From assembly GCA_024278415.1 (NCBI GenBank), contig JAJRTI010000397.1, positions 1-30,425 on the forward strand: DNA of 30,425 nucleotides, in the 5' to 3' direction. A program made the translations under genes and the position numbers. Below are positions 1-30,425 of this stretch, piece by piece. Within the stretch, counting starts at the first letter, position 1. Every line of letters begins with the position of its first letter. The notes beneath the pieces are model-generated. The model had not been told where the DNA came from. It did no database searches and saw only the letters and a program-made list of their open reading frames with translations. This DNA is from Planctomycetota bacterium (GTDB taxonomy: Bacteria; Planctomycetota; Brocadiia; JAJRTI01).

Positions 1-224
1 CTCTGAAGGAGCGCCGGAACGGGGAACGGAAACGGGGCCGCATGCGGCGGGATATCGGGCGGCTCCACCGCGCCTACAGCGCGGGGGCTTGTTCCTGCCG
101 CCTTTGTCCTTGGGCTGAAGCCCAAGGCTATATCCCTGCACTCCGTCGGGGTGCGTGCATGAGCCTCCATATTGGGCGGAGCGCGAGTTGCGCCCAAATC
201 AAAAGGAATGGCCCGCGTCGAGCT
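1..224. other. intergenic, palindrome-rich
   Basis: I see no convincing gene here. The stretch holds several short inverted repeats: a perfect one at 108-127, a GC-rich one around 38-47, and TTGGGCG/CGCCCAA-type arms around 174-199. It lies downstream of the leftward small gene that ends at 225, so one of the hairpins could end that transcript, but none is followed by a clear T run. Confidence 0.5.
108..127. repeat. perfect intergenic palindrome
   Basis: The arms CCTTGGGCT and AGCCCAAGG are exact reverse complements around a two-base loop (GA). It resembles the REP-like elements scattered between genes elsewhere in this window. It may be a mobile REP/MITE-like element or a transcription or mRNA-end structure; the sequence alone does not decide. 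Confidence 0.6.
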
Positions 225-542
225 TTATCCCGACCCGGTATTCGGTCGCCGGGGTCTGGGTACCGCCGGCAATGAGATTACTCCGTTTTCCGGCAGCGAA
301 CCTTCCCGCCGCCTTTGCTCCTCGACTCTCTGCCGGGCTTTCTCGATCTTGGCCAAATACTCCTCGGTCGGCTTATACACGTACTCGCCGACCTGGCCGG
401 GGAGCACGCGGTCGTGAATAACTTCGTTGAGTTCGACTTCCAAAGGAATGCCGTCCGGGAACGCGTGACACGTGTGCGCTTGCCCACGGGTGCGACTCAC
501 CGCGTGTTGGCAATACCCGCATTGGAATTCGATCAAGCACAT
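225..542 (-). CDS. small Cys-containing hypothetical protein, paralogue A (105 aa)
   Basis: The function is unknown. The protein has a CxxC pair (C8, C11), a third cysteine at 25 followed by AFPDGIP, a histidine at 43, and an LPGQVGEYVYKP block near 47-58. The three cysteines plus the histidine could bind a metal such as zinc; that is inference. The C-terminal third is charged (K/E/R) and then proline-rich. The ATG is set by a strong GGAGG about seven bases upstream (547-551). It is a paralogue of the gene at 655-876, which shares the C/AFP(D/E)GIP/QVGEYV pattern. Small hypothetical proteins with this pattern are, as far as I recall, widespread and uncharacterised. Both genes follow the restriction-modification gene on the same strand. 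Confidence 0.8.
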   Translation of the reverse strand: MCLIEFQCGYCQHAVSRTRGQAHTCHAFPDGIPLEVELNEVIHDRVLPGQVGEYVYKPTEEYLAKIEKARQRVEEQRRREGSLPENGVISLPAVPRPRRPNTGSG

Positions 543-654
543 GACACACCTCCAAACTTGTGATAGAGCAACACCGTCGCCGGTCTTTGGAAGAGCCGTC
601 TACGGCGTCTGTTTGACTTCGCGCGCTGGGAGTTGTACGCCGTCGATCATAGGG

Positions 655-876
655 CTACTCCTCGTCGTCTTCGATCGGGTCGAACACGTACTCGCCGACC
701 TGATCTGGGAGGGCTGAAGGGTGTCGACTCCTTCCCTGAACAATCTCCTCAGGTATGCCCTCTGGGAATGCAGAGCAAACCCACTCGCCCGTCTGTTCGG
801 CGCGCTTGAAATCGAAATGTTTGCAGTCCGGGCAGGGGGACAGCCTCAATTCATGCATGTCTTCATTCAAGCTCAT
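655..876 (-). CDS. small Cys-containing hypothetical protein, paralogue B (73 aa)
   Basis: This is a paralogue of the adjacent gene at 225-542. It carries CPDC (C15, C18), a third cysteine at 34 followed by SAFPEGIP, a histidine at 52 and a C-terminal DQVGEYVFDPIE block, and ends in an acidic tail. The reading frame stays open upstream to 1635, but that extension is antisense-like shadow of the restriction enzyme gene. The ATG at 874-876 gives a protein the same size as the conserved core. The site upstream (GGCGAGAG) is only a weak ribosome-binding site. The likely class is a small metal-binding protein of unknown role. Tandem duplication with divergence is evident. Confidence 0.75.
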   Translation of the reverse strand: MSLNEDMHELRLSPCPDCKHFDFKRAEQTGEWVCSAFPEGIPEEIVQGRSRHPSALPDQVGEYVFDPIEDDEE

Positions 877-968
877 CGTTTCTCTCGCCTCTTTGGACTT
901 GCGCGATATGCCGCGGCCAGCGTCACAGATATGTTCCTTTCGCCGCCGAGCCGCGCGCGGGCTATGAA

Positions 969-1068
969 GTGCGGCACGAAACGTCGTGCGGCTCCGCTTG
1001 GGATGCGCCGCACAGACGCACAAGTACGCGCGGAGAGCGAATCCAAAGCGGCGTCGCCGCTTCGCTCT
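969..1068. repeat. palindromic intergenic repeat element
   Basis: Between the restriction gene and paralogue B lies a structured stretch. GTGCGGC occurs directly at 969-975 and again near 986-992, and its complement GCCGCAC is at 1007-1013. A second hairpin, AAGCGGC-GTC-GCCGCTT, is at 1046-1062, flanked by AGAGCGA (1034-1040) and TCGCTCT (1062-1068). It looks like a composite REP/MITE-type element rather than a gene. It could also end or attenuate the leftward transcript. Confidence 0.5.
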
Positions 1069-1088
1069 GCCGCCGCACTCCACAACGC

Positions 1089-4000
1089 TTACGCGCGGGA
1101 TGCGGCGCGGCGGGTGGGCGTCGTGGGTTCGAGATCGATCGCAGACTCCAGCGTCGCGATGTCGTCGAGGGTGAGGTCGTAAAGGCGGTACACGATCGCG
1201 TTCAACTCGCGTTCGGCCTGCGCGATTTCCGCGTCGATCTCTCGGACGCGCTCGGAGCGCTCGCGAAGCCATCCCTCCCATTCGTCGCGCTCGTTGAGAG
1301 GGATGTCGCGTTTGAAGAGCCGTTTGATCTCGCGGCGCACGTCTTGAAAGGCCATGAGCGCGAAGAGCGTGAGGTTGCGCGGCGACGCCGGGTTGCGCGG
1401 GATCGCCGCGCCGTCGCCCAGGTCGCACTCGACCCGATGCAACGTCGAATCCACAACCTCGTGGTATGCGCGGTGTAGCGCGATCAGGCGTTCCGCGCAA
1501 AGGCGGAGGCGCTCGGCTTCTTCGCCCTGCGGCATCACCAACGGAAACTCCGCCATGTGCTGCGGAAGAAGGCGGTAGCGCATCTGCCCAGCTCGCTCGT
1601 CTCGGTTTTGACAAACTTGCGTTATCGCGAACCACCCGACGTTCGAGTTAAGCAGCGCGAGAACTGCTCCGTCGTCGGTGGCGAACGCCATAGCCGTGTT
1701 GGCGATAATCCCGCCCGGTCGAGACAAGGCGGCTCGGGGGCCTTTCGCCGTGTCCGGCCAGATGATCGCCTCCGACTCGAACACATCCCAGTAGTCGCAA
1801 GACCTCAGGGCGAACCACGCACAGGCTCCGCTCTTGGCTTCGTCCCGTCCTGAGAGCGCGTCTTTCTGGGTGTCGAGGAATGCCTTGACTGTTGCAGATG
1901 CCCGATAGTCTTCCTCGTTGCGGACGCGTAGCAGGAGACTTTCTGATTCGGCCAGAACCCACGGCCTGATTTCGTTGCCGCGATAGTAAGGCCGGAGAAT
2001 GCGCGAGGCCTCGGCGTCCTGTGTCATCCAACTCTCAGCGGTGTCGCGCGGAACCACGAAGGAGGCTGTCCGGCCCGGCTTGATGCCGCTGTAGATTCGG
2101 CCGGCCACTTCAGTCAATGGCCGGGCTTGTGCGCGTATCTTCCGCCACACGCGCACGACCGCGGGAGCTTCGAAACGCCAACCCGCCGGGTCGAGCGAAG
2201 ATTGGGGAGTTTCGAAGCCATTCTGTTCGACGACCGCGGAGAGGCCGGTTTGCAAGCTGGGCACGGCCGCGTAGCGGATCGTGTGGCTCGCGTCGGCAGG
2301 CAGGCCGGGGCCCACGTCCATCACGATGATGGTGGGCCGCATGTCTACATCTTCGAAAGGTTTGAGCACGACGTAATCGACGATGCGCCGGATGCGGCCG
2401 GCCGCGGCGAGGCGGCGGCGAAGCGGTTCGGCGGCGGCCGTGCGCAGGTAGGCGTTGGAGGTAATGAAGCCCAGCGCTCCGCCTGGCCGCACGAGGCGCA
2501 ACGCGCGCTCGAAGAAGTAGAAATACAAATCCGCCTGGCCGTGCGCGACTTCGGGATAGGCGGCTTGCAGCGCGGCTTTGTGGCCCGCAGGCAGCCGCTC
2601 GCCGCGCACGTACGGCGGGTTGCCCACCACCACGTCGAACCCGCCCGCGGCCGTCACGTCGGGAAACCGCTCCGCCCAGTCGAACGCGCGGGGATCGACT
2701 TCGGGGTCGTCGATGAGGGAGTCGCCGCACTGGATGTTGTGGTCGAGATAGGTGAGGGGCTTGCCGGCGCGGGCGGTCTTGATCCAGAGCGAAAGTTTGG
2801 TGATTTCGACGGCTTCGGGGTTGATGTCCACGCCGTAGAGGTTGTTGCTGAGGATGAGCGTGTCGAGGTCGAAAATCTCGCGCTGGCCGCCGCGCAGTTG
2901 CGCGAGCCGCGCGTTGCAACGCTCGTACTCGCCGGCCAGGTAGTCGAAGACTTGGATGAGAAACGCTCCGCTGCCGCAGGCGGGGTCGAGCACGCGGGAG
3001 GCCCGGAGCACGTCGCGGTAGTCGGTCCAGAACTCGATCTCCGCCGCGGTGCGCCGCCGCGTGTGGGACGCGGGAATCTTGTCGAGCGCGTGGCGCTGCT
3101 CCAGCTCCTCGAAGCGCGCGTTCAGATACGCACCGACGGCCTCCTCGACGATGTAGCGCGTGATCTGCTCGGGCGTGTAGTACACGCCTTCCCGTTTGCG
3201 TTTGGACTTTTTGCGGTCGATCTGCGCGCCGGCGAACTCGGCCTTCAGGTTTTCAATGTCGCTGATGGACTGCTCGAAGATGTGGCCGAGAATGTCGACG
3301 TTGACCTCGGCCGCATAGTCGTAGCGGGCGAGCCCGCGGAAGCGCTCGCACACGTCGTCCGACACGACGAGGCCATCCAACACCTCGTCGGCCGCGAAGA
3401 GGCCGCCGTTGTACCCCGGGATGTTGAGCGGCGGGTTGCCCTGGTCCACCGCATGGAAGAGGCCCGCGAAGTTGCGCCACACCAGGACGGGCGCGAAGGG
3501 GTTCTGCTGCTCGTACGCGCGGTCGATGATGTGCGCGGGCAGCAGGCCGCGGTCCTCGCAGAAGCACACGAACAGGACGCGGTCCAGAATCTTCTGCGCC
3601 TTCTCCAGCAGCACGTGGTCGTCGTGCTGCGGGTGGTCTCGGCGCAGCGCGTCGAAGATGTCGAGCCGGATCTGCCTGTATTCGGCGTAGAGACGGTGGG
3701 TGATCTTCTCCTCTTCTTCGCCGGTCTCCTCCAGCAGGCGGTCGATGACCGACGCTCCCTTGCGCGCGACCACGTGCTCCGCGGCGAACAGGAAGCAGAA
3801 GCGCTTCAGCTCCTCCGGGTCGGTCTGCGTTTCGAGCCGGAAGACCTCGTAGTGCTGCTGGGAGCGGTTCTTGTGGTAGAGGCGAATCTCGCGGTAGTTG
3901 CTGACGATGATCCAGTCGCATTCGAGGTTGATCGCGTACTGGTAGCACTGCTCGACCGCGGTCCATCGCCGGCCGGAGGGCCGGGTGTCGAGGTCCGCGT

Positions 4001-4352
4001 CCGCGGCCTTGAGTTCGATCGCGGCAACGTAGGTCTTGTGCTCGTCGGTGAAGTGGCCCAGCACGCCGTCGGCGAATTTGCCGTCCACCTGGACGGTCTC
4101 CTCGCGCGCGCAAGTCCACACGTCCCGGCCTTCGCTCAGGCTCGTGTATCCGAGCACGGTCTGGAAGAAATCGACGAGGAAGAGGCCCTGGAGCTGAGTC
4201 TCTTTGGTCTTTTCCAGCCGGCCCCGGTCCAGGGTCGCTCTCCAGCGCGCGACGACCGCGGCCTTCGCGCCCACCGGTTCGGGGATGGCGAATCCCTCCA
4301 GCCGCGCCTGCACGAGCCGGGGGTTGAAGAGGGGCTTGCGTTGCAAGGCCAT
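1089..4352 (-). CDS. type IIG-like restriction-modification enzyme (Eco57I-type, 1087 aa)
   Basis: This is a single-chain restriction enzyme and N6-adenine DNA methyltransferase that probably cleaves unmodified foreign DNA in the cytoplasm. The N-terminal ~200 residues fit a PD-(D/E)XK nuclease: FADG near 93-96, then the E113-L-K115 core after a hydrophobic strand. A helical region with YNGGLF (314-319) and GVYYTPEQIT (389-398) follows. The methyltransferase shows motif I DPACGSGAF (456-464) and the adenine-MTase motif IV NPPY (578-581). The C-terminal ~300 residues should be the target-recognition region and end in a helical TaqI/Eco57I-like tail. The ATG has a GGAGGG site six bases upstream. 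The gene looks intact. No separate S, M or R subunit is nearby, so it is probably self-contained; the two small downstream genes may be passengers or accessories. Confidence 0.88.
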   Translation of the reverse strand: MALQRKPLFNPRLVQARLEGFAIPEPVGAKAAVVARWRATLDRGRLEKTKETQLQGLFLVDFFQTVLGYTSLSEGRDVWTCAREETVQVDGKFADGVLGHFTDEHKTYVAAIELKAADADLDTRPSGRRWTAVEQCYQYAINLECDWIIVSNYREIRLYHKNRSQQHYEVFRLETQTDPEELKRFCFLFAAEHVVARKGASVIDRLLEETGEEEEKITHRLYAEYRQIRLDIFDALRRDHPQHDDHVLLEKAQKILDRVLFVCFCEDRGLLPAHIIDRAYEQQNPFAPVLVWRNFAGLFHAVDQGNPPLNIPGYNGGLFAADEVLDGLVVSDDVCERFRGLARYDYAAEVNVDILGHIFEQSISDIENLKAEFAGAQIDRKKSKRKREGVYYTPEQITRYIVEEAVGAYLNARFEELEQRHALDKIPASHTRRRTAAEIEFWTDYRDVLRASRVLDPACGSGAFLIQVFDYLAGEYERCNARLAQLRGGQREIFDLDTLILSNNLYGVDINPEAVEITKLSLWIKTARAGKPLTYLDHNIQCGDSLIDDPEVDPRAFDWAERFPDVTAAGGFDVVVGNPPYVRGERLPAGHKAALQAAYPEVAHGQADLYFYFFERALRLVRPGGALGFITSNAYLRTAAAEPLRRRLAAAGRIRRIVDYVVLKPFEDVDMRPTIIVMDVGPGLPADASHTIRYAAVPSLQTGLSAVVEQNGFETPQSSLDPAGWRFEAPAVVRVWRKIRAQARPLTEVAGRIYSGIKPGRTASFVVPRDTAESWMTQDAEASRILRPYYRGNEIRPWVLAESESLLLRVRNEEDYRASATVKAFLDTQKDALSGRDEAKSGACAWFALRSCDYWDVFESEAIIWPDTAKGPRAALSRPGGIIANTAMAFATDDGAVLALLNSNVGWFAITQVCQNRDERAGQMRYRLLPQHMAEFPLVMPQGEEAERLRLCAERLIALHRAYHEVVDSTLHRVECDLGDGAAIPRNPASPRNLTLFALMAFQDVRREIKRLFKRDIPLNERDEWEGWLRERSERVREIDAEIAQAERELNAIVYRLYDLTLDDIATLESAIDLEPTTPTRRAASRA

Positions 4353-4375
4353 GCTGGCCCTCCAATGCGCCTAAC

Positions 4376-4455
4376 GCGGCCTTCGGCCGCAACCCAATCC
4401 AGGGGAAGCGATCCTTGCGGATCGTACGACCAACGGCCAGACCGCCTAAAGGCGG
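4376..4455. repeat. cluster of three intergenic hairpins
   Basis: The 136-base gap upstream of the restriction gene holds three perfect inverted repeats in series: GCGGCC-TTC-GGCCGC at 4376-4390, CGATCC-TTGC-GGATCG at 4409-4424, and CCGCC-TAAA-GGCGG at 4442-4455. The last lies just downstream of the leftward beta-helix gene and could terminate it, although no T run follows. The first belongs to a family with the same 6-3-6 geometry seen at 8398, 17241 and 30411. Confidence 0.6.
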
Positions 4456-4488
4456 GACTCCAAACAAGCCTGCCTGGGTCCCGCGGCG

Positions 4489-7158
4489 CTACTTCGCCAA
4501 CTCAATCACTCCAGCCTGGTCGACATTCCACGTGTAGCCCATCGTGCCGCGCCACATCATCCACTGCTGGCCGGCCGTCTTGCGCGCGGACAGGTTGAAG
4601 GGAAAGCGCGCGCCGGGTTTGGGCGCGATGCGCAGGCCGGCCCACGCGATACGCCACTCGCAGGTCCATTCGCTCTTGCTGACGATCTTCGCCGCGTACG
4701 TCGTGGCCGCCTTCGCGTCTTGCGCGACCTCGAACGGCGCGCCGGCCTCGGTGCTGCTCTCGAACTGGCCCTTGGGGTAGCCGCGCAACACGAGGATGGG
4801 CGAGCCCTTGCCGACCGGGTTGCGGATCGCGGCCTCGACCGCGTCGTTCTCGCCCCACACCGCGCCGGTCTTGAGCGGTTGCTTGGGATCGACCTTGTTG
4901 CGGATGCCGATGTAGAGGTACTTCTCGTCGTACGCGAGCCACGCGTGGCTCTGCGGCTTGACCTTCTCGCCGCGGATGCCGTCGCCGATCACGATGGCAG
5001 GCGCGGCCTTGCCCCACTCCCCAGGCGACAGCACGCCGTCGATCTTGGGCGTGGCTTTCGCCTTTGGCGCCTTGCAGATCGGCGCCGCCCCGCGCTTGGG
5101 GTTGGCCCCCGGCTTCGGGCGTTTCGCCATGGGCCGGACCTTGTGCACGACCGGCCACGACGCGCGGCGTTCGTCCTGATAGAGTCCGATCTTCTCGAAC
5201 GGGATGCGTTTGAAGCCGATGCGGTACGCGGGCGAGTCGTCGCGGAGCTGGAAGTTCCCGTTGGCCGCGTCCACGAAGCGCGGATCCTGGTCGATCAGGT
5301 TGTCTGCGATCTTCACGTAGGGCCGGGCCTTGGGCCGGATGCCGTTCCACTTGCCGCCCACGAAGATGTTGCGCTCGACGGTGTTGTATTTGGGCAGATA
5401 CGGCTCGTCGTCGAGGATGTTGGCAAGATGCGGGTACTTGGTCCACGGCGGCTTTTGGTAAGGCACCTCGGCGAGCTTTTCTTGCATCCGCCAACCGCCT
5501 CCCGGCACGGCATAGCGGTGGGCCCAGCCAATGCCCCGCGCGTCCACGTGCACCGCGGGCACGCAGTCGACGAAGATGTTGTTGTCGATGTGGTTATCCC
5601 GGCCGCCTCCGATCATCGCGGCGCGGGTGACCTTGTAGAACACGTTGCCGTGGATGTTGACGCTGCTGAAGCAGTCGTCGAGGTACACGCCGACGCAGCC
5701 TCGGCCTTCGAAGCCGTTGATGTGGTGCAGATAGTTGTAGCGCACTTCGTTGCCGCGCATGGTCCAGTTGCGCCCCACGTAGATGGCGCCGGCGTCGTTG
5801 GACTCGTAGCACACGCTGTGGATTTCGTTGAACTCGACGACGTGGTCGTTGCCGCTGAAGCCCATGGCCATGTGGGGGGCGTTGTCGATGAGGTTGTGGG
5901 TTGCGCGGCAGCCCACGCCGCTGAGCGTGATGCCGGGCTGGTACACGCGCTTGATGCGCGCGTAGTGGTGCACGTGGTTGTTCTCGGCGAAGTGGCCCGC
6001 GGGCGTCAATGTCCGACGGTCTCCGCCGCGCAAGGAGATGCCTCCCCTGCCGGTGTTGTACACGTCGCAGCCGATGACGCCGTGCTCCTTGCCCCCGGCC
6101 ACGCCCACTCCGGCCCCGCCCAGATTGCGAAACGTGCAGCCCACGATTCGATTCTGCGCGCCGTTGCGGATCGTCAGGGCGGTGCCCCGGCCGGCCTCCA
6201 GGAACAGGCCGCGGATCGTCACGTACGACACATCGGCCATCGTCACCAACGTCGGCAGCACGGACACGATGCAGTCGCCCTCTCGGATCTCGGCTGGGGG
6301 CCAGAAGTAGAGCACGCCCGTGTCGCGGTCGAGATACCACTCGCCGGGCGTATCGATCTCGGAGAGCAGGTTGAACGCGTAATACCATCTGCCCGCGCGG
6401 TAGCCGTAGCCGTGGTAGGGAGGCCGCACTTCGATGGTGTGCGCGGTGGTGTCGATCTCCTTGATGCGGTGGCGTTGGTCGGACCAGTCGTGATACCAGT
6501 ACCCGTGCACCCAGGGATCCTTCTCCTTGAGCCAGCGCTCCGGCCGGTCGCCCTCGTACACCCATTTGCCCACCTTGTGCGTCATGTGCCGGCCGCGCTT
6601 GTACGGCTTGCCCACCATCTTGACGATGCGCGTGAAGCCCTTGTTGGGCCAGCGGGACACGGTCATGGGCTTGTCACGGAAGAACAGCTCCAAGCCCCCG
6701 GCGTCGACCGGGCCGTAGTCGGCGATCGCCTTGAGGTCGGCTTGCAGCACCTTGCCGCGCGCCTCGGCCGGGAGCATGCCGAGGATCGCGGGATCGGTCA
6801 CGGGCGCGAAGCCCTTGACTACGCGGCCGCCGATCAGGCGCGGGGTTTCGCCCTTGGCCGCGCGGTAGACGATCGGTGCGTCTTTTGTGCCAGAGTCCAC
6901 CTTCTTCAACTCAAACGTCTTGCCGCGTTCGTAGATGCCGCCGCGCAGTTCGACGATGGCTCCGCCTTGGGGCAGGCCGCGTTGCTGTTTGAGTTTGCGG
7001 ATTTCGTCCCGCGCGCGTTCGAGGGTGGCGAAGGGCTTGGCCGGCGTGCCGGGGTTGGCGTCGTCGCCGTTGGGCGAGACGTACATGCGCAATGGCGCGG
7101 ACGCGGCAAGCGACGACGTGGCCACGATAGCAGCGATGGCCATCAGGGCAGTTCGCAT
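4489..7158 (-). CDS. secreted right-handed beta-helix protein with CBM9-like tail (889 aa)
   Basis: This is an exported protein, probably acting on or binding polysaccharide outside the cytoplasm; the exact reaction is unknown. Residues 1-20 form a Sec signal peptide (MRTALMAIAAIVATSSLAASA). The next part has the YVSPNGDDANPGTPAKPFATL opening typical of beta-helix families. Middle residues (about 300-620) are rich in N/G turns and repeated strands such as NRIVGCTFRNLGG and NHIDNNIFVDCV, as in parallel beta-helix (PbH1) coils. From about residue 692 a separate domain begins (KIDGVLSPGEWGKA, then AYDEKYLYIGIRN) that resembles the family-9 carbohydrate-binding module. The ATG follows AGGAG with good spacing. 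It sits 62 bases downstream of the alcohol dehydrogenase gene and may share its transcript. Such proteins include polysaccharide lyases and glycosidases, but I see no diagnostic catalytic motif. Confidence 0.85.
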   Translation of the reverse strand: MRTALMAIAAIVATSSLAASAPLRMYVSPNGDDANPGTPAKPFATLERARDEIRKLKQQRGLPQGGAIVELRGGIYERGKTFELKKVDSGTKDAPIVYRAAKGETPRLIGGRVVKGFAPVTDPAILGMLPAEARGKVLQADLKAIADYGPVDAGGLELFFRDKPMTVSRWPNKGFTRIVKMVGKPYKRGRHMTHKVGKWVYEGDRPERWLKEKDPWVHGYWYHDWSDQRHRIKEIDTTAHTIEVRPPYHGYGYRAGRWYYAFNLLSEIDTPGEWYLDRDTGVLYFWPPAEIREGDCIVSVLPTLVTMADVSYVTIRGLFLEAGRGTALTIRNGAQNRIVGCTFRNLGGAGVGVAGGKEHGVIGCDVYNTGRGGISLRGGDRRTLTPAGHFAENNHVHHYARIKRVYQPGITLSGVGCRATHNLIDNAPHMAMGFSGNDHVVEFNEIHSVCYESNDAGAIYVGRNWTMRGNEVRYNYLHHINGFEGRGCVGVYLDDCFSSVNIHGNVFYKVTRAAMIGGGRDNHIDNNIFVDCVPAVHVDARGIGWAHRYAVPGGGWRMQEKLAEVPYQKPPWTKYPHLANILDDEPYLPKYNTVERNIFVGGKWNGIRPKARPYVKIADNLIDQDPRFVDAANGNFQLRDDSPAYRIGFKRIPFEKIGLYQDERRASWPVVHKVRPMAKRPKPGANPKRGAAPICKAPKAKATPKIDGVLSPGEWGKAAPAIVIGDGIRGEKVKPQSHAWLAYDEKYLYIGIRNKVDPKQPLKTGAVWGENDAVEAAIRNPVGKGSPILVLRGYPKGQFESSTEAGAPFEVAQDAKAATTYAAKIVSKSEWTCEWRIAWAGLRIAPKPGARFPFNLSARKTAGQQWMMWRGTMGYTWNVDQAGVIELAK

Positions 7159-7220
7159 GAGGATCTCCTGTATCGGCTACTGGCCGAATGGGGCGGGGTT
7201 GTTCACGTGTTCGCGGCGCG

Positions 7221-8381
7221 CTACAGCGCTTCTCGATAGATTGCGGCAATTTCCTCGACGCTCACGGGCCTGGCGCTATTGTCGAGCAAGCGGGTGATCT
7301 TCGACGCGGCTTGGGCCATGGCCGGGATTGCGGCTTCCGGCACGTCGTAGTCGGACAGGCGCAACGGCATGCCCACGCGCGTGGCGAGCCGGGACGCCAC
7401 GCCCTGCGCGCGGGCGGCGACTTCTTCGGGGGTCAGGCCCTCGGTCTCCTCGCCGAGCGTCTCCACGATCTTCTTGGTCTTGCCCAAGCACGCGGACGTG
7501 TTGAACTTGAGCACGTACGGGAGCATGAGCGTGTTGGACTGGCCGTGTGAGAGGTGGAATTCGCCGCCCAGCGGGTACGCGAGCGCATGCACCGCGCCCG
7601 CGCCGGCAAGGGGCAGGCACATCCCAGCCATCATGCTGCCCAGCGACATGGCCGCGCGCGCGTCCGCGTCTTCGCCGTCGTCGTACGCGTCTGCGATGTT
7701 TTCGGCGATCATGCGCATGGCTTCGAGCGCGAGCGCGTCGGAGAGCGGGTTGGCCTTGACGGAGGTGAACGCCTCGATCGCGTGGGTGAGCGCGTCCATG
7801 CCGGTGGCCGCGGTAATAGCTGGAGGCAGGGAGTGCGTCAGCTCCGGGTCGACGATGGACACGTGCCCATAAAGGAACGGGCTGACGATGCCCTTCTTCA
7901 CCTTCGCCTCGGTGTCCGTGAGGATCGCGATAGGCGTGACCTCGGAGCCGGTGCCCGCGGTGGTGGGCACGAGCACCTTAGGCAGGCCGGGTTTGGGCAC
8001 GAGGTCGGTGCCGAAGTAGTCGCGCACGTCGCCTTCGTTCGTGGCGAGCACGGACACGACCTTGACCACGTCGAGCGAGCTGCCGCCTCCCACGCCCACG
8101 AGCAAATCGCAGCCGGTGTTGCGCACCTGCTCGAGCGCGGCCTCCACCACACCGATGGGCGGCTCCGGCACGACGTCCGCGAACGTCTCCACGCCGAGGC
8201 CGGCGTCGCTGAGGAGCGCCTGCACGGTGGCCACCATGGGCGTGCCCGCGAGGCCGGGATCGGTGACGACGAGTGCGCGCGTCGCGTCGAGCGCGGCCGC
8301 TTCGCCCTTGAGCTTCTCAATCGATCCCGGGCCGAAGTGCACGACGCCGGGCGTGCGGAGTTGGCCAATGGGTGCAGACAT
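7221..8381 (-). CDS. iron-containing alcohol dehydrogenase (386 aa)
   Basis: This is an NAD(P)-dependent group III (Fe-ADH) dehydrogenase that interconverts alcohols and aldehydes or ketones. The N-terminal nucleotide-binding half carries GGGSSLD (98-104) and TAGTGSE (141-147). The metal ligands of the family are visible as D196 and H200 (MDALTHAIEA), H265 (AVHALAYPLGG) and H279 (SHGQSN). Length and motif order match intact family members. The ATG follows an AGGAGA site. A promoter at 8463-8492 drives it through a leader containing a tandem repeat and a hairpin. Substrate cannot be read from sequence; relatives act on 1,3-propanediol, butanol, lactaldehyde or methanol. Confidence 0.92.
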   Translation of the reverse strand: MSAPIGQLRTPGVVHFGPGSIEKLKGEAAALDATRALVVTDPGLAGTPMVATVQALLSDAGLGVETFADVVPEPPIGVVEAALEQVRNTGCDLLVGVGGGSSLDVVKVVSVLATNEGDVRDYFGTDLVPKPGLPKVLVPTTAGTGSEVTPIAILTDTEAKVKKGIVSPFLYGHVSIVDPELTHSLPPAITAATGMDALTHAIEAFTSVKANPLSDALALEAMRMIAENIADAYDDGEDADARAAMSLGSMMAGMCLPLAGAGAVHALAYPLGGEFHLSHGQSNTLMLPYVLKFNTSACLGKTKKIVETLGEETEGLTPEEVAARAQGVASRLATRVGMPLRLSDYDVPEAAIPAMAQAASKITRLLDNSARPVSVEEIAAIYREAL

Positions 8382-8397
8382 GATGCGATCTCCTGCG

Positions 8398-8412
8398 GCG
8401 GCCTTTGGCCGC
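8398..8412. repeat. hairpin, GCGGCC-N3-GGCCGC family
   Basis: A perfect 6-3-6 inverted repeat (loop TTT) lies 17 bases upstream of the alcohol dehydrogenase start, inside its predicted 5' leader. The same element with different loops occurs at 4376, 17241 (one mismatch) and 30411. In this position it could affect mRNA stability or ribosome access. Confidence 0.6.
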
Positions 8413-8425
8413 GGTTAGAACTTCA

Positions 8426-8458
8426 GATCCGACGGATCGGACGGATCGGACGGATCCC
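8426..8458. repeat. 9-bp tandem repeat (GATCGGACG)
   Basis: Units are GATCCGACG, GATCGGACG, GATCGGACG and a partial GATCC, so about 3.7 copies. The array begins at about the predicted transcription start of the alcohol dehydrogenase and lies in its leader. Short arrays of this kind change copy number easily. Confidence 0.75.
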
Positions 8459-8462
8459 GCAC

Positions 8463-8492
8463 ATCATAGGCGCCGCACCCCTGCCTTGGCAA
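8463..8492 (-). promoter_or_regulatory. sigma-70-like promoter for the Fe-ADH gene
   Basis: On the minus strand TTGCCA (8487-8492) and TATGAT (8463-8468) are separated by 18 bases; each matches the consensus at five of six positions. The expected transcript start is near 8456. The promoter abuts the stop codon of the next leftward gene upstream, so the dehydrogenase need not depend on read-through. Confidence 0.55.
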
Positions 8493-8494
8493 GC

Positions 8495-8926
8495 CTACCC
8501 CATGAGCCCCGCTGCCGCGGCCGCGAGGATGGCCGCCTCGGCAAGCGCCATCACCGCGTACGCGTTGTCCTTCGTCCGCAGATACACAGGCACCGTTGCG
8601 AGAAGGCACACGATCGTGAGGGCTCCCAGGGCGGCGATGCCGATGAAGTTCATCATGTCGCCCTGGTGCGCGACTCGGGCCCATCCCCAGCCGGTGGGCG
8701 TGCCGGTCTTGGCCACGTACTCGGCTGCGGAAAGTTTCCAGCACGCGGCCAACTTCTCCATGGATACCAGCGGTTTGGCGAGGCCGCTGACGTAGATGCC
8801 GTACGTGACGAGCAGCACCAGGAAACCTGCGCGCCAGCCGCAGGACAGGACCGCGGCGAAGCGTACCGCGGCCGGCTCAATCTCCGGGGCGCGGTCCAGG
8901 CGTTCGTCTGTGGGAGGTTTATCCAC
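8495..8926 (-). CDS. small membrane protein, partner of TauE/SafE permease (143 aa)
   Basis: This is an inner-membrane protein of unknown function. Hydrophobic segments lie near residues 33-48, 92-112 and 121-142, with a loop between the first two carrying W63, KTGTPTGWGW and GDMMN. I recall small membrane proteins of this pattern encoded next to TauE/SafE permeases in other bacteria, but have no name for the family. The start is a GTG lying inside the end of the permease gene; the overlap of eight bases (8919-8926) implies translational coupling and a stoichiometric partner. The first ~25 residues are polar and face one side of the membrane. Confidence 0.75.
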   Translation of the reverse strand: MDKPPTDERLDRAPEIEPAAVRFAAVLSCGWRAGFLVLLVTYGIYVSGLAKPLVSMEKLAACWKLSAAEYVAKTGTPTGWGWARVAHQGDMMNFIGIAALGALTIVCLLATVPVYLRTKDNAYAVMALAEAAILAAAAAGLMG

Positions 8927-9884
8927 CGATGCCCATCCAGACCATGCGAATGCCCACGAAAAGAAGCACCACGACGATCACGACTCGAATCTGTGTCGCC
9001 TTGGCTCGCGCCAGGAGTTTCACGCTCAACTGCGCGCCTAGCATGAGGCCGGCCATGGAGGGCACGGCGATGAGCGGGATGACGCAGCCGCGGCCGAGGT
9101 ACACCCAGAAGGCCGACACGCCGGTCATGAGGATGAGGAAGTTGCTCGTGGCCGCGGCGACCTTGATCGGCACGCCCATGACCAGCGTGAGCACGAGCAC
9201 ACTAGCCCAGCCGGCGCCCATGCCAAACATGCCGCCAAGAAACGCCACCCCCACGAAGATCGCGAAGCCGAGCGCGGTGCGGTGCACGCGCCATCGGACC
9301 ACCTCCCCGGTGGTGTCGTCCACGTAGGCCCCCTCGATGCGCAGCGCGCGGCCGAGCGCGTCCCACTCCATGTTCGGCGCCGCGTCGCGCTTGCGTCCCA
9401 GCATCATGAGCCCGGCGCACACGCACACCACCACGCCGATGGCCGTGCGCACCATCTCCACCGGCACGGCCAGCCCCACGCGCACGCCAATGGCGGATGC
9501 GATCGTGCCCACCACGGACATGGGCAGAGCGATGCGGAGGCTCGCCAGGCCGCGCCTGAGCAAGCCGCTGCCCGCGGAGAGCGCGCCCGCGCTCGCAATC
9601 ATGATGCCCGACGCGCGCACGAAGTCGAGGTGGAACGGGAACAGCGTCGCCACCATCGGCACGTAGAACACGCCCCCGCCGACTCCGGCCATGACCGCGA
9701 TGATGCCCAGTGCGAAGCAGAACCAGAAGAGCCCTAGCGGGTACACCCACCAGGCCGCCGCGCCCGCCGGCGTTGCCGGCGCCGCGCCTAGGGCGGCTAG
9801 CAGCGCCACGGCCCCGAGTGCCACGAACGCGCGCCGGAGCCATGGCCGCAACCTGCCGGCGTGGTTTGAATGGCACTCGTGCAA
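8919..9884 (-). CDS. TauE/SafE family sulfite/sulfonate-type permease (321 aa)
   Basis: This is an inner-membrane transporter of the TauE/SafE family, whose characterised members export sulfite, sulfoacetate or related organosulfur anions. The typical glycine-rich loop after the first helices is seen (AVMAGVGGGVFYVPMV), and its counterpart in the second half is FLGGMFGMGAGWASV. About eight membrane segments are visible. The frame is open up to an ATG at 9974, but I prefer the TTG at 9884. It has GGAG eight bases upstream, and a strong hairpin (9919-9945) lies in the longer N-terminal extension, which also lacks transporter-like sequence. The small membrane gene overlaps its end. The substrate is not deducible. 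Confidence 0.82.
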   Translation of the reverse strand: MHECHSNHAGRLRPWLRRAFVALGAVALLAALGAAPATPAGAAAWWVYPLGLFWFCFALGIIAVMAGVGGGVFYVPMVATLFPFHLDFVRASGIMIASAGALSAGSGLLRRGLASLRIALPMSVVGTIASAIGVRVGLAVPVEMVRTAIGVVVCVCAGLMMLGRKRDAAPNMEWDALGRALRIEGAYVDDTTGEVVRWRVHRTALGFAIFVGVAFLGGMFGMGAGWASVLVLTLVMGVPIKVAAATSNFLILMTGVSAFWVYLGRGCVIPLIAVPSMAGLMLGAQLSVKLLARAKATQIRVVIVVVLLFVGIRMVWMGIGG

Positions 9885-9918
9885 GCGGCCAACTCCGGAA
9901 TGGAAACGTTCGAGGACA

Positions 9919-9945
9919 GGGGGGCCGCTGCTGCTAGCGCCCCCC
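9919..9945 (-). terminator. GC-rich hairpin after pilT
   Basis: Six G (9919-9924) pair with six C (9940-9945), and an inner GCT/AGC pair extends the stem. It lies about 55 bases past the pilT stop and before the preferred permease start. No T run follows, so it may be an attenuator or mRNA-end structure rather than a full intrinsic terminator. Confidence 0.35.
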
Positions 9946-10000
9946 TCAGCCCTCCGCCGGACGGGATGATACATGATCGCCCCGCGCGTGGCAAGACGGG

Positions 10001-11047
10001 CTAGGGCCCGTCCAGCGTGGCGGGGTTCTTCATGCGCGCTTTGGCCTCCTCATACGTGATGCGCCCCTTGAGGTAGAGGTTCTTCAGAGACGTGTCCAGG
10101 GTGTGCATGCCCTCTTTGGCTTGCGTCTCCATGACGCTGTAGATCGCGTGCGCCTTGCCCTCGCGGATCAGGTTGGCGACGGCCCCGGTGTTGATGAGCA
10201 GCTCCGTGGCCACGACGCGGCCCTTGCCGTCCGCGGTGGGGATGAGGCGCTGCGAAAGCACCGCGGTGAGGCTGAACGCGAGCTGCGAGCGGATCTGGCC
10301 CTGTTGGTACGGGGGGAACACATCGAGCAGGCGGTCGATGGATTGGACCGCGTCGTTGGTGTGGAGCGTGGCGATAACGAGGTGGCCGGTCTCGGCCGCG
10401 GTCATGGCCGCGGCGATGGTGTCGAGGTCGCGCATCTCGCCGATGAGGATCACGTCGGGGTCTTGCCGCAGCACATGCGAAAGCGCGGCTGCGAAGCCGC
10501 GCGTGTCCTCGCCCACCTCGCGCTGGTCGATGACGCTCTTCTTGTTGCGGTGCATGAACTCGATGGGATCCTCGATGGTCACGATGTGCGAGCGGCGCCG
10601 GGCGTTGATGTGGTCCACCATTGCGGCTTGGGTGGTGGACTTGCCGTGGCCGGTGGGGCCGGTGCACAGGATGAGGCCTTGGTGGCGCATGGCCAGGTCC
10701 TTCACCTTCTCGGGCAGCCCCAAGTCGTCGAGGGACGGCATTTCAGTGGGGATGAGCCGGAACGCGGCCCCCACGCACCCGCGTTGCATGTACACGTTGC
10801 CGCGGAATCGATGCGCGCCCTCGACGAAGATGGAGAAGTCCAGTTCCATCTCCTCCTCGAACCGCGCAATCTGCCGGTTTTCCAGCACGCTGTACACGAG
10901 GCTCTTAGAGGCGTCCGGCGTCAGCGGCGGCGAGTTGGTGAGCACCAACTCGCCGTTGATGCGTAGCGCCGGCGGCGAGCCCGCGCTGATGAGGACGTCG
11001 GACGCGCTGTGCTGGAGCGCGAATTTGAGCAGTTCACTCATCTGCAT
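10001..11047 (-). CDS. pilT: PilT-type retraction ATPase (348 aa)
   Basis: This is a cytoplasmic hexameric ATPase of the type II/IV secretion superfamily. PilT depolymerises type IV pili for twitching motility. Visible motifs are Walker A GPTGHGKST (130-138), the Asp box TIEDPIEF (157-164), Walker B DVILIGEMRD (198-207), the His box HLVIATLHTND (222-232) and a C-terminal AVANLIREGK (289-298) that matches the PilT-specific AIRNLIRE helix. Length is typical. The first of two nearby ATGs is preferred because AGGAG sits seven bases upstream. It starts 27 bases after the GT39-AsmA gene, so the two are probably co-transcribed. No pilB, pilC or pilin gene is in the window; the pilus itself must be encoded elsewhere. 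Confidence 0.93.
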   Translation of the reverse strand: MQMSELLKFALQHSASDVLISAGSPPALRINGELVLTNSPPLTPDASKSLVYSVLENRQIARFEEEMELDFSIFVEGAHRFRGNVYMQRGCVGAAFRLIPTEMPSLDDLGLPEKVKDLAMRHQGLILCTGPTGHGKSTTQAAMVDHINARRRSHIVTIEDPIEFMHRNKKSVIDQREVGEDTRGFAAALSHVLRQDPDVILIGEMRDLDTIAAAMTAAETGHLVIATLHTNDAVQSIDRLLDVFPPYQQGQIRSQLAFSLTAVLSQRLIPTADGKGRVVATELLINTGAVANLIREGKAHAIYSVMETQAKEGMHTLDTSLKNLYLKGRITYEEAKARMKNPATLDGP

Positions 11048-11074
11048 GCCATGACTCCTGGCCCAGCCGAGGGC

Positions 11075-14000
11075 CTATCTCCCCTTGTTGCCGTTGGTCT
11101 CTTCAATGATGCCAACCAATCCGCCAATTGCGCGGGCGATTGGGAGCAGCGGCACCATCACCCACGCGGGGTCGTCGTACGTGCCTTTGAGTTCCACGGG
11201 GAAAATCATGCGTTTGGCCGCGTTGATGATCTTGGTGGCCACGGGCAGCTTGTTGTCCTTGCCCAGCTCCGGCCTGAACTTGAAGTTGAGTTTGTGGGTG
11301 GCTGCGTCGAACTCGCCTGTGCCGTAGAGGGAAAGCACGGGCCCGATGAGGTCCGCCCGATTGAAGATCGCGACCGGGCCGTACACCTGGTACGACAGCT
11401 CTGCGCGGGTGAACGCGGCCGCGTCGAGTGTGGCGAGTTTGACCAAGTTCAAGATGCCCAGGACGAGGGGCAGTTCGCCCAGTTTCCCTTCGGAGAGGAT
11501 AAGGGCGCCCTTGGCTCTGAATTTCTGGCCGTTGCTTTCCATGCCCTCAAAGCTTGCGCTGGCCGCGACCTTGCCGGCCAAGTTCTTCACCTTGCGGCGT
11601 TCCTTTTCTTGGGGCGTGAACAGGTTCTCGATGCGCAGGCCGTCCACGTGGAGTTCGCCCTTGTACCTCCTGTAGGTGTTCGGCGAGTCCTCGATGATCT
11701 GAAGCTTGCCATTGATTCTGCCTCCCATTAACGCGCCTTGGATGCCCTCGATGTCGATCCGCCCGGCGACCTCGCTATACGAGCAGGTCAGGTCCGTGAT
11801 GGGGTAGTTGTGGATCGTCGCCCGGTCGATGGAGAGCTTGCCCGTGAGGCTGCGCTTGGACTGCTCGGCCAAGATGCCCCGGAAGGTGATCGCGCCTTGG
11901 CAGTCCGTCACCTTGACTTGCGTGTCCGTGGCGATGCCCTGGAGGGTCAGCGTGCCATCCGCCCAGAGGGGCGACTCGTCCCCGGCGCTCTTGACAACCG
12001 CATCGAGCCCGACCGCTCCGCTGGGCTTGACGCGCAGGTACCATTTGTACGCTCCCGGACCTGCGGCTTTGAACAGGGCCTCGGTCAGCGGCAGCTTGTC
12101 CACGCGCACGCGCAGGCGCCGCTTGGCCTGCGCGAATGTGCCGTCCACCTTCACAGGTGTGTCGCCGAGCAGGGCCTGGAGCTGAAGCGTGCCCTTCATG
12201 CCGGCAGAGCACACGATCTGCCCGGTGATCTGCCTGAGCGGCAGGGGGAAGCCCTTGTGGTTCACGGCGTTCGCGTCCGGCCGGAACAGGAGCGTATGCT
12301 CGATGGCGGCCTTCTTGCCCGATTTGCGGTGCAAGCGATAGAGGCCGCTCATGCGCCCCTTGGGATTGAGCTGGGCCCACACGGCCTGAAGCCCGCGGTC
12401 GAGGATGCCGCGGAACCGTTCGTTGAGTGGAATGTGTGTGAACTTGATAGGCAGCACGAACTCGGCCTCAGGGTCGTAGTAGATCGTGGCCTCTTTCAGG
12501 CTCAGCTTGCCGCCATCGAACTCGCCGGCCAAGTTGCGAAGCTGGGCCCGGTCCTCGAGGAAATCGATGTCGCCGGTGATGGCGCGGATGGGCAGCCGAA
12601 AGTTGGCGTACGCCATGCTACAGCCCTTGAACCTTGCGGCGATCTTTTCCAGGTGCGGCTTCGGGTCGCCCTCACGCCACTTGAGGTCCACGTCCACGTC
12701 CGCGGCGCCGCTGGGCTTGAAGTCGTTCCAGACCTTGTGATAGTGCTGGGGCAGCGCGGTGAGCAACGTGTGGTCGACTTTGAGGTTTCGAGCCTCGAGG
12801 GTCAGCATGGCCCCGGGGGGCGGCGGGATCCGAAGCTGTGCGTCTCGAACCCGCACCGTGGCCCCCCGCGCCCGGCCCTGGCAGCCGGCCAGCTTGATGC
12901 TGCCGCGCCGCCACTCGATTCGGCCTTGAGCTTCGGTCACCGGGTAGGCGAAGTGGCGGTACGTGAAGTCCACGCCCTTCGCGACGGCCACGGCCCTCGT
13001 GCGGACGTCGTCGTCGTCCTCCTTGTCGTAGTCCACGTAGGCGGCGAGGTCGACCGTGCCGGACGTGATCCCGGCCGCCAGCCAGATCTGTTGGGCCGCG
13101 GGGGACAGCCTCTTTCGGAACTCGGGCGTCAGGCGAATACCGGATCGAGTGACCGCGAAGTGCAAACGGGGGCCGGCCACGTCGAGTTCGCCTTGCATCT
13201 GCACGCGGCCGAGCACGGGATCGTTCCACGAGGACTGGACATGGAACACGCTTCCCCCGCGCTTCTTGGGGAAGATGGAGGTCTTCCATTGGCGGAGTTC
13301 CGCCACGACGCGGCCATCCCTCACGACTCGCATGGAGCCCTCGCTGCTCACCGTGGGGCTGCCGGCCGAGCGCAGCAGGTTCGCGAGCATGGCGATGACC
13401 GATGGCACGTGCACGCGCGACTTGGGCCGCAGGCGGATGGTGATCTCCACGCCCTCCATGCGCACCATGTCAATCGTGACTTTGCGGTTCACCAAGGGCA
13501 GCCAGCGGTGCTTGAGCATGGCCCGCTGTGCGTGGAAGCTGGCTGGGAGGCCGCCGGGCACTTTGAACTCCAGATTCACGCCCTTGCACTGCACGCCGGA
13601 CCAAGGGTTGACCGTAAACTCCTGGATCGTGGCCGGCCCGCCGAAGTACTTCCGCAGGGATTCGTTGACGAGTTGCTGGAGTTTGCCGCGCTCCACCGCG
13701 AGGTGCCACGCGTAGCCCAGCGCCACGGCCGCGAGCACGGCGACCCCGGCCCACGCGGCGAGCACGTCGCCGCGCACGCGCAACTGGCCCCGCCGCGCGC
13801 GGGCATGGTAGTTGGTCGCCAGCGCGTGGCCGGCAAAGACGATGACCAGGGACATGATCGGCGTGCGGTAGCGTGTCGAGCCCACGAACACCGAGTGGAG
13901 CGCCGCGAAGTAGGCGACCGGCAGCAGCAACAGGAGCAGCTCCCGCGGGCGCCGGGGCGCCACCAAGAGGCCGATCAGGCCGAGCACAAAGATGGGCCCG

Positions 14001-15016
14001 ACAAACATCGCGCTGAGCACGCGATAGTGCAGCGCGCGGTAGCCCTCATAGTTGGGCACGAGGTTCCAGAACCGCTTGGCCCGGTGCAGCGTCAGCCGGC
14101 CGAAGCGCGCCCAGTCGGAGCGGATCACCTCCACCGCCTTGCGCAGGAGGTAGCGGTCGCGCTCGTACTCCGACATGTCCTTGATCCCTTCGGGCCACTT
14201 GATGCGGTCCATGGCCGGGCCGCCGTCCGCGTCGGGAGCGTTGGACTCGTAGAGCGACGCGCCGACTTGGAGGGTCGTGGGCACGAACTTGCCGGTGATG
14301 CGGTAGTTGCGCCAGACCCACGGCGCCATGACCGCCGCGAACGCGGCCGCGAGCAGCAGCCAGCATCGGGCCTGCCGCCTCCGGTGCGGCTCGCCGATGA
14401 AGTAGAGCGGCAGCGCGGCCGGAAGCATGAGCATGGCCGAGGGGCGGGTGAGCACGGCCACGCCAAACGTGAGGCCGGCGAGCAACGCCGCCCACCACGA
14501 CGGCCGGTGCAGGAGGCGCCGCATGAGCAGCACCCACAGGACGAGTTCGAAGGTGAACAGGGTCTCGGAGAGCGCGGTACCGGTGTAGAACACGAAGAAC
14601 GGGTAAACGGCCGCGATCGCTCCGGCCGCCGCGCCACAGACATAGCCCGAAAGGCCGCGGGCCAGCAGGTAGATGAGCACACAGGTGAGTGCGCCGAGGA
14701 GGGCCTGTGTGATGCGGATGGGCACCAGGCTGTCGTGAAAGAAGCGCTGCGACGCGGCCAGCAGGAGCGGGTAGACCGGCGCGCGGCAGACTTGGAGCCC
14801 GGTGTCGAAGGTGATGCCCTGCCCGTTGAGGAAGCGCCGCGCCACTTGCCAGTACGTATTCTCGTCGTGGAAGCGCGGCTCCGGCCCCAAGTTGAGCACG
14901 TACGCCAGGCGCACGGCGATCGCGGCGAGGAAAATCGCCCAGGGGAGCCATCGCTTGGCGTGCGCGGACGCGGCGCGAGTCGCGGCGGGGGGCGTGGGCT
15001 GTGGGTCGGCGGTCAC
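11075..15016 (-). CDS. GT39-type glycosyltransferase fused to AsmA-like domain (1313 aa)
   Basis: This is one continuous frame with two very different halves. Residues 1-410 form a polytopic GT39/ArnT-like enzyme: a first helix near 23-42, then an exported loop with the acidic pair D51-E52 expected of polyprenyl-phosphate-sugar transferases, about nine further helices, and STRYRTPIMSL (380-390) in the usual late position. A last helix at about 417-436 leads to a beta-rich AsmA-like region (about 440-1300). The end of that region is typical of AsmA_2: SEGKLGELPLVLGILNL, GPVLSLYGTGEFDAATHKLNF, FPVELKGTYDDPAWV. AsmA-family proteins such as TamB, YhdP and YdbH carry lipid across the periplasm. 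The start is a GTG without a clear ribosome site and is uncertain. It lies 156 bases after mlaD. Roles in envelope glycolipid modification plus transport are inference. Confidence 0.82.
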   Translation of the reverse strand: MTADPQPTPPAATRAASAHAKRWLPWAIFLAAIAVRLAYVLNLGPEPRFHDENTYWQVARRFLNGQGITFDTGLQVCRAPVYPLLLAASQRFFHDSLVPIRITQALLGALTCVLIYLLARGLSGYVCGAAAGAIAAVYPFFVFYTGTALSETLFTFELVLWVLLMRRLLHRPSWWAALLAGLTFGVAVLTRPSAMLMLPAALPLYFIGEPHRRRQARCWLLLAAAFAAVMAPWVWRNYRITGKFVPTTLQVGASLYESNAPDADGGPAMDRIKWPEGIKDMSEYERDRYLLRKAVEVIRSDWARFGRLTLHRAKRFWNLVPNYEGYRALHYRVLSAMFVGPIFVLGLIGLLVAPRRPRELLLLLLPVAYFAALHSVFVGSTRYRTPIMSLVIVFAGHALATNYHARARRGQLRVRGDVLAAWAGVAVLAAVALGYAWHLAVERGKLQQLVNESLRKYFGGPATIQEFTVNPWSGVQCKGVNLEFKVPGGLPASFHAQRAMLKHRWLPLVNRKVTIDMVRMEGVEITIRLRPKSRVHVPSVIAMLANLLRSAGSPTVSSEGSMRVVRDGRVVAELRQWKTSIFPKKRGGSVFHVQSSWNDPVLGRVQMQGELDVAGPRLHFAVTRSGIRLTPEFRKRLSPAAQQIWLAAGITSGTVDLAAYVDYDKEDDDDVRTRAVAVAKGVDFTYRHFAYPVTEAQGRIEWRRGSIKLAGCQGRARGATVRVRDAQLRIPPPPGAMLTLEARNLKVDHTLLTALPQHYHKVWNDFKPSGAADVDVDLKWREGDPKPHLEKIAARFKGCSMAYANFRLPIRAITGDIDFLEDRAQLRNLAGEFDGGKLSLKEATIYYDPEAEFVLPIKFTHIPLNERFRGILDRGLQAVWAQLNPKGRMSGLYRLHRKSGKKAAIEHTLLFRPDANAVNHKGFPLPLRQITGQIVCSAGMKGTLQLQALLGDTPVKVDGTFAQAKRRLRVRVDKLPLTEALFKAAGPGAYKWYLRVKPSGAVGLDAVVKSAGDESPLWADGTLTLQGIATDTQVKVTDCQGAITFRGILAEQSKRSLTGKLSIDRATIHNYPITDLTCSYSEVAGRIDIEGIQGALMGGRINGKLQIIEDSPNTYRRYKGELHVDGLRIENLFTPQEKERRKVKNLAGKVAASASFEGMESNGQKFRAKGALILSEGKLGELPLVLGILNLVKLATLDAAAFTRAELSYQVYGPVAIFNRADLIGPVLSLYGTGEFDAATHKLNFKFRPELGKDNKLPVATKIINAAKRMIFPVELKGTYDDPAWVMVPLLPIARAIGGLVGIIEETNGNKGR

Positions 15017-15039
15017 AGGCGTGGGTTGGTACGGGGTCG

Positions 15040-15055
15040 TTCCTGATACAGGTAA
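15040..15055. promoter_or_regulatory. dyad upstream of GT39-AsmA gene, possible operator
   Basis: On the minus strand TTACCTGTATCAGGAA reads as a near-perfect dyad (CCTG-TAT-CAGG core with A/T flanks), 24 bases before the GTG start. The spacing and size suit a dimeric regulator, or it may be a small mRNA hairpin. No promoter boxes are clear beside it. Confidence 0.3.
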
Positions 15056-15172
15056 GCGGTCAGCCGAGATCGCCTCGGGTGGCGCGCCCTCCTCCGCGCG
15101 CCGCGTCGCCTATTCAGCATACATGCCGCGCCGCGCTCACGCCAGCGCGCAGCCCCAGGGGCCCCTCCGGCG

Positions 15173-16336
15173 TCACTTCTTCTTCATTTCTCCCGTGGCC
15201 GACTGGACGGCCGCCGCGGCCTCCTTGAGCTGGCTCACCATCTGGCTCACCTCGCCCAATTGCTGCTTCACCGCGGCGTTGGGCGTCTCGGTCAGGGCCA
15301 GCAGCTTCTCCAGCGACCCGTCCAAACGCCTCAGGATCTGGTCGAGGTCCTGTGCGGCTACGCTCACGGCCTTCTCTCCCTCTGGCGGTGCGGACTTGCG
15401 GATCGCCTTCCAGGGGTGCCGCTTCACGTCGTCGGCCCACACGCGCAGGCTCCCGGCTGCGTCGCGCACGTTCTTCACGGTCGTCTTCACGTCCGCCGCG
15501 TTCGAGTCGAGCATGGCGTTGAGCTTGCCGAGCGTCTCTGCGGCCGTTTGGAGCACTTGCGTCGCAGAGTCCGCGCTCTTGCGGGCTTGGGCGAGTGCGT
15601 CCTTGGCTTGGGCCGCGGTCTCCTTCAACTCGGCCAGCAGGCTGCCCACGCCGTCGGAGTGTGTGTTGAGGAACTTGGCGGTCGAGTCTGCGGCTCCGCG
15701 GATGCTGGCGAGCGAGCCCTGCACCTCGCCCTTGGCTTCGGTCAGCGTCGCCAGGTTCTGGCCCACTTGGTTCAGCTTATCGGCAAAGGCTTCGAGGTTG
15801 GCGATGAACTTGCGCACGCTCTCGCGCTGGCCGTCCCCCAGCATGTCGTTGAGCCCGTCGAGCACGCGGTTGACCTTGGCTTGCGTATCGCCGAGCTTCT
15901 GTTGGATCTGCTTGGTGATGTCCTGCAATTCGGGCACCGGCTCGCCGGGGTGCACCGCGTTCTTGGGAAGCAGCGCGCCCTTGCCCGGCCGAATCTCCAC
16001 CGAGGTCTTGCCGGTGAACGTCTTGCCGATGCGCACGACCGCGTCCTCGCGCAGGCGGTATCTGGACTCCAGCTCCAGCGTCAGCACCACGCGAGGCGCT
16101 TTGCCGTCTTGGGCTTCCTCCACGGTGAGGCCGACGACGCGGCCCACGTTCACGCCGGCGTAGAGCACGGGGTCGTTGACCTTGAGCCCGCGGATCTCGC
16201 GGAACCACACCTTCACCTTCGTGGTCCTCGTGAAGAGGGCCTCGATGTCGCTGACGAGGAAGATGACGGTTACCAGCGCTACGATGGACACGATGATCAT
16301 CGTGCCGGCTTTGAGTTCGGATCGAGAGTTTTCCAA
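15173..16336 (-). CDS. mlaD: MCE/MlaD-type lipid-transport substrate-binding protein (387 aa)
   Basis: This is the periplasmic, inner-membrane-anchored MCE subunit of an Mla-type phospholipid or hydrophobic-compound ABC transporter. It starts ENSRSELKAG, then one membrane helix (about 12-28), then the MCE domain (about 38-117: VKVWFREIRGLKVNDPVLYAGVNVGRVVGL and SVEIRPGKG). The remaining ~250 residues are helical, rich in A/K/E/Q, and predicted to form long coiled coils or a tunnel, as in longer MCE proteins rather than short E. coli MlaD. The TTG start is set by GGAG seven bases upstream and by the family's usual N-terminus; the open frame upstream is shadow of mlaF. The mlaF stop is five bases before this TTG. 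Confidence 0.9.
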   Translation of the reverse strand: MENSRSELKAGTMIIVSIVALVTVIFLVSDIEALFTRTTKVKVWFREIRGLKVNDPVLYAGVNVGRVVGLTVEEAQDGKAPRVVLTLELESRYRLREDAVVRIGKTFTGKTSVEIRPGKGALLPKNAVHPGEPVPELQDITKQIQQKLGDTQAKVNRVLDGLNDMLGDGQRESVRKFIANLEAFADKLNQVGQNLATLTEAKGEVQGSLASIRGAADSTAKFLNTHSDGVGSLLAELKETAAQAKDALAQARKSADSATQVLQTAAETLGKLNAMLDSNAADVKTTVKNVRDAAGSLRVWADDVKRHPWKAIRKSAPPEGEKAVSVAAQDLDQILRRLDGSLEKLLALTETPNAAVKQQLGEVSQMVSQLKEAAAAVQSATGEMKKK

Positions 16337-16340
16337 CGCG

Positions 16341-17204
16341 TTACTCCGCCAAGAGGTCTTGCGCGTAGTCGGTGAACGACTGGCGCAGCGGGATGGGCCC
16401 GTCCGGGGCGCCGGTGACGAATTGCCGCACCAGCGGGTTCTGCGTGTTCTTGATCGCGTCCGGCGTGCCCTTCTCCACCACCTTGCCATCGTACAGGATG
16501 ACCATCACGTCCGCGACGCGGAACGCGGAGATCATGTCGTGGGTGACCACGACCGACGTGACTTCGAGTTTCTCGCTGAGGTCGGCGATGAGTTCGGAGA
16601 TGACGCCGCCCACAATGGGATCGAGGCCGGCGGTCGGTTCGTCGTAGAAGAGGATCTCCGGATCGAGGGCGATGGCCCGCGCCAGGCCGACGCGCTTCTT
16701 CATGCCGCCGCTGATCTCCGCAGGCTTGAGGTCTTCGAACCCGCGCAGACCGACCAATTCGAGCTTCATCTTCACCATGATGCTGATGATGTTCTCGCCG
16801 AGGTCGGTGTGCTCGCGCATGGGCAAGGCCACGTTTTCAGCCACGGTCATGGAGTTGTACAGCGCGCCGGATTGGAACAGCACGCCGAAGCGCCGGCGCA
16901 TGGCGTTGAGTTCGTCGTAGCTGAGCTTGGAGATGTCCCGGCCGAACATCTTCACGTACCCCTCGTTGGGCTGATGCACGCCGATCATGTGGCGCAGCAC
17001 CGTGCTCTTGCCACAGCCGCTGCCGCCCATGATGACCAACGTCTGGCCCTTGTAGACCTCCATGTTCACGCCGTCGAGCACCGTGTGGTCGCCGAAGCGC
17101 TTGACGAGGTCGCGCACCTCGATCACCGGTTCCCCTTGGGCCGGCCGGGGCGCGGCCTTGGCCTTGGGCACGAAGTCGATCGGGCTGATGGGCGCTTGGG
17201 GCAT
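16341..17204 (-). CDS. mlaF: MlaF-type ABC transporter ATPase (287 aa)
   Basis: This is the cytoplasmic ATPase that powers MlaE/MlaD lipid movement. In the 287-residue form the motifs are Walker A GGSGCGKST (60-68), Q-loop FQSGAL (110-115), signature ISGGM (164-168), Walker B ILFYDEP (184-190) and switch histidine H222 (VTHD). A glutamate follows the Walker B aspartate as required. Family traits include the MKKRVGLARA run after the signature. The start is uncertain: an upstream TTG at 17237 is in frame, but the intervening sequence looks non-coding and neither site has a clear ribosome-binding site, so the ATG at 17204 is used. A proline- and alanine-rich ~25-residue tail precedes the ABC domain. 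Confidence 0.92.
   Translation of the reverse strand: MPQAPISPIDFVPKAKAAPRPAQGEPVIEVRDLVKRFGDHTVLDGVNMEVYKGQTLVIMGGSGCGKSTVLRHMIGVHQPNEGYVKMFGRDISKLSYDELNAMRRRFGVLFQSGALYNSMTVAENVALPMREHTDLGENIISIMVKMKLELVGLRGFEDLKPAEISGGMKKRVGLARAIALDPEILFYDEPTAGLDPIVGGVISELIADLSEKLEVTSVVVTHDMISAFRVADVMVILYDGKVVEKGTPDAIKNTQNPLVRQFVTGAPDGPIPLRQSFTDYAQDLLAE
16344..16347 (-). promoter_or_regulatory. ribosome-binding site deciding the mlaD TTG start
   Basis: GGAG on the minus strand lies seven bases from the TTG at 16334-16336 and overlaps the last codons of mlaF, which couples the two genes. Confidence 0.6.
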
Positions 17205-17240
17205 TGGGGCGGAATGGTTAATGGTTGATGGGGGCAAGAC

Positions 17241-17255
17241 GCGGCCGGAGGCCGA
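17241..17255. repeat. hairpin between mlaE and mlaF (GCGGCC-N3-GGCCGA)
   Basis: A 6-3-6 inverted repeat with one mismatch lies two bases past the mlaE stop codon. It is the same element type as at 4376, 8398 and 30411. Inside an operon it may protect the mlaE message or cause partial attenuation before mlaF. Confidence 0.45.
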
Positions 17256-17256
17256 A

Positions 17257-18063
17257 TCACAAAATTTGGAAGAAGACCGCGGTGAAGATGAGGTCGGCGA
17301 TGATGGTGAAGACGATGGCGCGCACCACGGAGTTCGTGGTGGCCTTGCCCACGCCTTCCGCGCCGCCAGACACGTTCAGGCCCTCGTAACAGGCGATGAG
17401 CACGATGAGGATCGCGAAGCCTTCGATCTTGATGAGGCCGGAGATGACGTCCTTGGCCTTGAGCGCGTCGCAGGTGCGCCGAAAGTAGAGCAACGCCGGG
17501 ATGTCGAGCAGGGTCGTGCCCACAATGAAGCCGCCAAGCAGGCCGACCAGGTTCGACAGCACGGTCAGACACGGCAGCATGATCATGCAGGCGAACAGCC
17601 GCGGCACGACGAGGAAGCGAATGGGGTCAATGGCTGAGGTTTCGAGTGCGATGATCTCTTCGGAGACTTCCATCGTGCCCAGCTCGGCCGCGATGGCCGC
17701 GCCCACGTACCCGGCCATGACGATGGCGGTGAGCAGCGGCCCTAGCTCTCTCATGATCGCAATGCCGACGATGTCGGCCGTGAGGTCGGTAAAGCCCACG
17801 ACGCGCAGGACCAAGGCCATCTGGAAGGCCAGGATCATGCCCACGAAGAGGATGACAAGGAAGGTGATGGGGATGGATCGCACGCCCACGCGAACCATTT
17901 GCTCGAATGCGGCCCGCCTGCCGAACTTGAGCCCCTTCATGGGCCCCACGGTCGCCCAGTAGATGCCATCCTGCAGGAGGTACCACATGCCTCCCATGTA
18001 TTCCAGCGTGGCAATGCCGGTGCGGCCGATGCCGCCAACCGCGTTCACGAGTCGCGACGCCAA
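17257..18063 (-). CDS. mlaE: MlaE-type lipid ABC transporter permease (268 aa)
   Basis: This is the inner-membrane permease of the MCE lipid transporter, pairing with MlaF and MlaD. An N-terminal amphipathic region (about 1-35) leads to hydrophobic segments near 62-82, 98-125, 150-185 and 240-268. Family motifs are seen: ELGPLLTAIVMAGYVGAAIAAELGTMEVSEEIIAL (given here as a pointer to residues 106-140) and DPIRFLVVPRL (147-157). The TTG start is fixed by AGGAGG six bases upstream. Length fits the family. It follows the STAS gene by 64 bases. Confidence 0.93.
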   Translation of the reverse strand: MASRLVNAVGGIGRTGIATLEYMGGMWYLLQDGIYWATVGPMKGLKFGRRAAFEQMVRVGVRSIPITFLVILFVGMILAFQMALVLRVVGFTDLTADIVGIAIMRELGPLLTAIVMAGYVGAAIAAELGTMEVSEEIIALETSAIDPIRFLVVPRLFACMIMLPCLTVLSNLVGLLGGFIVGTTLLDIPALLYFRRTCDALKAKDVISGLIKIEGFAILIVLIACYEGLNVSGGAEGVGKATTNSVVRAIVFTIIADLIFTAVFFQIL

Positions 18064-18069
18064 AGTCGT

Positions 18070-18075
18070 CCTCCT
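18070..18075 (-). promoter_or_regulatory. ribosome-binding site deciding the mlaE TTG start
   Basis: A full AGGAGG consensus lies six bases before the TTG at 18061-18063 on the minus strand. No ATG in frame is nearby that would give the family's usual N-terminus. Confidence 0.75.
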
Positions 18076-18127
18076 GCGTCGAATCGACCGCCCTGGCCAT
18101 CGGCCCGGCGCCGTTCAAACGGCGGGC

Positions 18128-18460
18128 CTATGCCGAGAGGGCCTCCTCTTCGGAGTCCATGATCTGGAACACGCGGTTCAGGCCCGACAACTCGAAAATG
18201 TCCTTCACGTTGTCGTTCATGCCGATGAGCACAAGCTGGGTATCCAACTTCTTGGTGCTCTGGAGGCACTCCACGAGCGTCGCCAGCCCGGAGCTGTCGA
18301 TATACTTGACCTCGGCTAGGTTGACCACGATCCGCTTGGGTTCCTTCGCCACAAGGTCGCGGAGCTGTTCCCGCATCTTCGGCGAACTCTGCATGTCGAT
18401 CTCGCCACTGGCGTCGACAATGCAACCGCCTTGCGCGTCGCGTGTGGACACGTTCATCAT
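18128..18460 (-). CDS. STAS-domain protein, RsbV/SpoIIAA- or MlaB-like (110 aa)
   Basis: This is a one-domain STAS protein. The conserved phosphorylation site is present as YIDSSGLATL (53-62) with S56 as the likely target. Such proteins are anti-anti-sigma factors that are switched off by an RsbW-type kinase. In Mla systems a STAS protein (MlaB) binds MlaF and is needed for transporter assembly. Here the gene sits between an RsbW-like kinase (three bases away) and mlaE, so both readings fit. The ATG-ATG start overlaps weakly purine-rich sequence at the end of the kinase gene; coupling is likely. No sigma factor gene is in the window, which leans toward a transporter or other partner, but this is inference. 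Confidence 0.88.
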   Translation of the reverse strand: MMNVSTRDAQGGCIVDASGEIDMQSSPKMREQLRDLVAKEPKRIVVNLAEVKYIDSSGLATLVECLQSTKKLDTQLVLIGMNDNVKDIFELSGLNRVFQIMDSEEEALSA

Positions 18461-18463
18461 GGG

Positions 18464-18898
18464 TCACTCTTCCTCTGGGGGTCGCAGATGTTTCAGCATC
18501 CGGAGTTCGATGCCGTCTTGACAATCCGGGTTGTACTTCACTTCGTCCATCACCTGCCGCATGATACACAACCCCAGGCCGCCGGGCTGCGAGAGGTCTT
18601 CCTTCTCGAAGCCCTCGATGAAAGCCGGATTCTCGCTCTCGCCGAAGTCCTTCAGCAGCACCTCCAAGTGCTCGCCCGGCACCCACTTGCAGGTGATGAT
18701 GATGCGCTGGGTCGTGTCGCCTTTGTAGCTGTGGCGGATCACGTTCGTGCACGCCTCGTCCACGGCCAGCATGATCCGCCGAGACTCCCGCTCCTCGAAG
18801 CCGGCCTGAAGCGCGGCCTGTTGGATAAAGCCCCTGCTCAGCGGCAGCAACTCGGGATCGCTGGAGGTCTCTAGCACTACGACGTGATTGTCCGTCAC
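18464..18898 (-). CDS. RsbW-like serine kinase / anti-sigma factor (144 aa)
   Basis: This is a GHKL ATPase of the HATPase_c_2 type that phosphorylates STAS partners and, in classical systems, binds sigma factors. Seen are the N-box (VDEACTNVIRHSYKG, E48 and N52), the G1 box KDFGE (83-87) and the G2 box GGLGL (107-111). The GTG start at 18896-18898 has GGGAG five bases upstream. The frame remains open further up to 19093, but a strong promoter lies inside that stretch, which rules out the longer form as the main product. It is first gene of the leftward STAS-mlaE-mlaF-mlaD group. The partner may be the adjacent STAS protein. Confidence 0.88.
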   Translation of the reverse strand: MTDNHVVVLETSSDPELLPLSRGFIQQAALQAGFEERESRRIMLAVDEACTNVIRHSYKGDTTQRIIITCKWVPGEHLEVLLKDFGESENPAFIEGFEKEDLSQPGGLGLCIMRQVMDEVKYNPDCQDGIELRMLKHLRPPEEE

Positions 18899-18903
18899 TG
18901 TCA

Positions 18904-18908
18904 CTCCC
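18904..18908 (-). promoter_or_regulatory. ribosome-binding site for the RsbW-like gene
   Basis: GGGAG lies five bases before the GTG at 18896-18898 on the minus strand and sets the start well below the open frame's upper limit. Confidence 0.55.
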
Positions 18909-18983
18909 AGGGTATGGCAGGGGGAGGAGGCCGCGGCAGCCCATGCGCGCACAGGGCGCCCGATAACCGCAGTCAAAGGCAGG

Positions 18984-19012
18984 ATTCTATCGGCCCCCTC
19001 GTGGACTGTCAA
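18984..19012 (-). promoter_or_regulatory. strong sigma-70-type promoter for the rsbW-like/mla operon
   Basis: On the minus strand a perfect TTGACA (19007-19012) and TAGAAT (18984-18989, five of six) are separated by exactly 17 bases. The transcript should begin near 18977, about 80 bases before the GTG of the kinase gene. This is the best promoter match in the window. Confidence 0.75.
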
Positions 19013-19135
19013 GGTCTTTCGCCCGGCGACTGCGGAACAGACACACGGTACGCCGACGGGGAGCCGCCTCGCCGCGGCCAGGCTCCGGCTCAAGCGGGCC
19101 AGTGGCTCCCATCGGCCATGGGCGCCTCGGCAGCA

Positions 19136-19151
19136 GGGCGATTCATCGCCC
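19136..19151. repeat. dispersed palindrome GGGCGATTCATCGCCC
   Basis: A perfect 7-2-7 inverted repeat lies 24 bases beyond the stop of the sugar-kinase gene. The identical 16-mer is found at 29399-29414, and the bases that follow (CG, a pyrimidine-rich run, then CAGCGT) are also similar, so the repeated unit is longer than the palindrome. Confidence 0.7.
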
Positions 19152-19174
19152 GTTTCGCCAGCGTAGCGGGCGGG

Positions 19175-20419
19175 TCACGAAGGCCCCTGCCGCAAGCATG
19201 CCTCGGCCTGCGCAACGAAATCCGCGTCGCCGAAGCTGCCGGGCTTGAGCACCACGAGCCAATCGCGCAGGCCGATGGCCATGCCCCACGGCACGCCCGG
19301 CGCCACGCTCCCCAGCAGCCGCTGGCCCACCAAACCGAGCGCCTCGAAGACGGCCAACGCGGTGCTGCCGCCAAACACGATCAGCTTGCCGAAGTCCGAT
19401 GCGGCCAGCGCCTCCCTAACGGTCTCGGCCAGCAGCCTCGCCACGCGCGCACCCACGCCGACCGCGGCGATGCCTCGGCGCTGGCCCAGCGCTTGTGTCT
19501 CGCGGACATCGCTCGATGCGGCGATGCACACGCATGGCGCCGCACTGGCCGTACAGAGCTTGGCCGCGCAGGTCGCCTCGCGGGCAAGGGCCGCATCCGA
19601 GGCAACGGCCGCGGCCGCGGCGACGCGGACCACCGCCGCGCCGGCCGCGGCCGCATGCAGGAGCTGCGCCCCGGCCACCACGCTCGCGCTGCCGGACACG
19701 ACGAGCGTGCGCGCTCGCGCCAGCGCCCTCGTGTCCGCGTCCCACGGCGCAGAGCGCTCAGGCGGCGGCATGCGCTTGGCCAATTCGCCCGCGAGGGCAG
19801 ACGCTCCGCAGACAAGGCGGTCGCACCCAAGCGCGTCCGCGACCCGCGCGAGGTCGGCGTCGGTCGCCGCGTCGACGATCGCCATGCCGCCTTGCCGGCG
19901 CAGCGCGTCGATGCGCGGCAGGTCCGCCTGCGCCACCAGGTGCACCGGCCGTTGGGTCTGTGCGCCGAGCACCCGCGGCAGAAACGCGTCCGCCATGGGA
20001 TGGAGCGGGTCGCGAGCCATTTCCGTCTCGTGGATCGGCCGGCCGTGGACGTAGTGCGCGCCGGCCACGGTCGTGCGGCCCTGGGCCGGAAACGCAGGCA
20101 CGACCGCGGCAAAGCCGACGCCCACGGCATCGAGCGCGGCCTCGATCTCCGCGCCCACGTTGCCGCGGAAACCGGAGTCGATCTTCTTGTAGATGAGATC
20201 CGCTCCGCTCAGCAGGCCCACCGCGCGGCGCACGCGCGCCGCGGCTTGCGCGGGGGGAGCGTGCCGGGTCTCTGTGTCCAGGACAACGGCCGCCGCGTCG
20301 TCGAGCGTGTGCACCTCGGCCGCGTCGAGGAGCAGAATCTGGGTGGGCCACCCCGCGGCGGTGAACGCGGCGCCCACGTCCCCCGCGCCGGTCAGGTCGT
20401 CGGCGACCGCGGCGATCAT
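19175..20419 (-). CDS. four-carbon acid sugar kinase family protein (414 aa)
   Basis: This is a member of the OtnK/DtnK/YgbK ATP-dependent kinase family, which phosphorylates four-carbon acid sugars such as erythronate or threonate. The N-terminal domain starts MIAAVADDLTGAGD (family signature) and has KKIDSGFRGN near 83-92 in place of the common K-DSTLRGN. The C-terminal nucleotide-binding domain has VVSGSAS and GGSTALAVFEALG. Length is typical. The ATG at 20417-20419 overlaps the stop of the diguanylate cyclase (ATGA); a GTG two codons upstream is an alternative. The usual partners (PdxA2/DenD dehydrogenase, aldolase or isomerase) are not next to it, so the pathway here is unknown. Confidence 0.87.
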   Translation of the reverse strand: MIAAVADDLTGAGDVGAAFTAAGWPTQILLLDAAEVHTLDDAAAVVLDTETRHAPPAQAAARVRRAVGLLSGADLIYKKIDSGFRGNVGAEIEAALDAVGVGFAAVVPAFPAQGRTTVAGAHYVHGRPIHETEMARDPLHPMADAFLPRVLGAQTQRPVHLVAQADLPRIDALRRQGGMAIVDAATDADLARVADALGCDRLVCGASALAGELAKRMPPPERSAPWDADTRALARARTLVVSGSASVVAGAQLLHAAAAGAAVVRVAAAAAVASDAALAREATCAAKLCTASAAPCVCIAASSDVRETQALGQRRGIAAVGVGARVARLLAETVREALAASDFGKLIVFGGSTALAVFEALGLVGQRLLGSVAPGVPWGMAIGLRDWLVVLKPGSFGDADFVAQAEACLRQGPS

Positions 20420-21201
20420 GCGCACACCCGGTTGCCCCAGGCCTTTTTAGCGCGGTACATCGCCTCGTCGGCCATCTGGAGGAATTCGTCGGGAGTGATC
20501 TCTCTATCCGGGAGTTCCACGACTCCAATGCTGCACCGCACGCCATCGACTTGGGCGTCGGGAGAGACTTGGAGGGTGTATCGCTCGACGCGCACCCGCA
20601 CCCGCTCGGCGAAGATTCGCGCTCCGGCCATGTCCGTCTCAGGCAGGAGCACGGCAAACTCGTCTCCGCCTATCCGGCCCACCGTGTCGGTCTCTCGGGC
20701 GGATGCGAGGAAGAGCCTGCCCAGGTCGGCCAGCACGCGATTGCCCACCGCGTGGCCCAGCATGTCGTTCACAGGCTTGAAGTTGTCCAGGTCGATGTAG
20801 CCCATACAGAGCGGCCGGCTGTGCCGCCGTGCGCGTTTGACCTCGGCCGCGAGGGCCATCTCGAAGTAGCGGTGGTTGTATGTGCCGGTGAGTGCGTCGA
20901 GGAAGGTGAGCCTCTCCAGGTGCTGGCGGCTCTGCCGGTCCGTCCGGCGCAGATACGTGTAGTGCAGCGTCAGCATGACGGCCGCGACCGCCACGGTGCC
21001 CCAGAGCGTGACGCGCTCGGAAGGGCCGGGCGGGTTTGCGGAGGACATGCGGAAGATGATGATCATGACCAACCCAATGCAGAGCAAGGCCATGAGCACG
21101 AAGACGTGCATGAAGCGCTTCTGGATCGCCCGTAGTTCGTCGATCTGGAGTGGGTCTCGTTCGGGTGTCATGGCGGCGCGGATCCACTGAGATTCCCCCA
21201 T
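20416..21201 (-). CDS. membrane-bound diguanylate cyclase, GGDEF (261 aa)
   Basis: The protein makes cyclic di-GMP from two GTP. Two membrane helices (about 31-50 and 64-82) enclose a short loop, too small for a sensory domain of known type. The GGDEF domain follows (about 95-255) with an intact active site RIGGDEF (G178-F182), the D137-D139 metal region in YIDLDNFKPVND, and an inhibitory site R169-x-x-D172 exactly five residues before GGDEF. It is therefore probably active and product-inhibited. The ATG at 21201 is preferred because the predicted promoter overlaps the upstream GTG at 21240. c-di-GMP commonly controls pili and motility, and pilT lies in the window. Its 3' end overlaps the sugar kinase start. 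Confidence 0.9.
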   Translation of the reverse strand: MGESQWIRAAMTPERDPLQIDELRAIQKRFMHVFVLMALLCIGLVMIIIFRMSSANPPGPSERVTLWGTVAVAAVMLTLHYTYLRRTDRQSRQHLERLTFLDALTGTYNHRYFEMALAAEVKRARRHSRPLCMGYIDLDNFKPVNDMLGHAVGNRVLADLGRLFLASARETDTVGRIGGDEFAVLLPETDMAGARIFAERVRVRVERYTLQVSPDAQVDGVRCSIGVVELPDREITPDEFLQMADEAMYRAKKAWGNRVCA

Positions 21202-21223
21202 TTGCGGCTGTTCTTTGCGCCGT

Positions 21224-21251
21224 ATTGTAGCAATCGCCACTCACAAAGCAA
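21224..21251 (-). promoter_or_regulatory. predicted promoter for the diguanylate cyclase
   Basis: On the minus strand TACAAT (21224-21229, five of six) follows TTGCTT (21246-21251, three of six) at 16 bases. The weak upstream box makes this tentative. It lies back-to-back with the lysC promoter. Confidence 0.4.
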
Positions 21252-21276
21252 GGGGAGAGCGCCGCGCGGGCGAACC

Positions 21277-21305
21277 TTGACTTCCGCGCCCTCCGGAGAT
21301 ATCAT
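21277..21305 (+). promoter_or_regulatory. sigma-70-type promoter for lysC
   Basis: TTGACT (21277-21282) and TATCAT (21300-21305), each five of six, are separated by exactly 17 bases. The transcript should begin near 21312, so an in-frame GTG at 21308 would not be used and the ATG at 21371 is the start. Confidence 0.7.
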
Positions 21306-21370
21306 TCGTGGTTTACCATTTGCCCCCATTTCATGCCGGATTGCAGCATCGCTGCCGTTTCGGAGAGAGC

Positions 21371-22591
21371 ATGGCCCTGATAGTGCAGAAGTTCGGCGGC
21401 ACGTCCGTGGCCAACGCGGAGCGCATCCTCGCCGCGGCCACGCGTGTGCTTGAGACACGGGCCAAGGGCAACGATCTCGTCGTTGTGGTGTCGGCGCGCG
21501 GGGGCATGACCGACGAACTGATCCGCCTCGCAGAGGAGATCCACCCTGCCCCCCCCCCGCGCGAGATGGACATGCTCCTGTCCACCGGCGAGCAGCAATC
21601 CATTGCGCTCATGGCCATGGCCATCGAGAAGCTGGGCCACAAGGCCATCTCGTTCACCGGCGCCCAAGTCGGCCTCATGACCGACAGCCGGCACAGCAAG
21701 GCCCGTATCCAGAAGATCGGCACGGAGAAAATTCGCCGCGCACTCGACGATGGCAACGTGGTCATCGTCGCCGGCTTCCAGGGCATCGACGAGTATGACA
21801 ATATCACGACGCTCGGCCGCGGCGGCTCGGACACGACCGCGGTGGCGTTGGCCGCGGGCCTGAAGGCCGACATGTGCGAGATCATGACCGACGTAGACGG
21901 CGTGTATACGGCCGATCCGCGCCGGGCGCCCAAGGCGCGCAAGCTCGACGTGATTACGTATGACGAGATGCTCGAATTGGCCAGCATGGGCGCCAAGGTC
22001 ATGCACTCACGGGCCATGGAGTTTGCCAAAAAATATGAAGTGCCTCTCAAGGTGCGGTCCAGCTTTACCGATGCCGAAGGCACGCTGATCTGCAAGGAGA
22101 CGCCAGACATGGAGGAAGTGGTTGTTCGCGGGGCGGCGGTGCACTGCGGCGAGGCCAAGGTGACGATCCACGCGGTGCCGGACAAGCCCGGCGTGGCCGC
22201 CGGTGTCTTCGCGGCTCTCGGCGCCGCAGACGTGAATATCGACGTGATTGTCCAGAACATCAGCGCAGACGGCAAGACGGACATCACCTTTACCGTGCCC
22301 CGAGGCGACTTGGACCGTGCGCTCGACACCATGCGGGCGACGGCCAGAGAGGTGGGAGCGGCCGGCGTGTCGTCGGACGCGTCCATCGCCAAGCTGTCCG
22401 TCGTGGGCATCGGCATGCGAAGCCACGCCGGCATCGCGTCCAAGATGTTCCAGGCCCTGGCCAGCGCCGGGGTGAATATCCAGATGATTAGCACGTCCGA
22501 GATCAAGATCTCCTGCGTCATCGACGAGGCGTCCGCCGATATCGCGCTCCAAGCCGTGCACACAGCCTTTGGGCTCGACAAACCCGAGTAG
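21371..22591 (+). CDS. lysC: aspartate kinase (406 aa)
   Basis: This enzyme phosphorylates L-aspartate in the first step of lysine, threonine, methionine and (via threonine) isoleucine synthesis. The kinase domain opens with KFGGTSV (7-13) and carries TTLGRGGSDTTA (146-157) and TDVDGVYTADPR (173-184). Two ACT domains follow (about 262-330 and 342-406), the usual site of feedback inhibition by lysine and/or threonine. Length is that of monofunctional LysC. The ATG has GGAG five bases upstream. A run of ten C residues (21549-21558) encodes part of the APPP stretch. cimA follows 227 bases later on the same strand. Confidence 0.95.
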   Translation: MALIVQKFGGTSVANAERILAAATRVLETRAKGNDLVVVVSARGGMTDELIRLAEEIHPAPPPREMDMLLSTGEQQSIALMAMAIEKLGHKAISFTGAQVGLMTDSRHSKARIQKIGTEKIRRALDDGNVVIVAGFQGIDEYDNITTLGRGGSDTTAVALAAGLKADMCEIMTDVDGVYTADPRRAPKARKLDVITYDEMLELASMGAKVMHSRAMEFAKKYEVPLKVRSSFTDAEGTLICKETPDMEEVVVRGAAVHCGEAKVTIHAVPDKPGVAAGVFAALGAADVNIDVIVQNISADGKTDITFTVPRGDLDRALDTMRATAREVGAAGVSSDASIAKLSVVGIGMRSHAGIASKMFQALASAGVNIQMISTSEIKISCVIDEASADIALQAVHTAFGLDKPE

Positions 22592-22595
22592 GCAT

Positions 22596-22647
22596 TGGTC
22601 ACTGGCCACTGGTCACTGGTCACTGGTCACTGGTCACTGGCCACTGG
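22596..22647. repeat. 7-bp tandem repeat TGG(T/C)CAC
   Basis: Seven copies of TGGTCAC or TGGCCAC follow one another from five bases past the lysC stop. TGGCCAC copies are in positions 2 and 7. The unit is partly self-complementary, so the array can fold in RNA or DNA. Confidence 0.8.
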
Positions 22648-22806
22648 CGGCCCCGACGTTCTTGACTGGTGATGGGATACTGCGGGTTCCGTACCCTGTG
22701 GCGCGATCTGAGATGCGGCATTCGCAAATACGCGATACATATCGCCCCCCTCGCGCGGATACTTTTCAGTTGAAGACTGTCCTCGCGCGTGTGACGCGCC
22801 CAGCCC
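22648..22806. other. lysC-cimA spacer, nothing further seen
   Basis: Past the heptamer repeat I find no gene. A TTGACT box at 22662-22667 has no good partner at the right distance. A partial inverted repeat of CGCGATA and TATCGC lies near 22732-22745. cimA may be read from lysC or from an unseen promoter here. Confidence 0.3.
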
Positions 22807-22808
22807 TT

Positions 22809-22812
22809 GAGG
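22809..22812 (+). promoter_or_regulatory. ribosome-binding site deciding the cimA TTG start
   Basis: GAGG lies six bases before the TTG at 22819-22821. An upstream in-frame TTG at 22807 overlaps this site and so is unlikely. Confidence 0.5.
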
Positions 22813-22818
22813 CTTCAC

Positions 22819-24396
22819 TTGTCCACTCGCATCGACATCTATGACACGACGCTACGCGACGGAGCGCAGGGCCCGGGAGTGGCGTTCTCCGTGCAGGACA
22901 AGTTGCAGCTCCTGGAGCAACTCGACGCGTTCGGCATCGACTACGTGGAGGGCGGGTTCCCCCTGGCCAACGAGAAGGAGCGGGAGTTCTTCGAGGGCGC
23001 CAGGCGACTCCCGCTCAAGCAGGCGCGGCTCGCCGCATTTGGCAGCACGCGCAAAGCCGGCGCCCAGGCCCAGGCCGACAAGTGGCTCCAGGCCCTGCTC
23101 GAAGCCGAGACGGAGGTGGTGACCCTCGTGGGCAAGGCGTGGACTTTGCACGTGGCCGACGTGCTGCGCACCACGCTCGACGAGAACCTCCGCATGATCC
23201 ATGACTCGGTCGCGTTCATGAAGCAGCAGGGCCGGGAGGTCGTCTTCGACTCGGAACACTTCTTCGGCGGCTATCGGGCCGATCGCGAGTACGCGCTCAA
23301 GACGCTGAAGGTCGCCCACGAGGCCGGGGCCGACGTGCTCGTGCTCTGCGACACGAACGGCGGCTCGCTGCCGGGCCAGATCGCCGAGGCGATGGACGCC
23401 GTGGCGAACGCCCTGCCGGCCAAGCTCGGCGTGCACACGCACAACGATAGCGACATGGCCACGGCGAACGCGGTGACCGCGGTGCTGCACGGCGCCACCC
23501 ACGTGCAGGGCACCATCAACGGCATTGGCGAACGGTGCGGCAACGCGGACCTGTGCACCATCGTGCCCAACATCATGCTCAAGGCGGGATACGAGTGCCT
23601 CGACGGCCGCGGCTTGGAGAAGCTGACCGAGCTGTCGCGCTACGTGTACGGGTTGGCGAACATGAACTGGCGGGACACGCAGCCCTTCGTGGGCACGAAC
23701 GCGTTCGCACACAAGGGCGGCCTGCACATCGACGCCATGCAGAAGAACCCCCTTACGTACGAGCACATCGACCCCGCCCTCGTGGGCAACGAGCGAAGCA
23801 TCCTCGTGTCGGAACTCTCGGGCCGGGCCATGATGCTCGCCAAGGCCGACAAGCGCCTCATCGACATGGGCCAAGCGACGGTGGACCGCGTGCTGGCGGA
23901 ACTCCAGCACCAAGAGAACATGGGATACCACTTCGAGGCCGCGGAAGCGTCGTTTGAAATCCTGGTGCGGAAGCTGCTCGGCCAGCACGAAAGCTTCTTC
24001 CAGTTGGAAGGCTTCCGAGTCATTGTCGAAAAGGGGCCCAATGGCGAACCGATCACCGAGGCCACGCTCAAGATATCCCTCGGAAGCCTTGTGGAGCACA
24101 CGGCGAGCGAAGGCGACGGCCCGGTGAATGCGCTCGATGGCGCGCTGCGCAAAGGCATCGAGCATCACTACCCAAGCCTGAGAGACATGCACCTGTCGGA
24201 CTACCGCGTGCGCGTCATCAACCCCAAGGAAGGCACCGCGGCCAAGGTCCGGGTCATGATCGAGTCGCGAGACCAAAACGACCAATGGGGCACCATCGGA
24301 GTCTCGGAGAACATCATCGAGGCCAGTTGGCTCGCACTCGTGGACAGCGTCGAGTACAAGCTCGTCAAGGACGGCGTCGATCCGCTTGTGCGTTGA
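22819..24396 (+). CDS. cimA: (R)-citramalate synthase (525 aa)
   Basis: The enzyme condenses pyruvate and acetyl-CoA to (R)-citramalate, the threonine-independent entry to isoleucine. The TIM barrel opens IDIYDTTLRDGAQ (residues 5-17) with R13-D14 in the active site, has HTHND with metal ligands H206 and H208, and CGNADLCTIVPN. HKGGLH is at 298-303. The C-terminal part (about 400-525) is the regulatory LeuA dimer domain, which in relatives senses isoleucine. The length and the EGGFPLANEKE and AFGSTRKAG segments are those of the long citramalate synthase type rather than 2-isopropylmalate or homocitrate synthase. The TTG start is supported by GAGG. Followed by valS after 150 bases. Confidence 0.92.
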   Translation: MSTRIDIYDTTLRDGAQGPGVAFSVQDKLQLLEQLDAFGIDYVEGGFPLANEKEREFFEGARRLPLKQARLAAFGSTRKAGAQAQADKWLQALLEAETEVVTLVGKAWTLHVADVLRTTLDENLRMIHDSVAFMKQQGREVVFDSEHFFGGYRADREYALKTLKVAHEAGADVLVLCDTNGGSLPGQIAEAMDAVANALPAKLGVHTHNDSDMATANAVTAVLHGATHVQGTINGIGERCGNADLCTIVPNIMLKAGYECLDGRGLEKLTELSRYVYGLANMNWRDTQPFVGTNAFAHKGGLHIDAMQKNPLTYEHIDPALVGNERSILVSELSGRAMMLAKADKRLIDMGQATVDRVLAELQHQENMGYHFEAAEASFEILVRKLLGQHESFFQLEGFRVIVEKGPNGEPITEATLKISLGSLVEHTASEGDGPVNALDGALRKGIEHHYPSLRDMHLSDYRVRVINPKEGTAAKVRVMIESRDQNDQWGTIGVSENIIEASWLALVDSVEYKLVKDGVDPLVR

Positions 24397-24424
24397 CCCC
24401 ACCTGGGCGCGTGGCGACGATGCG

Positions 24425-24452
24425 TTGACACGGGGCGCGTCTCCAGTAAACT
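24425..24452 (+). promoter_or_regulatory. predicted promoter for valS
   Basis: A perfect TTGACA (24425-24430) is followed after 16 bases by TAAACT (24447-24452, four of six). The leader of about 88 bases to the TTG start is too short for a T-box. Confidence 0.5.
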
Positions 24453-24536
24453 GGGGAGTTCCCATGGCCCGTTCTCGCGCGTTAAAGCGTTCCCCGGCGT
24501 GCATGGCGCCGCACACCCCAGACCGATAACCCCTAC

Positions 24537-24540
24537 GGAG
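24537..24540 (+). promoter_or_regulatory. ribosome-binding site deciding the valS TTG start
   Basis: GGAG lies six bases before the TTG at 24547-24549. The in-frame ATG/GTG codons farther upstream have no such site and would add 16 residues not seen in the family. Confidence 0.6.
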
Positions 24541-24546
24541 CAAGCT

Positions 24547-26976
24547 TTGACTTCCCCTGCACCCAAGCCTGCGCTCGACCTGCCGACGCAATACAACCCG
24601 GCCGCGGTCGAAGACCGGCTGTACGAGTCTTGGGAGACCGAGCAGTATTTCCACGCCGAGCCAGGCCCCGGCAAGCCGTACACGATCGTCATCCCCCCGC
24701 CGAACGTGACCGGCGTGCTGCACATGGGCCACGCCCTGAACAACGCGCTCCAAGACATCCTCATCCGCTGGCGCCGCATGCAGGGCTTCAACACGCTCTG
24801 GATGCCCGGCACCGACCACGCCGGCATCGCCACCCAGAACGTGGTCGAGCGCTCCCTCGCGGAGAAGAACCTGCGGCGCCAAGACGTGGGCCGGGAAAAG
24901 TTCGTCGAAGCCGTGTGGCAATGGAAGGAGGAGTACGGCTCCACCATCATTCGCCAGCTCAAAAAACTCGGCAGCTCCTGTGACTGGGCGCGCGAGCGCT
25001 TCACCATGGACGACGGCCTGAGCGCCGCGGTGCGCGAGGCCTTCGTGCGGCTCTACGAGCGCGGCCTCATCTACAAAGGCAAATACATCATCAACTGGTG
25101 CCCGCGCTGCGTGACCGCGCTCGCGGATGACGAGGTGGACCACGAAGACCATGACGGCCACCTCTGGTACATCAAGTACCCCTTCAAGGCCAACCCCCAC
25201 CTCTACGTCGAAGTGGCGACCACGCGGCCGGAAACCATGCTTGGCGACACCGCTGTCGCGGTCAACCCCAAGGACGAGCGCTACCAGGAGATGGTCGGCG
25301 AAACACTCATCTTGCCCGTGATCGGCCGCGAAATCCCCATCGTGGCCGACGACTTCGTGGACGCGTCGTTCGGCACCGGCGCGGTGAAGGTCACCCCGGC
25401 GCACGACCCCAACGACTTCCAGATTGGCCTGCGGCACGACCTGGCCCAGATCAACGTGATGAGCGAGTCCGGCGTCATGAACGCACATGCCGGCCCTTAC
25501 AACGGCATGGACCGCTTCGAGTGCCGCGAAGCGCTCGTGGAGGAGCTGAAGAAGGAAAAACTCCTCCAACGCGTCGAGTCCCACCAACACGCAGTCGGCC
25601 ATTGCTATCGCTGCAACGCGGTGATCGAGCCCTACCTCTCCGACCAGTGGTTCGTGAAGATGAAGCCCCTGGCCGAGGAAGCCATCAAGGCCACCCACGA
25701 GGGCCGGGTCTCGTTTTTCCCTGACCGCTGGACCAAGGTCTACCTCCGGTGGCTCGAAAACGTGCGCGACTGGTGCATCTCCCGGCAGATCTGGTGGGGC
25801 CATCGCATCCCGGCGTGGGAATGCCAAGAGTGCCACAAGACAATCGTGGCCCGCGACGATCCGAAGGAGTGCGACGCGTGCGGAGGAGCGCTCGACCAAG
25901 ACGAGGACGTGCTCGACACCTGGTTCAGCTCCTCGCTCTGGCCCTTCTCAACCCTGGGGTGGCCCGAGCAGACTCCTGAACTCGGCTGCTACTACCCCAC
26001 GTCCACACTCGTGACCGACCGCGGCATCATCTATTTCTGGGTCGCACGCATGGTCATGATGGGCCAGGCCATGATGGGAAAAGAGCCCTTCTCGCACGTG
26101 TACATCCACGGCACGATCCTCGACGAGATCGGCCGCAAGATGAGCAAGTCCCTCGGCAACGGCATCGACCCCTTGGAGATGATCGCCAAGTACGGCGCCG
26201 ACGCGGTGCGCGCGTCGCTCATCCTGCTCACCGTGGAGGGGCAGGACGTGAAGCTGAGCGAGAGCCGGTTCGAGATGGGCCGGAACTTCGCCAACAAGCT
26301 CTGGAACGCGTCGCGCTTCGCGCTCATGAACCTGACCGAAGACGCCGGAGCCGACCCCGGCGAGCCGGCTCTGGAAGACGTGTGGATTCGGAGCCGGCTC
26401 AACGCCGTCACCGGCCGCGTCACCAAGGCGCTCGAAGAATACCAGTTCAACGAAGCCCTGCGCCTGCTCTACGACTTCACGTGGCGCGAGTTCTGCGACT
26501 GGTACCTCGAAATCATCAAGCCGCGCCTGTATGCCGACGGCCAGGCCGCCGCGGCCGACAAGGCCGCCGCACAGAGAACCCTCGCCGAGACCCTCGACTC
26601 GCTGCTGCGGCTCCTGCACCCGTTCGTGCCGTTCATCACCGAGGAGATTTGGCTCAAGCTCAAGTCGCTCGGCAAGCTCGACCTGCCGAGCCCGACGATC
26701 ATGCGCGCCGAATGGCCCCAAGTCGATGCCGCCTGTGACGCGGCCGACGTGGAGGCCGCGATGGCGCAGCTCCAGGACATCATCCGCGGCGTGCGCAACA
26801 TCCGCAACAAATTCGGCGTCCAGGATCGCAAACCACTCGCGGCGATCGTGTCCACGCCAGACGAAGCCACAAAGGCCGCGCTCAGCCCGCACAGCGAGTT
26901 CCTCACGCGCATGGGTTTCCTCGAGAGCCTGGACATTGGCGTGGGCCTGGCCAAGCCGGACCGGGCCGCGACCTAA
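24547..26976 (+). CDS. valS: valyl-tRNA synthetase, body (809 aa, ends at in-frame TAA)
   Basis: This class I enzyme charges tRNA-Val. Catalytic motifs are intact: HMGH (59-62, in PPNVTGVLHMGHAL) and KMSKS (531-535). The editing domain lies between (TTRPETMLGDTAVAV, THEGRVSF region), and zinc-ribbon cysteines appear in WCPRC and in CQEC/CDACG. The anticodon-binding domain follows (about 600-740). The protein stops at TAA (26974-26976) just where family members continue into the C-terminal tRNA-binding coiled coil. The same frame goes on past the TAA with VIGSLQVFVPLADVIDLDAERKRLE, which is that arm. So the gene is interrupted by one stop codon without a frame change. It may be a real split, a nonsense mutation, read-through, or a base error. 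Confidence 0.93.
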   Translation: MTSPAPKPALDLPTQYNPAAVEDRLYESWETEQYFHAEPGPGKPYTIVIPPPNVTGVLHMGHALNNALQDILIRWRRMQGFNTLWMPGTDHAGIATQNVVERSLAEKNLRRQDVGREKFVEAVWQWKEEYGSTIIRQLKKLGSSCDWARERFTMDDGLSAAVREAFVRLYERGLIYKGKYIINWCPRCVTALADDEVDHEDHDGHLWYIKYPFKANPHLYVEVATTRPETMLGDTAVAVNPKDERYQEMVGETLILPVIGREIPIVADDFVDASFGTGAVKVTPAHDPNDFQIGLRHDLAQINVMSESGVMNAHAGPYNGMDRFECREALVEELKKEKLLQRVESHQHAVGHCYRCNAVIEPYLSDQWFVKMKPLAEEAIKATHEGRVSFFPDRWTKVYLRWLENVRDWCISRQIWWGHRIPAWECQECHKTIVARDDPKECDACGGALDQDEDVLDTWFSSSLWPFSTLGWPEQTPELGCYYPTSTLVTDRGIIYFWVARMVMMGQAMMGKEPFSHVYIHGTILDEIGRKMSKSLGNGIDPLEMIAKYGADAVRASLILLTVEGQDVKLSESRFEMGRNFANKLWNASRFALMNLTEDAGADPGEPALEDVWIRSRLNAVTGRVTKALEEYQFNEALRLLYDFTWREFCDWYLEIIKPRLYADGQAAAADKAAAQRTLAETLDSLLRLLHPFVPFITEEIWLKLKSLGKLDLPSPTIMRAEWPQVDAACDAADVEAAMAQLQDIIRGVRNIRNKFGVQDRKPLAAIVSTPDEATKAALSPHSEFLTRMGFLESLDIGVGLAKPDRAAT

Positions 26977-27000
26977 GTCATTGGCAGCCTCCAGGTCTTC

Positions 27001-27222
27001 GTGCCCCTCGCAGACGTGATCGACCTGGACGCCGAGCGCAAACGGCTCGAAGGCCGCATCGCGAAGGCCGAGGACCAGTTGAACGGCGTGCGCCGCAAGC
27101 TGGCGAACGAGAGCTTCGTGGAACGCGCCCCGGCCGAAGTCGTGCAGCGCGAACGCGACCGACAGGCCGAGATCGCCGGCCAGATCGAAATGTGGCAGCA
27201 GAACCTGAAGGACCTGCTGTAG
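27001..27222 (+). CDS. valyl-tRNA synthetase C-terminal coiled-coil arm (73 aa, separated)
   Basis: This is the tRNA-binding arm of ValRS (Val_tRNA-synt_C type): PLADVIDLDAERKRLEGRI at the start, then a charged heptad pattern with KLANESFVERAPAEVVQRER. It is in the same frame as the valS body and directly continues it after the TAA at 26974. If translated alone, the GTG at 27001 is the likely start, with only a weak AGGT upstream; the conserved lead-in V-I-G-S-L-Q-V-F would then be lost. The next gene starts four bases past its stop. A single codon change would restore an 891-residue normal-length enzyme. Confidence 0.85.
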   Translation: MPLADVIDLDAERKRLEGRIAKAEDQLNGVRRKLANESFVERAPAEVVQRERDRQAEIAGQIEMWQQNLKDLL

Positions 27223-27226
27223 CGCC

Positions 27227-27823
27227 ATGAAGGCTCGCCTGAAAACCATCGCCGGTTATGGACAAGGCGACGTGTTGTCGCTCGACGGCTACGATGTGGT
27301 CACCATTGGCCGCACGCGCTACAACACGATCCAAGTGATGGAGCGCGACGTGTCGCGCACGCACTGCCGCGTCGAGCGCTTCGGGGCCGTGTGGCGGTTC
27401 GCCGACGCCGGCAGCCGCAACGGCACACTGCGGAATGGAGAGGAGGAGAAAAGCGGGATTCTCAAGCGGGGCGACCGACTCCAGATCGGCCACACCACGT
27501 TCGAGATCGAACTGCTGCCGGGCACGCCCAGCCCGGCAGACGTGTCGCGGGAGTCCGAAGTCGACGAGACCGCCGACTCGTCGGCCATGTTTCCCTCCAA
27601 CGTCACCACGGCGGACAGCGTCGCCACGGGAGCCGCCACGCCCGCGATCCACGTGGTGCGTCGCCCCGGCTTCTCCTGGACGAACCCAGTGACCCTGTTC
27701 GTGCTCGCGTTCCTCATCACTATGGCCATCGGCGTGGCCATGATGCACGTCCGAGGCGGCGCCGCCAAGGAGGCCAGCGGCGCCGGGGACGATTCGTCGC
27801 TGTCGCTGACCGCGGACGAATAG
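27227..27823 (+). CDS. FHA-domain protein with C-terminal membrane anchor (198 aa)
   Basis: The FHA domain (about 5-95) binds phosphothreonine peptides: IGR (27-29), RDVSRTHCRV (40-49) with S43 and H46, and AGSRNGTLRNG (61-71) are all in place. A linker rich in S/T/E/A follows (about 98-145), then one membrane helix near 153-172 and a short polar tail. The topology puts the FHA domain in the cytoplasm on a C-terminal tail anchor. It starts four bases after the valS arm and is probably coupled to it. A Ser/Thr kinase partner is not in the window. Role unknown; such proteins often recruit phosphorylated partners to the membrane. Confidence 0.87.
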   Translation: MKARLKTIAGYGQGDVLSLDGYDVVTIGRTRYNTIQVMERDVSRTHCRVERFGAVWRFADAGSRNGTLRNGEEEKSGILKRGDRLQIGHTTFEIELLPGTPSPADVSRESEVDETADSSAMFPSNVTTADSVATGAATPAIHVVRRPGFSWTNPVTLFVLAFLITMAIGVAMMHVRGGAAKEASGAGDDSSLSLTADE

Positions 27824-27853
27824 GGGGCAGCGGGCGCTGCGGCTCGCCGCCCG

Positions 27854-27868
27854 GCGTGTCCGACACGC
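27854..27868. terminator. hairpin between convergent genes
   Basis: GCGTGT and ACACGC are separated by three bases, between the ends of the rightward FHA gene and the leftward ceramidase-like gene. It could end both transcripts. There is no T run on either side, so support is limited. Confidence 0.35.
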
Positions 27869-27897
27869 GGCCACGAAAACCAAAACCCGCCCCGGCC

Positions 27898-29169
27898 TCA
27901 GCCCGCCATCGCCTCCCGCGCCTCCTCCAACAGGCGCACCGACTCCGCCACCACGATCTCCCCAGCCTCTGCCGCAACCTTGGCCGACCGCGCGTCGAGC
28001 AATTCGTACCCGCCTTCGTCGTACGCCGCTCGATGGGGGATGTAGCCCACGTAGTCGTTGGCCAGCTCCACGACGTACGTGTACGCGAACGGCGATTGCC
28101 GCTTGATCTCTCGGCCCAGCTCGACGCACAGCTCCCCGGGGTTGGCCACGAACGCCACGTCGTTGATCGCCAGCACTTGGAGCCACGTCTTGACTTCCGT
28201 GTCTCCTGCTTCGTGCAGCCTGCGCCACTCCTCTCTGAACACCTCCTCCCCGTCCGGCCAGTCGCGGCGGATCGCGTCGATGCGCAGCTTCGAGAAATCG
28301 CGCAGGGGCAACGTGACCTCGACCTTCTTCGCCCACAGCCGCACGTCGGGCGTGGTCTGGAGGCCATCGGCCAGGCGCAGCAACTCCTTTGCGAGCGCTT
28401 CGCCCACCTGGTTCGCACCGGCCGTGGGGTTGAGATTCCCGCAGGCGCCCGCAGTGTAGAGCGTCGGCGACGCGATCGCGTCGCGCAGGTGTTGGTCCAC
28501 GCGCACGGGGTACGAACCATCGATCCGATTGTTCGGCGGCTCGTGGCAATTCGCGTGGAGCGTGTAGTTGAACACGGAGGCGATGGGCTCCTCCTGCGCG
28601 TTCTTCACCATCACAAAACCCACTTCGGGATCGATCTCCCCCGCCGGCCCCACGACCTCGTCCGGGTCGGGCCGCAGCCAGGTGTTGCGCACGTAGCCGG
28701 ACTTGAGCAGCACGCGCCGGTAGTGGGACGACTCCTCGTGCCGGCCCGACGCCACGCCCACGCTCGCCGGTTCGAGGCGTTCATGTGCAAGCGTGGCCGC
28801 GTCCGCGATGTAGCGCGGCAGCAGCGCAAGGTAGTGGCTGTCCAGACAGCCTTCGGGCGAGAACACGCCGCTCGTGTAGGGGCCCGCGTGGGTGTGCGAC
28901 GCGGCGACCAGGACGTGCTCCGGCGGGATGCCTGTTCGCTCGGCAATGGCTGCGGTCGCCGCGTCCACGATCTCGTGGGCCAGCACACACAGGTCCACGG
29001 CCACAATGGCCGCGGCCCTCTGGCCATCGTCCAGCGCGAGCGCACGCACGGACAGCGGCGTGCCTACGCTTACGGACGCTCTCGGACGCAAACCGCCGCA
29101 GAGTGCGACGCCAATGGGCGGGGTGATGTCGCATTCACCGAAGCCGGCGCGGAAGGCTGCTTCTGCCAT
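27898..29169 (-). CDS. neutral/alkaline ceramidase-like protein (423 aa)
   Basis: This is a relative of the N-terminal domain of neutral non-lysosomal ceramidases, zinc amidases that hydrolyse ceramide. Shared traits are AGFGECDITPPIGVALCG (7-24), the zinc-ligand-like ASHTHAGPYTSG (114-125 region), NYTLHANCHE with two histidines, and ACGNLNPT in place of the usual G-GD-NP. The C-terminal immunoglobulin-like domain of true ceramidases is missing and there is no signal peptide, so it should be cytoplasmic. Members like this are common in PVC-type genomes and their substrates are not known. The ATG at 29169 has GGAG eight bases upstream; the frame is open for 80 more codons but a likely promoter lies inside. 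Confidence 0.82.
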   Translation of the reverse strand: MAEAAFRAGFGECDITPPIGVALCGGLRPRASVSVGTPLSVRALALDDGQRAAAIVAVDLCVLAHEIVDAATAAIAERTGIPPEHVLVAASHTHAGPYTSGVFSPEGCLDSHYLALLPRYIADAATLAHERLEPASVGVASGRHEESSHYRRVLLKSGYVRNTWLRPDPDEVVGPAGEIDPEVGFVMVKNAQEEPIASVFNYTLHANCHEPPNNRIDGSYPVRVDQHLRDAIASPTLYTAGACGNLNPTAGANQVGEALAKELLRLADGLQTTPDVRLWAKKVEVTLPLRDFSKLRIDAIRRDWPDGEEVFREEWRRLHEAGDTEVKTWLQVLAINDVAFVANPGELCVELGREIKRQSPFAYTYVVELANDYVGYIPHRAAYDEGGYELLDARSAKVAAEAGEIVVAESVRLLEEAREAMAG

Positions 29170-29212
29170 GAGTGGTTCTCCACCAAGAAAGGGCCTCGTA
29201 TCGTGACGCGGC

Positions 29213-29241
29213 ATGTTACTTTCTGAATGCGGCCTCGACAA
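29213..29241 (-). promoter_or_regulatory. tentative promoter for the ceramidase-like gene
   Basis: On the minus strand TTGTCG (29236-29241) and TAACAT (29213-29218), each four of six, are 17 bases apart. The transcript would start near 29206, giving a leader of about 37 bases. Confidence 0.35.
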
Positions 29242-29398
29242 GCGGCTCGTCTGTAACGCGAGCCAACGGCGCTCGTAACGGGAGCGATGCCTGGCGGTCT
29301 CGCGCAACGATTGGCCACGAGTTTCCCCAGGATTTCCACCTCTTACAACGAGTGTCATGTACACGAGGCCGTGCGGGACGCGCGGGGCGTTTCTAGTG

Positions 29399-29449
29399 GG
29401 GCGATTCATCGCCCGCTTTTCAGCGTTGATGACGGGCCATGAATGGCCC
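29399..29449. repeat. pair of 7-2-7 palindromes
   Basis: GGGCGAT-TC-ATCGCCC (29399-29414) is identical to the copy at 19136. A second palindrome of the same shape, GGGCCAT-GA-ATGGCCC, is at 29434-29449. They behave as one composite REP-like unit of about 50 bases. Confidence 0.7.
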
Positions 29450-29519
29450 TGCTACAAGCCAGCGGCGCCTGCCGCTCGGATCAGCAAATCTCATGGGGAA
29501 ACTCCTGAACGATTGCCTC

Positions 29520-29548
29520 TTGACTTGTCCGCGGCCCGTTGGTACAGT
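29520..29548 (+). promoter_or_regulatory. predicted promoter for the lipoprotein gene
   Basis: TTGACT (29520-29525, five of six) and TACAGT (29543-29548, four of six) are separated by exactly 17 bases. The transcript would start near 29555, about 110 bases before the first plausible start codon. Confidence 0.55.
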
Positions 29549-29662
29549 GTGCAGCGCGATGCGGTGGCTGGTTTGCGCATCGCGAGGAGCGGTGCTATTG
29601 AGCCACGCGCCACCCCCTCCGTCGGCGAATCTGTCGCGGTCATTCTGTGGAGCATGATCCTA

Positions 29663-30250
29663 ATGAGAGCACACGTGAACACAAAGTCGATGAAGCTTCT
29701 CGCCCTGGTCGCTGGCAGTCTGGTGCTGTGCGGCTGCCAGACGAAGCCCATGCAGGCCGTCGGGATGTACTGTGCCGACCGCGGACGCGATTTGCTGGAC
29801 ACGGTGACGGTCGCCGCGGAGACGGGCAACCGCAGCGCGGCGATCCAGTTTGCGGGCTTCCCGATCGGATTTGGCGATGGCGAAGGCGTGGGCTGTGGCC
29901 TCCGCTCGGGCAAAGTCGGCCAGTACGCGTTTACGGACTACTACTACTGGCTCTTTGGCGACAAGTCGTTCACCCCCAACGGAGATCCGCGAGGCAAGGG
30001 CTATGTGGTGGACTGGGAGTGGTTGCCCATGCCGATCCTCAACAACCCCTTCGGCGGGCCCAATCGCGTGCAGTGGCAGCTCGAGGCGTCAGCCGGCATC
30101 CGAGTCATTGGCTTTCGAGCGGGCATCAACATCGGCGAAATCGTGGACTTCGTTCTCGGCATCTTCACCGTCGACATCATGGCCGACGACACCGCGGCGG
30201 TGAAAGCTCGCAAAAGGGCGGCAGCCGCAGCCGCGCAAGCAACGGAATAG
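29663..30250 (+). CDS. lipoprotein of unknown function (195 aa)
   Basis: This is an exported lipid-anchored protein. The signal sequence KLLALVAGSLVLCGC ends in a lipobox (L-C-G-C), and the cysteine before QTKP would be lipidated. The mature part contains CADRGRDLLDTVTVAAETG, several glycine-rich stretches, an aromatic DYYYWLFGD, and INIGEIVDFVLGIFTVDIMADD near the end, then an Ala/Lys-rich tail. I recall uncharacterised lipoproteins with an R-x-x-DL-D start and an E-x-x-DF-LG--T-DI--DD end, so it may belong to a real family, but I cannot name it. Start alternatives are ATG 29663, GTG 29675 (GAGAG five bases upstream) and ATG 29690; a frame open farther upstream passes through the promoter. 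Confidence 0.75.
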   Translation: MRAHVNTKSMKLLALVAGSLVLCGCQTKPMQAVGMYCADRGRDLLDTVTVAAETGNRSAAIQFAGFPIGFGDGEGVGCGLRSGKVGQYAFTDYYYWLFGDKSFTPNGDPRGKGYVVDWEWLPMPILNNPFGGPNRVQWQLEASAGIRVIGFRAGINIGEIVDFVLGIFTVDIMADDTAAVKARKRAAAAAAQATE

Positions 30251-30373
30251 CCTCGCAGGGCATTCTGTTCCAGTTTCTCGTTTCGTAACACTTCAGCCGA
30301 TTGCAACAGTCGTTGGCCCCATGAACGTGCGCGAGTTCAATGGACAGCGTTTCCGCTTGACGCAACGCTGTTG

Positions 30374-30425
30374 GGAAGCCCAACGGGCTTCCGGCTTCTA
30401 GCCCAGGGTTGCGGCCGCAGGCCGC
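30374..30425. repeat. intergenic palindromes at the window edge
   Basis: GGAAGCCC-AAC-GGGCTTCC (30374-30392) is followed by AGCCCAGGGTT and then GCGGCC-GCA-GGCCGC (30411-30425), a 6-3-6 copy of the dispersed hairpin. The AGCCCAGGGTT arm suggests a larger palindrome that continues outside the window. Confidence 0.6.

Follow-up and report, generated by a model that had tools for sequence, protein, structure and literature searches.

In a 30,425-nucleotide stretch of planctomycete DNA (the window, meaning the whole stretch that was analyzed), we found a gene whose 1313-residue product is a genuine fusion of a GT-C (PMT_2) glycosyltransferase (GT) to an AsmA-like groove protein. Many Planctomycetota have the two parts as a gene pair, of which this gene represents the fused version. 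The adjacency of the two genes, and their fusion in several lineages, suggest that the enzyme and the bridge-like protein work as one unit. The two families have been described before; their conserved pairing and their fusion appear to be new, as our literature search, in which subscription journals are thinly covered, recovered no paper on either, and a term search of the available text of PMC8593681 and PMC10900882 likewise found neither. The gene and its surroundings comprise the following features:

11075..15016, minus strand: GT-C/AsmA-like fusion gene (1313 aa, GTG start, single open frame without internal stop)
13793..15016, minus strand: GT-C glycosyltransferase domain, residues 1-408
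14864..14866, minus strand: codon of Asp51, which is invariant in the 82 GT rows, is predicted to lie in the first periplasmic loop and has a putative role in catalysis or metal binding
13706..13777, minus strand: predicted transmembrane anchor of the AsmA-like half, residues 414-437 (hydropathy; model helix at 416-442, of low confidence)
11078..13699, minus strand: predicted AsmA-like repeating beta-groove region, residues 440-1313 (models, and profile link to AsmA/YhdP/TamB-annotated proteins)
15173..18063, minus strand: MlaD, MlaF and MlaE-like MCE transporter genes, upstream of the fusion (Pfam)
10001..11047, minus strand: PilT-like ATPase gene, 27 bp downstream of the fusion (T2SSE match; local synteny only, outside the module)

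The transferase half

The first-pass annotation of this gene had described its N-terminal half as a GT39/ArnT-like polytopic enzyme with an acidic pair, D51-E52, and each description stands in part. Residues 78-235 match the PMT_2 domain (PF13231) with 69.3 bits (curated cut-off 26.1; E 5.9e-19), and structure prediction places this half in the GT-C fold, with oligosaccharyltransferases and Pmt enzymes among its best fold matches. In contrast, the GT39 model PMT (PF02366) falls just short of its cut-off in the window protein (22.2 versus 22.7 bits), and the ArnT equivalog of NCBIfam is not among the matches of this protein at E 0.1; a relative (L001) scores 21.9 bits against the latter model, for which the cut-off is 567. 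None of the NCBIfam cut-offs is passed by the window protein or by the GT relatives tested. As for the acidic pair, Asp51 in the first extracytoplasmic loop is invariant in all 82 aligned GT rows, and its catalytic or metal-binding role is one that we presume from the GT-C superfamily. Glu52, however, is present in 15 of the 82 rows, the window protein among them, and the Asp-Glu motif of GT39 is not a conserved feature of this family. The domain is putatively a transferase that uses a polyprenyl-phosphate sugar. Such a donor for the transferase family fits with the finding that, in 20 of the 117 loci bearing a GT, the next gene downstream of the transferase is a DPM1-like GT2 gene (supported by Pfam in one case); no GT-AsmA pair is among these 20.

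The AsmA-like half

We obtained two AlphaFold models, one of residues 1-1200 (mean pLDDT 83.6, pTM 0.47, 34 sequences) and the other of residues 420-1313 (mean pLDDT 83.9, pTM 0.63, 17 sequences). The former has a helical domain (11-408), a helix (416-442) and then sheets of repeated strands, which in the latter continue toward the C-terminal end. In both, the strand runs are broken by regularly spaced helix pairs (212-229, 330-347, 447-464 and 560-577 in the numbering of the second model). Confidence in the first model is low around residues 411-570, leaving loose how the groove sits against the enzyme. The annotation had claimed a long AsmA-type beta-groove region and had named the failure to predict one as grounds for abandoning its proposal; what was predicted is an AsmA/bridge-type beta structure of elongated shape, with approximately 40 strands in repeats, as in the AsmA-like superfamily. 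Across these 40 strands the alternate-residue hydropathy difference is 2.19, compared to 1.57 in shuffled strands (sd 0.19; 1 of 2000 shuffles as high), which matches the expectation of one oily face. Both the GT-C fold and the groove-like form, with strands that are hydrophobic on one side, are features of the models. At about 0.47 nm per strand we estimate that the groove might extend for up to 19 nm, which is on the scale of the periplasm.

The membrane helix at 414-437, indicated by hydropathy and by the model, would furnish the single N-terminal anchor typical of AsmA-like proteins; it corresponds to the N-terminal helix of their stand-alone versions, and 40 of 43 split partners have a helix in their first 450 residues at the threshold used. 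The claim of a typical AsmA C-terminus, on the other hand, was not sustained at the level of Pfam cut-offs: AsmA is matched below threshold at residues 1057-1138 (24.0 of 29.8 bits), as is DUF748 at residues 423-545 (20.8 of 50 bits), and the window protein rises above none of the AsmA, DUF748 and YhdP cut-offs, while the L105 partner exceeds that of YhdP (55.3 versus 46). The profile of the AsmA-like family does reach proteins with AsmA, YhdP or TamB domains (best E 1.5e-43). In structure comparisons of the groove, the groove domains of TamB, YhdP and YdbH were not prominent in the rows examined, a TamAB chain appeared at Foldseek rank 49, and TamA barrels were among the VIA-align rows; the groove may share its fold with the solved lipid bridges Vps13, ATG2 and LPD-3. 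Searching solved structures by sequence gave no match for the window protein; the AsmA profile had a single match, weak and unrelated. By analogy to its relatives, the AsmA-like half is a putative carrier of lipid between membranes.

Fused relatives and their scatter

A search of about 5.8 billion proteins, in which 7994 candidates were scored, yielded 10 matches including the window protein. The fused homologues among them (P0003-P0009) comprise four that are near full-length and 47-58% identical to the window protein, two at 30-32% identity and one truncated to 1182 aa; two further matches cover the AsmA half only. Matches to both PMT_2 and DUF748, with E-values of 0.1 or below, are present in all eight members of the alignment. 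Other planctomycete genomes supplied two more fused forms, L094 and L099, the latter ending with its contig at 627 residues, such that its AsmA part rests on a rebuilt profile (86 bits) and on a two-domain match extending to model position 511. The uninterrupted frame joining the two halves, asserted by the annotation, is thus borne out, and its caveat that the homologues might always be split, with a frameshift or an assembly join here, does not apply. These relatives are drawn from public assemblies, but because the same fusion is seen in near full-length homologues that are 47-58% identical to the window protein, a read error or chance join is in effect excluded. Fused chains also occur in other clades, and we accordingly reject an assembly or sequencing error joining two genes as having a negligible probability.

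In the phylogeny of 82 transferases, well supported branches force three changes on the fused rows. Five of these rows make up the window clade, P0008/P0009 sit next to the split L016, and L094/L099 next to the split L100. A 34-row GT tree agrees, with a single fused clade being rejected (AU p 2.9e-5), and a tree of 37 AsmA halves (without L099) requires three changes likewise. Counts of changes on trees do not separate fusion from fission; the simplest reading is that there were two or three fusions.

A two-gene module in Planctomycetota

The transferase was located at 57 loci in a scan of named genomes. In three of these (L016, L025 and L024, all from Planctomycetota) a separate AsmA half lies beside it, that of L024 being present only up to the contig end. 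In L016 the GTG start codon of the AsmA gene overlaps the stop of the GT gene, and in L025 the sequence TGATG overlaps stop and start, the choice of start in both cases being ours. The genomes of L001 and L017 have AsmA-like frames on other contigs, and Omnitrophota loci with two GTs have no AsmA half nearby. Phyla beyond Planctomycetota were sampled by these named-genome loci and four further genome searches.

We then searched 392 planctomycete genomes, of which 231 have a match to either half at 1e-20, and fetched 60 GT-centered places (from 59 genomes) along with 20 AsmA-centered places. With half-specific profiles, an AsmA-like gene was detected directly downstream of the transferase on the same strand in 43 of the 60 GT-centered places (41 split and 2 fused), a fraction that is not a phylum-wide rate since the places were chosen from the table of the two-domain profile. 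Together with L016 and L025 these constitute 45 pairs, all of which have the order GT then AsmA. The AsmA profile used for this count was rebuilt from matches; 43 of the 45 AsmA frames are also recovered by a profile made from the fusions alone, the two exceptions, L099 and L149, being truncated at contig ends. By longest-frame coordinates, in which the starts are provisional, 16 of the 43 split pairs overlap and 27 are spaced by 2-244 bp. In none of the 20 AsmA-centered places is there a GT neighbor, and the ten upstream frames tested there comprise three of queuosine synthesis, two Lar_N (one sub-threshold), one alanine racemase, one FG-GAP and three without a family.

The pair is a unit of its own, no other neighbor being kept as well: when the neighbors of the 45 pairs are clustered, the cluster ranking next in frequency is present in 11 loci, and 31 pairs lack any other same-strand gene within 150 bp, though rough gene calls miss some genes and contig ends count as none. 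The paired transferases (52 rows) have a median identity of 32% and a minimum of 22%, and fall into 14 groups at 40% identity, two of which hold 23 and 8 rows. The coupling of the GT and the AsmA-like protein is well supported.

LpxH, which acts in lipid A synthesis, offers a hint regarding the substrate. In 4 of the 45 loci (L094, L136, L137 and L138) the gene right after the pair is LpxH-like, the order in three of them (L136-L138) being alanine racemase, GT, AsmA, LpxH; in L098 an LpxH-like gene comes right after the GT. Tested against NCBIfam LpxH models, the LpxH-like genes of L094, L136, L138 and L098 score above the threshold of one (163-188 bits, where 134 is required) and below that of another (145-168 bits, where 190 is required). 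LpxH relatives occur in 200 of the 392 genomes, and among the matches listed five adjoin a GT or GT-AsmA (in genomes G050, G026, G058, G095 and G070). A genome-wide study of essential genes has been published for Planctopirus limnophila, and the available text of this source reports almost all lipid A genes to be essential (PMC10632474). This essentiality and the LpxH adjacency together lean, thinly and as a hint only, toward a saccharolipid product.

Possible functions of the module

The fusion, the conserved pairing and the fact that fused forms are scattered among separate clades are direct observations, and the pairing and fusion make joint action of the two proteins likely. For a GT-C fold combined with a groove, the simplest joint action is that of an enzyme plus a lipid path. 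We tentatively favor a two-part envelope module, in which the GT-C enzyme would glycosylate a lipid on the outer surface of the inner membrane, to be carried onward by the AsmA-like groove. Specifically, the inner-membrane enzyme would catalyze transfer of a sugar from a polyprenyl-phosphate carrier to a lipid acceptor at the periplasmic face, this acceptor most likely being an envelope lipid, whether of the lipid A type or another; the AsmA-like partner, anchored by one helix beside the enzyme, would take the lipid into its hydrophobic beta groove, which may lead it over the periplasm to the outer membrane. The parts are two proteins from adjacent, sometimes overlapping genes in most sampled module genomes, and one chain in the lineage of the window and at least one other. 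That the lipid is modified and exported we infer from AsmA relatives in Escherichia coli, which act in inner-to-outer phospholipid transport according to the available text of PMC8912898. A more specific version, possible though doubtful, is a dedicated glycolipid export line, in which the enzyme would pass its finished lipid straight into its own periplasm-spanning, cargo-selective AsmA-type bridge, with the gene pair present in many Planctomycetota having been welded more than once.

The module might instead glycosylate proteins leaving the Sec channel, with the AsmA-like half as a periplasmic scaffold for envelope proteins rather than a carrier of the product. TamB was first described as such a scaffold-type factor, and oligosaccharyltransferases and Pmt enzymes are, as noted, among the best fold matches of the enzyme. 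Further, the AsmA-like GspN is tied to the movement of lipoproteins to the surface in the available text of PMC12802150. However, the modeled fold of the partner is probably of the lipid-bridge type, with one-sided hydrophobic strands, and LpxH, a lipid A enzyme, adjoins some modules, and we regard protein glycosylation as rather unlikely. The groove could also serve the enzyme, bringing it the lipid acceptor or returning spent polyprenyl phosphate while other AsmA proteins conduct net export. The invariant gene order, with the GT first, the placement of the anchor directly after the enzyme in the fusion, and the AsmA-like genes with other neighbors in the phylum (the 20 places without a GT) all agree with such an arrangement, but the inner-to-outer movement of phospholipid by the E. 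coli relatives (PMC8912898, available text) speaks for the opposite direction, and overall it seems distinctly unlikely.

Finally, the two genes may have been co-transcribed for shared regulation and then fused by chance, without any joint action. Overlapping genes may fuse through one small deletion, and pairs from near relatives are not independent, as seen in the two groups that hold 23 and 8 of the 52 paired rows. Nevertheless, the pairing is retained even where the GTs are as little as 22% identical, with turnover of the genes around it, and the fused form occurs in separate clades; we consider mere co-expression to be quite improbable.

Comparison with known systems

TamB, YhdP, YdbH and AsmA differ from the proteins described here, in which the N-terminal side is an entire polytopic glycosyltransferase, or an adjacent gene encodes one; TamB and YdbH are said to share operons with an outer-membrane protein in the available text of PMC8912898. 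With ArnT and other PMT_2 transferases of the GT-C class the enzyme shares the PMT_2 domain, the predicted GT-C fold and the invariant first-loop Asp, and its unpaired relatives adjoin a DPM1-like synthase, but it reaches no NCBIfam cut-off and has a bridge-like protein attached to it. The periplasmic domains of known GT-C enzymes are of other kinds. MprF is a lipid-aminoacylating enzyme fused to its own flippase, and hence resembles the planctomycete fusion in linking a lipid-modifying enzyme to a lipid-moving part, if the lipid role proposed here is correct; in contrast to the latter, the enzyme of MprF is unrelated, uses aminoacyl-tRNA, and its lipid is flipped within one membrane. A bridge tied to one enzyme by pairing or fusion provides a handle on the loading and cargo of AsmA-type proteins: the product of the enzyme is the likely cargo, and the fusion junction is where loading would happen.

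Other neighbors of the window gene

The annotation had placed the fusion next to an MCE transporter and proposed a check of synteny with mlaEFD across homologues. The MCE genes do lie upstream in the window, with STAS and HATPase_c_2 genes beyond them, and, like the putative role of the module, MlaEFD/MCE systems transport lipid through the periplasm. Unlike the two halves of the module, however, these genes are not conserved beside it: MlaF/MlaE relatives occur in none of the 45 pairs and in 1 of 82 loci overall (within about 8 kb or less per side), and the 57 named-genome loci have no MlaE or MlaD match and, for MlaF, two distant ABC-ATPase matches only. We therefore reject MCE as a conserved working partner. 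The PilT-like ATPase was likewise rejected as a partner; besides the window, PilT lies near a GT or GT-AsmA only in L016, L025 and L098 (65-67% identity), and a distant ATPase is found in L124.

Gene neighbourhoods of GT and AsmA-like genes

Apart from the GT-C glycosyltransferase (GT) and AsmA-like pair itself, the commonest clusters obtained by neighbour clustering of the pair loci include those of a sulfatase, present in 11 loci, and of a fatty acid hydroxylase and an FlgI-like gene, present in 9 loci each, with L096 and L107 as example loci; their recurrence beside the pairs probably reflects lineage synteny. Three divergent planctomycete genomes (loci L136, L137 and L138) share the four-gene order alanine racemase, GT, AsmA-like and LpxH. 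At L098 (genome G058), where TilS precedes the GT, the AsmA gene is missing from the position after the GT, and LpxH-like and PilT genes come next.

Stand-alone AsmA-like genes lie directly 3' of queuosine synthesis genes (PF02547) in L165, L170 and L168, with the L165 and L170 proteins clustering together in the tree of AsmA halves. MCE-type matches were recovered in only one of the 82 loci examined, L171, where MlaE/MlaF-like genes are situated about 5 kb from an AsmA-like gene (1280 aa).

Additional genes in the window

1089-4352, large restriction-modification methylase of Eco57I/MmeI type (1087 aa)
18128-19093, genes for a STAS and a HATPase_c_2 protein, on the upstream side of MlaE
27898-29409, weak neutral/alkaline ceramidase match (22.3 bits versus a cut-off of 32.1)

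Possible identities of the STAS protein are an MlaB-like subunit and an anti-sigma antagonist. The sub-cut-off ceramidase match shares the window with the lipid transport genes.

TamA-TamB type fusions

Four proteins reached with the AsmA-family profile (P0027, P0029, P0030 and P0036; 2099-2221 aa) combine TamB (PF04357), POTRA (PF07244) and Omp85 barrel (PF01103) domains in one chain and represent TamA-TamB type fusions.
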